Below are positions 1-64,000 of a stretch of 64,000 nucleotides of DNA, in pieces. Source of the stretch: an uncultured Oxalobacteraceae bacterium (GTDB taxonomy: Bacteria > Pseudomonadota > Gammaproteobacteria > Burkholderiales > Burkholderiaceae); assembly GCA_946480015.1 (NCBI GenBank), contig CAMLIL010000008.1, positions 30,186 through 94,185 on the forward strand. Reading direction: 5' to 3'. The notes under the pieces are model-generated. The model was not told where the DNA came from, did no database searches, and saw only the letters and a list, made by a program, of their open reading frames with translations. The translations under genes and the position numbers were made by a program. Position 1 is the stretch's first letter. Every line of letters begins with the position of its first letter.

Positions 1-528
1 GCTGTAGCGCATTTCGGTCTGGCCGCCGACATGCGGCTCGAGCGCGGTTGGAATGCGCTCGTTGACAATATTCACCAGCCCACCGATGGCGCCGGAACCG
101 TACAGCAAGGCCGCCGGGCCGCGCAGAATTTCAATCTGACGCGAAATGGCGCCGTCGGCCGAGACCGCGTGGTCGTTCGACAGGCCGGACACATCGGAGA
201 CGGCCATGCCGTTTTCCAGCATCTTGACGCGCGAGCCTTCCAGGCCGCGAATGATCGGGCGCGAAGCCCCGGCGCCGAAACCGGAGGCCGACACGCCCAG
301 TTCATTGGACAGGGTCTCGCCCAGGGAACTGCCGAGTTTATCGCGCAGTTCGTCGCCGGACAGGATCTTGGCGGGCGTGAGAATCTGGTCGCCCTCGCCG
401 GCGCCAAAGGGCGAGGCGGTGACGATGACTTTGGGCACCACCGGCGCGTCCGGGGTGGATTGGGCATGCGCCAGGGACGCAAGGGCGGAAACAATCGCGC
501 TGGCAAGCAGCGTGCGTGGTACGTTCAT
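1..528 (-). CDS. TonB-dependent outer-membrane receptor, ZnuD-like (N-terminal part; runs off the left edge)
   Basis: Reading leftward from an ATG at 528, the frame stays open to the window edge and gives about 176 residues. There is a signal peptide (about residues 1-22, ending AHA), then a TonB plug domain. The plug signatures GASRPIIRGLEG, DVSGLSNDHAV and ILRGPAALLYG are those of the ZnuD/haem-zinc branch of TonB receptors. The family imports metal or metal complexes across the outer membrane using TonB energy. Only the plug is visible; the beta-barrel lies outside the window, so the substrate cannot be tested. The small His/Cys-containing secreted protein directly upstream on the same strand fits a metal-responsive operon. 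The plug assignment is solid; zinc as substrate is inference. Confidence 0.85.
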   Translation of the reverse strand, partial: MNVPRTLLASAIVSALASLAHAQSTPDAPVVPKVIVTASPFGAGEGDQILTPAKILSGDELRDKLGSSLGETLSNELGVSASGFGAGASRPIIRGLEGSRVKMLENGMAVSDVSGLSNDHAVSADGAISRQIEILRGPAALLYGSGAIGGLVNIVNERIPTALEPHVGGQTEMRYS

Positions 529-619
529 TCAAAAACCTCATCAACAACAAGCAATGGACAAGCGACCGCCGCCGCGCGCAGGAAGGCGCGGACAGGTCGG
601 CAGCGACAGGCAAAGGTTG

Positions 620-961
620 TCAGGCGTGAGGCGGGGCGCGCGACTGGAACGGGCACGCGTTGTGGCGGTCCCGGCCCGCCGCGACAGGCAGGAGGAAGGC
701 GCAGTCGGCCAGGTCGAGCGGAACGAAGGCACGCGGGCTCGTGCCCAGCGGCCCGGCCAGCTGGGCAAAAGCCAGGCATTGCTGGCAACCCGGATCCAGC
801 GCCGGGCTCTTCGACCGCCCGCCGTCGTCATCGCCGTCCTGGCCCAGCGCCGCCACCGGCAGCGCCGCGCGCAGGTGCGAGAACGCATGCGTCGCCGCCA
901 TCTGCTGGGTAAGCAGCAGAAGCAGCGACAGCAGGATGCGAACGATGACGTGGCGGCTCAT
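620..961 (-). CDS. Small secreted His/Cys-containing protein (DUF2946-like)
   Basis: This 113-residue protein has an N-terminal signal segment (about residues 8-25) followed by a short polar region with a CQQC pair, further histidines, and an Asp-rich stretch. Short exported proteins of this kind (DUF2946-like) commonly sit directly upstream of TonB receptors for copper or zinc in betaproteobacteria. Here it lies 91 bp before the ZnuD-like receptor on the same strand, and 21 bp after the exonuclease. The CxxC and His residues could bind metal, but no function is established. The family assignment rests on size, signal peptide, cysteine pair and context rather than clear sequence identity. Confidence 0.55.
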   Translation of the reverse strand: MSRHVIVRILLSLLLLLTQQMAATHAFSHLRAALPVAALGQDGDDDGGRSKSPALDPGCQQCLAFAQLAGPLGTSPRAFVPLDLADCAFLLPVAAGRDRHNACPFQSRAPPHA

Positions 962-982
962 ATGCGCGCTATTGTAATGCTA

Positions 983-1618
983 TTAAGGAAAGGATGTGCG
1001 TCCGGCGGCGTACTTGAGCAAGTAGTCCGGGACTTTGGCCGCACTCAGTTTATTGACCGACACCAGCAATTGCGGCTCGACCGGCCCGAGCGCGTAGCGC
1101 TGGTCCAGATGGCGGGCGATGTGGATCAGCAACTCGGCCGCCACCTCGGCATCCGATTCGGCCCGGTGGGCGGCGCTGCGGAAACGGATGCCCAGCTGAC
1201 CGGACAGCTGGCCCAGCTTGTAACTCGGCATGCCGGGAAAAATGCGGCGCGACAGTTTCAGCGAGCACACCAGTCCCACGTGGCCGCAGCTGCGTCCCAG
1301 CCGTTCGGCCTCGGCCTTGAGAAATTTTTCGTCGAAACTGGCGTTATGGGCCGACAAGGTGTCGCCACCGATAAAGTCCAGCAGCTCGGGCACCACCTGC
1401 GACACCGGCGGAGCGGCATCGACCATGGCCTGGCTGATGCCGGTCAGCTGGGTGATGAAGGATGGAATGCGCGCATGACAATTGACCAGCGAAACATAGC
1501 GCTCGGTCACCCGGCCGGCCACGATGCGCAGCGCCGCCACTTCGGTGATACGGTCGCCCATGGCCGGCGACAGGCCGGTGGTCTCGAAGTCGAGCATGAC
1601 GATGGGTTTCTCGAACAT
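983..1618 (-). CDS. DEDDh-type 3'-5' exonuclease (DnaQ/epsilon-like)
   Basis: This 211-residue protein has the three exonuclease motifs of the DnaQ superfamily. Exo I is DFETTG at residues 10-15, Exo II lies around SAHNASFDEKFL with the second Asp, and Exo III is HRAESDAEVAA with the catalytic His and Asp. It should remove nucleotides from 3' ends using two metal ions. It is too short to carry the C-terminal polymerase-binding region of the true DnaQ proofreading subunit, so a stand-alone nuclease acting in repair or RNA/DNA turnover is more likely. It starts 12 bp after the stop codon of the Hsp70-like gene, so the two are probably co-transcribed. The domain is certain; the cellular role is not. 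Confidence 0.85.
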   Translation of the reverse strand: MFEKPIVMLDFETTGLSPAMGDRITEVAALRIVAGRVTERYVSLVNCHARIPSFITQLTGISQAMVDAAPPVSQVVPELLDFIGGDTLSAHNASFDEKFLKAEAERLGRSCGHVGLVCSLKLSRRIFPGMPSYKLGQLSGQLGIRFRSAAHRAESDAEVAAELLIHIARHLDQRYALGPVEPQLLVSVNKLSAAKVPDYLLKYAAGRTSFP

Positions 1619-1630
1619 CGCGGGTCCTTG

Positions 1631-2881
1631 CTAGCTGAATTTACGCACGGCATCGAGCGCCAGCCCGGCGCCGATGCTGCCGAACAGGTCGCCCTCGACC
1701 TTGCGCGCGGCCGGCAACAGCGCGCCGATATGTTCGCGCAGCAAGCGCACGCCGCTCGACCCGCCCGTGAAAAACACGGTATCGACCTGATCGGCCTTGA
1801 TGCCGGCATCGGCCAGCAGTTTGCGCACCGTCAAGCCGACCGACTCGACCAGATGGCCGACCGCATCGTTGAAGGTACCCACGGGCACCGTCAAGCGCTG
1901 CGGCGGCGCCAGCCGGTCCAGGTCAAGCTCGGCGACCGGGCTGGCCGACAGGCCGATCTTGGCCTCCTCCACCTGCATCGCCAGCCAATGGCCGGCACGC
2001 TCGTCGATCAGGCGCTGCAGGCGCATCAGCTTGTCCGGTTCGCGCGCATCGCGCACCACGTCGGCCAGCTGGGTCCAGGTCTTCTTGGTGTACGCCATAT
2101 TAATAGTGTGCCAGGTCGCCAGGTTGAAGTAATAACTCGACGGAATCGCCGTGTCATTGGTCATCAGGCTCTGGTAGCCCAACAGCGGCATCACCGACGC
2201 CAGGCTCAGGTATTTATCGAAGTCGGTGCCGCCGATATGCACCCCGCCGGTGGCGAGGATGTCGCCGCGCCGGTCAAGCTGGCTGACCCGCTCCGGTGCC
2301 AGCCGCACCAGCGAAAAGTCCGAGGTGCCGCCGCCGATGTCGACGATCAACACCAGTTCTTCGCGCGCGATCTGCGATTCGTAGTCGAACGCGGCGGCGA
2401 TCGGTTCGTACTGGAAAGCCACCTGCTTGAAACCGACCGCGCGGGCGATGCCTTCCAGGGTATCTTCCGCCTGACGGTCGGCATCGGCACTGTCGTCGAT
2501 GAAAAACACCGGGCGCCCGAACACGGCGGACTCGAAGGGCTGGCCGGCGGCGGCCTCGGCCCTGCGCTTGAGTTCGCCGATGAACTGGGTCAGCAGCAGG
2601 CGGAACGGCAGCGCCCGCCCGGCCACCTCGGTCTGGCCATCGATCAGGCTAGTGCCCAGCAAGCTTTTCAGCGAGCGCATCAGGCGCCCTTCGTAACCGG
2701 CCAGATAGCCGGCCAAGGCCGCGCGCCCGTAGCTGACCTCGTCATCGTCGGCATTGAAAAACACCACCGACGGCAGGGTTGGCTTGCCGTCTTCCAGCGC
2801 GAGCAGCGCCGGCAGGCCGGGGCGCACCAGCCCGACGGTTGAGTTGGAGGTGCCGAAATCGATGCCGCAAGCGTGTGCCAT
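1631..2881 (-). CDS. yegD: Hsp70-family molecular chaperone, YegD-like
   Basis: This 416-residue protein is made almost entirely of an actin/Hsp70 ATPase fold. The phosphate-1 motif GIDFGTSNSTVG is at residues 6-17, the phosphate-2 motif VDIGGGTSDFS is near residue 200, and the adenosine motif FFTGGSSGVRLL is near residue 355. There is no substrate-binding domain or EEVD-like tail as in DnaK, which matches YegD in E. coli and its relatives. It probably hydrolyses ATP while binding an unknown partner in the cytoplasm. The exonuclease follows 12 bp downstream on the same strand. The gene is divergent from the LacI regulator, with about 190 bp between the two starts. Confidence 0.85.
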   Translation of the reverse strand: MAHACGIDFGTSNSTVGLVRPGLPALLALEDGKPTLPSVVFFNADDDEVSYGRAALAGYLAGYEGRLMRSLKSLLGTSLIDGQTEVAGRALPFRLLLTQFIGELKRRAEAAAGQPFESAVFGRPVFFIDDSADADRQAEDTLEGIARAVGFKQVAFQYEPIAAAFDYESQIAREELVLIVDIGGGTSDFSLVRLAPERVSQLDRRGDILATGGVHIGGTDFDKYLSLASVMPLLGYQSLMTNDTAIPSSYYFNLATWHTINMAYTKKTWTQLADVVRDAREPDKLMRLQRLIDERAGHWLAMQVEEAKIGLSASPVAELDLDRLAPPQRLTVPVGTFNDAVGHLVESVGLTVRKLLADAGIKADQVDTVFFTGGSSGVRLLREHIGALLPAARKVEGDLFGSIGAGLALDAVRKFS

Positions 2882-3007
2882 GAAACCCTTTTAAGTAAGG
2901 GGCGGTATGTTACCAGATTCCCGTGGCAATGGCTGTGGCTGGCACGGGGGAAATAACAACAGTGGGCATCCGTCCAGCATGCTTTTCTATTTCTTAAGGG
3001 AAAGCTA

Positions 3008-3037
3008 TTGCCACAGAGTAAGCCGGCTTGCTACACT
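3008..3037 (+). promoter_or_regulatory. Likely sigma-70 promoter of the LacI-family gene
   Basis: TTGCCA at 3008-3013 and TACACT at 3032-3037 are separated by 18 bp and lie about 35 bp before the ATG at 3073. This was judged by eye. Confidence 0.45.
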
Positions 3038-3072
3038 AGAAAACGCCATCCTCAGGCCCCACGCCCGCCACC

Positions 3073-4140
3073 ATGAACAATCCTATGCCGCCGCTGGCCA
3101 TTGCCGACCTCAAGGCGCTGATCCGCACCGAAGCGCGCCGGGTCACGTCCTACGACGTCGCGATCGCGGCCGGGGTTTCGCAGTCGGCCGTGTCGCGCTG
3201 TTTTCAGCCCAAGGCCAGCGTCTCCAAGGCCACCTACGCGCGCGTGATGGAAGCGGCGCGCGATCTCGACTACACCCCCAATGCCGCCGCGCGCAGCCTC
3301 AACACCCGGCGTTCCAACCTGGTGGCGGTGGTGCTGTCGACCCAGGTCAGCATGCACTATCCGGAAGTATTGTCCGAGCTGAGCCGCCAGTTCGGCCAGC
3401 GCGGCATGCGCGTACTGTTGTTCAGCCTGGCGCACGAGAGCGACATCGACCACACCCTGGCCGATATCTGGCAGCACCAGGTTGACGGTGTGGTGGTGGG
3501 CGCCCAGCTCTCGCCCGTCCAGATGGCCGAATTCGAACGGCGCCAGGTGCCCTTTGTGCTGTTCAACCGGCAGCAGCCGGGCGGCCACGCCAGCGCGGTC
3601 GTGTGCGATCAGCAGGAAGCGGCGCGCCTGATGGTCACCCGCCTGGCCGCGGCCGGCCACAAGCGCTTCGCCATGATCGACGGCCCGGCCGACTCGGTGC
3701 TCGCCAACGAGCGCCGGCGCGGAGTGTGCGCGCGTCTGGAGGAGATCGGCCTGGCCGCGCCGCTGGTGGTGGCCGGCGGCTTCGACTACGCCAGCGGCAG
3801 CCACGGCCTGCGCGAAATCGTCGGTCGCCTGGGCGGCCTGCCCGACGCCGTCATCTGCGCCAACGATGTGATGGCCATCGGCTGCCTGGACAGCGCGCGC
3901 CACGACATGCAACTGACGGTGCCGCGCGACCTGTCGATCACCGGCTTCGACGGTATCCCCCAGGCGGGCTGGCTGAGCTATAACCTGACCACCCTGCGCC
4001 TGCCCATGCAACCCATGACCCTGGCGGTGGCCGAGCTGCTGACCAATCTGATCTCCAACGGCCAGCAGGCGCCGGCGCGACTATCGTTTTCCGCCACCGT
4101 CGTCGACGGTGCTACCGCGCGCCTGGGTCCGGCGTCCTGA
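3073..4140 (+). CDS. LacI-family transcriptional regulator
   Basis: This 355-residue protein has an N-terminal LacI helix-turn-helix (about residues 24-60), with SYDVAIAAGVSQSAVSRCF and the hinge-helix sequence YTPNAAARSLNTRRSN. A periplasmic-binding-protein-type effector domain (about 75-350) follows, with typical ICANDVMAIG and ITGFDGIP motifs. The family binds palindromic operators and releases them on binding a sugar or nucleoside. The first 20 residues extend beyond the usual LacI N-terminus, so a start a little further downstream is possible. No transport or catabolic gene is adjacent on its strand; the next gene encodes a cytochrome oxidase subunit. Its target operon is therefore not evident here, and may be the sugar ABC transporter at 9-13.5 kb or lie elsewhere. 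Confidence 0.9.
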   Translation: MNNPMPPLAIADLKALIRTEARRVTSYDVAIAAGVSQSAVSRCFQPKASVSKATYARVMEAARDLDYTPNAAARSLNTRRSNLVAVVLSTQVSMHYPEVLSELSRQFGQRGMRVLLFSLAHESDIDHTLADIWQHQVDGVVVGAQLSPVQMAEFERRQVPFVLFNRQQPGGHASAVVCDQQEAARLMVTRLAAAGHKRFAMIDGPADSVLANERRRGVCARLEEIGLAAPLVVAGGFDYASGSHGLREIVGRLGGLPDAVICANDVMAIGCLDSARHDMQLTVPRDLSITGFDGIPQAGWLSYNLTTLRLPMQPMTLAVAELLTNLISNGQQAPARLSFSATVVDGATARLGPAS

Positions 4141-4273
4141 CGCCTGTCAAAGAAGATTCACTGCGGCGCGGGAACCGGCGCCGATCGCGCCTCTCTAATT
4201 GGTAGTCTCATCCACGCCGCGCATGCGCCATGCATGCCGGGCGACCGCACGGGCTACCGCAAGGAGGAACGTC

Positions 4274-5869
4274 ATGCACGCCGACACGCTCGATGGCCAC
4301 GCAGCCCACCCTGCCGGCGCGGCGCACGCCCATCCGCACGGCTGGCGGCGCTGGCTGTACGCCACCAACCACAAGGATATCGGCACCCTGTATCTGTGGT
4401 TTTCCCTGGTCATGTTCATGACCGGCGGCGTGCTGGCACTGCTGATCCGCGCCGAACTGTTCCAGCCGGGCCTGCAATTCTTCCAGCCCGAGCTGTACAA
4501 CCAGTTCGTCACCATGCATGGGCTCATCATGGTGTTCGGCGCCATCATGCCGGGCTTCGTCGGCTTCGCCAACTGGATGGTGCCGCTGCAGATCGGCGCG
4601 TCCGACATGGCCTTCGCGCGCATGAACAACCTGTCGTTCTGGCTGCTGCCGCCCGCCGCGCTGCTGCTGCTGGCGGCCTTCTTCACGGCCGGCGGGGCGC
4701 CCGGCTCGGGCTGGACCATGTACCCGCCGCTGTCGCTGCAGATGGGCGCCGGCATGGACATGACGATCTTCGCCGTGCACCTGATGGGCGCCTCGTCCAT
4801 CATGGGCGCCATCAACATCATCGTCACCATCCTCAACCTGCGCGCGCCCGGCATGGCCCTGATGAAAATGCCGATGTTCTGCTGGACCTGGCTGATCACC
4901 GCCTACCTGCTCATCGCCGTCATGCCGGTACTGGCCTGCGCCGTGACCATGCTGCTGACCGACCGCCATTTCGGCACCACCTTCTTCGATGCCGCCGCCG
5001 CCGGCGACCCGCTGATCTTCCAGCACCTGTTCTGGTTTTTCGGCCACCCCGAGGTCTACATCATGATCCTGCCCGGCTTCGGCATCATTTCGCACGTGAT
5101 TCCAGCCTTCTCGCGCAAGCCGCTGTTCGGCTACGCCTCCATGGTGTATGCGGCGGCCGCCATCGCCATCGTCTCGTTCATCGTCTGGGCCCACCACATG
5201 TTTACCACCGGCATGCCCGTCACGGCGCAACTGTTCTTCATGTACGCCACCATGCTGGTGGCGGTGCCGACCGGGGTCAAGGTATTCAACTGGATCGCCA
5301 CCATGTGGCGCGGCTCGCTCACGTTCGAGCCGGCCATGCTGTTCGCCGTCGGCTTCATCTGGGTGTTCACCATCGGCGGCCTGTCCGGTGTGCTGCTGTC
5401 GATCGTGCCGATCGACATCCAGGTGCAGGACACCTATTACGTAGTGGGCCATTTCCACTACGTGCTGGTGGCCGGCTCGCTGTTTGCCCTGTTTGCCGGC
5501 TTTTATTACTGGGTGCCGAAGTGGACCGGGCACATGGTCAGCGAGTGGCGTGGCAAATTCCACTTCTGGAATTCGCTCGTATGGGTGAATCTCACATTTT
5601 TCCCCATGCATTTCCTGGGCTTGGCCGGCATGCCGCGCCGCTACGCCGATTACCCGGCCCAGTTCGCCGACTTCAACGCCATCGTCAGCATGGGCGCGCT
5701 GCTGTTCGGGCTCAGCCAGGTGTACTGGCTGGTGGCGGTGGTGCTGCCGGTGGTGCGCGGTGGCCGTGCGGCGCCGGCCAAGCCCTGGGAGGGAGCCGAA
5801 GGGCTGGAATGGACCGTGCCCAGTCCGGCGCCCTTCCACACCTTCGAGACGCCGCCGGTGGTGAAGTGA
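4274..5869 (+). CDS. ctaD: Cytochrome c oxidase subunit I (aa3-type haem-copper oxidase)
   Basis: From the ATG at 4274 the product is 531 residues. A strong ribosome site AAGGAGG at 4261-4267 decides this start over upstream in-frame codons. It is the catalytic membrane subunit that reduces O2 to water and pumps protons. Twelve membrane helices are visible, with the family signatures YATNHKDIGTLYLWF, MHGLIMVFG (haem a ligand), FWFFGHPEVYIMILPGFG (Cu-B His and cross-linked Tyr), WAHHMFTTGMP (Cu-B ligands) and VVGHFHYVLVAG (haem ligands). The oddity is context: no subunit II, III or assembly gene is adjacent, only the DUF2244 gene 27 bp downstream. This looks like a second, orphan copy that must borrow partners, or a variant oxidase. 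Confidence 0.95.
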   Translation: MHADTLDGHAAHPAGAAHAHPHGWRRWLYATNHKDIGTLYLWFSLVMFMTGGVLALLIRAELFQPGLQFFQPELYNQFVTMHGLIMVFGAIMPGFVGFANWMVPLQIGASDMAFARMNNLSFWLLPPAALLLLAAFFTAGGAPGSGWTMYPPLSLQMGAGMDMTIFAVHLMGASSIMGAINIIVTILNLRAPGMALMKMPMFCWTWLITAYLLIAVMPVLACAVTMLLTDRHFGTTFFDAAAAGDPLIFQHLFWFFGHPEVYIMILPGFGIISHVIPAFSRKPLFGYASMVYAAAAIAIVSFIVWAHHMFTTGMPVTAQLFFMYATMLVAVPTGVKVFNWIATMWRGSLTFEPAMLFAVGFIWVFTIGGLSGVLLSIVPIDIQVQDTYYVVGHFHYVLVAGSLFALFAGFYYWVPKWTGHMVSEWRGKFHFWNSLVWVNLTFFPMHFLGLAGMPRRYADYPAQFADFNAIVSMGALLFGLSQVYWLVAVVLPVVRGGRAAPAKPWEGAEGLEWTVPSPAPFHTFETPPVVK

Positions 5870-5896
5870 GCGCATCGCGGTAGCGGGAGACGCCCC

Positions 5897-6358
5897 ATGG
5901 AACAGCACTGGCTACTCAAGCGCAACTGTTCACTGTCACCGCGCCACTCGGTGCTGGCGATCGGAGCGCTGTGCGCCGTATTACTCATCGTCGGCTGTGT
6001 CTTCGCGCTGTTCGGCCTGTGGCCGGTGCTGGCCTTCGCCTGGCTGCATGTGCTGGCGCTGGTGGCGGCGCTGCTGAGCTACGCCAGCCACGCCGGCGAC
6101 CGCGAACGCATCGCGCTCACGCCGGACTGCCTGCTGATCGAACGGGTCGAAGGCGACCGCGTTTGCCAGACCCGGCTCGACCCGTGCTGGACCCGCATCG
6201 TGCCGCCGGCCGGCCGCTTCGACTTGATCCACCTCGAAGCGCGCGGCGTGCAGGTTGATGTCGGCGGTTTTATCGACGAGCCCCAGCGCACCCAGGTCGC
6301 GCTGGAACTGCGCCGCCAGTTAAGGCTGCGCTCAGCTTTCCAGAGCCCCGCTCCGTAG
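5897..6358 (+). CDS. DUF2244 membrane protein
   Basis: This 153-residue protein has two hydrophobic helices near the N-terminus (about residues 20-42 and 45-65), followed by a soluble domain of about 85 residues. The N-terminal WLLKRNCSLSPRHS is the hallmark of DUF2244. Members of this family are typically encoded near cytochrome oxidase genes, and here it starts 27 bp after ctaD on the same strand. A role linked to the oxidase is suggested by context only; no catalytic residues are recognisable. Its last 27 bases overlap the 3' end of the convergent Clp_N gene. Confidence 0.7.
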   Translation: MEQHWLLKRNCSLSPRHSVLAIGALCAVLLIVGCVFALFGLWPVLAFAWLHVLALVAALLSYASHAGDRERIALTPDCLLIERVEGDRVCQTRLDPCWTRIVPPAGRFDLIHLEARGVQVDVGGFIDEPQRTQVALELRRQLRLRSAFQSPAP

Positions 6359-6853
6359 GCTGATTTCGTCGCTCGCGGCACGGGCCATCTCGCGCAGGTC
6401 GATGCGCAGGCTGCGCAGCGAGCGCGCCGCAGTGCTGTTCTGCATGGCCGCCACCGCCAGCAATACATGCGCGCCAAGCAGACGCGGGCTGGCGGTGGCC
6501 CGGCGCAGGCCCGCCAGCGCCTGTACGACGGCCTTGCCGGATTCAGCCGCTTCGAACAGGATCGGCGCCGGGCCCTGTTCCGGCGGCGGGGGCACACGGC
6601 TTGCGTCGATGCCCAGGCTCGCGAGCGCGCCCAGGTGATGGGCAAGGATTGCCGGCCCCAGCGCCTGCGGATCGGCGTTCAGGCGCGCGAAAGTAGCGCG
6701 CGCCGTTCCGTCGTCGAGTGCGAATGCGGCCAGCAAGTAATGCTCCGCGCCGGGATGCCGGTAGCCCGACAGGCGAGCCTGCCGTTCCGCTTCCAGGCAC
6801 AGGCGTTTAATCGTCTGCACGTCCTTCAATCGGTTCCTGAATGCTTGCAACAT
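6332..6853 (-). CDS. Stand-alone Clp N-terminal (Clp_N) domain protein
   Basis: Starting at the ATG at 6853, which is preceded by an AAGGAAA ribosome site, the product is 173 residues. Residues about 10-75 and 100-160 resemble the two repeats of the ClpA/ClpB N-domain, including GYRHPGAEHYLLAAFAL and the second-repeat core LLGAHVLLAVAAM. No AAA+ ATPase module follows, so it is an N-domain without an unfoldase. In the Clp machines this domain binds substrates or adaptors. The free version may act as an adaptor, a decoy or a ligand sensor. It overlaps the upstream HTH gene by 47 bp, so the two are translationally coupled and probably work together. The C-terminus overlaps the convergent DUF2244 gene. 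Confidence 0.7.
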   Translation of the reverse strand: MLQAFRNRLKDVQTIKRLCLEAERQARLSGYRHPGAEHYLLAAFALDDGTARATFARLNADPQALGPAILAHHLGALASLGIDASRVPPPPEQGPAPILFEAAESGKAVVQALAGLRRATASPRLLGAHVLLAVAAMQNSTAARSLRSLRIDLREMARAASDEISLRSGALES

Positions 6854-7088
6854 GAGTGGTTTCCTTCGCATGTGCTGCTGCTTCCTGCGCGAGCGCACCG
6901 GCGTGGCGCTTGTGCGCCGCCTGCCGCGTCACCCCCAAACCTTCGGCGATTTGCGCCCAGGTCCATCCCTGCGCGAACGCATTGCGCACCGCGGTGCGCT
7001 CGACCTGGTCGGCCAGCACGCGCAGTGCTACCACGGCCGCGAGCGCATCGCCGGGCTCTTCCGGGATGTCAATCTTGATCGGCTTCAT
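6807..7088 (-). CDS. Small helix-turn-helix protein partnered with Clp_N
   Basis: This 93-residue protein has a helix-turn-helix at residues about 42-65 (WTWAQIAEGLGVTRQAAHKR), similar to sigma-factor region 4 or phage-type HTH domains. The flanks are an acidic N-terminus and an Ala-rich, charged tail. It most likely binds DNA as a dimer. Two near-identical palindromes lie immediately in front of its start and overlap the only good promoter, so autoregulation is likely. The start codon is about where transcription should begin, suggesting a leaderless mRNA. It overlaps the Clp_N gene, giving a two-gene unit. No enzymatic domain is present. Confidence 0.7.
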   Translation of the reverse strand: MKPIKIDIPEEPGDALAAVVALRVLADQVERTAVRNAFAQGWTWAQIAEGLGVTRQAAHKRHAGALAQEAAAHAKETTHVASIQEPIEGRADD

Positions 7089-7089
7089 G

Positions 7090-7136
7090 TGTCAACCTTA
7101 GTTGACATCGGCGCACTTGTCAACCTGCGTTGACGC
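7090..7136. promoter_or_regulatory. Double palindromic operator over the HTH-gene promoter
   Basis: Two copies of TGTCAAC-N4-GTTGACA lie at 7090-7107 (perfect 7-bp arms) and 7119-7136 (one mismatch), with centres 29 bp apart. On the minus strand the second copy supplies a -35 TTGACA (7124-7119), and a -10 TAAGGT lies at 7100-7095 with an 18-bp spacer. The -10 ends only 6 bp before the ATG at 7088. A protein bound here would block RNA polymerase. The site also lies upstream of the divergent gene at 7256. Confidence 0.65.
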
Positions 7137-7255
7137 ATTTTTCGATGGCACATTGCCACCAGCGTTCCTATCCGCTACCCTTACACATTCAGCAACCTTA
7201 CTTACCAATTTGCAGAGTCGTGACCTGGAACGGTCCGGTTCCAGGAGAGACACGA

Positions 7256-9061
7256 ATGAAGCATCCCCTTCGCAACAGCGCCCTGGCGGCGCTGACCCTG
7301 CTGTGCACCCACCCGGCCATCGCCCAGCAGGCCAGTCCGGCGCCAGCCGAACAGCGCGTCACCATCGCGGGCCAGAAAAACCCGTCCGGGTGGTTCAAGG
7401 CGGAGAGCCAGCATTTCGTGGTCTATTCCGACACCTCCCGGGAAGGCGTCGCACAGCTCTTGAACAACATGGAACGCCTGGATTTCCTGCTGCGCGTCTA
7501 TACCAAGCCCTACTTCAAGGCCCAGCCGCGCGAACCCAAGCTCACCCTGTATTACCACGACAAGGTTGGCGCCCTGGCCGCGCACGCCGGCAAAACGCCG
7601 GCCGATGCCGTTGGCCTGTATAACAGTTGCAGCGCGGGCGTGCAGGCCGCCGGCGTGGAGCTGGAACCCATTGTCGATCTCGACAATGCGCAATTGACCA
7701 AGGCCCCCGCCAACGACACCCTGTCCTTCCTGTTCGAAGGCTATGCCCGTCACTTTCTGTACCGCCACACCGAAATCCGCGCGCCGCTCTCGTTCATCGA
7801 CGGCTTCGCCCAGTATTTTGCCAATGCCCGCTTCTCCAACAATCAACTGGTGATCGGCAAAACGCCCTACGCCGCCGGGCGCTACCTGAACTTCCTCGAC
7901 GATGGCCACCGCTACAGCCTGAGCTACGCCGACGTGCTTAACGATAATGATAGCAAGGGCACTAATTACGCCGGCGAAGCGGGCGTCAAGCTGGAGTTTG
8001 CAGCCCGTTCGTGGCTGCTGACCCATTTCATGCTCTCCTCGGAAGAGAACCGCACCCGGCTGGCGCGCTACCTCAGCCTGGCCAACCGCGACGTGCCCGC
8101 CTCCAAAGCCTTTGAAACGGCCTACGGCATCAAGACGGACCAGCTCGCCAATCTGCTGTGGCGCTATCGCCTGAGCTCGGTCAAGGTAATGCAGGTGGAA
8201 GTGCCCGCCCTGCCCACCGCCCAGATCGCCTACACCGGCTTGCCCAACGCGGTGACCGACTACGTCATGATGGACGCCACGCTGAAAGCTTGCCCCAGCC
8301 GCGCCACGGGCGAAGCCCTGCTGCGCCGGATGACCGCCAATCCCGGCGGCACGCCCAACCACCCGCTGGCCCGCATCGCCCTCAGCCGCGCCCAGATCGA
8401 CTGGGGCAATCCGCAGGACGCCATCCCCTACCTGAGCACGCTCGCGCGCGACGACAAGGGCAATTCCGAAGCCCTCTATCTGCTGGGCCTGGCACACCTG
8501 CGCGCCGCGAGCCAGCAGCAGGGCGCCGCCAAGGCCAGCACGCTGGAAGCGGCCCGCCGCCATCTGGCCGACGCCGTCAACGCCAACCCGACATCGGCCG
8601 AAGCCGCTTACGCCCTGCTCCGTACCGAACTCGATTCCGGCGAGGAACTGAGCGAGACGGCCATGACGGCCGCGCTGCTGGCCTGGAACAATGGACGCGA
8701 AGTCAACGAATACACCCGCGTCGCCGCCCTCATGTACGCTTACGTAAGCAACGGCGCCAAGTCGCGCCAGGCCTTCAGCATGCTGGCCCACAACCGGCGC
8801 GACCCCGCCATGGCCGCCTGGGCCACCCAATGGCAGGCGCGTCTGTTGGCCGGGGTGGACCGCAGCGAGCTGCTGGCCGAGCTGCGCCGGGTGCCCGCGC
8901 GCGACGCAGCGTTCAAGGAATGGACGATTGCCAACGACAGCGTGATGCAGGCGGTCGTCAGCGGCGCCGGCGTCGAAAACGCACGCCACTACCTGCAAGG
9001 ACTGGCGCCCAGTGTCGACAGCCCGGACCAGATGATCACCAACACGCCGTTTTCCCGCTGA
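7256..9061 (+). CDS. Secreted TPR-repeat protein of unknown function
   Basis: The ATG at 7256 follows an AGGAGA ribosome site and begins a signal peptide (residues 1-22, cut after AIA), so I preferred it over an in-frame codon at 7130. The mature protein (about 580 residues) starts with a segment containing WFKAESQHFVVYSDTS, reminiscent of DUF1570-type peptidase-like domains that precede TPR arrays. The HExxH zinc motif is not seen; the equivalent place reads FEGYARHFLYRH. From about residue 380 there are helical tetratricopeptide-like repeats (for example SEALYLLGLAHLRAA). It is probably a periplasmic or surface scaffold. The neighbours give no functional clue. It shares its upstream region with the HTH/Clp_N pair. 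Confidence 0.7.
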   Translation: MKHPLRNSALAALTLLCTHPAIAQQASPAPAEQRVTIAGQKNPSGWFKAESQHFVVYSDTSREGVAQLLNNMERLDFLLRVYTKPYFKAQPREPKLTLYYHDKVGALAAHAGKTPADAVGLYNSCSAGVQAAGVELEPIVDLDNAQLTKAPANDTLSFLFEGYARHFLYRHTEIRAPLSFIDGFAQYFANARFSNNQLVIGKTPYAAGRYLNFLDDGHRYSLSYADVLNDNDSKGTNYAGEAGVKLEFAARSWLLTHFMLSSEENRTRLARYLSLANRDVPASKAFETAYGIKTDQLANLLWRYRLSSVKVMQVEVPALPTAQIAYTGLPNAVTDYVMMDATLKACPSRATGEALLRRMTANPGGTPNHPLARIALSRAQIDWGNPQDAIPYLSTLARDDKGNSEALYLLGLAHLRAASQQQGAAKASTLEAARRHLADAVNANPTSAEAAYALLRTELDSGEELSETAMTAALLAWNNGREVNEYTRVAALMYAYVSNGAKSRQAFSMLAHNRRDPAMAAWATQWQARLLAGVDRSELLAELRRVPARDAAFKEWTIANDSVMQAVVSGAGVENARHYLQGLAPSVDSPDQMITNTPFSR

Positions 9062-9074
9062 GGACCGGGCTCAG

Positions 9075-10001
9075 CTACTTGGTCACGCTGATCCTGGAAC
9101 GATCGATCGTCAACGCGACGGCCGCCACGATCAGCACGCCGTACACCATGGGTTCGTAAGCCGGATCAAGCCCGACCGCCGCGATTCCCACCCGCAGCAC
9201 GGTGACGGTCAGCACGCCGAGCAGGGTGCGCCCCATCCCGCCCACGCCGCCAGTCATCGCATTGCCGCCGATCAAAACGGCGGCAATGCTCGGCAGCAGC
9301 AGGCTATCGGCAATGGCCGGGCTGCCGCTGTAGGTGCGCGCCACCAGCGCCATCCCGGCCAGGCCCGAGAACAGGCCCGACAGCGCAAACGCCACCAGTT
9401 TGACGCGCCCCACGCGCACGCCCGACAGCAGCGCCGCGCGTGGATTGAGGCCGACGGCGTAGATGCGGCGCCCGAACGCAAGCCGGCGCAAGCACACCGC
9501 CAGCGCCATCACCGCCGCGGCGGCGAAAGCGAACGAGTGCGGCACGCCACCACTGCTCGCCTCCAGCCAGCCGACGGCGCCATAACCGTCCGTCACCGGA
9601 ATCGTCGTATGCCCGACCGCCAGCGCGGTGCCTGCGCAAATGCCCGCCCCGGCCAGCGTAACGACCAGCGAGGGCAACTGGCCGCGCACGTGCACGACAC
9701 CCTGGAACAGCCCGATCGACGTCGACAGCGCCAGCACCCCCAGCACGGCGCCGCCGCCCATCCCCGGCAGGGTGAGCGCGAGCACTACCGAGGCCAGCGC
9801 GGCCAGCGCAGCCATCGACAAATCGATCCCGCCCAGCAGGATGATAAGCGTCTGGCCGCTGGCCAGCAGCAGCAGCACGCTCGATTCCCCGGCCATCATG
9901 CCCAGGTTGTCGAGCGACAGAAAGGCCGGTTCCACCATCGCCATGCCAGCCAGCAGCACCAGCAGCACGGTCAGCGGGATGGCGAGCGACAGCCTGTCCA
10001 T
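9075..10001 (-). CDS. Sugar ABC transporter permease (RbsC/BPD_transp_2 family)
   Basis: About 308 residues and hydrophobic throughout, with 8-10 membrane helices. The family signatures include GIDLSMAALAALASVV, in the loop that couples to the ATPase, and VGLNPRAALLSGVRV and IGGNAMTGGVGG. It is one of two permeases of a ribose/galactose-type importer. I place the start at 10001 because this ATG overlaps the ATPase stop codon (TGATG), a normal sign of translational coupling; an ATG at 10013 in the same frame is also possible. It is the last gene of a four-gene minus-strand operon: binding protein, permease, ATPase, permease. The transported sugar cannot be read from sequence. Confidence 0.85.
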   Translation of the reverse strand: MDRLSLAIPLTVLLVLLAGMAMVEPAFLSLDNLGMMAGESSVLLLLASGQTLIILLGGIDLSMAALAALASVVLALTLPGMGGGAVLGVLALSTSIGLFQGVVHVRGQLPSLVVTLAGAGICAGTALAVGHTTIPVTDGYGAVGWLEASSGGVPHSFAFAAAAVMALAVCLRRLAFGRRIYAVGLNPRAALLSGVRVGRVKLVAFALSGLFSGLAGMALVARTYSGSPAIADSLLLPSIAAVLIGGNAMTGGVGGMGRTLLGVLTVTVLRVGIAAVGLDPAYEPMVYGVLIVAAVALTIDRSRISVTK

Positions 10002-11509
10002 CACGCCATACATGCGAGAATCCGGCGCTCGCTCGTCTTGCCATCGGCCACGGCGAACCGGCCCGCCACCGCGCCGTCCTTCATCACCAGCATCGTGTCG
10101 CACAGCGCCAACGCCTCGTCAAGCGTATCGGCCAGCAGCACCACCCCGATACCCCCGGCGGCCAGCGCGCGGATCAAGGCGACGATCTCCGCCCGGGCGC
10201 CCACATCGAGTCCGCGCGTGGGATGGTCCAGAATCAGCACCTTGGGAGGCTGCGCGAGCAGCCACTTCGCCAGCACCAGCTTTTGCTGGTTCCCGCCGCT
10301 CAAATGCTGGGCCGGCGTGCGCGAATCGCGCGGCTTGATGCGCAGCCGCGCCATCCAGCGCTGCACCAGCGTGCGCTCGCGGGCCAGATCGATGAACGGG
10401 CCGCGCCGCAACTGCTCCAGCTGGGCCAGCGACATGTTTTCGCCCACGCTCAGCCCGGCCACGATGCCCTCGGCATGGCGCTCGGCCGGCACGTACGCGA
10501 TCCCGTGCCGGACCGCGTCGGCAGGCTCGCCCAGCCGGATCGGCCGCCCATCGAGCACAATCTCGCCCGCATCGGGCGCCAGCGCGCCGAACAGCGTACG
10601 GCACAGATGCTCGCGCCCGCAGCCGTCGACGCCGGCGATGCCCAGCACTTCGCCGCCATGCAAATCGAAGCTGACTGCGCGGTAGCTGGTCCCGTGCCCC
10701 AAGGCGCTGACCCGCAAACGCAGCGCCGCCGCCGCCGCCGGCGCGCGGCGCGGCGCTTCTCCCGCCGCAGGCCTGATCATCAGCCGCTGCAGTTCGCCCG
10801 CACCGCAGCCGGCCCCGGCACGTTCAGCCACGCAGCGCCCGTCGCGCAGGACATACACCCGGTCGCACACGCGCACCACCTCGTCGAGTCGGTGCGACAC
10901 GAACAGCACCGACGCGCGCACGCGCAAGCGTTCAATCCGCGCCAGCACCATCTCGAGTTGGCCGGCCTCGAGCATGCAGGTCGGCTCATCGAGCAGGATC
11001 ACCGGCCTCTCGTGCACGCGCTCCTCCATGGTCAGCACCTTGGCCAGCTCGACCAGCTGCCGCTGCGCGAACGACAGGCTCTCGGTCTGGGCCGATGGGG
11101 AAATGGCCGCGCCCAGCTTGTCCAGCTGCGCGCCCGCCAAGGCATTCAGCGCCTTCCAGTCGTAGATCAGGCCCGCGCGCAGCGCCGCCCCTTCCTGGCC
11201 CAGCAGGATATTTTCAGCCACGGTCAGATTGGGCAGCAGCGACTGTTCCTGGAACACCATGCCGATGCCGGCCGCGGCCGCGGCCGCCCTGTCCTTGAGC
11301 ACCACCTCCTGTCCGCGCAGCACGATCCGGCCGCCGTCCGGCTGGCACAAGCCGGCCATCAGCTTCAGCAAGGTCGACTTGCCCGCGCCGTTGGCACCGA
11401 CCAGGCCGACCACCTCGCCCGCGCGCAACTCCAGCGTGACATGATCGAGCGCCCGGGTGCCGGCGAAGCGCTTGCTCACCCGCTCCACCCGCAGCACCGC
11501 CCCGCTCAT
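10001..11509 (-). CDS. Sugar ABC transporter ATPase with two nucleotide-binding domains (RbsA/MglA type)
   Basis: This 502-residue protein is the usual size for RbsA/MglA. NBD1 (about residues 5-240) has Walker A GANGAGKST, a divergent signature LSFAQRQLVELAK, Walker B VILLDEPT and the switch SHRLDE. NBD2 (about 255-500) has a degenerate Walker A (GVDGCGREHL), as is normal in this family, and an intact signature LSGGNQQK. Its Walker B reads LILDHPTRGLD, with His where the catalytic Glu normally sits, so NBD2 probably does not hydrolyse ATP. The ATG at 11509 overlaps the upstream permease stop (ATGA), and the next permease overlaps its own stop. It energises sugar import at the inner membrane. 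Confidence 0.9.
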   Translation of the reverse strand: MSGAVLRVERVSKRFAGTRALDHVTLELRAGEVVGLVGANGAGKSTLLKLMAGLCQPDGGRIVLRGQEVVLKDRAAAAAAGIGMVFQEQSLLPNLTVAENILLGQEGAALRAGLIYDWKALNALAGAQLDKLGAAISPSAQTESLSFAQRQLVELAKVLTMEERVHERPVILLDEPTCMLEAGQLEMVLARIERLRVRASVLFVSHRLDEVVRVCDRVYVLRDGRCVAERAGAGCGAGELQRLMIRPAAGEAPRRAPAAAAALRLRVSALGHGTSYRAVSFDLHGGEVLGIAGVDGCGREHLCRTLFGALAPDAGEIVLDGRPIRLGEPADAVRHGIAYVPAERHAEGIVAGLSVGENMSLAQLEQLRRGPFIDLARERTLVQRWMARLRIKPRDSRTPAQHLSGGNQQKLVLAKWLLAQPPKVLILDHPTRGLDVGARAEIVALIRALAAGGIGVVLLADTLDEALALCDTMLVMKDGAVAGRFAVADGKTSERRILACMA

Positions 11510-12507
11510 ACGACGGCGCGCAAACGGCTGCGCGCATGCCAGCTCGCCAGCAGCGAGGCCAACAGAATGATCGCTCCCTGCACCGCCTTTTGCAGTTCCG
11601 GCGTCACCCCGACAAAAATCATGCCGTTGGCCAGCACGGCCAGAATGAGCGCACCGAGCGCAGATTGCAGCACCCCGCCGCGCCCGCCGCTGAGCGGCGT
11701 CCCGCCGATCACCACCGCGGTAATCGTCGCCAGCATTTGCCCGAGCCCGATATCCACATGGCCCAGGCCGATCTGCATCGAGGCCAGCACCCCGGCCAGC
11801 CCGGCCAGGAAGCCCGACAGCGCGAACGCCGCCACCTTGTAGCGCCCCACCGCGATGCCGGACAGGCGCGCCAGCGCTTCGCCGCCGCCGATGGCCATGC
11901 TGTAGCGCCCGAAGCGGGTGTAATGCTGCAGGCCATGACCGAGCGCCACGACGGCGCCAGCGACCAGCGCCAGGTTCGGCACCGCCCCGGTGCGGCCCAG
12001 GCCGAAGGCGCGCATGCCCTGGTCCAGGATCAGCGGCGGCTGGCCGCCCGACACCAGCATCGCCGCACCCAGCGAGGCCGACCACACGCCCAGCGTGGCC
12101 ATGAACGAGGGCACGCCCAGCCGCGTGACCAGGCCGCCGTTCAGCAGGCCCAGCAAGAAACCCGGCACCAGCGCCAGCGCAATCCCGGCCGCGCCCAGAT
12201 CGAGTGCGCTGCGGCTATTTAGAACCAGCATGGCGAGGGCCAGCGAGCAGGCCGCCATGGTCCCTTCGAGCGCCAGGTCGATCGAGCCCTGCAGCACCAC
12301 GAAGCTCATTCCCACCGCCAGGATCAGCGGAACGGCGCTGCGGTCGGCGATGGCCCACAGGTTTTGCAGCGTCGCAAAGCGCGGTTCGGCCACGCCGAAG
12401 CCGACGCACAGGACCAGCAAGGCCAGGCCCGGCCCCCACAGCGGCAGGCGGGCAAGCCTCAAAACGCCGGGCCGGTGCTGCGTTTCCATAAATTGGCGCA
12501 ATCCCAT
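11506..12507 (-). CDS. Sugar ABC transporter permease (RbsC/BPD_transp_2 family), second subunit
   Basis: A 333-residue membrane protein with about nine hydrophobic helices. The family landmarks are QGSIDLALEGTMAACSLAL and IGGTPLSGGRGG. Together with the other permease it would form a heterodimeric channel. The start is uncertain: ATG 12507 overlaps the binding-protein gene by 49 bp, and ATG 12489 by 31 bp. Neither has a clear ribosome site, so coupling to the upstream gene is likely. Its stop overlaps the start of the ATPase gene. Confidence 0.85.
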   Translation of the reverse strand: MGLRQFMETQHRPGVLRLARLPLWGPGLALLVLCVGFGVAEPRFATLQNLWAIADRSAVPLILAVGMSFVVLQGSIDLALEGTMAACSLALAMLVLNSRSALDLGAAGIALALVPGFLLGLLNGGLVTRLGVPSFMATLGVWSASLGAAMLVSGGQPPLILDQGMRAFGLGRTGAVPNLALVAGAVVALGHGLQHYTRFGRYSMAIGGGEALARLSGIAVGRYKVAAFALSGFLAGLAGVLASMQIGLGHVDIGLGQMLATITAVVIGGTPLSGGRGGVLQSALGALILAVLANGMIFVGVTPELQKAVQGAIILLASLLASWHARSRLRAVV

Positions 12508-13505
12508 TCAGGTATATAGGCCGAGGCCGGAGGATCGCCGCGATATTGCCCGGCGTTGTCTTTGGTAATGAGCTGCAGCTTCAGAAAAAATTCGCGCTTG
12601 TCCCTGGGCCAGGTGGATGGCAAGGGCGCCTGCCCGGTCAGCACGCACACCCCCATCGCCAGTCCGATACTGCCCTGGTAATACGCATCGCTCGACACGG
12701 TGGCCCGCATTTCCCCCTTGCCGATGGCGGCGATGGCTTCCGGGATGCCATCCACCCCCACCACCGGAATCCGGCCGGCCAGCCCGGCCGCCCGCAAGGC
12801 TTCCAGCGCGCCCAGGGCCATATCGTCATTGGCCGCCCACACGCCGCGGATCTGCCGGCCATACTTGGCCAGCCAGGTCTGCATGACCGGGAACGCCGCC
12901 GTGCGGTCCCAGTTGGCGCTCTGCTGGTCGAGCAGGCGCACGCCCGGCCGCTCCCTGAGCACCTGTTGCAGTCCGGCGAAACGCTTGCGCGCCGGGTCCG
13001 TATCCAGCCGCCCCTGCAGCGCCACGATGCCGCCCTTGCCGCCCATCGCATCGGCCAGCGCGACGGAAATCGCCCGGCCCGCCTCCAGGCTGTCGACCGC
13101 CACGTGGGCAATCCACTGGCCGTAGCCGTCGAACGGGTGCAAGCCCTCCCCGTGCGCCCAGTGCGTGACGATCCAGGCGCCCGAGCGCTGAGCCGTATCG
13201 ACCATCGGCTTGATGACCGGATCGGCATTCGGTTCCACATTGAAGATCGTGCAGCGCGCGTTGGTGGCCAGCAAACCACGCATCAGCGACACCTGCTTGG
13301 CCGAATCGCCCTGGTTCAGCTGCAGCACGTAATGGCGTTCCAGACCGGCCCAGCGGGCGAACATCCGGCCGCCCTTGTCCACATTGGCGTGATAAGGCTG
13401 GGCGATCTCGCGCATGGAATTGACCAGCCGGATGTCGGATTTGCCGCACGCAGCCACCGCATGCACGCAGCCCAGCAGCCACAACAGGCCCATCAGCTGT
13501 CTCAT
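12459..13505 (-). CDS. Periplasmic sugar-binding protein of the ABC transporter
   Basis: This 348-residue protein opens with a hydrophobic signal whose end, AVAAC (Cys about residue 20), fits a loose lipobox, so it may be membrane-anchored. The rest is a type-I periplasmic binding fold of the ribose/galactose group, with recognisable VWAANDDMALGALEAL and VVGVDGIPEAI motifs in the C-terminal lobe. Type-I folds normally bind pentoses, hexoses or autoinducer-like sugars. It is first in the importer operon and is divergent from the giant hybrid kinase, with about 136 bp between starts. It could equally act as the input for a sensor, but the downstream permeases and ATPase make transport the simple reading. 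Confidence 0.85.
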   Translation of the reverse strand: MRQLMGLLWLLGCVHAVAACGKSDIRLVNSMREIAQPYHANVDKGGRMFARWAGLERHYVLQLNQGDSAKQVSLMRGLLATNARCTIFNVEPNADPVIKPMVDTAQRSGAWIVTHWAHGEGLHPFDGYGQWIAHVAVDSLEAGRAISVALADAMGGKGGIVALQGRLDTDPARKRFAGLQQVLRERPGVRLLDQQSANWDRTAAFPVMQTWLAKYGRQIRGVWAANDDMALGALEALRAAGLAGRIPVVGVDGIPEAIAAIGKGEMRATVSSDAYYQGSIGLAMGVCVLTGQAPLPSTWPRDKREFFLKLQLITKDNAGQYRGDPPASAYIPEWDCANLWKRSTGPAF

Positions 13506-13641
13506 TTGTTCCGCCCGTTTTGCATTCTTACCGATGTATAAGCCGACTCATTCAATCTGTCGATTGGACCAGCGGTTTGTGCGGCGGTTCGCGAACTTTG
13601 ACGGTTTATTTGCGTCCAAGCACTTGGGTCTACGCTAATCA

Positions 13642-16600
13642 ATGATCGCTCATTCAATATCGTCAAATTGGCAATTCGAGACCGTGTGGCGCGACGCCGA
13701 GTTCACCCTGTCCCGGGTGCGCGCGCCGGACGGCACGAAACCGAAGTTGGCAAGGACACTCATTTCCGACGCGCCCGGCGCGGCCGGACTGGCGCGCCTT
13801 GAACGCGAATACGCCTTGCGCGACAAGCTCGATCCGCAATGGGCGGTCTGCCCGCTCGCGCTGGTGCGCGAGGACGAGCATCCCATGCTGCTGCTGGCCG
13901 ACCCCGGCGGCGAGCCGCTCGACAATCTGCTCGGCCAGGCCATGGCGCCCGCCGTGTTTCTGCGCATCGCCAGCGCGCTGGCGGCCGCGCTGGCCCAGCT
14001 GCACCTGCGCGGCATCGTGCACAAGGACATCAAGCCGGCCAATGCCCTGGTCGATGCCGCCAGCGGCGCGGCGCGCTGGATGGGCTTCGGCATCGCCACC
14101 GCGCAGCCGCGCGAACGCCAGCCGCTGGCGCGCCCGGAAGACGTGGCCGGCACCCTGGCCTACATGGCGCCCGAACAGACCGGCCGCATGAACCGCTCGA
14201 TCGACGTGCGCAGCGACCTGTACGCGCTCGGCGTCACGTTCTACCAGATGCTCACCGGCGAGCTGCCGTTCACGGCCACGGACCCGATGGAACTGTTCCA
14301 CTGCCACCTGGCGCGCCAGGCCACGCCGCCCGCCGAGCGCCTGCCCGGCCTTCCGGCCGCGCTCTCGGCCATCGTCATGAAGCTGCTGGCCAAGGCCGCC
14401 GAAGAACGCTACCAGAGCGCTGCCGGCCTGGAAGCCGATCTGCGCCATTGCCTGTTGCAGTGGCAGGCGCAGGAGCGCATCGATGCCTTCGCGCTGGGCG
14501 CCCACGACGCGTCCGCCCAATTATTAATTCCCGAAAAGCTCTACGGGCGCGACACCCAAACCGCGACCCTGATGGGCGCCTTCGAGCGCGTCGCCACCGG
14601 GGGCGCGCCGGAACTGGTGCTGGTGTCCGGCTATGCCGGTATCGGCAAGTCCTCCCTGGTCGGCGAGCTGCACAAGGTGCTGGTACCGCGCCGCGCCCTG
14701 TTCGCCACCGGCAAATTCGACCAATACCAGCGCGACATTCCCTACGCCACCCTGACCCAGGCCTTCCGTGCGCTGGTGCAGCAACTGCTGGGCCAAAGCG
14801 AAGCCCAGGTGGCGCAGTGGCGTGAGCAGCTGCAGGCGGCCCTGGGCGTCAACGGCCAGCTGGTGGTCAGGCTGCTTCCCGAACTGGAACTGCTGATCGG
14901 CCCGCAGCCGCCGGTCCAGGAACTGCCGCAGCAGGACGCCCACCACCGTTTCCAGACCGTGGTGCTGCGCTTTCTGAGCGTGTTCGCGCAGCCGCACCAC
15001 CCGCTCGTGCTGTTCCTCGACGACCTGCAATGGCTCGATACAGCCACCCTGGAACTGCTCGAACAGCTGGTGACCCAGCCGCAGCTGCGCTACCTGCTGC
15101 TGATCGGCGCCTACCGCGACAATGAAGTCGACGAGCTGCATCCGCTGATGCGCACCCTGGAGGCCATGCGCCGCGCCCGCCAGGTGCCGCGCCACGACAT
15201 CGTGCTCGCCCCGCTCGCGCTGGACGACGTCGCGCAACTGCTGGCCGACACCCTGCACAGTGCGCGCCGGCCGGTCCAGCCGCTGGCCGCGCTGGTGCAC
15301 GCGAAAACCGATGGCAATCCGTTTTTCACCATCCAGTTCATTGCCGCCCTGGCCGACGAAGGCCTGCTCGCCTTCGACCAGGAAGGCGCCCGCTGGCGCT
15401 GGGACATCGCCCGCATTCAGGCCAAGGGCTATACCGACAACGTGGTCGACCTGATGCTCGGCAAGCTGCACCGCCTGGCGGGCGCCACCCAGGCGATGCT
15501 GACCCTGCTCGCCTGCCTGGGCAGCAGCGCCGCCACGGGCGACCTTTGCCTGCTCAACGGCAGCGCGCCGGAAACCGTCGACGCCGACCTGGCCGAGGCG
15601 GTGCGGGCCGGCTTCCTGTTCCGCGCCGACGACACCTACGTCTTCCTGCACGACCGGGTGCGCGAAGCGGCCTATTCGCTCATTGCCGCCGGTGAGCGCG
15701 CCGTGCACCACCTGCGCATCGGCCGCCTGCTGGCGGCGCGCACGCCGCCGCAGGAGCTCGAACAGCATATTTTCGAAATCGCCAACCAGTTCAACCGCGG
15801 CGCCGGCCTGATCGATTCGCGCGAGGAGCGCGAGCGCCTGGCCGAGCTCAACCTGCTGGCCGGCCGGCGCGCCCAGGACGCCACCGCCTACGCCGCCGCG
15901 CTGGGCTTCCTGCGCGCTGGCCGCGGCCTGCTCGCGCCCGATAGCTGGGAGTCGCGCTACCCCTTGACCTTTGCGCTCGGCCTGCATCTGGCCGAGTGCG
16001 AATACCTGACCGGCGAGCTGGCCGGGGCCGAACAAGGCCTTGCGCAGCTGAGCGAACGCGCCGCCAACCGCGCCGATCTGGCCGCCGTCACCTGCGCCCG
16101 CGTCAATCTGTTTACCACGCTCGACCGCAGCGACCGCGCGGTCCAGGCCGGCCTGGATTATCTGCGCCGGGTCGGCGTACCCTGGACCCCGCACCCGACC
16201 CCGGACGAAGTGCAGCAGGAATTCGCCCGCATCTGGCAGCAGGTGGACGAGCGCGCCATCGAAGACCTGGTCGACCTGCCGCCCATGCGCAATCCCGACG
16301 AGCAGGCCACCATCGACGTGCTTACCACGATCCTGCCGCCGTCGCTCTTTACCGACGAAAATCTGCTGGGCATGGTGGTCGGCCGCATCGCCAACCTGAG
16401 CCTGGAGCATGGCCACAGTGACGGTTCCTGCCTGGGCTATTGCTGGCTCGGCATGTTCCTCGGCCCGCGCTTCGGCGATTACCAGGCCGGCTACCGCTTC
16501 GGCAAACTGGGGCTGGACCTGGTCGACCAGCGCGGCCTGGGCCGCTTCAAGGCCCGCGTCTACGTCCATTTCGGCAACGTCGTGACGCCCTGGACCCAGC

Positions 16601-19600
16601 CCTTCCGGAGCGGGCGCACCTGGGTGCGGCGCGCCTTCGACGTGGCCAATGAAAACGGCGACCTGACCTTCGCGCTGTACAGCTGCAACCACATGGTCAC
16701 CAACCTGCTGGCCTGCGGCGAGCCGCTGGAAGGGATCGAGCGCGAGGCCGAAGACGGCCTGGAGTTCGCCCGCAAAGCCAGATTCGGCCTGGTCATCGAT
16801 ATCCTGACCGGCCAGCTGCAGCTGATCCGTGCGCTGCGCGGGCTCACCCCGGACTTCACCCGCCTCGACGACGCCGATTTCAGCGAAGCCGGCTTCGAAC
16901 AGCACCTCCAGGCCGACCCGCGCCTGGCCATTGCCGCCTGCTGGTACTGGATCCGCAAACTCCAGGCACGCTACTTTGCCGGCGACTACGCTGGCGCCGC
17001 CGGCGCCGCCGCCAAGGCCGAACAGCTGCTGTGGACCTCCCCATCGCACATCGAAGTGGCCGAGTATCATTTCTATGCGGCACTGGCACGCGCCGCCCAT
17101 TACGACCAGGCCACCCTGGACGAGCGCGCACAGCACCTGAGCGCCCTGGCCGCGCACCGCCGCCAGCTGGAAGAATGGCAGCGCAGCTGTCCCGAAAATT
17201 TCGCCACGCGCGCCGCGCTGGCCGGCGCCGAAATCGCCCGCATCGAGGGGCACGAGCTGGACGCGATGCGCCTCTACGAACAGGCCGTGCGCACCGCCCG
17301 CGATAACGGCCTGATGCACAACAAGGCCCTGGCCTACGAGCGCGCCGCCGGGTTCTACCGCGCGCGCGGCTTCGAGCTGGTGGCCGACACCTATCTGCGC
17401 AAGGCGCACGAGTGCTATACGCACTGGGGCGCGGCCGGCAAGGTGCGGCAGCTGGAAGCCCGGCACTGGCAATTGCAGGCGCGCCCGGAAGCCCCGTCCA
17501 CCGCGCCGCTGGCCCAGCTCGATCTGCTCTCGGTCGCCAAAGCCTCGCAAGCCATTTCCGGACGCATCGTGCTCGACGAACTGGTCGATACCCTGATGCG
17601 CATCGTGCTCGAAAACGCCGGCGCCCAGACCGGTTCCATGCTGCTGGTGCGCGGTACCGAGCTCGAGCTGGTGGCCGACACCCAGGTGGCCCAGCAGGAT
17701 GTGAACGTGCTGCTGCACCGGAGCGGCGAGCGCACCCCGCAGGATTTGCCGGAAACCATGCTCAATTACGTCCGGCGCAGCGGGGAAACCGTCCTGTTGG
17801 CGGACGCGGCGGCAATGCACCCCTACGCCAGCGATCCGTATTTTTTGCGCCACCGGCCCAAGTCGGTGCTGTGCCTGCCGATCATGCGCCAGGGCGCCCT
17901 GATCGGCCTGCTCTACCTGGAAAACAACCTGGTCACGCATGCCTTCACCCCGGCCCGCGTGACCGTGCTGGAACTGCTGGCTTGCCAAGCTGCCATTTCG
18001 CTGGAAAATGCCCTGCTCTATACCGACCTGCGTGAGCGCGAAGCGCGCATCCGCCGCCTGGTCGAGGCCAACATCATCGGCATCTTTTTTTGGGATGTGC
18101 GCGGCGGCATCAACGACGCCAACGATGCCTTTCTCGACATGCTCGGCTACACCCGCGCCGACCTGAGCGCGGGAATGCTGAGCTGGAGCGGCGTCACGCC
18201 CGGCGAATACGGCGAAATCGACCGCCTCAAGGTAACGCAACTGAGCACCATCGGCACCTGCACCCAGTACGAGAAGGAATTCATCCGCAAGGACGGCACC
18301 CGGGTGCCGGTCCTGATCGGCGGCACCATGCTCGAAGGCTCGCTGGAACATGGCCTGGCCTTCGTGCTCGACCTGACCGAACGGCGCCAGGCCGAAGCCG
18401 AACGGGCCGCCCGCAAAAGCGCCGACGCGGCCAATGCGGCCAAGAGCGCGTTCCTGTCCAGCATGAGCCATGAATTGCGCTCCCCCCTGAACACGCTGCT
18501 CGGCTTTGCCCGGCTGATGGAGCGCCAGCCCGCCCTCCCCGACGAGACCCGCGAAGACCTGGCCATCATTCTACGCAGCGGCGAACACCTGCGCGCACTG
18601 ATCAACCAGGTGCTCGACCTGGCCAAGATCGAAGCCGGCCGCGTGGTGCTCAACGTCACCGATTTCGACCTGCATGCCCTGCTGGACGAACTGGAAGACA
18701 TGTTTGCCTTCAAGGCCGAGGCGCGCGATCTGTCCTTGCGCTTCGAGCTCGACAGCGTACCGCAGTTTGTCCGCGGCGATCCGCTCAAACTGCGCCAGGT
18801 GCTGATCAATCTGCTCGACAACGCGCTCAAATTCACCGAACACGGCAAGGTGGCCCTGCAGGTGCGCGCGCTGCCCCGGCACGAGCGGCTGGCGTTCGCG
18901 GTCGTCGATACCGGTGTCGGCATTGCCGCGGCCGAACTGAGCCTGCTGGGCACGGCCTTCGTGCGCGCCGGCGGCGGGCAGCGTGAAGGCACCGGCCTGG
19001 GCCTGGCCATCACCCGCAACTTTGTGCGCCTGATGGGCGGCGAGCTGCAGATCGACAGCCAGCTCGGTCACGGCACCACCACCAGCTTCAGCGCCGAATT
19101 GCCTGCGGTAAGCGCCGAGTCGGCCGCGCTCGCCCCGCTGCCGCGCCGGGTCGTGGCCATGGCCCCCGGCCAGACCCGCTACCGCATCCTGGTGGTCGAC
19201 GACCGCAGGGAAGCGCGCCAGCTGCTGATGCGCCTGCTGACACCGCTCGGCTTTGAGGTGCGCGAAGCGTCCAACGGCCAGGAGGCGGTCGAGCTGTGGC
19301 GCAACTGGCCGGCCCACCTGATCTGGATGGATATGCGCATGCCCATCATGGACGGGCGCGCCGCCACCCGCCGCATCAAGGCCAGCCCCGGCGGCAGCGC
19401 CACGGTGATCATCGCGCTGACCGCCAGCAGTTTCGAGGAAGAACGCGCCGACATCCTGGCCGCCGGCTGCGACGACTTCCTGCGCAAGCCCTTCCACGAA
19501 TCCGATCTGTTCGCGCTCATGCAGAAGCACCTGGGCGTGCACTTCATCTACCAGCAGGATGGCGGCGCCGGCCCGGCGGCGGCGGTGAACTGCGATACCG

Positions 19601-19803
19601 GGGCGCTGCGGGCGCTGCCCGCAAGCCTGCGCAACACACTCGAACAAGCCCTCGTGCAACTCGATACGGCGGCGGTGACTGCCGCCATTGCCGGGATCAG
19701 CGAACCGTCCCTGGCGCACGCGCTGGCCACGCTGGCCAGCGAGTTTCAGTACACCCAGATTTTGCGGCTGCTGCAGGGCGCCAATCAAAAGGAGATGCCG
19801 TGA
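13642..19803 (+). CDS. Giant hybrid signalling protein: Ser/Thr kinase-like, AAA-type ATPase, GAF, PAS, histidine kinase, receiver
   Basis: 2053 residues, a known multidomain family. Residues about 10-275 are a protein-kinase fold. HKDIKPAN is at 127-134, but the metal-binding DFG reads GFG (148-150) and the usual beta-3 lysine segment reads KLARTL, so phosphotransfer by this domain is doubtful. Residues about 300-600 are an ATPase with Walker A GYAGIGKSS (330-338) and a Walker B around LFLDDLQWLD. A long helical repeat region (650-1270) follows, then GAF (about 1325-1460) and PAS (1475-1590). The histidine kinase has SHELRSPLN (His1610), NLLDNALKF, DTGVGIA and GTGLGLA. The receiver's phospho-acceptor is Asp1897. 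It probably integrates a cytoplasmic signal and passes phosphate onward, plausibly to the adjacent REC-GGDEF-EAL protein. Confidence 0.9.
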   Translation: MIAHSISSNWQFETVWRDAEFTLSRVRAPDGTKPKLARTLISDAPGAAGLARLEREYALRDKLDPQWAVCPLALVREDEHPMLLLADPGGEPLDNLLGQAMAPAVFLRIASALAAALAQLHLRGIVHKDIKPANALVDAASGAARWMGFGIATAQPRERQPLARPEDVAGTLAYMAPEQTGRMNRSIDVRSDLYALGVTFYQMLTGELPFTATDPMELFHCHLARQATPPAERLPGLPAALSAIVMKLLAKAAEERYQSAAGLEADLRHCLLQWQAQERIDAFALGAHDASAQLLIPEKLYGRDTQTATLMGAFERVATGGAPELVLVSGYAGIGKSSLVGELHKVLVPRRALFATGKFDQYQRDIPYATLTQAFRALVQQLLGQSEAQVAQWREQLQAALGVNGQLVVRLLPELELLIGPQPPVQELPQQDAHHRFQTVVLRFLSVFAQPHHPLVLFLDDLQWLDTATLELLEQLVTQPQLRYLLLIGAYRDNEVDELHPLMRTLEAMRRARQVPRHDIVLAPLALDDVAQLLADTLHSARRPVQPLAALVHAKTDGNPFFTIQFIAALADEGLLAFDQEGARWRWDIARIQAKGYTDNVVDLMLGKLHRLAGATQAMLTLLACLGSSAATGDLCLLNGSAPETVDADLAEAVRAGFLFRADDTYVFLHDRVREAAYSLIAAGERAVHHLRIGRLLAARTPPQELEQHIFEIANQFNRGAGLIDSREERERLAELNLLAGRRAQDATAYAAALGFLRAGRGLLAPDSWESRYPLTFALGLHLAECEYLTGELAGAEQGLAQLSERAANRADLAAVTCARVNLFTTLDRSDRAVQAGLDYLRRVGVPWTPHPTPDEVQQEFARIWQQVDERAIEDLVDLPPMRNPDEQATIDVLTTILPPSLFTDENLLGMVVGRIANLSLEHGHSDGSCLGYCWLGMFLGPRFGDYQAGYRFGKLGLDLVDQRGLGRFKARVYVHFGNVVTPWTQPFRSGRTWVRRAFDVANENGDLTFALYSCNHMVTNLLACGEPLEGIEREAEDGLEFARKARFGLVIDILTGQLQLIRALRGLTPDFTRLDDADFSEAGFEQHLQADPRLAIAACWYWIRKLQARYFAGDYAGAAGAAAKAEQLLWTSPSHIEVAEYHFYAALARAAHYDQATLDERAQHLSALAAHRRQLEEWQRSCPENFATRAALAGAEIARIEGHELDAMRLYEQAVRTARDNGLMHNKALAYERAAGFYRARGFELVADTYLRKAHECYTHWGAAGKVRQLEARHWQLQARPEAPSTAPLAQLDLLSVAKASQAISGRIVLDELVDTLMRIVLENAGAQTGSMLLVRGTELELVADTQVAQQDVNVLLHRSGERTPQDLPETMLNYVRRSGETVLLADAAAMHPYASDPYFLRHRPKSVLCLPIMRQGALIGLLYLENNLVTHAFTPARVTVLELLACQAAISLENALLYTDLREREARIRRLVEANIIGIFFWDVRGGINDANDAFLDMLGYTRADLSAGMLSWSGVTPGEYGEIDRLKVTQLSTIGTCTQYEKEFIRKDGTRVPVLIGGTMLEGSLEHGLAFVLDLTERRQAEAERAARKSADAANAAKSAFLSSMSHELRSPLNTLLGFARLMERQPALPDETREDLAIILRSGEHLRALINQVLDLAKIEAGRVVLNVTDFDLHALLDELEDMFAFKAEARDLSLRFELDSVPQFVRGDPLKLRQVLINLLDNALKFTEHGKVALQVRALPRHERLAFAVVDTGVGIAAAELSLLGTAFVRAGGGQREGTGLGLAITRNFVRLMGGELQIDSQLGHGTTTSFSAELPAVSAESAALAPLPRRVVAMAPGQTRYRILVVDDRREARQLLMRLLTPLGFEVREASNGQEAVELWRNWPAHLIWMDMRMPIMDGRAATRRIKASPGGSATVIIALTASSFEEERADILAAGCDDFLRKPFHESDLFALMQKHLGVHFIYQQDGGAGPAAAVNCDTGALRALPASLRNTLEQALVQLDTAAVTAAIAGISEPSLAHALATLASEFQYTQILRLLQGANQKEMP

Positions 19804-19882
19804 ATCCGTCTTGCTCCTTGCATGAAAAAGGCAGAACATGGAACATGCGGCGGTGTCTAAGCGTCCACAGGCAGGAGGAAGC

Positions 19883-21781
19883 ATGAATACGGCGATCGCC
19901 AATGTGCAAGAAAATCCAGTCCCCAAAGACCGCATCCTGATCGTCGACGACACGCCCGCCAATTTGCGCCTGCTGATGCACATTCTCGATGCGCATGGCT
20001 TCAGCGTGCATCCCGCCAGCGACGGGGAAACCGCGCTGCGCTTCGTGCAAGCGACCCTGCCCGACCTGATCGTGCTGGACGTGATCATGCCGGCCATGGA
20101 TGGCTACCAGGTGTGCGAGCGCCTCAAGGCCGATGAGCGCACGCGCGACATCCCCATCATTTTCGTCAGTTCCGCCGATCAGGAACTGGACAAGGTGAAG
20201 GCCTTCGCCAGCGGTGGCGTCGACTACATCGTGCGCCCCCTGCAGGCCGAGGAAGTGCTGGCGCGGATCAAGACCCACCTGGCCTTGCGCCACCTGCAAA
20301 AAGGCCTGGAACAGCGGGTCGAGGAGCGCACGGCCGAACTGACCGAACGCACCGCCGAGCTGCTCGAAGCGAACCAAAAGCTGCGCGCGGAAAACCTCGA
20401 ACGCAAACAGGCCGAAGACCGTATCCGCTACATGGCCCATTACGACACCCTGACCGGCCTGCCCAACCGGGTACTGTTCCTGGACCGGGTCACCCAGGCC
20501 ATCGCCCAGGCCCACCGCAACGAATGCCGCCTGGCACTGCTGTTCATCGATCTGGATTATTTTAAGCACATCAACGATTCGCTCGGCCACCAGGTCGGCG
20601 ACCATTTGCTGCAACTGGTCGCCACCTGCCTGCAGCAATGCCTGCGCGAAGGCGACAGCGTGGCCCGCCTGGGCGGCGACGAGTTCGTCGTCAGCCTGAT
20701 CCTGCTCAACGACAGCGGCGACGCCGCCCGGGTCGCACAGAAAATCCTGGCAGCCCTGGATCAATCCTTCGTCGTCGCCAACCACGAACTGCATATCAGC
20801 GGCAGCATCGGCATCGGCCTGTATCCGGACGACGGCCTGGACGCGGATACCTTGATGCGCGCCGCCGATGCCGCCATGTACTTCGCCAAGGAAAACGGGC
20901 GCGGCTGCTATCAGTATTTCACTCCGGCCATCAACAAACGCGCCCGCCAACGCCTGGAAATGGGCACCCGCCTGCGCCGCGCCTTCACGCAGGACGAATT
21001 CGCCCTGCACTTCCAGCCCCAGGTGGACATGGAAAACGGCCATATCTTCTCCGCCGAAGCCCTGCTGCGCTGGCGCCAGCCGGGCAAACAGGTGCCGATC
21101 GCCTGCGGCGCCTTCATCGCCATCGCCGAAGAGACCGGCCTGATCCTGCAGATCGGACAGTGGGTATTGCGCCAGGCCTGCCTGCAGCTCAAGCGCTGGC
21201 ACGATGCCGGCCATGGCGCCATGCGCGTCGCCGTCAACCTGTCGCCGCGACAATTCTATCAACCCAACTTCCTGGCCACCATCAAGGACATCCTGGACGA
21301 AACCGGATTGCCACCCACCGCGCTGGACCTGGAAATCACTGAAAGCCTGCTGTTGCAGCGCAGCGACGACAACATCGCCACCCTCAAGGCACTCGGCAAC
21401 ATGGGCATCCAGCTCTCGGTCGACGATTTCGGCACCGGCTATTCAAGCCTGGCCTATCTGCAGCGCTTTCCGGTGCACGCGCTGAAAATCGACCAATCCT
21501 TCGTGCGCGGCATCGGCTGCAACGCCGGCAACACCGCCCTGGTGACGGCCATCATCGCGATGGCGCAAAGCCTGCACTTGAAAGTGCTGGCCGAAGGCGT
21601 GGAAACGCCGCAACAGATTCAGTTCCTGAAAGCGCACGGCTGTCTTGCCGCGCAAGGCTGGTATTACAGCAAAGCGGTCGCGGCGGAAACCTTGGGTGGA
21701 TTGCTGCATGACCAAAAAGTGTCGCCAACGCATTGCGCCTGGCCGAACAAGATGAGCACGCAGCGCGCCGAGGAAAAATAG
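19883..21781 (+). CDS. REC-GGDEF-EAL cyclic-di-GMP enzyme
   Basis: The ATG at 19883 follows an AGGAGGAA ribosome site and gives 632 residues. A receiver domain (about 15-135) has phospho-acceptor Asp in VLDVIMPAMDG. A coiled coil with repeated RTAEL units (about 150-190) leads to GGDEF (about 200-360), with the active site LGGDEF and an intact RxxD inhibitory site (REGD) five residues before it. The EAL domain (about 375-620) retains EALLRW, NLSPRQF, LEITES, DDFGTGYSSL, KIDQSFV and AEGVET. Both synthesis and breakdown of c-di-GMP look possible, with the receiver deciding. It lies 79 bp after the giant hybrid kinase, an obvious partner. Its stop codon is one base away from the convergent lyase stop. 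Confidence 0.93.
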   Translation: MNTAIANVQENPVPKDRILIVDDTPANLRLLMHILDAHGFSVHPASDGETALRFVQATLPDLIVLDVIMPAMDGYQVCERLKADERTRDIPIIFVSSADQELDKVKAFASGGVDYIVRPLQAEEVLARIKTHLALRHLQKGLEQRVEERTAELTERTAELLEANQKLRAENLERKQAEDRIRYMAHYDTLTGLPNRVLFLDRVTQAIAQAHRNECRLALLFIDLDYFKHINDSLGHQVGDHLLQLVATCLQQCLREGDSVARLGGDEFVVSLILLNDSGDAARVAQKILAALDQSFVVANHELHISGSIGIGLYPDDGLDADTLMRAADAAMYFAKENGRGCYQYFTPAINKRARQRLEMGTRLRRAFTQDEFALHFQPQVDMENGHIFSAEALLRWRQPGKQVPIACGAFIAIAEETGLILQIGQWVLRQACLQLKRWHDAGHGAMRVAVNLSPRQFYQPNFLATIKDILDETGLPPTALDLEITESLLLQRSDDNIATLKALGNMGIQLSVDDFGTGYSSLAYLQRFPVHALKIDQSFVRGIGCNAGNTALVTAIIAMAQSLHLKVLAEGVETPQQIQFLKAHGCLAAQGWYYSKAVAAETLGGLLHDQKVSPTHCAWPNKMSTQRAEEK

Positions 21782-21782
21782 C

Positions 21783-24554
21783 CTATTGCGCTGTGAAGTT
21801 CAGCGGCTTTGCCTGCATCGCCGGCAGGTCGAACACGCGCACGCCGCGGCCGGCCATGCGGCCCTGGACGCGCACGCCGCCCAGATCGAGCGTGCCCGGC
21901 CAGCCCGCCGCCGGTACGCTCAGCCGCACCGGCTCGCTGGCGGTATAGAACCACTGGCCGCGCTCGCGCCACAATGCCGCCGAGGCGCCGTACCGGCGTG
22001 CCGCCAGCGCATAGCCCTGCGCCGCCAGCTGCTTGCCGTGGCCCAGGAACAGATAATCGAGCCCGGCGCCGCGCAGGGCCACGATGCCGTAGCGGCCCAG
22101 CAGGCGCTGGCCCTGGTGCGCGAACACCCCGCGCTCGGCGTCGTTCGAGATGATGGTCTGCTGGCGCCCGCCGGCCGTGCTGACCCGCAAAGCCAAGGCG
22201 CCCTCGCCCGCATTGATCTCCTCCACGCCGCGCACCTGGCCGCCCGCGTCCATGATGGCCGTGAACGGATGGGACCACGCCTGGCCCTGCTGGCGCACCA
22301 CCAGCGTCGGCAGCGGCAGGCGGTCGATGCCGTCCGGGAGCACGCCGGGCACCCACGCGGTCGACGGCGGCGCCTGCACCGAGAAGAACTCGCGCCGGGT
22401 ATCGCCCTGCAGCCAGACCTGCATGTCCACCGCGCGCTCGGGCAGCTCGAGCGCAAAATGCGCCTTGAGCGGCTGCCTGGATGTGAGCGACTTGCGCTCG
22501 CTCCAGAAGTCGTAGCCGAACAGGTCGCCGTCGGCGAATGCCAGCCGCTGCGACGGGGCGGTCGCAAGCGGCTCGCCGGCGGCGCTCTCGAAGGCCATCG
22601 ACTGGCCCAGATTGTGATAGATGTAATCGTGGTACTTGTCCTTGCCGTTGCGGCGGCGCGAACGGAAGATGTCGACGAAGTAGCCGTTGTGCTCGTCCAG
22701 CCGCACCGTGCCCAGCACGCGCCGCTGCTGGGCATCGGTGGCCGGCTCCACAAAGCCCACATCCGAAAACGTCGCCCACGGAAAGGCCGGCGCCGCGCTG
22801 CCGGGCTGCGGGTACACCGCGTCGACCGACAGCGGATGGTCGGTTTTCATGGACGGATAGGTGGATGCCCCGTCCACCACCACCGTGTTATGCGCCGGGA
22901 ACTGGGCATAGTACTGAAGATGGTCGTTCTGCAGATAACCCGAACCGCGCCCGCTCTCCGGCGCCACGCTCAGGCCCTGCGCGAACAGCTCCATGGCGAT
23001 GCCGTTGGCGTGCGCGTGATTGCCCGCCGACCCGGCCTGCGAAATAACCAGATCGTCGTTGCGCTGGATAAGCCAGCTGGCATTGGGCGCGTAAAACGTC
23101 GGCGTCTGATAAGCGCTCACGCTGGCCTGGGGCGCGTCGCCGGCCGGCGCCGCGTGGGCGAGCAGCGCATGCACGCCCGCCCCCGCAGCCGGCCTGGACG
23201 ACTGCGCCCCGCTGGCGGCGCGCACTGCCGCGCGCAGGCTGGCGAAGTGGCGCGCCTCCCCCGTCCTTCCGTGCCGTTCGGCGTGGGCCTGCAACTGTTC
23301 GATCGGGCCGGTGCGCAGGTAGTCGTAGCGGGTGTCGCCGAAGCCGGCCATGCGGCCGTTCGGCAGCAGATACTGCGGCAGCGCCGACGCCGCGCGCGCC
23401 AGCACCGGCATCTGCGGCAGCAGGTCGATGCCGAACAGGCGCTCCAGCAGGTCGAGGCATTCCAGATAGTCGCTGAGCACATTGAGCGAATAGGCCGGCG
23501 ACTCGTTCCAGATGCCGGTCTTGTCGTCGTAGCCGTAATCGAGCAGGCGCTGGAGCGACCACTGGCGCATGCCGCTGCCATCGGTCACCGCGCGCACATA
23601 ATGGGCGGCGCCGCGGCCATCGGCGTACTGCGCGTCCGGCGCCAGCACGGCGGCGATCTGCAGCACGAAGCGCGCCTTGATCAGGTTCCAGTTATTCCAC
23701 GGCACGCCGTTGGCCAGAATCACGTCCGCCCATTTCTTGAAGGCGGCGTCGTACATGGCCGCCTTCGCGCCGGCGTGGGCGCGCAGGTAGCCGTGCATGA
23801 AGTCGAAGGTCTCGGTCAGCGGACCGACGATGTCTTCGTGGATCACTTCGAACGACTGCAGGCCGACGATGGTCTGGTCATGCGCCCGATTAAGATCGAC
23901 CGGCAGCTCGCGGTAGTAAATTCCCGTCATGTAGGTGTCGAAGATCGCGCCGGCGAAGGCCGCGTATTCCTCCTCGCCGGTGTACCAGTACAGGAAGGCG
24001 GCATCGCGCGCCAGTTCGGCGATGCGCATATTGATCGCTTCGATGATCCTGCCGGTCTTTTGCTGGGGCACCCATTCCCACGGCTTGCCGGGCGCATCCC
24101 GGTTCTGCAGGTACAGCAGATCGTTCTCACCCATGTAGGGCTTGATGTCTTCCAGCTTCGGGGTCATGTAGGCGGTGCTGGTATCGCGTCCGCCGGTAAA
24201 GCGCACCGTCGGCGCCGGTGCCTGGCCGCCGGCGCGCGCATACAGCCCGTCCTTCACATACACCTGCGTATGCCGGCCCTGCCAATACATCTGCAGGCGC
24301 GACACGATCCAGGCCGGATCGCTGCGGTGCCGCTCGACATACGGCCGCACCCTCGCCTTGATCGCCGCCAGGCTGCGGGCCGCCGTGTCGTCGCGGGCGA
24401 TGCGCTCGCGCAGCGCCTGCGTTCCGGCCTCGGCACCGGCGACCAGGCGCGGGTGCAGGCCCGCCGGCTCCATGGACGCAGCCGCCGCGAATGCACTGGC
24501 CGCGAAAGCGAATATGGCGATGGCCAAGGCGGCCCGCCGGCTGAAGCATTGCAT
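21783..24554 (-). CDS. Secreted heparinase II/III-family polysaccharide lyase
   Basis: This 923-residue protein starts at ATG 24554 after a GGAGAC ribosome site, with a signal peptide ending near residue 25. An N-terminal alpha-toroid (about 40-430) contains VPWNNWNLIKARF and IWNESPAYSLNVL. A beta-sandwich heparinase II/III-like region (about 480-920) contains GNHAHANGIAMELFAQG, with the active-site-type histidines, and FPAHNTVVVDG. Such enzymes cleave uronic-acid-containing polysaccharides by beta-elimination. The substrate (alginate, ulvan, glycosaminoglycan-like or other) cannot be fixed from sequence. It is divergent from the gene at 24651, and the 96-bp gap carries a perfect palindrome, so the two are probably co-regulated and act on the same polymer. 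Confidence 0.8.
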   Translation of the reverse strand: MQCFSRRAALAIAIFAFAASAFAAAASMEPAGLHPRLVAGAEAGTQALRERIARDDTAARSLAAIKARVRPYVERHRSDPAWIVSRLQMYWQGRHTQVYVKDGLYARAGGQAPAPTVRFTGGRDTSTAYMTPKLEDIKPYMGENDLLYLQNRDAPGKPWEWVPQQKTGRIIEAINMRIAELARDAAFLYWYTGEEEYAAFAGAIFDTYMTGIYYRELPVDLNRAHDQTIVGLQSFEVIHEDIVGPLTETFDFMHGYLRAHAGAKAAMYDAAFKKWADVILANGVPWNNWNLIKARFVLQIAAVLAPDAQYADGRGAAHYVRAVTDGSGMRQWSLQRLLDYGYDDKTGIWNESPAYSLNVLSDYLECLDLLERLFGIDLLPQMPVLARAASALPQYLLPNGRMAGFGDTRYDYLRTGPIEQLQAHAERHGRTGEARHFASLRAAVRAASGAQSSRPAAGAGVHALLAHAAPAGDAPQASVSAYQTPTFYAPNASWLIQRNDDLVISQAGSAGNHAHANGIAMELFAQGLSVAPESGRGSGYLQNDHLQYYAQFPAHNTVVVDGASTYPSMKTDHPLSVDAVYPQPGSAAPAFPWATFSDVGFVEPATDAQQRRVLGTVRLDEHNGYFVDIFRSRRRNGKDKYHDYIYHNLGQSMAFESAAGEPLATAPSQRLAFADGDLFGYDFWSERKSLTSRQPLKAHFALELPERAVDMQVWLQGDTRREFFSVQAPPSTAWVPGVLPDGIDRLPLPTLVVRQQGQAWSHPFTAIMDAGGQVRGVEEINAGEGALALRVSTAGGRQQTIISNDAERGVFAHQGQRLLGRYGIVALRGAGLDYLFLGHGKQLAAQGYALAARRYGASAALWRERGQWFYTASEPVRLSVPAAGWPGTLDLGGVRVQGRMAGRGVRVFDLPAMQAKPLNFTAQ

Positions 24555-24582
24555 GATCTTTGTCTCCGAAAAGGCCGAATTT

Positions 24583-24594
24583 GTTATCGATAAC
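24583..24594. promoter_or_regulatory. Perfect 12-bp palindrome, probable operator of the lyase/hydrolase pair
   Basis: GTTATCGATAAC lies between the divergent starts at 24554 and 24651. Its length and central CG match operators of LacI-family regulators. The surrounding DNA is AT-rich, as expected for back-to-back promoters. The regulator is not adjacent; the LacI protein at 3073 is a remote candidate. Confidence 0.55.
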
Positions 24595-24650
24595 TTTTCC
24601 GTTATTATTGCATTGAATCCTCGCGCTTGACACTATTTTCTAAGCAAACC

Positions 24651-26348
24651 ATGCCCTTTCCAAAGCTCCTGCTATTGCTCGCCCTACTCCCGCTGCCCCT
24701 GCTGGCAGCCGAGTATCAATGGTCCGCCACAGTCGACGAGGTGGTGTCCACCGAGACCGGCGACCACCCGCGCGCCTTCCTCTGGATACCACCGGCATGC
24801 CACAAGGTGCGTGCCGTCGTCATTGGCCAGCACAATATGCAGGAAGAGCCGATTCTGGAGCATCCTCTCATGCGCAAAGCCCTGGCCGGGCTGTGCTTCG
24901 GCGCGGTCTGGGTGACGCCGGCGATGGGATCGAATCATTTCCGCTTCGACCGCGGCGCCGGCGCCATGCTCGACCGCCTGATGCGCACCCTGGCCGACAA
25001 GTCGGGCTACCGCGAGCTGGCACGCGCGCCACTGGCGCCGATCGGCCATTCGGCCATGGCCTCGTTCGGCTGGGATATGGCGGCCTGGGATCCGAAACGC
25101 GTGCTGGCAGTGATTTCGACCAGTGGCATGTGGCCGTATTTCAAGGAGACCGGTAGCGGCAACAGCGCCAGTCCCGACTGGGGCGGGCGCAGCGTCGACG
25201 GCGTTCCCGGACTGGTCATCAAAGGCGAGTACGAGGTGCAAGGCAATATGCGCGACGGCTGGTACGCCGAACAGAAAGGCGACTCGCTCGAACGCCACCC
25301 GCAGACGGTCCTGACGCACGTCATCGAACCGGGCGGCGGCCACTTCGAAGTCTCCGACCGGCGCGTCGCCCTGATGGCGCTGTTTCTGCGCAAGGCCGCG
25401 CAATACCGCCTTCCCCGTGGCCGGGGCGCCATGAAGCCGATCGATCCGCGCCGCAGCGGATGGCTGTTCGACGGCTGGCAGCAGGGCACCGCGCCGGCGG
25501 CGCCGGCGGCCCCGGTGGCCGGCTACCGCGGACCGCGCGAACAGGCTTTCTGGGCCTTCGATGGCGGCATGGCCAGGGCGGTCGAAGCCTTTCAGGGCCG
25601 CTTCCGGCATCAGCGCGCGCTGCTGATCGGCTACCAGCAGCAGGATGGCTTGACGCGGCCACGGCCCGACCACGCAATGGTGCATCTGAAATTCGAACCA
25701 CAGGAGGACGGCATCACCTTCAGGCTGCGCGGCGGCTTCTGGGATCGGGTACCGGGTGACGGCAAGCCGGACGAAGGCACTGGCGGCTGGGGCAAGTTCC
25801 TCGGCCCGGGCACGCGCGCGGGCGATGAGCTGCCCCATCCGGACGCCGAACAGGCCGCGCGCATGCGCATCACCCGCATTTGCGGCCCGGTCGTGCAGAT
25901 CTCGCCCGACACCTTCTCGATCCGCTTCTACCGCATGGGCATGACCAACGCCAAGCGTTCGAACGACATGTGGTTTGCGCTGTCCTGGCCCGGCGACGGC
26001 CAGTACAAGCCCATGGTCCAGCAGGCACAACTGCAGATCCCGCTGACCAACACGCAGGGACAGGCGCAGACACTGGATTTTCCTGCCATCCCCGACCAGC
26101 ACGCGCGCCGCACGCTGGCGCCGGTCCAGCTTGCCGCGACCTCGAGCGCGGGTGTGCCGGTCTACTATTATGTGCGCGAGGGGCCGGCCGAAGTCGACGA
26201 CAACGGCCTGCTGACGTTCACCGCCATTCCGCCCAAGAGCAGGTTTCCGATCGAGGTCACGGTCGTGGCCTGGCAGTGGGGGCGCTCGATCGAACCCAGG
26301 CTGCAGACGGCGGCGCCGCTGGAGCGGCGCTTTCTGATCACGCGCTAA
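24651..26348 (+). CDS. Secreted protein with an alpha/beta-hydrolase-like N-terminal half
   Basis: The product from ATG 24651 is 565 residues with a clear signal peptide (residues 1-19, ending LLAA). The first half resembles a PHB-depolymerase/feruloyl-esterase-like alpha/beta hydrolase: VVIGQHNM is at the oxyanion position, GHSAMASFGW is a nucleophile elbow (Ser in GHSAM), and a His follows in IEPGGGHFEVSD. The second half (about 280-565) shows no domain I recognise and contains an Ala/Pro linker. It could be an esterase that removes acyl groups from the polymer cut by the divergent lyase. An ORF start eight codons upstream exists but would spoil the signal peptide. Confidence 0.6.
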   Translation: MPFPKLLLLLALLPLPLLAAEYQWSATVDEVVSTETGDHPRAFLWIPPACHKVRAVVIGQHNMQEEPILEHPLMRKALAGLCFGAVWVTPAMGSNHFRFDRGAGAMLDRLMRTLADKSGYRELARAPLAPIGHSAMASFGWDMAAWDPKRVLAVISTSGMWPYFKETGSGNSASPDWGGRSVDGVPGLVIKGEYEVQGNMRDGWYAEQKGDSLERHPQTVLTHVIEPGGGHFEVSDRRVALMALFLRKAAQYRLPRGRGAMKPIDPRRSGWLFDGWQQGTAPAAPAAPVAGYRGPREQAFWAFDGGMARAVEAFQGRFRHQRALLIGYQQQDGLTRPRPDHAMVHLKFEPQEDGITFRLRGGFWDRVPGDGKPDEGTGGWGKFLGPGTRAGDELPHPDAEQAARMRITRICGPVVQISPDTFSIRFYRMGMTNAKRSNDMWFALSWPGDGQYKPMVQQAQLQIPLTNTQGQAQTLDFPAIPDQHARRTLAPVQLAATSSAGVPVYYYVREGPAEVDDNGLLTFTAIPPKSRFPIEVTVVAWQWGRSIEPRLQTAAPLERRFLITR

Positions 26349-26349
26349 A

Positions 26350-26436
26350 GTCGTCCCCGCGAGGCGCGGGTCCATACTGCGCGAACACCTTCTCGTCGCT
26401 CAGCTCAGCATGGGTCCCGGCTTTTGCGAGAACGAC
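26350..26436. repeat. REP-like intergenic inverted repeat
   Basis: Two imperfect arms of about 30 bp face each other. The left arm begins GTCGTCCCCGCGAGG (26350), and the right arm reads as GTCGTTCTCGCAAAAG on the opposite strand, ending at 26436. They flank a core of about 25 bp. This type of CGTCCCCGC...GCGGG element is common between genes in betaproteobacteria. Being just after the stop at 26348, it may also end transcription. Confidence 0.55.
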
Positions 26437-26452
26437 TGGAACCTTGCTTGAG

Positions 26453-27574
26453 CTAGTCTGCAAGCGTTCTGATCCACCGCGCGAATGCCTCGTTCTCGAA
26501 CTCGTAAGTGTCGCGCGGAGATTTGACCACAACATCCGATAGCTTTGCCATCGCACGTTGCACGTGAGTTACTTGAAGCGTATCGACACCAATCTCCTTG
26601 CGCAATTTTGCAAGCACAGCCGCGCTGAACGGTTTCAAAGAAGGATCCTGCGCCAACATGCGCACGAGCGCCTTTTGGGTGGCGTCAAGCGCCGCCCACG
26701 CGCCCTCGTGGTTCTCGGTGCGCGCCAGGCGATCGGCCACGGCTTGCATCGCCTCGTCGAGCTTTAGCGATGGATCGAGCACCATATTGACCACCCCGAC
26801 AAGAAACGGCTCGGGCTGCTGGCCAAACGCGACGAATGCTTTCCATGCCAGTGCGACCGGCAGAGTTCGCTGGGTCGATTCTTCGAAACGCTGCGCAATA
26901 TATTCAACGAAATCCCGGTCTAGCTTGGGGAAGTCCGCTATGGCCGAGCCCGTTGAATACAAGGGCGCGTTCGAATTGGAAAACACATGGGCCAGATGCG
27001 TACGCGACGAGCCCGTAAATACGACGCGCAGGCGAGCCTGGTTCTTGACCATCGCGGTGCGTAAGGCCGTTGCCACCGCCTCATGTTCACGCGTTCTGGC
27101 CAATTCCTGCGCCTCGTCGACGAGCAGCAACAGCGGCGCCTTCTTGCACAACGAGGTAATCAGCACGTCAATTTGAAGAGCGATGTCCGTCTGCGCCTTC
27201 GCGCCCCGCTCGGAGAGCTCGATTTCGCCCTCGATCGTTGAACCTGGCAATTCGGCTTTCGCCTTGATCTTCTTAATCGGCGCATTGAGCTTGGCTACGA
27301 GAGAATCGAACGCGCCTTTGGGCTCCGATGCCTGTTCAAGCCCGCGTACGATGGCCGCACCCGGCCACATGCGCGTTTGCCAGAGATCGGCGTAGGCGAC
27401 GGTGTAACCGGCTTGCTGAGCGGCAGGGCTAAGATCCTTCAGAAGAAATGAGGTCTTCCCCGCCCGGCGCGGCGCGAAAATCGTCGTTGAGGTGACCATG
27501 CCAGCATCGAGCGTGTCGAGGTAGACCCTGGCGAGTGCTGGTCTGTGATAATGCCAGATCTCGGTGAGCTTCAT
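26453..27574 (-). CDS. Solitary P-loop AAA ATPase
   Basis: This 373-residue protein has Walker A FAPRRAGKTSFL (about residues 33-44), Walker B LLLLVDEAQE near residue 150, and a sensor-like FTGSSRT near 187. A C-terminal winged-helix-like region (about 290-370) follows. The layout matches the archaeal-type/STAND-like ATPases often found in defence or mobile elements. Base composition is less GC-rich than the flanks, and the upstream region is AT-rich with a TATAAT box, which suggests acquisition. No partner gene with an effector domain is next to it; the neighbour at 27704 is divergent and membrane-bound. The function is unknown. Confidence 0.7.
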   Translation of the reverse strand: MKLTEIWHYHRPALARVYLDTLDAGMVTSTTIFAPRRAGKTSFLLKDLSPAAQQAGYTVAYADLWQTRMWPGAAIVRGLEQASEPKGAFDSLVAKLNAPIKKIKAKAELPGSTIEGEIELSERGAKAQTDIALQIDVLITSLCKKAPLLLLVDEAQELARTREHEAVATALRTAMVKNQARLRVVFTGSSRTHLAHVFSNSNAPLYSTGSAIADFPKLDRDFVEYIAQRFEESTQRTLPVALAWKAFVAFGQQPEPFLVGVVNMVLDPSLKLDEAMQAVADRLARTENHEGAWAALDATQKALVRMLAQDPSLKPFSAAVLAKLRKEIGVDTLQVTHVQRAMAKLSDVVVKSPRDTYEFENEAFARWIRTLAD

Positions 27575-27601
27575 GGCGTTATATGAAATTATCTCTGGTT
27601 T

Positions 27602-27613
27602 GTATAATTATAC
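27602..27613. promoter_or_regulatory. Palindromic AT-rich promoter/operator of the AAA ATPase gene
   Basis: GTATAATTATAC is a perfect 12-bp palindrome that contains TATAAT on both strands. It sits about 30 bp before the ATPase start at 27574 and about 90 bp before the divergent gene. It can serve as a -10 box in either direction and might also be an operator. Confidence 0.45.
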
Positions 27614-27703
27614 CGAGACCTGATAATTTCGACCCGCGGCGCCCTGCACCGAACTGTAATCGTTTGCATCGCCGATTGCAGCGCCCATGCCGGAGATGAC
27701 ACA

Positions 27704-28243
27704 ATGGCGGCCATGCCGCCCATTTCCCCACTCCTCATCCGCCTTGCTTGCTTCTTCGCACTGGGTTTCCTTATCTATGTTGGGCTCAGCCGATACTTCG
27801 TCGACGCGCTTCCGGTCGCCCTGCTGTTTTGGGGTGCTGCCGGCGCCAAGCACTTTGCTTCAGCTATCGTGGACATCATCCCGGCCATCGACCGCGCGGC
27901 GCGCCGTGCCGCATTCGAAAAATGGGGTGGGCGCTATTACACGTTCGACGGCTGTCAGATCCGCCTGTGCCTGGTCGAAGGCACGGCCTGGATTGTGGAG
28001 AACGATGTCCGGAAGATCATCTCACCGGCTGTCAGCGCGCGCGAAAAGCGCCTGCTGGGCGCGGACCACGCGCCCCTCCCCGGCTCGTCCCTGAATGCAT
28101 ATAGCGAGCACGGTTTATTGCGCCTGTTGAAAGTACGGCTGACGCGGCGGGGAGGAGAAACAGAAATGAAGAAATTCACTGTATGGCTGCAAAACGAAGC
28201 GATACCGAACGTCAAGCGTTTTCCCGCGTCGTCGTTCACGTGA
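27704..28243 (+). CDS. Small inner-membrane protein of unknown function
   Basis: 179 residues. Two hydrophobic segments near the N-terminus (about 9-27 and 33-50) anchor it, and a basic cytoplasmic domain follows. An ATG three codons in (27713) is an alternative start. I recognise no family. It is divergent from the AAA ATPase and convergent with the MscS gene, whose stop lies 12 bp away. A link with the ATPase is possible but unsupported. Confidence 0.5.
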   Translation: MAAMPPISPLLIRLACFFALGFLIYVGLSRYFVDALPVALLFWGAAGAKHFASAIVDIIPAIDRAARRAAFEKWGGRYYTFDGCQIRLCLVEGTAWIVENDVRKIISPAVSAREKRLLGADHAPLPGSSLNAYSEHGLLRLLKVRLTRRGGETEMKKFTVWLQNEAIPNVKRFPASSFT

Positions 28244-28255
28244 CGACAAATCCGA

Positions 28256-29371
28256 TTACATCCTGCGGAATCGTTCAGGCTTGAAGCGCGATGGTGGCTC
28301 CTGTCCGGAATCGTCCCGCACCGCTTCCCCCTCCCCTGCATGGACCACATGCAAAGTTTGCGTCGGGAATGCAAACTCGATGCCGCGTTCCCTGAACGTG
28401 CGGTAAATGTCCAGAAAGATGGCCTGCCGCACGTCCATGTGCACGGCGTAATCGGCGCTGTTGACGATGTAGACGACTTCAAAATCGAGGGACGAGGGAC
28501 CGAAGCCCGAGAAATGCGCACGGTCGAAACGCACCTGTTTCTGCGCGCCGACAATCGACGCCAGCAATTGCGGGACGGCGCTGACCTGCTCTTCCGCTGT
28601 TCCGTAGGTGATGCCCAGCTGGAATGCCACACGCCGGCTTTCCATCCGCTTCAGGTTATGAATCCGGCTCTTGAGCAAGTCCGTGTTCGAGAAAATGATT
28701 TCCTCGCCATCGAGACTGCGCACCCTGGTGGTTTTCAAACCGACGTATTCAACCGTCCCGGCAACGCTGTCGACGGTGATGAAGTCGCCGATGACAAAGG
28801 GCTTGTCGAGAACGATCGACAGCGACGCGAACAGGTCGCCCAGGATATTCTGGACCGCCAGCGCGACCGCGATGCCGCCGATACCGAGACTGGCCACCAG
28901 GGTCGTGATATTGACGCCCAAATTGTCCAGCATCATCAGCAGGACGACCACCCACACGGCCACCCGCGCGATGAAGCCCAGTGCGGCGGTCGAGGTCGAG
29001 CGGCCAGGATCGGCCCGCGCGCTGCTGCGGTATTGCAACAGCCATGCGCGCACGGCGCGGTCGCCCCAGATGGCCGCCTGCACCAGCGCGGCACAGATCA
29101 CGGTGCGGTTGATGAACAGTTCGGCGCGCCCGCTGAGCGTCAGGAAGGTCGACCCCGCGTAGATGCCAATGATGAGCATGACAAACACCCGTGTTGCCGA
29201 CAGCGTATCGACCAGGATATCGTCGAGGCCTGTGCTGGTGCGTGCTGCGACGGCGCGCAAACGGCGCACCAGCACCGATTGCATGAAACAGAGAACCAGC
29301 GTGAGCGAAACGGCCACGCTGCCCGCGGAAATCCACTGCATCGTGGTGTTGCCTAGAAAAATAAAATTCAT
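28256..29371 (-). CDS. MscS-family mechanosensitive channel
   Basis: I chose ATG 29371 (371 residues) because AGGA precedes it at proper spacing; ATG 29386 is also open. Several N-terminal membrane helices lead to the MscS pore helix and beta domain. The typical core is LGIGGIAVALAVQNILGDLF, then SIVLDKPFVIGDFI and a GTVEYVGLKTTRVRSLDGE segment with the conserved loop. The family opens under membrane tension to release solutes. The C-terminal tail is charged. The DUF1622 gene ends 26 bp upstream on the same strand, and the two look like one operon for membrane-stress response. Confidence 0.9.
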   Translation of the reverse strand: MNFIFLGNTTMQWISAGSVAVSLTLVLCFMQSVLVRRLRAVAARTSTGLDDILVDTLSATRVFVMLIIGIYAGSTFLTLSGRAELFINRTVICAALVQAAIWGDRAVRAWLLQYRSSARADPGRSTSTAALGFIARVAVWVVVLLMMLDNLGVNITTLVASLGIGGIAVALAVQNILGDLFASLSIVLDKPFVIGDFITVDSVAGTVEYVGLKTTRVRSLDGEEIIFSNTDLLKSRIHNLKRMESRRVAFQLGITYGTAEEQVSAVPQLLASIVGAQKQVRFDRAHFSGFGPSSLDFEVVYIVNSADYAVHMDVRQAIFLDIYRTFRERGIEFAFPTQTLHVVHAGEGEAVRDDSGQEPPSRFKPERFRRM

Positions 29372-29397
29372 AAACATTCCTGTCATTAAAGGGGCCG

Positions 29398-29778
29398 CTA
29401 GGACCGGACAGCGGGATGCTCCCGCAGGGCGGGCTCGGCACTAGCCTGCTCGTCTTTCAGTTCTTTGCTCAGGAAGAAATTCAGGGCCGTTCGGATCACC
29501 GCGATGGCGGCCAGCTTGCCGATCCGGTCCCAGGTCGGCGCGACCGAGGTGGACAGGATGTCGGCGGCAAGCTGCAGCTCGAGGGCCAGGGTCAGGTAGC
29601 GCGCGAAGGCGAGCCGGATGGGGATGAACGAGCTGGCCTGGCGCGCCACCAGGTGCCGCACCAGCCCGGCAATGACGACCGTCACCCCGGCGCCAATCGT
29701 GAGCGCGCCGAGCGTCTCGACCACCAGGCGGAGCCACTCGACGCCCGCGCGCACCAGTTGTTCGATTTCAATAAACAC
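29398..29778 (-). CDS. DUF1622 membrane protein
   Basis: I start this at the GTG at 29778, preceded by GGGAGA, giving 126 residues, the usual DUF1622 length; the open frame continues upstream but is not needed. There are three hydrophobic helices with the family pattern RLAFARYLTLALELQLAADIL and a C-terminal helix AVIRTALNFFLSKEL. Its function is unknown in all organisms I know of. It is followed 26 bp later by the MscS channel on the same strand, so the two are probably co-transcribed. Confidence 0.75.
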   Translation of the reverse strand: MFIEIEQLVRAGVEWLRLVVETLGALTIGAGVTVVIAGLVRHLVARQASSFIPIRLAFARYLTLALELQLAADILSTSVAPTWDRIGKLAAIAVIRTALNFFLSKELKDEQASAEPALREHPAVRS

Positions 29779-29911
29779 GGCGTCTCCCGTCTGCCTGAAG
29801 CGCATACTGTACGGGATATGCCGGGGTCGGCGCTGCACGGTAGGCACGCGCCCGGACTTATTCGAGGGCATAAAGCGTCCGCTCAGCAGGAGCGGTGACA
29901 TAGCCATGGAG

Positions 29912-30835
29912 CTAGCCAGTGATCGCCCGCAGTTCGGCCTCGATCTGATGGCAGCTCGCCCTGAGCACGTCGACGAAACTGGCCACCACCGAAGCCTCCG
30001 GCCGAAATTGCGGGCGCACAAGATTAACGGAATACGGTATCGAATGGCTGAAGCGGCGGATGGTCAGGCCGAGCCCGGCGTACGACAGCGCGCTCAGCGG
30101 ATTGACGATGGCGATCCCCACGCCCAGACTGACCATCTCGCACACCGCACCGGCGCTGACCGTTTCCACCACCATGCGGCGCGCGATGCCCAGTTCATTG
30201 AACAGACTGTCGACCTCCTGGCGGTAGGGATCCCCGGCCGCCAGATACACAAAGTTCTGCCCCTCGAAATCCTGCGGCGTCAATACCTTGTCTTCACGCT
30301 GGCACAGTTCGTGGCCGGCCGGCAGGACGCAGACCACATCCAGCGTGAGCAGGGTCTCGATGACGGTACCGCGCGGCGCCGCCTGCTCCTCGGTCAGTCC
30401 CAGATGGAAGCGCTGGGACGCGAGCGACTCCTGCAATAGCGAGCTTTCTTGCGGCGTGATCTTGAGGCTGACGCCGGGGAAACGCTGACGGAATTGCTGA
30501 CAGGCGCGCGGCAACAGCGCGTGCGAGAAAGCAGGCAGGCAGGCCACCGACACCTGTCCCTGGCTGAAATGGCGGATCGCATCGGCCGCCCGGGCGATCG
30601 TGTCGAGGCCGACATAGGCGCGCTGCACTTCATCGAACAGCATCACCGCCTGCTCGGTGGGCGCCAGCTTGCCGTTGACGCGTTTGAACAGACACAGCTG
30701 GGTTACCTGCTCAAACCGGCTCAGTTCGCGACTGATGGTCGGCTGCGACGTGTGCAGCAATTGCGCCGCCGCCGTGGCACTCCCGGTCGTCATCACGGCC
30801 CAAAACACTTCTACATGCCGAAAGCTGAATTTCAT
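29912..30835 (-). CDS. lysR: LysR-family regulator closely resembling E. coli LysR
   Basis: 307 residues from ATG 30835. The HTH (about 18-37) contains QLLHTSQPTISRELSRFE. Unlike generic LysR-type proteins, it follows E. coli LysR itself along its length: VACLPAFSHALLP, ITPQESSLLQESLASQR, VVCVLPAGHEL, VETVSAGAVCEMVSLGVG and VNPLSALSYA all have direct counterparts. LysR activates lysA in response to diaminopimelate. No lysA is adjacent. Instead the gene is divergent from the hydrazine-type biosynthetic operon starting at 30972, whose expected precursor is lysine. I infer that it controls that operon through a lysine-pathway signal; the identity to LysR is from memory, not alignment. Confidence 0.8.
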   Translation of the reverse strand: MKFSFRHVEVFWAVMTTGSATAAAQLLHTSQPTISRELSRFEQVTQLCLFKRVNGKLAPTEQAVMLFDEVQRAYVGLDTIARAADAIRHFSQGQVSVACLPAFSHALLPRACQQFRQRFPGVSLKITPQESSLLQESLASQRFHLGLTEEQAAPRGTVIETLLTLDVVCVLPAGHELCQREDKVLTPQDFEGQNFVYLAAGDPYRQEVDSLFNELGIARRMVVETVSAGAVCEMVSLGVGIAIVNPLSALSYAGLGLTIRRFSHSIPYSVNLVRPQFRPEASVVASFVDVLRASCHQIEAELRAITG

Positions 30836-30900
30836 CGTCACCCTTACCAAGCCAGGACCGCATCATATCAGAAATGAATGACCTACCGAAATATTGATAT

Positions 30901-30929
30901 TTTTGAAAATATAAAATTTTAACTATAAT
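30901..30929 (+). promoter_or_regulatory. AT-rich promoter of the biosynthetic operon
   Basis: TATAAT at 30924-30929 has a weak -35 (TTTTGA at 30901) 17 bp upstream. The region 30870-30935 is strikingly AT-rich and holds the imperfect dyad ATATTTTTGAAAATAT, which fits a LysR-type T-N11-A site. It lies between the divergent starts at 30835 and 30972. A weak -35 is expected at an activator-dependent promoter. Confidence 0.55.
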
Positions 30930-30971
30930 TTCCCTCAATCAATACCTAACGGACCAGGACAGGGAAATCCA

Positions 30972-32240
30972 ATGAAACAAGCTTACGTAGTGTTTGAGCC
31001 CATCAATCATGTGATGACGGTCATTGAAGCGGCCAAGCGCCGCGGCATGCACGTGGTCGTCATCCGCACGCTGCCCCTGACCCTGGCCGCGCCGTATGCG
31101 AGTGCCACATCGGCCATCGACACCGATATCGTCATCGAGAACTGGGCCGATCACGCCGCCATCGTGCAGCTGGCGAGCGAGGCCTGCGCCGGTTTCGCCG
31201 TGGCGGGCAGTTACGCCGCCGCCGAAATTACCCTGATGCCGGAAGCGCTGTTCCGCCAGCGCCATGGCCTGGCCGGACTGTCCCCCGAACAGGTTGCCAT
31301 GCTCCTCAACAAGGAGCAGGTACGCGGCCGCCTTGCGGCGTCCGGCTTGACCGCGCTGGCCACCATCAGCCAGGAAGAGGCCTTGGCGATGACGGAGTGG
31401 CCGGCAGGGAAAACCTATTATTTCAAACCCGTCAATGGCGCCGGCAGCGCCCTGGTCAGCAAGCTCACCAGCCTCGATCAATTGCACGCCGCGATTGCCA
31501 ACTGGAGCAAGAAGCCGGAAGTGAGCCTGGACCTGCTGCGCCACTACATCGAACAGAACAACCGCTTTTATCTGGAACAGGCGGCCGAAGGCGAACTGAT
31601 GTCGGTCGAAGGCTTCGCCGTCGATGGCCACTATTACGAATTGGGCTTGAGTTCGCGCACCGTGCTCGAGCGTGACGAAGCCATCGAAATGGGCCTGTCG
31701 TTTCCGTACCAGCATCCACAACACGCGGCCATCGTTGCCAAGGTGCGCCAGATTCACCTGGCGCTGGGCGTGCACAATGGACCGACCCATACAGAAGTGA
31801 TCTATACATACGATGGCGAGGTCGAGCTGGTGGAACTCAATATCCGCTTCGTGGGCGCGGACGTGATACTTGCCATTAACGCCGCCATGGGCGTGCGCAT
31901 CGAAGATGAACTGCTGCGGGTGACGCTGGGCCAAGCCCCCCGGCTCGCGCATGCTGCCAGCGGCGTGTCGGTATTGCAGCAGGTAATGCCGCCCCCGGGA
32001 CTGGACACGTTTCACAGCATCGAGTTTCCGCCCGAGCACGTCGTCTTCAGCAAGATCACCGCACGGCCAGGCGTCCAGCTGGCATCGACCAGTTTTCAGA
32101 TGGACCAGATCGCCTCCTTCATCGTGCGCGGCGACGACTACGCGCAAGCCATGCAGCGCGCCAGGTATGTGCGCGAAAACACCCTGGTCAACGGCGAGCT
32201 GCTGGCCAATAACGTCAATAACGTCGTGGTGCTGCGCTAA
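30972..32240 (+). CDS. ATP-grasp carboxylate-amine ligase 1
   Basis: 422 residues, first gene of the operon, with AGGGA upstream of ATG 30972. An N-terminal Rossmann-like pre-ATP-grasp domain (about 1-110) is followed by an ATP-grasp fold. The nucleotide-binding lysine region is TYYFKPVNGAGS (about 150-161), and the metal-binding strand VELVELNIRF (about 285-294) supplies Glu and Asn. Such enzymes activate a carboxylate as acyl phosphate and join it to an amine, as in L-amino-acid ligases and several natural-product pathways. It differs clearly from the second ATP-grasp protein, so the two probably make different bonds. The substrate is unknown. Confidence 0.85.
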   Translation: MKQAYVVFEPINHVMTVIEAAKRRGMHVVVIRTLPLTLAAPYASATSAIDTDIVIENWADHAAIVQLASEACAGFAVAGSYAAAEITLMPEALFRQRHGLAGLSPEQVAMLLNKEQVRGRLAASGLTALATISQEEALAMTEWPAGKTYYFKPVNGAGSALVSKLTSLDQLHAAIANWSKKPEVSLDLLRHYIEQNNRFYLEQAAEGELMSVEGFAVDGHYYELGLSSRTVLERDEAIEMGLSFPYQHPQHAAIVAKVRQIHLALGVHNGPTHTEVIYTYDGEVELVELNIRFVGADVILAINAAMGVRIEDELLRVTLGQAPRLAHAASGVSVLQQVMPPPGLDTFHSIEFPPEHVVFSKITARPGVQLASTSFQMDQIASFIVRGDDYAQAMQRARYVRENTLVNGELLANNVNNVVVLR

Positions 32241-32271
32241 AGCGCCCCACCCTCATCCTCCAATTTGCGCC

Positions 32272-33534
32272 ATGAACCAGACTACCAACTACGCCATCAT
32301 CGTCGATCCGCTGGCCGGCGGCCGTTTCCTGCCCGATGAATTCGCCGAACGCGGGATTGCCTGCATCGCCGTGCTCAGCGGCCCGGTCCCGGCCGACTTT
32401 GCCGCGTCCTTCCACGCCGAAAAATTCGCCGCGGTGTTCGCTTTCGATGGCGATGCCGACGCGCTCGCCGCGCGCCTGGCCGCGTTCAAACCCATGTGCG
32501 TCATGCTTGGCCTGGAAACCGGTGTCGAACTGATGGACCGGCTGGCGCACCGCCTTGGCCTGCCCGGCAATGACCCGCTCACCAGCGCCCAGCGCTGCGA
32601 CAAGTTCACCATGCAGGAAACGCTGCACGCCAAGGGCTTGCGCGCCATTCCCCAGGCCCGCGTCAACGATCTCGGCGCCGCGCGCACCTGGCTGCTGGCG
32701 CGCCAAAGCTGGCCGGTGATCGTCAAGCCGACCAATTCGGCCGGTTCCGACGGCGTGACCCTGTGCCACAGCATGGAGCAGGCCCTGGACGCCGTGGCCG
32801 CGCTGCTGGGCGCAGTCAATCTGCTGGGACAGGTCAACGAGTTCGTTCTGTTGCAACACTATCTAGCGGGCCGCGAGTGGGTGGTCGACACGGTCTCGTG
32901 CAACGGCCGCCACGTGGTCACCAACGTCACGCGCTACCTGAAGCAGGTCACCGATTGCGGCAAAGTGATCTATCGCCACTGCGAGTACCTGTCGCCGGCC
33001 GACGAGGAGCACCGCGAACTGATCGCCTACGCGCTCGGCGTCAACGATGCCCTGGGTATCCGGTTCGGCTCGGCCCACCACGAAATCATCCTCACGGCGC
33101 ACGGCCCCACGCTGGTGGAAGTGAACCCGCGCATGCATGGCGCCGACGCCGCGCGCGCCTTGCGCTGGTGCTTTCCGGTCACGCAGATCGATCTGTCGGT
33201 CGACGCCTATATCGATACCGGCTCGTTCGCAGCCAAGGCCGAGCGGGAATTCAAGTTCGGCAATTTCATGATTGCCCACTACCTCATTTCCAGCCAGCCG
33301 GGCACGGTCAGCGCGGTGGCCGCCAGCGCGGCGCTGCAGGGGATCGCGTCCTTCAAGCTGGGCCATTTGCCGGCGCTCGGCAAGCACGTCAACAAGACCA
33401 TTTCGCTGACCACCTCGCCAGGCTACATCTGGCTGGTCAACGCCGACCAGGCGGCGCTGTGGCGCGACCAGCAGCAGCTCATCGCGATGGAAGACCGCGG
33501 CGAACTGTACGCCCTGTCGCCGCAGGCTCACTAA
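32272..33534 (+). CDS. ATP-grasp carboxylate-amine ligase 2
   Basis: 420 residues from ATG 32272, 31 bp after ligase 1. It has the BacD/carbamoyl-phosphate-synthase-like arrangement: pre-ATP-grasp domain, then the lysine strand WPVIVKPTNSAGSDGV (about 142-157) with a Gly/Ser loop. The metal-binding strand is TLVEVNPRMHG (about 281-291), with Glu, Asn and Arg. A C-terminal lid resembling other dipeptide-forming ligases follows. It would form a peptide or amide bond with ATP. Having two such ligases and no NRPS suggests a small dipeptide-like product. The HlyD gene begins 14 bp downstream. Confidence 0.85.
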   Translation: MNQTTNYAIIVDPLAGGRFLPDEFAERGIACIAVLSGPVPADFAASFHAEKFAAVFAFDGDADALAARLAAFKPMCVMLGLETGVELMDRLAHRLGLPGNDPLTSAQRCDKFTMQETLHAKGLRAIPQARVNDLGAARTWLLARQSWPVIVKPTNSAGSDGVTLCHSMEQALDAVAALLGAVNLLGQVNEFVLLQHYLAGREWVVDTVSCNGRHVVTNVTRYLKQVTDCGKVIYRHCEYLSPADEEHRELIAYALGVNDALGIRFGSAHHEIILTAHGPTLVEVNPRMHGADAARALRWCFPVTQIDLSVDAYIDTGSFAAKAEREFKFGNFMIAHYLISSQPGTVSAVAASAALQGIASFKLGHLPALGKHVNKTISLTTSPGYIWLVNADQAALWRDQQQLIAMEDRGELYALSPQAH

Positions 33535-33548
33535 ATCCGCGCCACGCC

Positions 33549-34697
33549 ATGCAACCCATGCTCAAGATCAGCTTTGCCGGCCTGTTCGGCGCCGCCCTGC
33601 TCGCCACCGTCTATGGCGTGGCCAGCCGCGATGCGGACGTGATCACGCTCGACAATGCCTATGTCAGCGGGCGCGTCCTCAAGATTTCGGCCAGCACCGA
33701 CGGTACCGTGGAAACCTATGCGGCCCGGCGCGCGGCCTATGTCGCCAAGGGCGAGCGGCTGTTCAATATCGGCGACGTCGACAACGCGGCCAGGCTCAAG
33801 GAATACCGCGAGTTGCTGCGCATCGCCATCGACGACGAAGTCCAGGCCTGCCGCGAGGTGGCCAGCGCCCGCACCTCGCTGAACCGCGCGCACACCAATG
33901 CCGGCTATGTCGATGCCAGCCTGCAGCGTGTCAAGTCGCTCGCACAGGTCGGCATGATGACCCGCGAAATGCTGGAAAAGCGCCAGCAGGAGGTGGCCAT
34001 GAGTACCCTCGACACCACCGCTGCCGAGCAGGAACTGGAGAAGTCGGCCGACAAGAACCGTTTGCCGGTATTCCAGCGTCCCAAGGTGCAGCACGCCGTG
34101 GCGCGCCTGCAAGCGGCGTTCCAGCAGGCCTACTCGGCCGACGTGCTGGCCCCGGCCGATGGCTATATCTATGAACTGCTGACCTATAGCGGCCAGTACG
34201 TCAAGAAAGGCGACAATCTGCTGGTGTTCATTCCCAGGGAAGACCAGGTCATCGAAGCCAACGTGCTCGAATCGGACATCGCTTCGCTCAGCGCCGGCAA
34301 TGCCGTCACCGTGGTGCCGGATGTCGGCGGCGGCAAGCAAACCTATTCGGGCGTGATCGCCTCGATCGTTCCCTCGGTCGCGGCCACGTTCTCGCAACTG
34401 CCGCGCAACAACCTCGACTCCAACTGGATCAAGACCTCGCAACGCATTCCGGTCCTGATCACCCTGGCGGCGCCGGCCGGCGACACGCCGCCGCTGCCGC
34501 TGGGGTCCTCGGTGAAGGTGATCGTCAACACCCGGCAGGCCAGGCGTGCGCCCCCGGTGCGCGCCCCGTCCACCTCAACGCAGGCCGGTGTGCAGCCGGG
34601 CACCGAACAGCAGCTGCGGCAGCGCTTCGACAGCTATCTGAAACAGGTGATGGCCGGGTACCCGCACGCCGGCGCGCAGTCCGGGAGCTGCCGGTGA
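33549..34697 (+). CDS. HlyD/EmrA-type membrane fusion protein
   Basis: 382 residues. A single N-terminal membrane helix (about 5-24) is followed by a first lipoyl half (VSGRVLKISASTDGTVETY). A helical hairpin (about 85-185) comes next, then the second lipoyl half (ADVLAPADGYIYELLTYSGQYVKKGD, spanning about 195-225) and a beta-barrel. It bridges an inner-membrane exporter towards the outer membrane. Its GTG-started neighbour, an EmrB-like MFS protein, overlaps its stop, so the two form an EmrAB-type pump. Within the operon this pair is the obvious exporter or self-resistance system for the product. Confidence 0.85.
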   Translation: MQPMLKISFAGLFGAALLATVYGVASRDADVITLDNAYVSGRVLKISASTDGTVETYAARRAAYVAKGERLFNIGDVDNAARLKEYRELLRIAIDDEVQACREVASARTSLNRAHTNAGYVDASLQRVKSLAQVGMMTREMLEKRQQEVAMSTLDTTAAEQELEKSADKNRLPVFQRPKVQHAVARLQAAFQQAYSADVLAPADGYIYELLTYSGQYVKKGDNLLVFIPREDQVIEANVLESDIASLSAGNAVTVVPDVGGGKQTYSGVIASIVPSVAATFSQLPRNNLDSNWIKTSQRIPVLITLAAPAGDTPPLPLGSSVKVIVNTRQARRAPPVRAPSTSTQAGVQPGTEQQLRQRFDSYLKQVMAGYPHAGAQSGSCR

Positions 34698-36154
34698 ACT
34701 GGCTGAAGCACCGGGCGCTGGCCGCGTTTGCGCTCTACCTGATCATCTTCACGCAGATGCTCGACACCTCGGTGGCCAACCTGGCCTTGTCGAATATCGC
34801 CTCGGACCTGATGATGGACGTGTATCACGCCTCGTGGATCGTCACCTCGTTCGGCACCGGAGTGGTGATCGCCTTTCCGCTCGGGTCGATCTGGAGCAAG
34901 CGCGCCTCCAGCGAGTTCGTCCTGGCCGTGGGCTGCCTGGTGTTCGCCCTGGCCTCGCTCGGCTGCGGCCTGACCAGCGACCCGGCCCACTTCATCCTGT
35001 TGCGCCTGCTGCAAGGAATCGGCTCGGGCATTGCCGTGATCGCCTCGTTTCCCATCATGATCGCGCTTCTGGGCACGGGCAACGCCACCTTTGCCATCGC
35101 CCTGTGCACCAGTGCCATTTCGCTGGCGCCGGTCAGCGGTCCGATCGTCGGCGCCTGGGTGACGGCGCATTTCGGCTGGCACATGCTGTTCCTGATGAAC
35201 GTGCCGCTGACCGCCGTGGCCATGTTCCTGCTGCTGCCGACCTTCAGCGCGCCGGCGCCTGCCCAGCCCGAACGGATAGGGCCCCGCCTGTCGACCCTGG
35301 CCCTGTTCGGGACCTGCGTGGCGCTGCTGCAGTATGCGCTCGATTTTGGCGAACAGTACGGCTGGTTTCACAGTCCGGTCATCGTGAGCGCGGTGGGAGC
35401 CGCCATCGTGGTGGGCAGCGCCTTCTTTTGGCTCAACGGCATCGCCAAATACCAGATCTTCAACCTCGCCGTGTTCGCCAACCCGCTGTACGCCGGCACG
35501 ACCACGGTGCTGGTGATCGGCAATGGCCTGATCTTCGCGTCGCTGGTGTTCCTGCCACTGTGGTTCCGGCTCGATCGCCACATGCCTTTGCTGGAAGCGG
35601 GCGTGATCGTCTCGCTGGGCAGCGGCGTGTCGGCTGTGGCCACGCCGTTTATCGGCAAGTACTTTCCGCGCCAGTATTTGCCCTATGCCGCTCTGCTCAG
35701 CCTGCTGCTGACGGCGATCTCGTTTCTGATGATGAGCCGCTTCACGGTCGACAGCCCGATGTCCAGCCTGGTGGCCGCGCGCCTGGTGGCCGGCTGCGGC
35801 ATGGCGATCTTTTCGACGCCCCTGATCACCATGTCGCTGTCGAAGCTGGCGCCGTCCGATCTGGTGAACGGCAACACCGTTTCGATCGTGCTGCGCGTGC
35901 TGGTGGCCAACATCATGGTCGCCGTCAGCTTCGCCCAGTACCGCCATTTGAGCGACGCGGCCCAGGCCCAGTTCAGCGCCAGCGCCGACCGCCTGTCGTA
36001 CCTGGCCACGACGGCACTGAGCGCTCCGGCCGCCAATTACCTGACCGGCCTGTTTCATACCAGCGCGCTGTCGAGCATTTTCCTGGCAACGGGCGCCTTC
36101 TTCGCCGTCAGCCTGATGGCACTGCTGCCGTTCAGTACCCGCATCAAAACCTAG
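34694..36154 (+). CDS. MFS drug exporter of the DHA2/EmrB type (14 helices)
   Basis: 486 residues, beginning with GTG at 34694 that overlaps the HlyD stop (GTGA). About 14 hydrophobic helices are visible. The DHA2 signature LDTSVANLALSNIA is in helix 1, RLLQGIGSGIAVIASFP marks helix 4, and the antiporter-type SLAPVSGPIVGAWV marks helix 5. The family expels small, often amphipathic molecules using the proton gradient, with an EmrA-like partner in Gram-negatives. It most likely secretes the operon's product. The acyltransferase gene starts 23 bp downstream. Confidence 0.88.
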   Translation: MNWLKHRALAAFALYLIIFTQMLDTSVANLALSNIASDLMMDVYHASWIVTSFGTGVVIAFPLGSIWSKRASSEFVLAVGCLVFALASLGCGLTSDPAHFILLRLLQGIGSGIAVIASFPIMIALLGTGNATFAIALCTSAISLAPVSGPIVGAWVTAHFGWHMLFLMNVPLTAVAMFLLLPTFSAPAPAQPERIGPRLSTLALFGTCVALLQYALDFGEQYGWFHSPVIVSAVGAAIVVGSAFFWLNGIAKYQIFNLAVFANPLYAGTTTVLVIGNGLIFASLVFLPLWFRLDRHMPLLEAGVIVSLGSGVSAVATPFIGKYFPRQYLPYAALLSLLLTAISFLMMSRFTVDSPMSSLVAARLVAGCGMAIFSTPLITMSLSKLAPSDLVNGNTVSIVLRVLVANIMVAVSFAQYRHLSDAAQAQFSASADRLSYLATTALSAPAANYLTGLFHTSALSSIFLATGAFFAVSLMALLPFSTRIKT

Positions 36155-36177
36155 ACCTGTTCCTTTACGAGAAGCTT

Positions 36178-36633
36178 ATGCATACCATTACCGTGCGCCA
36201 GGCCATCCTGGCCGATCTTGAAGACTTGACTGCGCTGTTCGACCGTTATCGCCAGTTCTATGGCAAAGCAGGCGACCTGGAGGGCGCACGGCGCTTCCTG
36301 CTGGAGCGCTTCGAGCATGGCCAATCGATCCTGCTGATCGCCCACGCCAACGGCGAGCCGGCCGGCTTTACCCAGCTCTACCCCAGCTTTTCCTCGCTGT
36401 CGATGGCGCGCATCTTCGTGCTCAACGACCTGTTCGTGGCGGCCACGGCGCGCCGCCAGGGTACCGCCTCGCAGCTGCTGAGCGCCGCCACCGCGCTGGC
36501 GCGCCAGCTGGGCGCGGTGGCGCTCACGCTGTCGACCGCGCTCGACAACCACGCCGCGCAAGCGCTGTACGAAGGCTCCGGCTGGCAGCGCGACACCGAT
36601 TTTTTCACCTACGACCTGCGGCTGGCGCCATGA
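36178..36633 (+). CDS. GNAT N-acyltransferase 1
   Basis: 151 residues forming a complete GNAT domain. Motif A is FVLNDLFVAATARRQGTASQLL (about 80-101), with the acyl-CoA pyrophosphate loop RRQGTA; motif B is YEGSGWQRDTDFFTYDL. It transfers an acyl group from acyl-CoA to an amine. Inside this operon the acceptor could be a hydrazine or alpha-amino group of an intermediate, or the finished compound for self-protection. It overlaps the next GNAT gene by 4 bp (ATGA), implying coordinated production. Confidence 0.85.
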   Translation: MHTITVRQAILADLEDLTALFDRYRQFYGKAGDLEGARRFLLERFEHGQSILLIAHANGEPAGFTQLYPSFSSLSMARIFVLNDLFVAATARRQGTASQLLSAATALARQLGAVALTLSTALDNHAAQALYEGSGWQRDTDFFTYDLRLAP

Positions 36634-37142
36634 AGCACGCCGTGGCGATCCGCGCGCTGGCCGAGGCCGACGTACCGGCGTTTTTCGCCCTGCTCCAGGC
36701 CAAAGCCGCGTTCGATGGCTGCGCCGAGTCGCTGCTGGCCACCGAAGACAGCGTGCGGGCGGCGCTGTTCGGCCCATCGCCCATGACGCGCGCGCTGGTG
36801 GCCATGGCCGATGGCCAACTGGTCGGCATGGCGACCTACTACATGATTTTCTCGACCTTCATCATGCAGCCCGGCCTGTGGCTCGATGATCTGTACCTCG
36901 ACCCGGCCCGGCGCGGCCAAGGCATCGGGCGCGCCATGATGGCGCAACTGTGCGCCATCGCCAGCGAACACGGCTGCGCCCGCGTCGACTGGACTGTCGC
37001 CAGCCGGAACCAGGACGGCCAGCGCTTTTACGCCCGTCTCGGGGCGACCATCTCGGACCGGCTGCAATTGTGCCGCCTGGGCACCGCGGCCATCGATCGC
37101 CTCGCCATCGAACATGCCGCCTCCGGCACCACCTCGCAATAG
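36630..37142 (+). CDS. GNAT N-acyltransferase 2
   Basis: 170 residues. The GNAT core contains LWLDDLYLDPARRGQGIGRAM (about 88-108), with the CoA loop RRGQGIG, and a motif B with WTVASRNQDGQRFYARLGA. It has only limited similarity to GNAT 1 and is not a recent tandem duplicate, so a different acceptor is likely. It starts within the stop codon of GNAT 1. The N-hydroxylase follows 39 bp downstream. Confidence 0.85.
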   Translation: MKHAVAIRALAEADVPAFFALLQAKAAFDGCAESLLATEDSVRAALFGPSPMTRALVAMADGQLVGMATYYMIFSTFIMQPGLWLDDLYLDPARRGQGIGRAMMAQLCAIASEHGCARVDWTVASRNQDGQRFYARLGATISDRLQLCRLGTAAIDRLAIEHAASGTTSQ

Positions 37143-37181
37143 CACGACTCACGATTTTCGACTGACGACCTTTACATCAAT

Positions 37182-38558
37182 ATGACAACAGCAAAAAATA
37201 CCATACAAGGCAATCCAGTGTACGACCTGATTGGAATTGGCTTCGGCCCCTCCAATCTCGCGCTGGCGTTGGCGATCGATGAGCAATGCGACGAAGCGGA
37301 ACTGAGCGCCCTGTTCCTGGAACAAAAGCCCGAATTCCAGTGGCATCCGAACATGCTCATCCCCGGCACCGACATGCAGATTTCGTTTCTGAAGGATCTG
37401 GTCACACTGCGCAATCCAAGCAGCCCCTACACCTTCCTCAATTACCTCAAGAGCGTGGGACGGCTGTCGACCTTCTCCAATCTGCGCAGCTTTTATCCAT
37501 CGCGCCTCGAGTTTCATGGCTATCTGGCATGGGTCGCTCAGCATTTGCAGCGCTATGCCCGCTACAGCCAGCAGGTGACCCGCATCAGCGCCTGCGGCAG
37601 CGCGCCGCACACGCTGTTCGAAGTGCTCAGCCAGGATTTGCTCACTGGTAAGGTCGAGCGCTTCTTCGCCCGTAACCTGGTCGTCGCGCCGGGCGGCACC
37701 CCTACCGTGCCGTTTCCGCTCACCATCGCCGCCGACAGCCAGCGTGCCTGGCACAGTTCCGCATACCTGAAAAAAATCGCCCATTTCAAGACCAACACCT
37801 GCGCGCCCTACCATTTCGCCGTCATCGGCAAGGGACAGAGCGCGGCCGAAATCATCTTCGATCTGCACGCCACCTTCCCGAACGCCAAAATCAGCTGCAT
37901 TTACCGCGGGTTCGGACTCAAACCGTCCGATGACAGCGAGTTCGTCAATGAAATCTTCGACGCCAACTTTGTCGATTTCGTCCACGCGACCCCGTCCGGG
38001 ATGCAAAGCGACCTGATGACGCAGCACTACGATACCAATTATTCGGTCGTCGACGCAGACCTGATCCGGCGCCTGTACGCCATCCACTACGCCGAGAAAG
38101 TCAGCGGCCGCGCGCGCCTGCACTTCCACAACCTGTCCACCGTCACCCAGGTGCTGGAAGCGGGCGACGCGGTCCGCATCGCCTACAGCGACATGTCCGG
38201 TGCCGGGCCGCGGACCCTTGAGGTTGACGCCGCCGTGCTCGCCACCGGCTACACCTACCCGAATCCGCCCAAGGTGCTCAGCGCACTGGGCGAGTTCATT
38301 TGCCTGGACGCCGCCAGCGGAAAGGCCGTGGTCGACCGCCATTACCGCATGCACACCGACGCGCGCCTGGCGGCCGGCATCTACGTGCAGGGCTGCAACG
38401 AGTCGACCCATGGCCTGAGCGACACCCTGTTGTCGATCCTGCCGATCCGCAGCGAGGAGATCCTGACCAACCTGCTGACTTACCGCATGCTCCAGGCGAG
38501 CAAGGGACTGGCTCACGCTGCGCCACTGGTGCAGGACGAGCTTGGATGCGTCGAGTGA
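37182..38558 (+). CDS. Flavin-dependent lysine/ornithine-type N-hydroxylase
   Basis: 458 residues of the SidA/PvdA/IucD class. The FAD motif GIGFGPSN is at 18-25, followed by FQWHPNMLIPGTDMQISFLK and DLVTLRNPSSPYTF, the signature of amino-acid N-hydroxylases. The NADPH motif GKGQSA is at 216-221, and ATGY and the C-terminal HGLSDTLLSILPIRSEEI are typical. It would oxidise the side-chain amine of lysine or ornithine to a hydroxylamine. No NRPS or siderophore synthetase is nearby. The next two genes are instead the partners of lysine N6-hydroxylases in hydrazine-forming pathways, so N6-hydroxylysine is the favoured product. The stop overlaps the next gene. Confidence 0.92.
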   Translation: MTTAKNTIQGNPVYDLIGIGFGPSNLALALAIDEQCDEAELSALFLEQKPEFQWHPNMLIPGTDMQISFLKDLVTLRNPSSPYTFLNYLKSVGRLSTFSNLRSFYPSRLEFHGYLAWVAQHLQRYARYSQQVTRISACGSAPHTLFEVLSQDLLTGKVERFFARNLVVAPGGTPTVPFPLTIAADSQRAWHSSAYLKKIAHFKTNTCAPYHFAVIGKGQSAAEIIFDLHATFPNAKISCIYRGFGLKPSDDSEFVNEIFDANFVDFVHATPSGMQSDLMTQHYDTNYSVVDADLIRRLYAIHYAEKVSGRARLHFHNLSTVTQVLEAGDAVRIAYSDMSGAGPRTLEVDAAVLATGYTYPNPPKVLSALGEFICLDAASGKAVVDRHYRMHTDARLAAGIYVQGCNESTHGLSDTLLSILPIRSEEILTNLLTYRMLQASKGLAHAAPLVQDELGCVE

Positions 38559-39637
38559 GCCAGCAGTACGATGTGATCGTGGTCGGAGGCGGCGTGATCG
38601 GCAGCGCCATCCTGCACCGGCTCAGTGAGCGTTTCGGCGCCCGCGCGCTGCTGGTCGAGCAAGCCCGCATGGGCCAGGGCTCGACCGGCTGGTCCGGCGG
38701 CGTGCTGCGCTGCTACCACCCCGACCCGCTGCTGGCCGACATGGCCTGCGACGGCGATGCCTATTACCGCCAGTTCGAGCGCCACACCGGCGTGGCGCAA
38801 GCCATCACCCGCAGCGGGTTTGTGCACGCGATCTACCCTGACCAGGCCGACCAGGCCCAGCGCGAGGTGAAGCGCCTGTCCGGCCGCATCGCGATCGAAT
38901 GGCTGCCCCGGCACGAGGCGCGCGCCCGCTTCCCCGGCATGCACTGGGATGACCTGGCCGGGGCCGTGCTGGAACCGGACGCCGGCCACATGGACCCGCA
39001 CGCCGTCACGGCCGCCTGGATCGCGTCCGCGCGCGCGGCCGGCAGCATCGCCATGGAAGGCGTGCGCTTTGCCGGCCTGCTCAGCGAAACAGGCCGCACC
39101 GTCGGCATCCAGACCAACCTGGGCGCCCTGTATGCGCCGTGCGTGGTGATGTGCCTGGGGGCGTGGAGCGCGAAAGCGGCCCGCGCCGCCCACTTGCCCT
39201 TGCCCGAAGCCGTGCACGCCAAGGCGATCCAGCTCAACGTGTTTCGCGCGCGCGCCGGCATCGGCCCGCATCCGGCCTTCATCGACCCCGGCGCGCAGCT
39301 GTACGGCCGTGCCGAGGGCGAGCGCAGCCTGTATCTGGGCGCCCCGGTGCCGCAATGGGACATCGACCCGGACGCGCCGGCCGAGGTGGAACTGGCCCAT
39401 GTGGCCATGACGCAGCAGCAAGGCACGCGCCGCTTCCCATGGCTGGCCGATGCCACCCCGGCCGGCGGCTTTCGCCGCTTCGACGGCTATACGGCCGACG
39501 GCCGCGGCCTCGTCCAGCCCGCACCGGAGACGCCCGGGCTGTTCTGGGCGACCGGATTTTGCGGCGGCGGCTTCAAGCTGGCCCCGGCGATTGCAGCAAA
39601 AATCAGCACCTTCATTCAAACAACGACAGCAACCTGA
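38546..39637 (+). CDS. DAO-family FAD-dependent oxidoreductase (hydrazine-pathway type)
   Basis: 363 residues from ATG 38546 (13-bp overlap with the hydroxylase); a GTG at 38555 overlapping its stop (GTGA) is the alternative. The N-terminal FAD motif is VIVVGGGVIGSAI, and the C-terminal FAD-binding signature FWATGFCGGGFKLAPAI is typical of the D-amino-acid/glycine oxidase fold. In the known hydrazine cassette a homologous flavoprotein oxidises N6-(carboxymethylamino)lysine and releases hydrazinoacetic acid plus aminoadipate semialdehyde. Position and fold fit that role. A sarcosine- or proline-oxidase-like activity cannot be excluded by sequence alone. Confidence 0.88.
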   Translation: MRRVSQQYDVIVVGGGVIGSAILHRLSERFGARALLVEQARMGQGSTGWSGGVLRCYHPDPLLADMACDGDAYYRQFERHTGVAQAITRSGFVHAIYPDQADQAQREVKRLSGRIAIEWLPRHEARARFPGMHWDDLAGAVLEPDAGHMDPHAVTAAWIASARAAGSIAMEGVRFAGLLSETGRTVGIQTNLGALYAPCVVMCLGAWSAKAARAAHLPLPEAVHAKAIQLNVFRARAGIGPHPAFIDPGAQLYGRAEGERSLYLGAPVPQWDIDPDAPAEVELAHVAMTQQQGTRRFPWLADATPAGGFRRFDGYTADGRGLVQPAPETPGLFWATGFCGGGFKLAPAIAAKISTFIQTTTAT

Positions 39638-39648
39638 AAAAGCACCCA

Positions 39649-41676
39649 ATGAATATCATCCGCACTTCCGACCGCGCTACCGCCACCGTCTACGGCCTGC
39701 AATGCCAGCCAGCGGTCGAACCCCTTTTCGATGGCAAGCTGCCGTTCGGCACCATGCACTGTGTCGTCAAGCCCGGCATCACCTCGACCATTCACAATCA
39801 CCATGAGTACGAGTGCTTTTTCATCACCCAGGGCAGCGGCACGCTGACGATCGGCGCCGACAGCGCAACGGTACGCGCCGGCGACGTCATCCGCATCCCG
39901 CCGTTCGCCGATCACACCTTGCACAACGACGGGCAGGACGAACTGCACTTCCTGACCTTCTGGTGGGAAGACTTGAACGCCCTGCTCGCGCCGGCCGCCG
40001 GCGCCGCCGGCAGCGCGCGCGCGCTGATATTCTCGACCCCGCCCACGCCCAACGGCGACCTGCACCTCGGCCACCTGTCGGGCCCCTATACCGGCGCCGA
40101 CATCTATCGCCGTTTCCTGGAACTGCAAGGCGCGACCGCATTCCACGTCACCGGCCGCGACGACAACCAGAGCTACGTGCCGCGCAAGGCGCTCGACCAG
40201 GGCCGCACGCCGGAAGCGCTGGCCGACGACTATTCCGCCCGCATCCAGCAGACGCTCGAGCGCAACGCCATCCGCGTCGATCACTACGGCTATCCAAAAG
40301 CCTCGCCTTACCATAACGACCTGACCCGGCGCGTGGTCCGGGAACTGTTCGACAAGGGCATGATTTACGAGCGCGACGTCGACGCGCTGTTCTGCGCCAG
40401 CACCGGCAACTACCTGTACGAAGCGCACGTCCGTGGCCTGTGCCCGCATTGCCAGGTCGAGTCCGACGGCAATGCCTGCGAACAGTGCGGGCGTCCCAAC
40501 GATGTCACCGACCTGATCGAGCCGCACAGCAAGTACGCCAACGGCGGCACCACCAAACGCCAGGTGCGCAAACTGTACTTCCGCATGAGCGCCTTCGCCG
40601 ACCAGCTGCGCGCCTACCACCGCGAAGTGACGATGCCGGCCCATCTGGCGGCGCTGTGCCACCGCATGCTCGAGGCCGGCCTGCCGGACATCTGCGTCTC
40701 GCATTTCTCCGACTGGGGTATTCCGGTGCCGGTGGCCGGCTACGATGACCAGCGCATCTATGTGTGGTTCGAAATGGCGGCCGGCTATCTGGCCGCTGCC
40801 CAGGAAACGGCGGAAAAGGCCGGGCTGTGCGCCCATGCGCAGGACGGCTGGAAGCAGTTCTTCGCGCACGAACACACCAAGGTCGTGCACTTCTTCGGCT
40901 TCGACAACGGCTACTTCCACGCCGTGCTGTTCCCGGCCGTGTACATGGCGCTCGACTGGGGAATCACGCCGCCGGCGGCGTTCGTCGTCAACGAACTGCT
41001 CAATCTGGAAGGGCTGAAGTTCTCCACCAGCCGCGGCCACCTGATCTGGGGGCGCGACCTGCTCGACCAGGTGCCGTCGGACTACGTCCGCTACTACCTG
41101 TCGTACGTGCGTCCGGAAACCAGCAAGACCAACTTCACCCTCACCGAATTCATGGACGTGGTCAACGAGCAGCTGGTGGGGACGTGGCAGAACTGGCTGG
41201 GTAATCTGGTCGACAAAACCTGCAGCGCGTTCGGCGCCAAGATACCGGCACCGGGCGCGTGGGCGCAGGAGCACCGGGCGTATTTCGAACTGGTCGACGG
41301 CATGCTCAAACAGGCCAGGACGGCCTATCAGGCAGAGAGCTTTTCGCCGCAGCGCATCTGCCACCTGGCCAGCGAACTGGTGCGCGAAGCCAAACGCTTC
41401 TCGGCCTCCCAGACCCACTACGCCGGCAGCGCCGCCACCTACGACCTGCTGCGCACCGGCATCGCGCTCGAACTGCTGGCGGCAAAGACCCTGGCGGTGA
41501 TCATCCAGCCGATCATGCCGGCATTTTCCGACAGCCTGTGGCAGATGCTCGAAGGCCAGGCAAGCATGCAATGGCCCGCCACGCCCACCTTCGTCGGCGA
41601 CGGCCGCGTGCTGCAGGCGCCGGCGCAGCCGTTCTTTTCCAGCGTGCCGGAGACAGTGCTTGAACTCTGGAAGTAA
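39649..41676 (+). CDS. Cupin-methionyl-tRNA-synthetase fusion (hydrazine synthetase type)
   Basis: 675 residues. Residues about 20-110 are a cupin with metal-ligand candidates H49, H51, H52, E55 and H89 (HNHHEYE...H). Residues about 125-675 resemble MetRS: HIGH-like HLGH at 139-142, a four-Cys zinc knuckle (C265, C268, C277, C280), and KMSKS-like KFSTS at 457-461. A C-terminal helical region lacks an obvious EMAP tRNA-binding domain. True MetRS never carries an N-terminal cupin. This fusion is the signature of enzymes that couple glycine with N6-hydroxylysine to make an N-N bond. The ATG at 39649 lies 11 bp after the flavoenzyme stop. Confidence 0.93.
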   Translation: MNIIRTSDRATATVYGLQCQPAVEPLFDGKLPFGTMHCVVKPGITSTIHNHHEYECFFITQGSGTLTIGADSATVRAGDVIRIPPFADHTLHNDGQDELHFLTFWWEDLNALLAPAAGAAGSARALIFSTPPTPNGDLHLGHLSGPYTGADIYRRFLELQGATAFHVTGRDDNQSYVPRKALDQGRTPEALADDYSARIQQTLERNAIRVDHYGYPKASPYHNDLTRRVVRELFDKGMIYERDVDALFCASTGNYLYEAHVRGLCPHCQVESDGNACEQCGRPNDVTDLIEPHSKYANGGTTKRQVRKLYFRMSAFADQLRAYHREVTMPAHLAALCHRMLEAGLPDICVSHFSDWGIPVPVAGYDDQRIYVWFEMAAGYLAAAQETAEKAGLCAHAQDGWKQFFAHEHTKVVHFFGFDNGYFHAVLFPAVYMALDWGITPPAAFVVNELLNLEGLKFSTSRGHLIWGRDLLDQVPSDYVRYYLSYVRPETSKTNFTLTEFMDVVNEQLVGTWQNWLGNLVDKTCSAFGAKIPAPGAWAQEHRAYFELVDGMLKQARTAYQAESFSPQRICHLASELVREAKRFSASQTHYAGSAATYDLLRTGIALELLAAKTLAVIIQPIMPAFSDSLWQMLEGQASMQWPATPTFVGDGRVLQAPAQPFFSSVPETVLELWK

Positions 41677-42514
41677 GCCGATTGTGGTGGGGGTCGCCGG
41701 CCCCCTGTCCGGCCCGCGCGTGGCCCACGCTCCACTGCTGCTGCGCGCCACCCGGCACCTGCGCGCGCACGGCCTCGCCTGTCAGATGGAGGATGACGGC
41801 GCCGCGCCGGACCAGGCAGTCGCGGTCGCGCGGCGTTTCATCGCACGCGGGGTGGATGCCGTGGTGGGCCACTTCAACAGCGCGTGTGCCGAGGCGGTGC
41901 TGCCCTTGTACCGCCAGCACGGCATCACGCTGTTGCTGCCGGCCTCGTCGCAGACCGGCCTGGCGGCCGGCGGCGGAGCTTACCGTCTCTGTTCCACGGA
42001 TCTGGCCCAGGCCAGCCTGATGGCAGCCAGAATAGGTCAGTTGGGCCTGTCGCATGCGGCCGTCGACATCGCCATCGACGACAGTCCCTACGCCCAGCGC
42101 GTGCTGGGCAGCGGCGCACTGGCGGAGATGGCCGGGATGGCTGGCGTGGTTGGGCTGCGTTCGCCCCCGGCGCGATCCGTCGGGCTGCGCCTGGTGCTGG
42201 CCACTTGCGCCAATGCCCTGGCAGCCAACCGCGCACTGGTCGACAGCGACTGGAATGGCGCCGTCATCTATGCCGACGATGCCCATGTCGAGGAGTTTTT
42301 CGAGCGGGCAGGCACGCGCACAGGACTGTGCCAGCAGGTCGTGGGCTCGCATCTGGATTACGGCACGCTGGTCGAACAAGCCTGCGCCCTGATCGCACGC
42401 TGGCGCGACCAGGCCGCTGGCTGTACGCTGAGCCAGTGGCTGTCCGCGTCCGGGCTGTTTTCCCATCAGGGGGACGCGCTCGACGCGCACTGGATGTTAT
42501 GCGAGCTGAAGTAA
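41660..42514 (+). CDS. LivK-like ligand-binding protein without signal peptide
   Basis: 284 residues from a TTG start at 41660 that overlaps the hydrazine-synthetase gene by 17 bp; GTG 41684 is an alternative. The fold is that of periplasmic Leu/Ile/Val-binding proteins (Peripla_BP_6), with VVGVAGPLSGP, VDAVVGHFNSACAEAVLPLY and ITLLLPASSQTGL. It lacks any signal peptide and is shorter than the usual 350-380 residues. No permease or ATPase is nearby. Cytoplasmic relatives of this fold, such as AmiC, work as sensors of small amides. A sensor or carrier of a pathway intermediate is possible, but no partner regulator is seen other than the divergent LysR. Confidence 0.7.
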   Translation: MNSGSKPIVVGVAGPLSGPRVAHAPLLLRATRHLRAHGLACQMEDDGAAPDQAVAVARRFIARGVDAVVGHFNSACAEAVLPLYRQHGITLLLPASSQTGLAAGGGAYRLCSTDLAQASLMAARIGQLGLSHAAVDIAIDDSPYAQRVLGSGALAEMAGMAGVVGLRSPPARSVGLRLVLATCANALAANRALVDSDWNGAVIYADDAHVEEFFERAGTRTGLCQQVVGSHLDYGTLVEQACALIARWRDQAAGCTLSQWLSASGLFSHQGDALDAHWMLCELK

Positions 42515-42571
42515 GCTGCGGCCTTTGCCTGCGCCATCATCCAGGGGACATCGTATGGCACAGCGGCTATA

Positions 42572-43468
42572 TCAACCCCACTTCATTTCTCCTTTTGCGA
42601 CCTTGGCGCTGATCTGCAGCGACTGGCGCCGGCCGGCATCCGGAAAGCGGCTGATCATTGCGGCGATAAGGGCGGCGCTATCGGCCGCCTTGGCAAGCTC
42701 TTGTTCGAACGCCACAAGATAGTCGCGCGTATAGCGAATCGCCGACGCGTCGAGCGCGGCACCGGGCGCCATGTGGCCGGGAACCACGATGGCGGGCTTG
42801 CGCGCCGCCATGGCGTTGAGGTTTTTTACCCATGCCACACGCGCCGCCGCGCTTTGTGCGTCGGCAGTCCACACATGAAGGCCGGAGGCCACCAGCACGC
42901 CGCCGAAAATGGCGTTGAGCGATGGCACCCAGAGATAGCGGCGATTGGCGAAATCATCGGCATCGGCGATCTCGACAGGGATACCGTCCACGGTGAGCGT
43001 GCTGCCGTCGAAAGCCTTGGGCATGACGATATCCGTGAGCGCCTGCGGCCCATTGGCCAGCAGTTGAGGCCCCCAGACTTCCAGTTTCTTTTCCACGTTG
43101 GCCTTGATGGCCGCGATCGTGGCCGATGCGGCGATCACGCTTGCGTCGGGAAACGCCGCCTTGAGCGGCGCGAGGCCGAAGTAATAGTCGGGATCGCTCT
43201 GGCTGATGTAGATCGTGGTCAGCCGTTTGCCGCTTGCCTTGATGGCCTCGCAGAGCGCCTTGCCATCGGAGTACCGGAAGCCCGTATCGATCAGGATGGC
43301 TTCGCGGGGGCCCGACAGGAGTACCGGAGCGCGAAAAAATCCCTGTTCATCGGTTTGAAAGTGCTTCCAGGTCAACCCGGTACGCTCAGCGGTCGCGCTG
43401 TTCACACCCACGAAAGCCGTCGCGATGCCTGCGGCGACGGTCTTGATGACTTCCCTGCGTGTTGTCAT
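42572..43468 (-). CDS. Tat-exported MBL-fold protein with an altered metal site
   Basis: 298 residues from ATG 43468 (GAGGATC upstream). The N-terminus TRREVIKTVAAGIATAF looks like a twin-arginine signal. A metallo-beta-lactamase fold follows: ILIDTGFRYSDGKAL, then the place of the HxHxDH motif reads ISQSDPDYYFG, and a later VVPGHMAPG supplies a His. Loss of the first two histidines suggests changed or absent metal binding, though the DPDYYFG variant is probably a family feature. It is divergent from the LysR gene at 43553, which likely controls it. The substrate is unknown. Confidence 0.75.
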   Translation of the reverse strand: MTTRREVIKTVAAGIATAFVGVNSATAERTGLTWKHFQTDEQGFFRAPVLLSGPREAILIDTGFRYSDGKALCEAIKASGKRLTTIYISQSDPDYYFGLAPLKAAFPDASVIAASATIAAIKANVEKKLEVWGPQLLANGPQALTDIVMPKAFDGSTLTVDGIPVEIADADDFANRRYLWVPSLNAIFGGVLVASGLHVWTADAQSAAARVAWVKNLNAMAARKPAIVVPGHMAPGAALDASAIRYTRDYLVAFEQELAKAADSAALIAAMISRFPDAGRRQSLQISAKVAKGEMKWG

Positions 43469-43552
43469 GCCTTTGATCCTCTTACATTGGTCGGACCAGT
43501 ATCTTAGCTGCTGTCGATTGACGCGAAAATACATCCATGCTAAACAGAATGT

Positions 43553-44488
43553 ATGCCAAAAACAAACAATCAAAGCGATCAAGCTCCGGGAGGCCTGGGC
43601 AACCTCAGACGCATGGCCTACTTCGCCGCGGTGGTGGAAGCCGGCTCTTTCACGGCCGCGGCCGAGCGCCTGGGCATTACCAAGGCCGTCGTCAGCCAAC
43701 AAGTGGCCCGGCTCGAGCGCGAGTACCAAACCTCGCTCCTGGCACGCACCACCCGCAGGGTGCGGCCAACGGAAGCAGGACAAGCGTTTTACCTGCGCTG
43801 CGCGCAGATTCTGCGCGCAGCCGAACATGCCTTCGACGACCTGGCCAACACATCGACCGAGCCCTGCGGCGTGCTGCGGCTCACCGCGCCGACCGACTAC
43901 GGTGTCGGCGTCGTGGTGCCGGCCATCGCTGCGTTCACGCAACGCTATCCGAAGTGCACCGTGCATGCCCACTTGAGCGACCTGACTCTGGACCTGATGA
44001 GCGGTGATATCGAACTGGCCATCCGTGTGGGCTGGCTGGCCGATACCAGCCTGCAGGCACGAAAAATAGGCAGCTTCCGGCAGATGCTTGTGGCCCCGGC
44101 GGGCATGGCGGCGCAGGTGGCCGGACTCACCGTTCCACATGACATCGCGACGCTACCGTTCGTTGCCAATACCGCCCTTCGCGAGCATCTGCGCTGGACC
44201 TTTGCACACAACGGGATCGAGGGCCAGACCGTCAGCGTGCAGGCATCCATTTTTCTCGATTCGACGATGGCAGTGCGCGAAGCGGTGTGCCATGGCGCCG
44301 GGCTCTCCGTGCTTCCGGACTATGCGGTGGTGGACGACCTTGCCGCCGGACGCCTGCTGCACGTGCTGCCGGAATGGACCCTTCCGTCCGGGGGCATTCA
44401 TGCGGTATTTCCAGCAGCGCGCTTTCGTCCCGCGAAGGTGCGGGCGTTCGTGGATCTGTTAGCGGAGCACGAGCTGCGCCGTCGATGA
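43553..44488 (+). CDS. LysR-family regulator
   Basis: 311 residues. The HTH (about 38-57) is in FTAAAERLGITKAVVSQQVARLE, followed by the CrgA/AphB-like effector domain (GVLRLTAPTDYGVGVVVPAI, VREAVCHGAGLSVLPDY). It is divergent from the MBL-fold gene, with an 84-bp gap, the classic arrangement in which the regulator controls its neighbour. It is only distantly related to the LysR protein at 29912. Confidence 0.88.
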   Translation: MPKTNNQSDQAPGGLGNLRRMAYFAAVVEAGSFTAAAERLGITKAVVSQQVARLEREYQTSLLARTTRRVRPTEAGQAFYLRCAQILRAAEHAFDDLANTSTEPCGVLRLTAPTDYGVGVVVPAIAAFTQRYPKCTVHAHLSDLTLDLMSGDIELAIRVGWLADTSLQARKIGSFRQMLVAPAGMAAQVAGLTVPHDIATLPFVANTALREHLRWTFAHNGIEGQTVSVQASIFLDSTMAVREAVCHGAGLSVLPDYAVVDDLAAGRLLHVLPEWTLPSGGIHAVFPAARFRPAKVRAFVDLLAEHELRRR

Positions 44489-45272
44489 ATGACGTTGGTA
44501 GTTTGACGCCGTCGCGTGGGCAAATAACCGACTGCCGGTAAAGCGGCAAGTGACCAAAGCCCGCAGCCGGCGCTAGCCGCTCTCAGCGCGCCGGGAAGCG
44601 AGAACGGCGCAACCGAGAACGCGCCAGTGGCCGCATTCCAGCCGTCCCTCAGGGCAAAGCAATGGCGCTGAACACCAACGTTCAGCCGCCGGCCACGGAA
44701 GAAAACCTGCGGCGACTGCCCCGGTAAACAGCTAGGCGGACGTGCGGCGCGCTTAAGGTTTCACTGCTGTGCAGCACGTACGATGACCCTTAAGCGTTCA
44801 CGGAATCGGCGACCTTGCACTCAGCGTTCCCGGACGAGTATCGCCGGGTTGGCGGAAGGTTGGGACTGGCACCTTGCTTCCTTTTTCGGATTGGACACCC
44901 ATTCTGCTGACCGCAGCCGCTGCGTCGCAATTCCGAAAACCAGCGATTCGAAAAACAAGAATGGGCAGCCTCGCCTGCCGAAAGAAAAATGACTCCGCGT
45001 ATTGGTAATTATGGAAATTGCGGTGCACACGAGGAGCGCGCAGAATCCAGCTCATCCTCTGGAGATCATTCTTGCGCATTACACCATCCCAGGCGCGCTC
45101 TTGCTGGCACTGCCCTTGGCCGCTGCCCCGGCGACACAACGCTGGTGGACCGTTTGCAGCCCCTGTCAGGCGCGCTTGGACAGCCGCGCATGATGGTGCC
45201 CGTGTTCCAAATGGACTGAACCGGCGCCACGCGGCTTGGACCTTGCCGAACCAACACTAATTCTTTTATCCC
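44489..45272. other. 784-bp stretch without a recognised gene
   Basis: Short open frames exist (for example 44783-44992 and 45002-45193), but none shows a convincing ribosome site, codon pattern or known motif. The 45002 frame contains a hydrophobic run followed by no domain, and could be debris. No tRNA-like fold or strong terminator was seen. It marks the boundary between the LysR gene and the AT-richer GH43 gene. Confidence 0.5.
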
Positions 45273-46829
45273 ATGAAAACAAAATTTAGCCTCATTTTCG
45301 CCTTTGTTGTATTGCCTGTTCAGGGCGTGGCTTTGGCACAAGCCCAGAACCCGATTATTTTTGCTGATGTGCCTGATATGTCCATGATCAGGGTTGGCAA
45401 GAATTACTATATGAGCAGCACGACCATGCACATGAATCCGGGTCTGCCCATCATGAAATCGACTGACCTTGTCAATTGGAAGATAATTAATTATGCCTAT
45501 GACAAGTTGGCCGATATGCCGGAGCTGAATTTAACGGACGGGAAAAACACCTACAGCAAGGGAACCTGGGCCAGCAGTCTGCGCTTCCATGACGGCATGT
45601 ATTATGTCACCACGTTTGCCCAAACCACGGGTGAAACGTATATATTCAGGACCAAGGATATCGAAAAAGGCCACTGGAAACGGGTCTTCTTCAAGCCGGC
45701 CTATCATGACCATTCCCTGGTGTTTGATGATGGCAAGGCCTATTTGATTCACGATGCGGACAGGTTAAAAATTGTTCAATTAAAGAACGATCTGACGGGT
45801 GTGAAGCCAGACGTGCCCGAGAAGGTGTTCATCGAGAATGCTCATGCCCCTGCCGGAAAAGAGATGGGCCTGGGTGCTGAGGGATCCCAATTATTCAAAG
45901 TTAACGGAAAATATTATTTATTTAATATTTGCGCGCCGCGCGGCGGAATGCGGACTGTAGTGATACACAGGGCCGATAGTCTCAACGGGCCGTGGGAAGG
46001 ACGGGTGGCCTTGCAGGATCGAGGAATTGCCCAAGGCGGATTGATCGACACTCCCGACGGGCGTTGGTTCGCTTATCTCTTCCGCGATTATGGGTCGGTT
46101 GGCCGCATTCCTTACCTGGTGCCGGTCAAGTGGGAAGACGGCTGGCCCGTGTTGGGAGAAAACGGCAAGGCGCCGGACAAGCTGGACCTGCCGGCCAGTA
46201 CCGGGCTGATTCCGGGCTTGGTTGCCTCCGACGAATTCAATCGCACGAAGGGACAGGCCGCATTGCCGCTGGTTTGGCAATGGAATCACAACCCGGATGA
46301 CAAACTCTGGTCGGTCAAGGAACGAAAGGGATATCTCCGCCTGAAAACGGACCGGATCGACACCTCATTTGTACAGGCCCGAAATACGCTGACCCAGCGC
46401 ACGATCGGCCCTGCCAGCACCGGTTCCACCATGCTGGATACTTCCCACATGAAGGAAGGCGATTTCGCGGGATTAAGCGCCTTCCAAAAGAATTTCGGGC
46501 AGGTGGGCGTCAAGGTCGAACATGGACAAAAATGGGTCGTGATGGTCAATGCCGGCTCGGACAACCCGGTCGAAGTGCAGCAGGTCCCTTTGGCACAAAA
46601 CCAGGTCTATTTGAAAATAGATTGTGATTTCACCGATAAAAAAGACGTAGCCACTTTTGCCTACAGCCTGGATGGAAAAGCGTGGAATGCCATTGGCGAC
46701 ACATTGAAGATGACCTACGCCATCCCGCACTTTATGGGCTATCGCTTTGGCTTGTTCAACTATGCAACCAAAAATCCCGGCGGCTACGCCGATTTTGATT
46801 GGTTCAGAATTAGCTACAACGATAAATGA
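45273..46829 (+). CDS. Secreted GH43-family glycosidase (beta-xylosidase/arabinofuranosidase type)
   Basis: 518 residues with a signal peptide (1-22, ending ALAQ). The five-bladed GH43 propeller starts with FADVPDMSMIRVGKNYYM, where an Asp in this first segment is the expected general base. PGLPIMKSTDLVNWK and the GAEGSQLFKVNGKYYLF segment, whose Glu is the candidate acid, follow. A C-terminal beta-sandwich (about 310-518, FNRTKGQAALPLVWQWNHNP...) is typical of GH43 beta-xylosidases. It should remove xylose or arabinose from plant polysaccharides. The gene is visibly AT-richer than its surroundings and lacks a good ribosome site, suggesting recent acquisition. Its neighbours in the xyloglucan region are on the other strand. 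Confidence 0.85.
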   Translation: MKTKFSLIFAFVVLPVQGVALAQAQNPIIFADVPDMSMIRVGKNYYMSSTTMHMNPGLPIMKSTDLVNWKIINYAYDKLADMPELNLTDGKNTYSKGTWASSLRFHDGMYYVTTFAQTTGETYIFRTKDIEKGHWKRVFFKPAYHDHSLVFDDGKAYLIHDADRLKIVQLKNDLTGVKPDVPEKVFIENAHAPAGKEMGLGAEGSQLFKVNGKYYLFNICAPRGGMRTVVIHRADSLNGPWEGRVALQDRGIAQGGLIDTPDGRWFAYLFRDYGSVGRIPYLVPVKWEDGWPVLGENGKAPDKLDLPASTGLIPGLVASDEFNRTKGQAALPLVWQWNHNPDDKLWSVKERKGYLRLKTDRIDTSFVQARNTLTQRTIGPASTGSTMLDTSHMKEGDFAGLSAFQKNFGQVGVKVEHGQKWVVMVNAGSDNPVEVQQVPLAQNQVYLKIDCDFTDKKDVATFAYSLDGKAWNAIGDTLKMTYAIPHFMGYRFGLFNYATKNPGGYADFDWFRISYNDK

Positions 46830-46950
46830 TGGCCCTCTTGCACGGCTCCATGTTCATGACAAGCTAAGCGCCGGGATCGGCAACGTGGCGGGGCGCAAGC
46901 CGATGCCCGCGCCTGCGCTGCGATGACGGCACTTTCAAAGGAAAAATACC

Positions 46951-47203
46951 ATGCCCATTGCCTACAAACGCATCGTGATCGTGGGCGGCGGCACCGCTAC
47001 CGGCCTGCAAGGTGGAACTGGTCGAATCGCAAGAGATCGGCATTGTCGGCGTCGGCGAAGCCACCTTTCCCATGATCCGCGACTTTCACAAGTCGATGGG
47101 CATTGACGAGGCCGAGTTCCTGCGCGCCACGAATGCCACGTTCAAGCTGGGGATCGAGTTTCGCCACTCGCGCCGGCTGGGCCTGGCCGCCGGACGGGCT
47201 TGA
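46951..47203 (+). pseudogene. Remnant of a flavin-dependent halogenase-like gene
   Basis: Starting with ATG 46951, the sequence encodes IVIVGGGTA, the FAD motif. It then jumps, out of frame, to VELVESQEIGIVGVGEATFP and ATFKLGIEF, and stops at 47203. About 20 residues (the rest of the FAD-binding helix) are missing and everything after residue about 90 is gone, while the intact relative at 50371-51876 has 501 residues. It cannot be functional. Confidence 0.8.
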
Positions 47204-47304
47204 ATCGCCGCGCCTGCTCCCCATCCCGGGCCGGCACAAGATATAGGCAACGCGCGCCGGTTTTTGATCGTTTTAGACGGGTCGCTTTCCCGCCACCCAA
47301 CTTA

Positions 47305-47330
47305 ACAAGGGTGGCCGCAGCCGCCCTTGT
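47305..47330 (-). terminator. Hairpin after the GH74 lipoprotein gene
   Basis: The arms ACAAGGGTGGC and GCCGCCCTTGT pair around a CGCA loop, 21 bp after the stop at 47351. The T-run on the minus strand is poor (TTAAGTT), so termination may be weak. Confidence 0.45.
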
Positions 47331-47350
47331 CCAACCGCGATCAGGCGATC

Positions 47351-49675
47351 TTAGTTGGAGTACAGCATGCCACGCCCCGCGCCATTGACGTAGATCCGGC
47401 CGTAGGTGTTCCAGTCGCCCGCCATCACGCCGATGCCGCCGAACTGGTGGGCATCGTCGTTAAAGCGGGTCCAGGTGCTGCCTGCATTGTCGGAAGCCCA
47501 CACGCCCCACTGGCCGTTGATCGTGCCCACCACGTAGACAGCGGCCGAGTACGGCGCGCCAGCGGCTGCCTTGCCCAGGGCCACGTAGCTGGCACCCTGC
47601 ACGTCGGGATACTCCGTGTCGGGATTCCTGCCGCCCCAGATCGACGCGAAGTTGTTTAGCTTGGTCCAAGTGGCACCCGAGTCGACCGAGTGGTACACGG
47701 TGTTGCCGTCAGCCAGCCAGATGTCGCCCTCGACGTTCGGATTGACGGCCATCGAGGTGGCTTTCCACCCATTGGCGCGCAGCCCCGCCGCCACCGAGCC
47801 CTGGCTCAGCGTGAAGGTATGGCCGCCATCGGTCGAGACATAGACCCTGCCTGGCGTTCCCGACCAAAATACACCGCCCGAATCGTAGGCATAGACCTTG
47901 TTCGGGTTCTTGCGGTCGGCCGCGAGCCGGTAGGCGCGCTGCCAGGCTTGCGGCGCCAGCGCGGGGAGATTCGTCGCCGTCCAGCTGGCGCCGTTGTCGG
48001 TGGTGTAGGACGGCACCGTATCGGTCGGCCCCCAGATCGCCTTGTTGCGTGCGGTGACAGCGATGCTGGCCACTTCGCCATAAGGGGTCGCGCCGCCGGC
48101 AGGCAGGGTGGCGAAGTTCGCCCACGTGTTGCCGCCGTCGCCAGACCAGAATCCGAAGCCGATCTTTTGCTGGTTCAAGGTGCCGACACCGGCGATGTAT
48201 TGCGGATCGGACCAGCTCATGTCGGCCGAATTGCCAACGGACCAGTCGGTGGTCGGGCCTTTGGCCGGCTTCGTCGCGAGGTCGGTCTGGACCCAGGTGC
48301 CGATGTCGCCCGCGCTGTTGATGAGCTTGTACGTCGCGCCGGCAGGCGGGGTGGCGACCGCCAGTGTGGCAGTCTCCTCGAGGTTGGCCACCTTCTTGGT
48401 CCAGCTCGGTGTCGCCGACGAGGCGTTCAGCGTCTCGAAGGCGCCGCCGCCGGCCACGTGCAAGATGTGGTCGCGGTTGTTCGGATCGATCTCGATGTCA
48501 TCATTCCACCCCCAGTACGCTTCGCCGGCCGGCGTATGGGGCATCGCGGCCTCGATTTCACGCCAGGTGCCGCCTGCATTGTCGGACAACTGGACGATCT
48601 TCTTGTCGGCGGTATCGCCCCAGGTATTGGTCACGGCCAGTGCGATGCGCGTGGTCGAGCCGGTGCCAAAGACGGACACGCCGCCGTAGCCGCCCGTGGT
48701 GGTGCTGCTCAGCAGGGTCCAGACACCGCCCAGACCACTGAACTTGTAGAGGTAGCCGGGGCCGTCGCCTCCCGGGCCCGAGGTCTTGTTGAACACCACG
48801 TAGTACATGCCATCGGCGGCGCGCGCGTAGTGCGGGATGTAGTACCCGGCGACCGCCGCCGGCACCGCCACCGGCGTCCATGAAAAGCCGCCGTTGCTGG
48901 AGCGGTAGAAGGTCGAGGTCAGGCCCGCCGCGTTGGCGTAGTCGGGTGCGACCGCAGCCCACATGTTCCAGGTCGTCTGGCCGCCGCCCACGTTCCCATT
49001 GTCGAAGATGATTTGCTCGACGCCGACCGTAATGTCGCTCGACGTGTAGGAAGACAAGCCCGTAACTTGGGTCCAGGTTTGGCCCGAGTTCGAGCTCTTC
49101 CACAGGCCGGCCATGCGCGAACCGTAGAACATGGTGGACGGATTGGTCGGATCGAGCCTGAGGCGCTCGCCGGTCGCCCGGCCGATATGGTTGCCGTGCA
49201 CGACGAATGGCAGGGCGACCCAGGTCCAGCTGGCGCCCCGGTTGGTGGAAGTATACAGCCGACCGTTGCCGCCACCGCCCCCGACCATGTAGACGAGCTG
49301 GTCGTTGGTGGGATCGAGGGCGATGCTTTCGATGGCGAGGAAGGCGGCCTCGGCTGGGCCGAAACCCAGGCCATCGGTGATGGGCACCCATTGCGACGTG
49401 GTCTGGTTCCAGCGGTAGGCGCCGCCAACGTCGGTCCGGGCGTACAAGAGGTTCGGGGTCGTCGGATGATAGATCAGGCCGCTGACGTAGCCGCCGCCGC
49501 CCCACTTCACGCCGGTCCAGCTGGTGGCCTGGACGGCCAAGCGGCTGGCGCTATCCATGCCCGTGACAGCCAGGTTGACCGTGCCAGGTTTGCTGTCGGA
49601 GACGCCGCCGCAAGCTGCCATGAGCACTGCGGCGCCGATGGTAAGTAAGGCGAGTCTGTTACTGAGTGCTCTCAT
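47351..49675 (-). CDS. GH74-family xyloglucanase, lipoprotein
   Basis: 774 residues from ATG 49675 (AGGAAA upstream). The signal ends in a lipobox (LMAAC, Cys about residue 21), so it is likely anchored to the outer membrane. Two seven-bladed propellers follow. GGGGYVSGLIYHP and YARTDVGGAYRWN carry the first catalytic Asp, SAGDIGTWVQTD fits the second, and many Asp-box-like blades (SSNSGQTWTQ, STDGGHTFT, SVDSGATWTK) repeat along the chain. GH74 enzymes cut the backbone of xyloglucan. No carbohydrate-binding module is present, unlike the second GH74 at 59448. It is co-directional with the halogenase/TonB receptor genes but separated from them by a debris region. Confidence 0.9.
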   Translation of the reverse strand: MRALSNRLALLTIGAAVLMAACGGVSDSKPGTVNLAVTGMDSASRLAVQATSWTGVKWGGGGYVSGLIYHPTTPNLLYARTDVGGAYRWNQTTSQWVPITDGLGFGPAEAAFLAIESIALDPTNDQLVYMVGGGGGNGRLYTSTNRGASWTWVALPFVVHGNHIGRATGERLRLDPTNPSTMFYGSRMAGLWKSSNSGQTWTQVTGLSSYTSSDITVGVEQIIFDNGNVGGGQTTWNMWAAVAPDYANAAGLTSTFYRSSNGGFSWTPVAVPAAVAGYYIPHYARAADGMYYVVFNKTSGPGGDGPGYLYKFSGLGGVWTLLSSTTTGGYGGVSVFGTGSTTRIALAVTNTWGDTADKKIVQLSDNAGGTWREIEAAMPHTPAGEAYWGWNDDIEIDPNNRDHILHVAGGGAFETLNASSATPSWTKKVANLEETATLAVATPPAGATYKLINSAGDIGTWVQTDLATKPAKGPTTDWSVGNSADMSWSDPQYIAGVGTLNQQKIGFGFWSGDGGNTWANFATLPAGGATPYGEVASIAVTARNKAIWGPTDTVPSYTTDNGASWTATNLPALAPQAWQRAYRLAADRKNPNKVYAYDSGGVFWSGTPGRVYVSTDGGHTFTLSQGSVAAGLRANGWKATSMAVNPNVEGDIWLADGNTVYHSVDSGATWTKLNNFASIWGGRNPDTEYPDVQGASYVALGKAAAGAPYSAAVYVVGTINGQWGVWASDNAGSTWTRFNDDAHQFGGIGVMAGDWNTYGRIYVNGAGRGMLYSN

Positions 49676-49924
49676 ACTTGTTTCCTCCAGAAAAAATCTA
49701 TAAATAGAATGGTTGTGACAATCCGTTTTACGATCGTCGCCGGCGGAATCCTTTGAACCCGCCGCCTTGGCATCTGTGTGCGCTCGGCCATTATTGGCGC
49801 ACGCTCGCGCTATTTTCAATTGCCCATCTGACCAACACGCTTAGCATTTTTTCAGCGGGTTCGAGCGGTGCCCATTTACATCGTTGCAGCTGACCGGCGC
49901 TGCGCGGCGATTGCATTTCCAGAC

Positions 49925-50076
49925 GGCTTTGTTGCACAAATCTGGCTCTGCGGCGGCCACGCCGGGACGCGGATAAACTGACGGCATGAGTACCTCTGCA
50001 AAGCCAAAGTACCGATCAACCAGATCGCCGCTGACGCGACCAACGCGAGCGTTAGGGAACCGCTGATTTATTCATG
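49925..50076 (+). mobile_element. Possible decayed insertion-sequence remnant (IS5-like end)
   Basis: GGCTTTGTTGCACAAATC at 49925-49942 resembles the terminal repeat of IS5-family elements. An ATG at 49986 begins MSTSAKPKYR, similar to the N-terminus of IS5-type transposases, but the frame ends after 26 codons. GGGAACCGCTGATTTATTC near 50055-50073 looks like the other end. Less than a tenth of an element is left. This is by-eye recognition. Confidence 0.4.
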
Positions 50077-50079
50077 TTT

Positions 50080-50166
50080 TCAGGTCTTGCGCCAATCGGC
50101 GATCAGCAGCGGCAGCAACGTCTCATATTCTTTTGCGGCATCGGTGTTGGACTCGCCCTGGATCAT
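50080..50166 (-). pseudogene. C-terminal fragment of a SASA-type carbohydrate esterase
   Basis: The minus-strand frame ending at 50080 encodes QGESNTDAAKEYETLLPL then LIADWRKT and a stop. Sialate O-acetylesterase/acetylxylan-esterase-like proteins contain a conserved QGESN block followed by Y..LLP.LI.DWR. The upstream part is missing, and the sequence before it matches nothing in frame. Confidence 0.6.
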
Positions 50167-50278
50167 TCTTCATAAATGTGCCAGATGTTCCGAGCGCAGG
50201 GCGACCATGCGGAAGGCGGCAAACACGACTGGAAATTTTCTTCATTTGCTCTGGACCCGGTAAGGGATCGAGGTCACC

Positions 50279-50374
50279 ATGACCACGTTTCAGGGCGGTG
50301 GCGAGCGCGGTGGCCGTCATCCATCCGGCCGTGCCGCCGCCGACCACCACGATGCGCTTGACTGGCAGCGTCAA
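50279..50374 (-). pseudogene. N-terminal fragment of a second halogenase-like gene
   Basis: A TTG overlapping the stop of the intact halogenase (50374) begins MTLPVKRIVVVGGGTAGW and continues with MTATALATALKRG, a clean FAD-binding start. After about 31 residues the similarity ends abruptly. Originally this was probably a second halogenase gene coupled to the first, now removed by deletion. Confidence 0.75.
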
Positions 50375-51876
50375 GCTGCCCCGCCGAGCCGGGAAAGGGT
50401 GTGGGCGTGCTCGGGCATCGCCTTGACCGTCTGCGCAATCATCTCGCGCCGGCTGGCGAAATGCCCCAGCAGTTGCTCGAACTGCATGGTGTCGATCAGC
50501 GGGTCGTTCTGCTTGGGCACCACGCCCAGTCCCATCAGCAGCGAGACGATGGACGGCACGGTGAAGCCCTGCGGATCGTAGACGACGACGCGCCCGGTTT
50601 CGCGGAACAGCTCGATCTGGTGCCGCAGCGAGTCCGGAATCGGCATGTTGGCGCAGTAGCGCCAGAAGTCCGAATCGGTCCGCTCGGTGACCTTGTAGTG
50701 CAAGACGATGAAGTCGCGCACGAACTCGTAGCGTTGCGCGATCAGGCGGTTGAACTCGTCGGCCAGCTCGGGACGGCAGTCGCGATCGGGAAAATACTGG
50801 AGCAGCCAGCCGACCGCCAGTTCGATGAAGTTGATGCTGGTCGATTCGAGCGGCTCGAGAAAGCCGCTCGACAAACCGATGGCAACGCAGTTCTTGACCC
50901 AGCACTTGCGGCGCCGGCCGGTGCTAAAGCGCAGCCGGCGCGGCGCGTCGAGCGCGGCACCGTCCAGGCCGTCCAGCAGCACGCGGCCGGCTTCCTCGTC
51001 GGTGGTGAAGGCGTCGCAGTACACATGGCCGTTGCCGGTGCGGTGCTGCAGCGGGATGCGCCAGGTCCAGCCGGCGCTCTGGGCGGTCGAAATCGTGTAG
51101 GGCGTGAGCTGCTCGGCCTTGGCACACGGCACGGCCTGCGCGCTGTTACAGGGCAGCATGGCGCTCCAGTCGTCGTAGCCGGCCTTGAACACGCCTTCGA
51201 TCAACAGGCCGCGAAAGCCGGAACAATCGACAAACAGGTCGCCTTCGACGCGGCGCCCGTCGCGCAGCTTGAGGGCGGTGATGAAGCCGGTCTCGGGATG
51301 CTGGTCGACGCCCTCGATCATCCCTTCGATCCGCGCCACGCCGCGGCGCATGGCATGGTCGCGCAAATAGGCGGCATACAGGCCGGCGTCGAAGTGGTAG
51401 GCGTAGCTATAGGCGTCGGTGATGGAGGGCAGCTCGCCGTGCGGCGGCGCGAAGCGGTTGTTGCGCGCCATGACTGTGGCCATCGACCATTGCTCGTACG
51501 AGGGCATGTCCTTGAAGGCGCGCGACAGGCGCAGCCAGTACATATAGGCCGGACGGTTGTCGATCGGGGGACCGAAATCGCCGAAGCCGTGGAAGAAGCG
51601 GTTGCCGGCATGGCCCCAATCCTTGAACTCGATGCCGAGCTTGAAGGTCGCCTGGGTCTTGCTGACGAAATCGGCTTCGTCCAGGCCCAGCGCGCGATTG
51701 AAGTGGCGGATGGTCGGCAGGGTCGCTTCGCCCACGCCGACGGTGCCGATCTCGGGCGACTCGACCAGCACGATCTCGCAGCTTGCGCCCAGCTTGAGCG
51801 CCAGCGGCGCGGCCGTCATCCAGCCGGCGGTCCCGCCGCCGACGATGACGACTTTTCGGATTGCTTGATCGGACAT
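50371..51876 (-). CDS. Flavin-dependent tryptophan-halogenase-family protein
   Basis: 501 residues from ATG 51876. The FAD motif GGGTAGWMTA is near residue 12. The PrnA-like catalytic Lys is in ATFKLGIEF, the WxWxIP signature that blocks monooxygenation is GWTWRIP, and the conserved Glu is in GFLEPLESTSINF. All the key residues of flavin halogenases are therefore kept. However, such genes beside sugar-type TonB receptors are common in Xanthomonas, Caulobacter and relatives, and their true substrates are unknown; free tryptophan is not assured. It lies downstream of the TonB receptor gene but beyond a strong terminator. It needs reduced flavin from an unlinked reductase. Confidence 0.88.
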   Translation of the reverse strand: MSDQAIRKVVIVGGGTAGWMTAAPLALKLGASCEIVLVESPEIGTVGVGEATLPTIRHFNRALGLDEADFVSKTQATFKLGIEFKDWGHAGNRFFHGFGDFGPPIDNRPAYMYWLRLSRAFKDMPSYEQWSMATVMARNNRFAPPHGELPSITDAYSYAYHFDAGLYAAYLRDHAMRRGVARIEGMIEGVDQHPETGFITALKLRDGRRVEGDLFVDCSGFRGLLIEGVFKAGYDDWSAMLPCNSAQAVPCAKAEQLTPYTISTAQSAGWTWRIPLQHRTGNGHVYCDAFTTDEEAGRVLLDGLDGAALDAPRRLRFSTGRRRKCWVKNCVAIGLSSGFLEPLESTSINFIELAVGWLLQYFPDRDCRPELADEFNRLIAQRYEFVRDFIVLHYKVTERTDSDFWRYCANMPIPDSLRHQIELFRETGRVVVYDPQGFTVPSIVSLLMGLGVVPKQNDPLIDTMQFEQLLGHFASRREMIAQTVKAMPEHAHTLSRLGGAA

Positions 51877-51950
51877 GGTGTCACCTTCTGATGCTATGCC
51901 TTGGCGTCGCCGGCAAGGACCTGCAAGTGTGCGCATGCTGGGCACACACG

Positions 51951-51979
51951 AAAAAAGCCAGTCCGAACCGGGCTGGCTT
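51951..51979 (-). terminator. Rho-independent terminator after the TonB receptor
   Basis: On the minus strand AAGCCAGCCCGG-TTC-GGACTGGCTT forms a stem and is followed by six Ts, 64 bp after the receptor stop. It separates the receptor from the halogenase start at 51876. Confidence 0.8.
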
Positions 51980-52042
51980 GTCGACGGAGAGGCTGGGGGC
52001 GGCCCCGCGGGCGGGACCGCTCCCGGCCTTGGCCTTTGCCCT

Positions 52043-55000
52043 TTAGTACGTGTAGCGCAGCGCCAGGCGATAGCTGCGGCCAGGCTCGAACCAGGCGCGG
52101 GTCATGGCGCCGATATGCTGCTGCTGGGTCTGCCTAACGACGGTATCCAGGAGGTTGCTCGCCGAGAAGCTGGCCTGCACATGCTCGCTGAACTTATAGT
52201 CGAACCCGAAGTCCAGCTGTCCGGCCGCTTCCTGCCAGGTCGGCAAACCCCAGGCCACGTCCGTCGGATAGACCGTCTTGCCGCCAACCACAGTCGCCCG
52301 GGTCGGATCGGCGCTGGTGGCGCCGCCGTTGGTGTCCATCGTGCCATTGACCGACACGCCCTGCAGGAAACGACTGCGCCAGCTGTAGGCCAGACGCATC
52401 GACAGCGGCCCCTTGTCGTACAAGAACATCAGGTTATAGGCGTTCGGCGACAAATACTGCAAGGGCATCTCGGTGAACGGCATGCCGTCGGTGTCGCAGC
52501 CGAACAAGCTCAAGGAAGCGTTGTTGAACGAATTGGCGGCCGGGCAGTACTTCAGCGCGAACGGTTGGTGCAACTCCTGCTTGCTCTTGAGGTAGGTGTA
52601 GTTCGCAGAGATGCCGAAGCCCTTGGCCCACTCCGGCAGCTTGCCCTCCAACCCTGGCACGTGGTTGAAGTAGGTCTGGCCAGCGAGCTCCAGCCCGGCC
52701 ACCCGACCGTCCGCTGCATTGACCGGCGCGTTGATCAAGAAGCTTTGCGCGTTGCCGGCCAAGTCATTGTAGTCAGCGACGTAGGCCGAGCGCAAGATGA
52801 CGTCTTTCACTTTCTTGTAGAAGAAAGCGGCCGTCAGCGAGCTGCCGTTGCCCGGATACCACTCAAGCGTCGCGTCAAAGCTGTTGGCCCTGGTCGGGTT
52901 CAGCATGACGTTACCCTTGTTGGTACCGAAGTAGTTGATGTGGTCGATGCCGGTGTTGTCGCTTTTCATGGAGACCGATTGCTGCAGTTCGACGTACTCG
53001 GCCAGATCGCCAAAGCTCGGCCGGTACATCGACTTCGCGAACGCGAAGCGCGCTTGCAACTTGTCGGTCAGATCCACCTTCAGGTTAAGACTCGGCAGCA
53101 CATCGACATAGTTGTGGCTGGAATCGATCTTCTGGTCGATCGTGCCAAACCGCGGCATGGACGGCGGCGTGGTGCTGCTGTAGGTCGGCTTGAACACCGT
53201 GTAACCGTGGGCGGTCGTGTTGGTGTGGACCAGGCGCACGCCGACGCTGCCCTCGACCGGGAAGCGCAGATCGTCGAACCCGAAGCGCGTCATCAGATAG
53301 GCAGCCTGCGTCGTCTCAGCCTGGAGCCTGGTATTGACCGGGTCGCCGTCGTAGACGAACGCCTTCCAGTCATTGCCTGCCGTCGAGCAGTCGTCGTTTT
53401 TATGCCAATACGCGTTGGCGTCCTCGCATTGCAACTTTCTGACCGTAGCCAGGTTCGCGTACGTGTTGGGATAGTCCTTGACCGCAGCCATGGTCGGCTG
53501 CACCAGGGTGCCCGGCACTGGAACCTTGCCGTTGAAGAAGTTGTCGTAAGCGAAGGTAGTGACCGGCAGCAGGGCCGCATACCTTGGATCGCTCAAGTAG
53601 CCGAAGCTGGCGCGGGGCGCCCAGGTTGGCTCGTCCGTCGCGAGGGGCCCATGCCCCGCTACGGAGGTGGGCCGGACGGCCCATGGCTCGGCGTTGCTGT
53701 ACCATTCCGTGCCGCTCGCCTTGGTATGGTCGGCCGTACGCCTGGTCGCGCGCACGCCGAAACGCACGTCACGCAGCACCGGATGGTCGAACCTGTAGCG
53801 CGCATCGGCCTTCCATGCATACAGGTCGGCGACCGCCTTTTCCTGGCCCGGCTGAACGTTTGAAATATAGTAGTTCTTCGGATCGGCCAGGAATTGTTTC
53901 GCCGCGTCGTCGAAGGTGATCTGCCCAGGATTGCCGGTCAGGTCGATATTCATGCTCGGCACGAAGGTGCCCAGGACGATGCCGGCACCAAAGCTCTTGT
54001 TCGTTGCGTGGACCCATTGCAGGTCGTTCTGGACCGACCAGCGCTCGTTGATGGTCCACTTGGCATTCCAGGCGATCTCGCGGGTCTGCGACTTCCTGTC
54101 GGCAAAGGCCTGGTTGGAACTGAAGCCCAAGCCGCCCGCCGCGAAATTATTTGCGCCCGCGCCGCCGATCGGATACGTGTACTTGGCCGACTGCAGTACG
54201 CCGTTGGCGTCGAACACGGGGTCGATGAGCTTAGACTTGTAGGCGTTCTCGACACCCGTGAACAGGGCGTTCTCGCTACCGCTTTCCTTGTAGGCCGAGT
54301 GGAAATAGGTGAGCGACGACTCCATGCCCGCTTTCTTCCACTGCAGCGCGCCATAGATGCCGGCGCGGTCGTTCTTGCTGGTGTTGGTGCGCCACGATCC
54401 CGATTTGGGCACCCACACGGTTTGTCCGGCGACCACGTCGGTGCGCGGAAAGTAGGCATCGACCTGGATCGAGTCGTTGTGGGTATTGCTCTCGTTGGCG
54501 GACAGGTCGAGCAGCGCGCCCCATTGGCCGAAGCTATTGGCCCACCGTTTCGAGACCAGGCCGGAGAGGGCGGGCGAGGATTTCGAACCGAGCGCGTTGT
54601 AGTTGACGTAGGTCGCCGCCGAGAATTTATCGCCCTTGTAGTCGAACGGCAGCGCGGTACGCAGGTCGACCTGGCCGCTGACGCCGCCTTCGACCAGTTC
54701 GGCCGGCGGATTTTTGTGCACGATCACCGCGGACATCAGCTCCGGCGGCACGTCACCCCAGCTCAATTCGCGTCCCGGCCAGCCGGCCGAGAACGATTCG
54801 CGGCCATTCAGGGTCGACGAACCCCAGGTCAGGCCGCGCACCGAAATGCCGGAACCTTCGACCGAGAAGTGCTCCGGGTCGCCGCGCGATTTGTTGCGGT
54901 CCATCGTCACGCCGACGACGCGCTGCAGCACCTCGGTGATCGACTTGTCGGGCAGTTTGCCGGCCTCTTCGGCGACGACGCCGTCGATGACCTCCTCGGC

Positions 55001-55210
55001 ATTCTGCTTGAGCTTGGCGGCCGATTGCATCGCGGCGCGCTGGCCGGTGACGACCACGGTCACGGGCCCCTCGTCCTGGGCGGCCGGCGCCGCGGGTGCC
55101 GTTTGCGCCTGCGCGGCGCCGCTGTACAGCGCCGCAAGCTGCGCCGCCGCGAACGCCAGCGCGGTCAGCTGCAAGGGCTTGCGTTTGATCGTTGTTTCTG
55201 TTGTTCTCAT
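52043..55210 (-). CDS. TonB-dependent receptor of the carbohydrate type
   Basis: 1055 residues. A signal peptide (about 1-35) is followed by a short proline/alanine linker. The plug (about 50-170) has VVVTGQRAAMQSA as a TonB-box-like start, and ITEVLQRVVGVTMDR and GSGISVRGLTWGSSTLNGR. The barrel ends in aromatic Tyr, as outer-membrane proteins do. The plug style places it in the proteobacterial sugar-receptor group (TIGR01782-like). It would import oligosaccharides, here probably from xyloglucan given the flanking GH74, GH43 and XylR genes. The lipoprotein gene lies 79 bp upstream on the same strand, as its likely surface partner. Confidence 0.92.
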   Translation of the reverse strand: MRTTETTIKRKPLQLTALAFAAAQLAALYSGAAQAQTAPAAPAAQDEGPVTVVVTGQRAAMQSAAKLKQNAEEVIDGVVAEEAGKLPDKSITEVLQRVVGVTMDRNKSRGDPEHFSVEGSGISVRGLTWGSSTLNGRESFSAGWPGRELSWGDVPPELMSAVIVHKNPPAELVEGGVSGQVDLRTALPFDYKGDKFSAATYVNYNALGSKSSPALSGLVSKRWANSFGQWGALLDLSANESNTHNDSIQVDAYFPRTDVVAGQTVWVPKSGSWRTNTSKNDRAGIYGALQWKKAGMESSLTYFHSAYKESGSENALFTGVENAYKSKLIDPVFDANGVLQSAKYTYPIGGAGANNFAAGGLGFSSNQAFADRKSQTREIAWNAKWTINERWSVQNDLQWVHATNKSFGAGIVLGTFVPSMNIDLTGNPGQITFDDAAKQFLADPKNYYISNVQPGQEKAVADLYAWKADARYRFDHPVLRDVRFGVRATRRTADHTKASGTEWYSNAEPWAVRPTSVAGHGPLATDEPTWAPRASFGYLSDPRYAALLPVTTFAYDNFFNGKVPVPGTLVQPTMAAVKDYPNTYANLATVRKLQCEDANAYWHKNDDCSTAGNDWKAFVYDGDPVNTRLQAETTQAAYLMTRFGFDDLRFPVEGSVGVRLVHTNTTAHGYTVFKPTYSSTTPPSMPRFGTIDQKIDSSHNYVDVLPSLNLKVDLTDKLQARFAFAKSMYRPSFGDLAEYVELQQSVSMKSDNTGIDHINYFGTNKGNVMLNPTRANSFDATLEWYPGNGSSLTAAFFYKKVKDVILRSAYVADYNDLAGNAQSFLINAPVNAADGRVAGLELAGQTYFNHVPGLEGKLPEWAKGFGISANYTYLKSKQELHQPFALKYCPAANSFNNASLSLFGCDTDGMPFTEMPLQYLSPNAYNLMFLYDKGPLSMRLAYSWRSRFLQGVSVNGTMDTNGGATSADPTRATVVGGKTVYPTDVAWGLPTWQEAAGQLDFGFDYKFSEHVQASFSASNLLDTVVRQTQQQHIGAMTRAWFEPGRSYRLALRYTY

Positions 55211-55289
55211 TGTCTCTATCCTCTTGAAATCGTGTAGTTGCTCTGCCGGCCCACCGCAGCTGGCGGCGGGACTGAAGAATCGTGCGCCA

Positions 55290-56522
55290 TCACTTGAAGG
55301 TGATTTTTCCCGTCGTCACGGCGGTCGTGTAGATGTCGGTCCCCGCGTTTGGCACCTTATTGTTGATATCAGGCACGTTGAACTCGATCTTGGAGATCGG
55401 GTAGTTCTGCAGCTCGTTCCAGACGTCGAGCGCGGGCAGGCCGCAGCTATTGGAAACCGTGAACGACTTGAGATCGACACTTTGCTCCTGTACGCCCTGC
55501 ACGGGTGTCGTGAACACGGGTGTCATGAACTTCTCCAGAATCACGTTGCAATTGTTGGCGTAGTGGCCGAGATACAGCCAGACTCTGAGCTTGGTCTTTT
55601 GCGCGGCGACCATTTCGGGGTTCATCTGGAGATCGAACTTGATCGCCTTCTGGGCATCGATCCGCGTACCGACATCCGTGTTGGCGCCCTTGACGAGATC
55701 GTCCACGCCGGTGGCGGAGAACACCAGACCGTAGTAGCCGCCGAAATCAGGGGCGCTCGACTGTTTGGTCATGGTGAACGTGCGGGTGCTGCCGTCGGCG
55801 GCCACGGTGGTTTGGTTGGAATCGGAAGCGTACCATCCGATTTTGCCATTCTCCGCGGTACGCCCGATATCGTTTGGCTTGTAGCCGCTTGCGAACGTCA
55901 GCGCGGGCCCTTCCGCGGTGCCGACCGGAATGGTCTTGGTCACCGAAACCGCATTAACGTAATCGCTGCCGGCCTGGGTGGCGGTGACGAGGCACAGCCC
56001 ATCGGCGAGCGTTTGCAGCGTGGTTCCGGCAACCGAGCACACTGTGGGCGTGCTGGTGGTAAAGGTGATGGGAAACTCGGCTGCAGAACCCTTGCTGGAA
56101 GTTGCTGCCACCTGCACCGACGCCCCCACGGGCTGCGCTCCCGGGTTGAGGAAGCCCAAAATAGTCTGAGCATTCTTGGGAATGACGAACAGTTGGCGCT
56201 GCGTGGCCGGGGCGTAGCCATTCCCGCCGGCCTGGTTGGCGTTGATCGAGCACTCGCCCGCCTTCGCCAGCGACACCGTGTCGCCGCTGATGGTGCACAC
56301 GGTCGGCGTGTTCGACACGTAGGTGACGGGCCCGCCGGAACTGGCTGTCGCTGCCAGCTTGATGGTCGCGACGTCGGGCGGGATCGCCACGCTCGCGCCG
56401 CCCGGGAATGGGAAGGAAATGGACTGCGCCAGGCCGGCGTCGGCCCCGCCGCCGCCGCCTCCACCGCAGCCGGCCAGCAGGGTGGCGCAGGCCAGTCCGA
56501 CGGACGTCAGCTGGAATCTCAT
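55290..56522 (-). CDS. Surface lipoprotein with Ig-like repeats, likely glycan-binding
   Basis: 410 residues from ATG 56522 (GGAGAC upstream). A lipobox (LLAGC, Cys about 18) is followed by a Gly run. Two Ig-like repeats of about 85 residues are visible: the motif PTVCTISGDTVSLAKAGEC recurs as PTVCSVAGTTLQTLADGLC, each followed by ...A.QAG...Y. The C-terminal part (about 230-410, ALTFASGYKPNDIGRTAENG...) looks like a beta-sandwich carbohydrate-binding domain. Standing directly before the TonB receptor, it probably plays the SusD/SGBP-like role of catching glycans at the cell surface, although it is not a SusD homologue. Confidence 0.7.
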   Translation of the reverse strand: MRFQLTSVGLACATLLAGCGGGGGGGADAGLAQSISFPFPGGASVAIPPDVATIKLAATASSGGPVTYVSNTPTVCTISGDTVSLAKAGECSINANQAGGNGYAPATQRQLFVIPKNAQTILGFLNPGAQPVGASVQVAATSSKGSAAEFPITFTTSTPTVCSVAGTTLQTLADGLCLVTATQAGSDYVNAVSVTKTIPVGTAEGPALTFASGYKPNDIGRTAENGKIGWYASDSNQTTVAADGSTRTFTMTKQSSAPDFGGYYGLVFSATGVDDLVKGANTDVGTRIDAQKAIKFDLQMNPEMVAAQKTKLRVWLYLGHYANNCNVILEKFMTPVFTTPVQGVQEQSVDLKSFTVSNSCGLPALDVWNELQNYPISKIEFNVPDINNKVPNAGTDIYTTAVTTGKITFK

Positions 56523-57062
56523 GGTATGTCTCCTCATTGGAATGTTCCTTTCTATTGCGTTTGCTTGAATTGCTCGGCACCGGCTGCGCCGATGACAAGG
56601 AAAGATGGGTCCCTGCCCCTGCGCGACGCGTTCGGGCATGGACGATGGTCCTGGTCAAGGAGCTATGGACTGGCGTGGCCTCGCTGTGGTGATGTAAACG
56701 TTTTCAAAAACACAGGACAGGCAGCGCGCCAGGATGGGCAACACCCGCGCTGCGCGGGACGGCGGCGCCGGACGGCCTGCGGCATGCAGGCCGGATCGGG
56801 CCGGCCTGGCCTGGCTGTGCGCGGGGCGGACGATGGAAAGGTGTGCGGGCAGCTTGCTGCCGCATTCAATGCGCTTGATGTGCACTACTGGTCTCCCTGC
56901 TTTTATTGTCGATAACGGTCAACCAGCTGCTTCGATGGCGCTGTACTGACACGCTGCTGTTCTTCATTTACCCAGAACAATGGGCTGGTGATTCTGGCTT
57001 GCATTGCCGCCCCGAGCCGCCCTGTCGTGCGCATCCGCGCAACAGGACGGCCGCGCGACGGG
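56523..57062. other. 540-bp non-coding control region of the lipoprotein/receptor operon
   Basis: No open frame here has coding character. The stretch holds the LacI-type operator described separately (56693-56706) and a half-similar ATTGTCGATAAC at about 56904-56915. It lies between the lipoprotein start and the GH97 remnant, and probably carries the operon promoter and leader. Confidence 0.5.
56693..56706. promoter_or_regulatory. LacI/CcpA-type operator upstream of the lipoprotein/receptor operon
   Basis: TGTAAACGTTTTCA is a 14-bp dyad with a central CG, one base off a perfect TGTAAACGTTTACA, which is typical of LacI-family operators. It lies 170 bp before the start at 56522, in a region with no gene. 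Confidence 0.6.
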
Positions 57063-57360
57063 CTATTTTTTCAGCGGCTCGAGGATCACTGCGGCGCCTC
57101 CCGCGGACGCTAGGTGCAGTTCAAAGGGCGAAGGCGGGAGCGCCATCGAGATCGAGCCCCAGCGGCGAGGCGGCGATCACGCTCTCGCCCCGGCGCGCCA
57201 CCGAGAACCGGCTCGCATCGCGTTCGATCGTGATGGACGAGCGGCCATCCGGCGACGTGACGACCAGCGCTGCGGGCGCGGCCGCCATGGCCGCCGGAGC
57301 GGCAGCGCCATACTGCGTGACCGCAGCGGCGGCCACAATCATTGGGGAAAATAGCTTCAA
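57063..57360 (-). pseudogene. GH97 glycosidase gene with its middle deleted
   Basis: From a TTG at 57360 with AGGAG upstream, a signal peptide and the GH97 N-terminal strand pattern are read (VTSPDGRSSITIERD, then GESVIAASPLGLDLDG), ending in a stop at 57121. In a shifted frame directly afterwards comes a GH97-like C-terminus (LASAGGAAVILEPLKK) with its own stop at 57063. About 550-600 residues between these are gone. GH97 enzymes are alpha-glucosidases or alpha-galactosidases. Confidence 0.65.
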
Positions 57361-57406
57361 AAAAACACTCCTGATTCAACTTAACTCGGGAAAACAGCGG
57401 CAGCTG

Positions 57407-58606
57407 CTACGCTGGCGACATCTGTTCACGCTCGCTAAGTACGCGCTCGCGGTAGGCGCGCGGCGTGCAGCCAAGTTCGCGCTTGAACACCCGGTGCATG
57501 TACTGGATGGAGGTCAGGCCGCTGCCCAGCGCCACGTCGGCGATGCTGCAATCCCCGCTTTCCAGGCCGGCCTTGGCGGCATTGAGCTTGAAGCTGAGGA
57601 TCACGTCGTGCACGCTGCACCCGAGCTCCTGGCGGAAGTCGGCGTCGAGCGACGAGCGCGACACGCCCACGTGCTTGGCCACCTGTTCGGTCTTGATGCC
57701 CTGGCAGGCATACTGGCGGATGAAGTGGCGCGCCCGCATCACGTTCGGATGCTTGATCAGCTGGAACTGGCTGGACGCCTGCACGTTGATGCCGGCCGGT
57801 GGCACCACGATCGGCGCCTTGGGCGGGCGCACCCCGTGCAGCATCTGCTCGACCAGGTGGGCGGCCGTGCGCCCCATCTCCTGCGCGCCCTGGATCACGG
57901 AGCTGAGCGGTATGCGGGTGAGACGGCGCACCAGCGGGTCATTGTCGATGCCGATGATCGCCACCTGTTCCGGCACTTCGATGCCGGCGATGATGCAGGC
58001 CTGCGACAGCTGGCGTGCGCGCGCGTCCGAGACGGCGATGATGCCGACCGGTTTGGGCAGGCTGCGCAGCCAGTCGATCTGCCCCTGGACCGCCTCGTCC
58101 CACGAATCGACGCTGGTTTCGCAGCCGCGGAAGATCTCCGCTTCCAAGCCGTCGCCCTGCATCAGGCTGCGGAAGGTGTTCTCGCGCTCCTGCGCCCAGC
58201 GCTTATCCTCGGTGGCGGGAACGCTGAACATGGCGAAATTCTGCAGGCCGACATCGATCAGGTGCTGGCGGGCCAGTTCGACCAGCTTGGCGTTGTCGGT
58301 CGCCACGTAGGGCACCCCGGCCGGATAATTGGCCGGATCGGCATAGGAACCGCCCACTGCCACCACCGGTACGCGGCAGCGCGACAACGCGTCTGCCACG
58401 GCCGGATCGTCGAAGTTGGCGATGATGCCGTCGCCCTGCCAGTGCTCGACGCCTGGCAGGCGCACTCGGAAATCTTCTTCCAGGAAGATATCCCAGGCCG
58501 CGCGCGTACTGCCAAAATAGGCAGCGATGCCGGCAATGACGTCGTGATCGAATATCTTGTTCGCGTTAAATAGCAGCGCGATCCGGTGTACTTTCGTCGT
58601 CTTCAT
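57407..58606 (-). CDS. xylR: XylR-type regulator (LacI-like sensor plus AraC DNA-binding domain)
   Basis: 399 residues from ATG 58606. It resembles E. coli XylR over its whole length. The xylose-binding domain (about 1-280) contains RIALLFNANKIFDHDV, WDIFLEEDFR, VVAVGGSYADP, GIIAVSDARARQL and IIGIDNDPLVRRLTRIPLSSV. The AraC-type C-terminal part (about 290-395) has HVGVSRSSLDADFRQELGCSVHDVI and the second HTH with LTSIQYMHRVFKRELGCTP. It should activate genes for xylose or xylo-oligosaccharide use when xylose binds. It sits between the TonB/lipoprotein operon and the GH74-CBM2 enzyme, so it is the natural regulator of this locus. Confidence 0.9.
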   Translation of the reverse strand: MKTTKVHRIALLFNANKIFDHDVIAGIAAYFGSTRAAWDIFLEEDFRVRLPGVEHWQGDGIIANFDDPAVADALSRCRVPVVAVGGSYADPANYPAGVPYVATDNAKLVELARQHLIDVGLQNFAMFSVPATEDKRWAQERENTFRSLMQGDGLEAEIFRGCETSVDSWDEAVQGQIDWLRSLPKPVGIIAVSDARARQLSQACIIAGIEVPEQVAIIGIDNDPLVRRLTRIPLSSVIQGAQEMGRTAAHLVEQMLHGVRPPKAPIVVPPAGINVQASSQFQLIKHPNVMRARHFIRQYACQGIKTEQVAKHVGVSRSSLDADFRQELGCSVHDVILSFKLNAAKAGLESGDCSIADVALGSGLTSIQYMHRVFKRELGCTPRAYRERVLSEREQMSPA

Positions 58607-58723
58607 TTTGCTGATAGCCTGAAAAGCATTTCTGAAACTTCCGCTTTGCATGTCGCTTCGCTCACCATGTCCGGATCGCGGCACGACTTGCCCCCGCACG
58701 CGTGCACCCGTGCCGGGCGTCTC

Positions 58724-58754
58724 CAAAAAAATGGGGCAGCCAAAGCTGCCCCAT
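58724..58754 (-). terminator. Rho-independent terminator after the PEP-CTERM gene
   Basis: ATGGGGCAGC-CAAA-GCTGCCCCAT is a perfect 10-bp stem. On the minus strand it is followed by seven Ts, 69 bp after the PEP-CTERM stop at 58823. Confidence 0.85.
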
Positions 58755-58822
58755 GAAAAACCACCGCGGAGAATCCGCTGTGGAGGAGAGCAAAACTGTG
58801 AAGGCCAGGATTGACGCGAGCT

Positions 58823-59419
58823 TTAGCGCGCAGACCTGCGCCGCGCCGCCGCCAGCGCCAGCGCGCCCATTCCCAGGATCAGCGGGGTGGCCGGCTCGGG
58901 CACATCGGCGCTGCCGCCGGCGCTGGTGGTGAAGTCATCCATCACGTACCAGCCGCTGTCGCGCGTGATGCTCAGCCATGACACGTTGCTGAACGCCGCG
59001 CCCACCCAGCTGTAGCTATCCCCGATGGCGACGTTGCCGGTGCTGCCGATGAGCTGGTTGAGGGAGTCGTAGGCGCTGATGTTGATCCAGCTGGCGACGT
59101 CGGCGCCGCCTTCCGGGGTGGCGAACCAGGCACCGGCGAAATTGAAGCCGGTGCTGCTGCTGACGGTGGCGGGATCGTTACCGTAACCGTTGAGGGCGTA
59201 GTTGTTGCCGGTGTGGGCTGCATTGGCGTAACCGTCGACGGTGGTGTCGCTGGCGAGCCAGTCGGCGCTCCAGGTCAGGCCCGAATACGGGCTGATGTCG
59301 TTCAGGCTGATGTAGTCGCCGGCGGGGGCCAATTCGTCGAAGGTGGTCATGCCGGCTTGGGCGGCGCCTGCCAGCAGCACGGTGGCGCTGGCGATCAGTG
59401 CAAACAGAGTTTTTTTCAT
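58823..59419 (-). CDS. PEP-CTERM sorted secreted protein
   Basis: 198 residues. There is a signal peptide (1-22, ending AQA), a beta-rich middle with aromatic residues, and a C-terminal PEP-CTERM tripartite tail: VPEPATP, a hydrophobic helix and an ARRRSAR basic end. The exosortase system cuts such tails and links the protein to the cell surface or exopolysaccharide. The middle has no named domain. It follows the GH74-CBM2 gene by 28 bp on the same strand and is closed by the terminator at 58724, so both may be expressed together. Confidence 0.85.
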   Translation of the reverse strand: MKKTLFALIASATVLLAGAAQAGMTTFDELAPAGDYISLNDISPYSGLTWSADWLASDTTVDGYANAAHTGNNYALNGYGNDPATVSSSTGFNFAGAWFATPEGGADVASWINISAYDSLNQLIGSTGNVAIGDSYSWVGAAFSNVSWLSITRDSGWYVMDDFTTSAGGSADVPEPATPLILGMGALALAAARRRSAR

Positions 59420-59447
59420 GATGGTTCCTGATGAATTGACAGCGCGC

Positions 59448-61976
59448 TTACTTGCACACGTCGCCGGTCACGACCGGTGTCGAGACCGGATCCGGCGTGT
59501 CCTGGCCGACCACGACCATGCCGACCGTGACGGTCTGGCCCGGATAGATGACCTTGTTCCAGCCGCCGCCGTCGCTGGCCGTGAAGGTCGGCGAACTGCC
59601 CGTCACCACACCGTTCCAGGCCCCGTCCACCCGCGAGTTGTCGAGGTACGTCCAGCTCACCGACCAACCGTTGATGATGTCCGTTCCCTTGTTCGTGATG
59701 CTCACTTCGGCGACACCGCCGCCCCACCAGTGGTTCTCCGTCATGCGGTAGCTGCACTCAGCCGGCCCCTTGCCTGGCGGCGGCGTGGTCGTCAGCGGTA
59801 CCGCCAGCACGTCGCCGTCCGGGTCGATCTTGCCGTAGGCGACGCCGCGGCCGTTGGTGCTCATGTAGACCGTGCCGTAGGTGTTCATGTCGCCCACCAC
59901 CAAATTACTCTGCGCGCCGCCATATTGGTGAGCATCGTCGTTGACACGGACCCAGCTGGCGCCCTGGTCGATCGAGCGCAGCATGCCGCGCGTGCCGGCC
60001 ACCGTACCCCACATGTACAGGGTCGGATAGCTGGCACCCGGCGCTTCCTTGCCCAGGCCCATGGTCGAGCAGGAGCTGATGCCGGCAACCGGGGTGAAGG
60101 TCGCGCCCGAATCGGTCGAATGGTTCAAGCCGTTCCATTCCAGGCAAGCCCACAGGTCGCCCTCGCGGCCGGGGGTGGCGCGCACGAAGGTGTTGCCCCA
60201 CGGGCCCAGCTGTTTCTGGAGGCTGAACGACGCGCCGCCATCGGTACTGATCATCAGATTGCCGGTAGGACGGTCATAGACATAGAACTTGGCCGGGTTG
60301 ACCGGGTCGGCCACCGGACGGGCGTTGTTCACGGCAAGGCCGGCCACGGGCGTCCAGTTGGCGCCGAAATCGGTCGACCGGTAGGTGGTGGTCGAATCTT
60401 GCGGGCTATGCAGCAGCACGAAGCCGTCGGCCGACAGTGCCACGTTGCCGCGCGTGCCGTTCATGGATGGCGCCTGCACCCAGCTGCTGCCTGTGTTGGT
60501 CGAGGTATAGAGCTTACTTCCCACCCGCGCCATCACATTGTTCGCTTGCGCGGCGACGGCCAGGCCGGTGTTGGAACCCATATCCGGCGCATGGCGCGTG
60601 CCGTACTGGCCCGCATCGGCCTGAATGAAGCCGTCGAAGTCGCCGATGGCCGACACCAGCGACCCGCCGGGCAGGCTCTCGAGGGAGTACACGCCGGTCT
60701 CTTCCATGCCTTTGACATCGAATTTCCAGCCGCTGACGGGCGCGTCGATGTCGCTGGTCCTGAATACGCCGTTCCCCGACACCGCCCACACGCTCTTCGG
60801 GTCGAAGGGGTCGAACTCGACCGTGCCCAACCAGTGGATCGAGGTGCTGGCGCCCCACTCGACGCCGTTGCCGTCGACCGTCATGCCGTTGGCGAATACG
60901 TCGGTCCAGTTGCGGCCGCCATCCAGGGACGTAAAGACGCGGTCGCCCCAAGTGGCCGGCTGATGCTGCTGGAACGCCCAGGCGCCGAGGGTCGAGGCCA
61001 CCAGGTGCTTAGGATTGCTCGGATCGACGCTGATGCCGCTGTACGGGGGGGTGATCCCGCCGCTGATCGTGAAGGACGGCGTGATGTTGGTCCAGGCGCC
61101 GCCGATGGTGTTGTACTCCCAGATCTGGCCGGTGGTCAAGGGCTCGCTGTCGCTGAAGCCGTGCGGTCCGACGCCATTGGCGTAGGTCATGTACATGCGG
61201 CCCTTGGAGGTGATGGCCGCGCGCTGCGGAATGAGGCCCGCCGGTGCGCCCGCGACCGGGGCGAAGGTGGCGCCGCCGTCCTTGCTCAAATACAGGTTCG
61301 GTCCCACCGAGCCGTAGCGCGAGACGCCGACATAAATGCGCTTGGTCACGCCCTGGCTGACGCTGGCCGGATCGGGGAGCACGAAGGTGATGCCGTTGTC
61401 GTCAGGAGTGCTGGTCACGTTCAGTCCGTTTACCCGGCTCCAGGTCGCGCCCGAATCGACGCTCTTGAACAGGCCGTCGCGGCGCGTACCCACGTACAGC
61501 ACGTTGCTCGAGGCAGGGTCGACCTGCAGCTTCTCGCCGGTCGAGCGGCCCATGCCGTTGCCGTGCGCCTTGAACTGGGCCGTCACGTCGACCACGTCGA
61601 AGTGCTTGCCGTAGTCGCTCGAGCGCAGGATCGCGGTCTTGCCGTTGTTGTAATAGCTGGTGCCGGCCAGCATGTAGACATTGGCGGCGTTTTTCGGATC
61701 GATGGCCAGCGCCTCGACACCCATCAGGCCGGTGTTGCTCTCGCTCAGCCAGTCCTGCAGCGCGATCCAGCGGCCGTTCTGGTTGTCGTAGCGGTAGGCG
61801 CCGCCCACGTCGGTGCGGGCGAAGACCACGCCGCGCTCGCTCTTGCTGGTCACGATGCCGCTGACAAAGCCGCCGCCGCCCATCGCCACGGTATCCCAAT
61901 GATAATTTTCAGCGGCGGCGCCAAACGACACCAGCAAACCCGTTGTCAAGCAGGCCACCATTTTTTTCAATTGCAT
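59448..61976 (-). CDS. Secreted GH74 xyloglucanase with C-terminal CBM2
   Basis: 842 residues. A signal peptide (1-22, ending AAA) is followed by the GH74 double propeller: MGGGGFVSGIVTSK, FARTDVGGAYRYD (first catalytic Asp) and SAIGDFDGFIQAD (second, GDxxGF). A linker with PPPGKGP leads to a CBM2 of about 100 residues, with CSYRMTENHWWGGG, GWSVSWTY and the YPGQTVTVGMVV strand. The disulphide-forming Cys at both ends of the module is typical of cellulose-binding CBM2. It cuts xyloglucan while held to cellulose fibres. The other GH74 (47351) lacks the module and is a lipoprotein, so the two act at different places. Confidence 0.93.
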   Translation of the reverse strand: MQLKKMVACLTTGLLVSFGAAAENYHWDTVAMGGGGFVSGIVTSKSERGVVFARTDVGGAYRYDNQNGRWIALQDWLSESNTGLMGVEALAIDPKNAANVYMLAGTSYYNNGKTAILRSSDYGKHFDVVDVTAQFKAHGNGMGRSTGEKLQVDPASSNVLYVGTRRDGLFKSVDSGATWSRVNGLNVTSTPDDNGITFVLPDPASVSQGVTKRIYVGVSRYGSVGPNLYLSKDGGATFAPVAGAPAGLIPQRAAITSKGRMYMTYANGVGPHGFSDSEPLTTGQIWEYNTIGGAWTNITPSFTISGGITPPYSGISVDPSNPKHLVASTLGAWAFQQHQPATWGDRVFTSLDGGRNWTDVFANGMTVDGNGVEWGASTSIHWLGTVEFDPFDPKSVWAVSGNGVFRTSDIDAPVSGWKFDVKGMEETGVYSLESLPGGSLVSAIGDFDGFIQADAGQYGTRHAPDMGSNTGLAVAAQANNVMARVGSKLYTSTNTGSSWVQAPSMNGTRGNVALSADGFVLLHSPQDSTTTYRSTDFGANWTPVAGLAVNNARPVADPVNPAKFYVYDRPTGNLMISTDGGASFSLQKQLGPWGNTFVRATPGREGDLWACLEWNGLNHSTDSGATFTPVAGISSCSTMGLGKEAPGASYPTLYMWGTVAGTRGMLRSIDQGASWVRVNDDAHQYGGAQSNLVVGDMNTYGTVYMSTNGRGVAYGKIDPDGDVLAVPLTTTPPPGKGPAECSYRMTENHWWGGGVAEVSITNKGTDIINGWSVSWTYLDNSRVDGAWNGVVTGSSPTFTASDGGGWNKVIYPGQTVTVGMVVVGQDTPDPVSTPVVTGDVCK

Positions 61977-62664
61977 TACCGTCTCCCTGGTTTTATTTAT
62001 TACTTACTAGTGCCACCAACGGTGGCGCAAAACTTGACAATCAATATCACCGCATAGTTCTTAATATATGACGAGCATTGACTGTTGGATAATTCGTTTA
62101 ATCGCAGGCGCCTCCAATCAATCTGCGAACACCACCGTTTAAATCGGTTCCAATCCAACCCAACATTCGCCCGATAAATTTTTCAATCACAGGCGATGCG
62201 CTTTCCGACAAGAAGCGGCGTGCGCCGGCCGCATGAAGGCACAGGCTCAACAGCTGAACAAGCCGTCTCGTCTGCCTATGCCCGGGGGCGGTAGCGGAAC
62301 CCGACCCACGCTTGAAGATTAGGTCGTTCCTCATGAGAAACGGTATCGCCGCCTAGCGAATTTCGTTCAAACCGCAGAAATTGCAAGCAAAGTTCACCAC
62401 GGAGAAAGTCGGCGGTGGCAGCGCGGGGACGGTCGGGCCAAGCGGGCAGGAAGACATGGCGGCCATGCCACGGATCCAGCGTGGCGGGTCGTGAACCGGT
62501 CCGCGAGAGGGGCGCTGGAAGGGGGAATGGCGGAGCGGCCCTGCGCCCGGCGCAGGGAGGCGGCGGTTCAGCCGCGGTGTTCAGGATGGGTGGTGAGGAC
62601 GAGCTGGGTCAGGCAGCCTGGCCGGAACGCGCCGGTTCAGGCCAGGTAAGGGAGATCAGGCGGT
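61977..62664. other. 688-bp stretch without a recognised gene; inverted repeat at its GH74 end
   Basis: The only structure is GCCACC-AAC-GGTGGC (62012-62026), 36-50 bp upstream of the GH74-CBM2 start, a possible operator or leader hairpin. Small open frames (62098-62334 minus, 62415-62771 plus) have no signal, motif or ribosome site. The part from 62000 to 62110 is AT-rich and probably includes the GH74 promoter. Confidence 0.45.
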
Positions 62665-63870
62665 TCAGGCGGATGGTCCTGAGGCGGCACTGTCGGCGGG
62701 CTGCTCGGGCTGCGGCTGCTGGGCCGCCATCAGCCGGAATGACTTCGGCGTGCAGCCAAATTCTTCCTTGAACAGCTTATTAAAATAAGGAACATTTGAA
62801 TAGCCAACCAAATACGCGATTTCCGACACGGCGGCGCTGCTGTTTTCGGTCAGCAGCCTGGATGCCTCCGTCAGCCGCAGCTTGTTCAGGTAACTGGTGA
62901 AGGTCATGCCAAGTTCGGATTTCAGCACTTCATTGATTTTATAGCGGGTCGCGCCGGTACCTTCCGCCACGGCTTCCAGGTCCAGCTTGGGATCGGTATA
63001 AGCGCTGGCGATGTACCGCAGGACCGATGCCTTTTCCTTGTCCTTGTAGGGTTCCAGGGTTAGCTGGCGATAGGCCACCAAGGGCAAATTGGTTTTCATT
63101 TTTGAATCCACGCTGGCCAGCAGCGCGCGCGAATGGGCCAGGAAAAACCAGACACCAAATGCCACCCAGCCCCCCAGGACAATGATCGCCAGCGCGGCCA
63201 GATAGCGGTAATCGCGGCCGTGCAATGTCAGTTCGCTGATTTCAATATGCGCATCGACATTGTGTGGCGTGACAGTGCTGGTGGCAAACATGATTTTCGC
63301 AACCTTGTCCAGCTTATAACCCTGGCGCGCCACGTCCAGCTTCATCACAGAAAACCACCATTCGGGAATCAGCATCCGGGCCAGGTCGAGCGTCACCGGC
63401 ATGCCCTGTTCATTGCATGAAAAATATGTCCTGGGTGGACGGTAAGTCTCGAATCTGCCCAGCTTGGAGACCTTATCGTCGAAGGTGGACACCTCGAACG
63501 TCATGGAAGTGGCCGGTGCACACTTGGCCACGAAGGTAATGGTACCGAACGTCGACCAATCCGCGTGGATCTGCCGTCCTTTGCCGTCCTTGAGGGTCAG
63601 GTCGGCGGCGGCAATGGGATACGCGGCCACATCCTTGAGCTTGACGTCGAAGCTCAGCCGGTCGCCGGCAGTATCGTGCAAGCGCACTGACGACCCGCCG
63701 CCAGATGACATATCGGAAAACGTTCCGAACTGCCAGCCGGCGCTACCTTTTTGCGCCGGCAGCAGCGTCTGTGTGGGATAGGTCCGGACAACAAAAAAAA
63801 CCGCCAGCAGCGCGTCCACGAGGAGCAGGACAATCAGCGCCAGCAGCGCCTTCTTATAGAACTCTTGCAT
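62665..63870 (-). CDS. Membrane-anchored AraC-family regulator
   Basis: 401 residues. One N-terminal helix (about 8-29) and a second (about 222-245) frame a periplasmic beta-sandwich of about 190 residues (SAGWQFGTFSDMSSGGGSS...) with CBM-like character. The cytoplasmic part (about 290-385) is an AraC DNA-binding domain: LEAVAEGTGATRYKINEVLKSE, AEIAYLVGYSN-like VSEIAYLVGYSNVPYF, and FKEEFGCTPKSFR. It should sense a periplasmic carbohydrate and directly bind DNA at the membrane, as one-component regulators of this type do. The neighbouring target is likely the GH74-CBM2 gene on the same strand. Confidence 0.85.
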   Translation of the reverse strand: MQEFYKKALLALIVLLLVDALLAVFFVVRTYPTQTLLPAQKGSAGWQFGTFSDMSSGGGSSVRLHDTAGDRLSFDVKLKDVAAYPIAAADLTLKDGKGRQIHADWSTFGTITFVAKCAPATSMTFEVSTFDDKVSKLGRFETYRPPRTYFSCNEQGMPVTLDLARMLIPEWWFSVMKLDVARQGYKLDKVAKIMFATSTVTPHNVDAHIEISELTLHGRDYRYLAALAIIVLGGWVAFGVWFFLAHSRALLASVDSKMKTNLPLVAYRQLTLEPYKDKEKASVLRYIASAYTDPKLDLEAVAEGTGATRYKINEVLKSELGMTFTSYLNKLRLTEASRLLTENSSAAVSEIAYLVGYSNVPYFNKLFKEEFGCTPKSFRLMAAQQPQPEQPADSAASGPSA

Positions 63871-64000
63871 ATAGATAGGGTCTTGTACTGTCTCGGCGCC
63901 GCACGTGTTGACGGCTACGGCCCAGGCATCTTAACAGGCGCCATATGTACTGTCCCAGCTATTTTTGCGGCTGAGGAAATGGCATGGCCGCCGTGGCTCG

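What the first reader, a model, noticed from the sequence alone, without database searches (positions are those of the whole stretch)
37182..41676. Complete hydrazine (N-N bond) forming cassette in a Gram-negative genome
Three consecutive genes encode a lysine/ornithine-type N-hydroxylase, a DAO-family flavoenzyme and a cupin-MetRS fusion. This is the combination used in the actinomycete pathways for s56-p1 and triacsin (Spb38/39/40-type enzymes), where N6-hydroxylysine is coupled to glycine and the resulting hydrazine is cleaved to hydrazinoacetic acid. The fusion is highly specific to that chemistry. I know of no characterised product from Oxalobacteraceae, and the accessory genes here (two ATP-grasp ligases, two GNATs, an EmrAB-like pump) differ from those clusters.
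Basis: partly seen in the sequence, partly recalled or inferred. Interest (0 to 1): 0.93.

Follow-up and report, generated by a model that had tools for sequence, protein, structure and literature searches.

The report
Hydrazine-making gene cluster, Por type
A bacterial genome carries a ten-gene set that very probably builds a reactive nitrogen-nitrogen (hydrazine) amino acid and ties it into a small exported peptide; the chemistry belongs to a known family, but to a different branch, with a different predicted product, from the one first proposed.

Summary
At 37182-41676 lie an intact Lys/Orn-type N-hydroxylase, a DAO-fold flavoenzyme and a cupin-MetRS fusion with the zinc-ligand spacing of hydrazine synthetases. 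None of the three core enzymes groups with the actinomycete hydrazinoacetate set; hydroxylase and synthetase fall on the Pseudomonas orientalis Por9/Por11 side (the DAO too, weakly). The hydroxylase is PvdA-like. The DAO has the sarcosine-oxidase-type Lys, as have 8 of 8 classed DAOs in the Por-side synthetase set, whereas 37 of 37 in the hydrazinoacetate-side set have Arg there. The better prediction is an omega-hydrazino amino acid with glycine as sacrificial nitrogen donor, then peptide ligation and export. The binding-protein gene is near the cassette in 9 of 10 Por-side and 0 of 38 hydrazinoacetate-side loci. Gram-negative synthetases with ATP-grasp, GNAT, binding-protein and efflux neighbours were described in 2010. 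So: a new member of a known kind, with an unexplained cytoplasmic binding protein as the most interesting loose end.

The parts
29912..30850 (-). LysR-family regulator, divergent from the operon
   Evidence: PF03466 + PF00126; NCBIfam PRK11013 436.8 bits, cut-off 288
30972..32240 (+). ATP-grasp ligase 1 (422 aa), predicted L-amino-acid-ligase fold
   Evidence: PF13535; model pLDDT 93; six best Foldseek hits are BacD/YwfE, the B. licheniformis ligase and RizA; 25 proteins at E<=1e-3 among the 7998 candidates scored, query included
32272..33534 (+). ATP-grasp ligase 2 (420 aa), PRK07206 / dapdiamide-synthase-like
   Evidence: PRK07206 334 bits above cut-off 302; DdaF 196 bits, below cut-off 840
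33549..34697 (+). EmrA/HlyD-like periplasmic adaptor
   Evidence: PF13437, PF16576; EmrA/EmrK subfamily 143 bits, below cut-off 391
34694..36154 (+). EmrB/DHA2-like MFS exporter
   Evidence: PF07690; efflux_EmrB 175 bits, below cut-off 230
36178..36633 (+). GNAT acyltransferase 1 (151 aa)
   Evidence: PF00583; relatives in the synthetase loci L007 (110 bits), L029 (81) and L001 (60)
36630..37142 (+). GNAT acyltransferase 2 (170 aa)
   Evidence: PF00583 69 bits
37182..38558 (+). flavin N-hydroxylase, PvdA/Por9-like (ornithine type by motif and tree)
   Evidence: PF13434 347 bits; best solved relative PvdA 3s5w, 355 bits; motif HGLSDTLLSILP; tree
38555..39637 (+). DAO-fold FAD oxidase, Lys type (R-x-x-H ... 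GFCGGGFK)
   Evidence: PF01266; residue comparison; tree
39649..41676 (+). cupin-MetRS fusion, hydrazine synthetase
   Evidence: PF07883 + PF09334; zinc-ligand pattern; tree; pocket comparison
41660..42514 (+). Atu2422/LivJ-like binding-protein fold without room for a signal peptide, TTG start overlapping the synthetase by 17 bases
   Evidence: PF13458; 3ip5 47 bits with shared GHFNS motif; model pLDDT 94, best Foldseek hit 3ip5; relative in 12 of 80 synthetase loci

Best explanation
A ten-gene operon (30972-42514) that makes and exports a small peptide carrying a hydrazine. Steps: (1) the PvdA-like hydroxylase makes N5-hydroxy-L-ornithine (inferred); (2) the MetRS-like half activates a small amino acid, most likely glycine, with ATP and esterifies it to the hydroxylamine, and the zinc cupin rearranges the ester to an N-N bond (mechanism reported for the family, inferred here); (3) the DAO oxidises the glycine-side C-N bond, releasing glyoxylate and L-2-amino-5-hydrazinopentanoate, so glycine serves as nitrogen donor only (inferred from residues and family chemistry); (4) a GNAT caps the reactive hydrazine, and the two ATP-grasp ligases join it to one or two amino acids (inferred); (5) the EmrAB-like pump exports it (inferred); (6) the cytoplasmic binding-protein fold holds or senses the hydrazino amino acid (speculative). 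Shown here: gene content, intact frames, domain and residue conservation, phylogenetic placement and gene linkage. No chemistry is shown.
For: Domains and intact frames. Zinc-ligand pattern. Synthetase tree: window in a 25-row set (SH-aLRT 95) with Por11; hydrazinoacetate synthetases in a separate 38-row set (100). Por11 is reported to use glycine (PMC11705231), and the window's amino-acid pocket equals Por11's at 14 of 15 mapped positions. Hydroxylase: nearest solved relative PvdA, motif HGLSD, on the Por9/PvdA side of a 100/100 split. DAO: Lys at the SoxB Lys348 position in the window and in 8 of 8 classed DAOs of the por-side synthetase set, Arg there in 37 of 37 of the hydrazinoacetate-side set; an Arg in R-x-x-H register in the window and all 13 Lys-type loci. 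Arg52/Tyr55/Lys348 hold the substrate carboxylate in sarcosine oxidases (PMC12582975, passages). The review says Apy10 cleaves the C-alpha side, leaving an omega-hydrazine, and prints for it an accession one number after Por9's. Ligase fold of ATP-grasp 1.
Against: Regiochemistry is inferred: I had no Apy10 sequence and could not confirm that the L018 DAO is the protein the review means. The window DAO is 27% identical to the L018 one against 24% to the S. noursei one (114 against 38 bits), and its placement beside the por DAOs is weak (91/61). The Arg equivalence to SoxB Arg52 needs the alignment shifted by one column, and Tyr55 is His. The glycine pocket hardly discriminates: three hydrazinoacetate-type synthetases also match at 13 of 15 positions. 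Ornithine, as opposed to 2,4-diaminobutyrate or a diamine, is not established; L007, the closest hydroxylase, has HGITD. A relative of ligase 2 (33%) lies in L078, a hydrazinoacetate-side locus. The ATP-grasp 1 and pump module also occurs with NRPS genes and no synthetase in the 29 kb read in Massilia forsythiae, so the ligase may not act on the hydrazine.
Confidence: 0.58

Rival explanations
1. One reading: the cassette makes hydrazinoacetic acid, the DAO cutting the side-chain C-N bond as Spb39 does; the ligases then couple hydrazinoacetate to amino acids.
For: Same three families and the same fusion as Spb38/39/40; glycine pocket plausible; a ligase 2 relative lies in the hydrazinoacetate-side locus L078; the azaserine cluster also has an ATP-grasp gene, azsJ, though its authors doubt a role (PMC10445470, passages).
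Against: All three enzymes fall outside the hydrazinoacetate clades; the DAO has Lys where 37 of 37 classed DAOs of that synthetase set have Arg; the hydroxylase has the HGLSDTLLS motif, which the patterns used did not find in the hydrazinoacetate-side hydroxylases looked at. No acyl-CoA-dehydrogenase, AMP-ligase or Ntn-hydrolase family of the kind required in the hydrazone-cluster survey was found in the ten genes.
Confidence: 0.22
2. Siderophore or metallophore pathway: a PvdA-type hydroxylase feeding a hydroxamate product, with the cupin-MetRS as a peptide ligase.
For: The hydroxylase is as close to hydroxylases not linked to a synthetase that I take for PvdA (354.8 bits in P. orientalis, 369.5 bits in another Pseudomonas genome) as to most synthetase-linked ones. 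The 2010 survey also considered a siderophore (PMC2922099).
Against: No NRPS, TonB receptor or IucA/IucC-type synthetase among the ten genes (the rest of the window was not annotated); zinc-ligand pattern and linkage to synthetase and DAO recur across phyla; in the tree the window pairs with a synthetase-linked Legionellaceae protein (97/96).
Confidence: 0.06
3. The hydroxylase acts on 2,4-diaminobutyrate or a diamine such as putrescine and the product is a shorter or decarboxylated hydrazine; cluster logic otherwise as in the best explanation.
For: The review reports Por11 also accepting N4-hydroxy-diaminobutyrate and other family members accepting N-hydroxy diamines (PMC11705231).
Against: Nearest solved relative and motif are ornithine type.
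Confidence: 0.14

Closest known systems
por cluster of Pseudomonas orientalis (Por9, DAO, Por11)
   Same: Same gene order hydroxylase-DAO-synthetase-binding protein; same DAO type; synthetase 40%, hydroxylase 38%, binding protein 31%, DAO 27% identical
   Different: por has further genes, shared with Xenorhabdus and in part P. entomophila loci, that are not among the window's ten; no relative of ATP-grasp 1 or 2 was found in the 22-kb L018 locus
Spb38/39/40, triacsin, azaserine, N-nitroglycine and Dob hydrazinoacetate machinery
   Same: Same three protein families and cupin-MetRS fusion
   Different: Different clades for all three enzymes and different DAO signature; identities to the S. noursei hydroxylase, DAO and synthetase are 27, 24 and 35%
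Vibrio penaeicida cluster (L010)
   Same: Hydroxylase-synthetase-binding protein-DAO plus a PRK07206-like ATP-grasp ligase 39% identical to ligase 2
   Different: Gene order differs; no relative of ATP-grasp 1 beyond a 21-bit hit to that same gene
Massilia forsythiae plasmid NRPS cluster (NZ_CP051686.1)
   Same: ATP-grasp 1 relative (40% over 95%) next to HlyD and MFS genes
   Different: NRPS-based, no cupin-MetRS in the 29 kb read
L-amino acid ligases BacD/YwfE, RizA and dapdiamide synthase DdaF
   Same: Predicted fold (ligase 1) and family (ligase 2)
   Different: 16-18% identity in the six best Foldseek alignments; substrates unknown

Membership tests
Cupin/MetRS hydrazine synthetases | Zinc-cupin ligands fused or adjacent to a MetRS-like domain | tested here: met
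   PF07883 + PF09334 in one chain; H49, H51, E55, H89 invariant in A1, with His where RHS1 has Asp63
Cupin/MetRS hydrazine synthetases | MetRS part is a paralogue distinct from housekeeping MetRS | tested here: met
   417-652 bits to paralogues, next hits at most 184 bits, in 12 genomes; tree
Cupin/MetRS hydrazine synthetases | Linked N-hydroxylase gene | tested here: met
   37182-38558
Cupin/MetRS hydrazine synthetases | Forms an N-N bond | not testable with these tools
   needs assay
Spb/Tri/Aza hydrazinoacetate pathway | Synthetase, hydroxylase and DAO group with the characterised set | tested here: not met
   each lies outside the clade holding S. noursei, S. fragilis and N. ninae proteins
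Spb/Tri/Aza hydrazinoacetate pathway | DAO signature with Arg in NGSGYR-like motif | tested here: not met
   window has R-C-Y-H and GFCGGGFK; Arg in 37 of 37 of the hydrazinoacetate-side set
Por-type cassette | PvdA/Por9-side hydroxylase and Por11-side synthetase | tested here: met
Por-type cassette | DAO groups with the por DAOs | tested here: inconclusive
   signature matches; tree placement 91/61
Por-type cassette | Binding-protein gene beside the cassette | tested here: met
   41660-42514; 9 of 10 por-side loci
ABC-transporter substrate-binding proteins | Signal peptide and partner permease/ATPase genes | tested here: not met
   residue 8 aligns with residue 3 of the 3ip5 chain and the frame allows no earlier start; no ABC permease or ATPase among the ten genes
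L-amino acid ligases (ATP-grasp) | Fold of BacD/RizA type | tested here: met
   top six Foldseek hits for ligase 1; ligase 2 by family model only
L-amino acid ligases (ATP-grasp) | Ligates two amino acids | not testable with these tools
   needs assay

The most novel reading that the evidence does not exclude
The binding-protein gene is a working part of the hydrazine pathway: a former amino-acid transport receptor that lost its signal peptide and became a cytoplasmic escort which holds the toxic omega-hydrazino amino acid between DAO and GNAT or ligase (or meters it), a role for this fold that I recall from no other biosynthetic pathway; and the operon as a whole delivers an omega-hydrazino amino acid as a peptide antimetabolite.
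Probability: 0.25. Interest if true: 0.72.

Novelty: new member of a known kind. Interest (0 to 1): 0.48.

Why it matters
If the reading is right, sequence alone can tell which side of the hydrazine a pathway keeps (hydrazinoacetate or omega-hydrazino amino acid) from a few DAO residues. That would make product prediction possible for many uncharacterised clusters. The Por-type clusters would be a source of hydrazino analogues of ornithine or diaminobutyrate, plausible inhibitors of PLP enzymes, packaged as peptides. The recurring binding protein without a signal peptide is a testable unknown in an otherwise well studied chemistry.

Tried and rejected
Hydrazinoacetate reading: rejected as first choice after trees and DAO residues. 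Siderophore reading: considered because the hydroxylase is PvdA-like; rejected on gene content and linkage. Negamycin-type hydrazide: one search listed a preprint on a heme-enzyme route; I saw only its listing, and dropped the idea. Exclusive link of ATP-grasp 1 to hydrazine clusters: not upheld, because of the Massilia forsythiae plasmid. In 399 genomes of the family of G001 the only genome with a cupin-MetRS hit (E<=1e-90) and the only one with an ATP-grasp 1 hit (E<=1e-30) was the same one, G001, the Ramlibacter MAG that seeded the draw, there on a separate 4.2-kb contig beside an MFS-like frame; it is the seed and a MAG, so this is weak evidence. Binding-protein specificity: profile A2 also hits proteins that I take for ordinary LivJ-type receptors, mostly over the first half only; in 369 genomes of the class of G002 only the seed G002 exceeded 110 bits. 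Defining DAO types by the Lys/Arg residue itself (13 and 39 loci) is circular as evidence, so the report uses sets taken from the synthetase tree. Host taxonomy: not established; a distant DNA search of one window gene in plasmids gave mixed genera. Megablast of 30500-41700 found only two short matches, each 1% of the query, in plasmids. Promoter/terminator scan gave no more than shuffles. Caps left ATP-grasp 2, the DAO and the hydroxylase without a search of the large protein database.
Full report
What is there. The window has 64.5% G+C. From 30972 to 42514 ten genes run on the + strand with gaps of at most 39 bases; four of the nine junctions overlap. In order: ATP-grasp 1, ATP-grasp 2, HlyD/EmrA adaptor, EmrB/MFS pump, GNAT 1, GNAT 2, N-hydroxylase, DAO, cupin-MetRS, binding-protein fold. 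A LysR regulator lies divergently upstream (29912-30850). The ten frames are intact. The rest of the window was not annotated.

Is the cupin-MetRS a hydrazine synthetase? By sequence, yes. Both domains score above the Pfam cut-offs. H49, H51, E55 and H89 are invariant in 26 aligned relatives and have the spacing of the RHS1 zinc ligands Asp63, His65, Glu69 and His103 (PMC8664883, section 10 read), with His for Asp63; the RHS1 structure 5uqp aligns over this stretch. In 12 genomes reached through loci the protein scores 417-652 bits to the paralogue, and the next hits, which I read as housekeeping MetRS, reach at most 184 bits. A genome-contig scan found 547 pattern matches, 374 of which encode a relative, and kept the best 80.

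Which branch? The 80 loci include organisms named in papers: Pseudomonas orientalis DSM 17489 (por, L018), Streptomyces noursei (N-nitroglycine, L055), S. fragilis (azaserine, L059) and Nocardia ninae NBRC 108245 (Dob, L054). I match these to the papers by organism and gene content, not by accession. The hydroxylase tree (careful, 37 chosen rows) puts the window next to a synthetase-linked Legionellaceae protein (97/96) on the PvdA/Por9 side of a 100/100 branch, opposite the hydrazinoacetate-type hydroxylases. Its nearest solved relative is PvdA, an ornithine hydroxylase, at 355 bits, ahead of the lysine enzyme MbtG at 328. In the DAO tree (careful, 38 rows, with Arg-type rows thinned and L004 left out beforehand) the Arg-type rows form a 100/100 clade without the window; the window joins the por DAOs with only 91/61.

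DAO signature. Aligned to E. coli SolA, the DAOs split by one residue: Lys (13 loci and the window) or Arg (39 loci) at the position of sarcosine oxidase Lys348. Because that split defines itself, the fair test uses sets from the synthetase tree: of the ten por-side loci 8 have a classed DAO and 8 of 8 are Lys type; of the 38 hydrazinoacetate-side loci 37 have one and 37 of 37 are Arg type; the remaining Lys-type loci are L001, L003, L010, L011 and L029, the remaining Arg-type loci L044 and L053. L004 was left out because its hit is a SolA-like gene on the other strand, away from the synthetase. Upstream, the Lys type has R-x-x-H in 13 of 13 loci, while the Arg type has motifs such as HFPR, HFPV or DIPR. 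Arg52, Tyr55 and Lys348 anchor the substrate carboxyl in SoxB-family enzymes (PMC12582975, passages seen). So the Lys-type DAOs look able to hold the glycine carboxylate and oxidise the adjacent C-N bond; Tyr55 is not kept. The review PMC11705231 (section 15 read) says Apy10 cleaves the C-alpha side to leave an omega-hydrazine, unlike Spb39, and prints for it an accession one number after Por9's. It says Por9 is specific for 'L-28' (N5-hydroxyornithine in its numbering; I read ornithine) and that Por11 joins glycine to N5-hydroxyornithine or N4-hydroxydiaminobutyrate. The window's synthetase pocket equals Por11's at 14 of 15 mapped positions, but three hydrazinoacetate-type synthetases match at 13 of 15, so the pocket discriminates little. 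Hence the prediction, not proof, of an omega-hydrazino amino acid.

The tenth gene. It is a type I periplasmic-binding-protein fold (model pLDDT 93.9, best Foldseek hit Atu2422, 3ip5) that keeps the GHFNS motif of that amino-acid receptor, but its first strand starts at residue 9 and no earlier start codon is open, leaving no room for a signal peptide. A profile finds a relative at over 200 bits in 12 of 80 synthetase loci: 9 of 10 por-side loci, 0 of 38 hydrazinoacetate-side loci, and L001, L010 and L011 elsewhere. By DAO type, 11 of 13 Lys-type loci have it (not L003, L029) and 0 of 39 Arg-type (Fisher 1.3e-9, which ignores relatedness). L028 has it without a detected DAO. In L007 it lies on the opposite strand about 3 kb from the hydroxylase. 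In 149 Pseudomonas genomes, the seed P. orientalis included, 2 have a full-length member above 300 bits and 10 a partial match of 108-127 bits; the next listed hit has 105 bits. Of those 10, 8 were given loci and 8 of 8 carry hydroxylase and DAO beside it; 7 of the 10 were fetched at 18 kb and 7 of 7 carry separate cupin and MetRS genes with a Lys-type DAO, though with R-x-x-D/E-like upstream motifs where seen. [quoted passage not shown] So the linkage as such is not new. What I add is its tie to one synthetase side and DAO type and the missing signal peptide in the window protein.

Ligases. ATP-grasp 1 is predicted with the L-amino acid ligase fold. Its family looks small: 25 proteins at E<=1e-3 among 7998 candidates scored, query included, of which 22 score 290 bits or more. 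A relative lies beside HlyD and MFS genes in an NRPS cluster on a Massilia forsythiae plasmid with no synthetase in the stretch read. So the ligase-and-pump part may be a module reused with different building blocks. ATP-grasp 2 has a relative (39%) in the Vibrio penaeicida hydrazine cluster and another (33%) in the hydrazinoacetate-side locus L078.

Known or new? Gram-negative hydrazine synthetases are in print. A 2026 Nature paper mined 129 hydrazone-type clusters in Actinobacteria and Proteobacteria, requiring among others PF02770, PF00501 and PF03417, which were not found in the ten genes here (PMC13061610, passages and section 26 read). A search for names of omega-hydrazino ornithine and diaminobutyrate found nothing relevant by title beyond the review, and the listing of a search joining hydrazine, binding-protein, cupin and MetRS terms showed no paper on the binding protein's role. 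The primary papers of Matsuda and colleagues cited by the review did not turn up in the library searches made, so they may say more.

Noticed in passing
L105-L111 (unnamed Pseudomonas genomes): A further cassette type: separate cupin and MetRS genes, Lys-type DAO, binding protein and hydroxylase, followed in L105 by a frame that by eye resembles a cysteine-synthase-like PLP enzyme. Ten of 149 Pseudomonas genomes show the matching binding-protein hit.
   Followed up: partly
   Followed up: partly
P0014, P0019 (protein search): Cupin-MetRS fusions labelled Acinetobacter calcoaceticus/baumannii complex group near the window's branch (45-46% identity); their gene neighbourhoods were not looked at.
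   Followed up: no
L082 14001-15275: Massilia forsythiae plasmid: ATP-grasp 1 relative with HlyD/MFS genes and two NRPS genes, a possible relative of the export-and-ligation half of the window operon.
   Followed up: partly
L114 and L006 (Ramlibacter MAG): The MAG with a por-side cassette beside an NRPS-like frame also has an ATP-grasp 1 relative followed by an MFS-like frame on a separate short contig; binning error cannot be excluded.
   Followed up: partly
window 29912-30850: The divergent regulator matches the PRK11013 LysR model far above cut-off (437 against 288 bits); I recall that model as LysR proper, a diamino-acid-responsive regulator, which would suit a basic amino acid pathway.
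   Followed up: no
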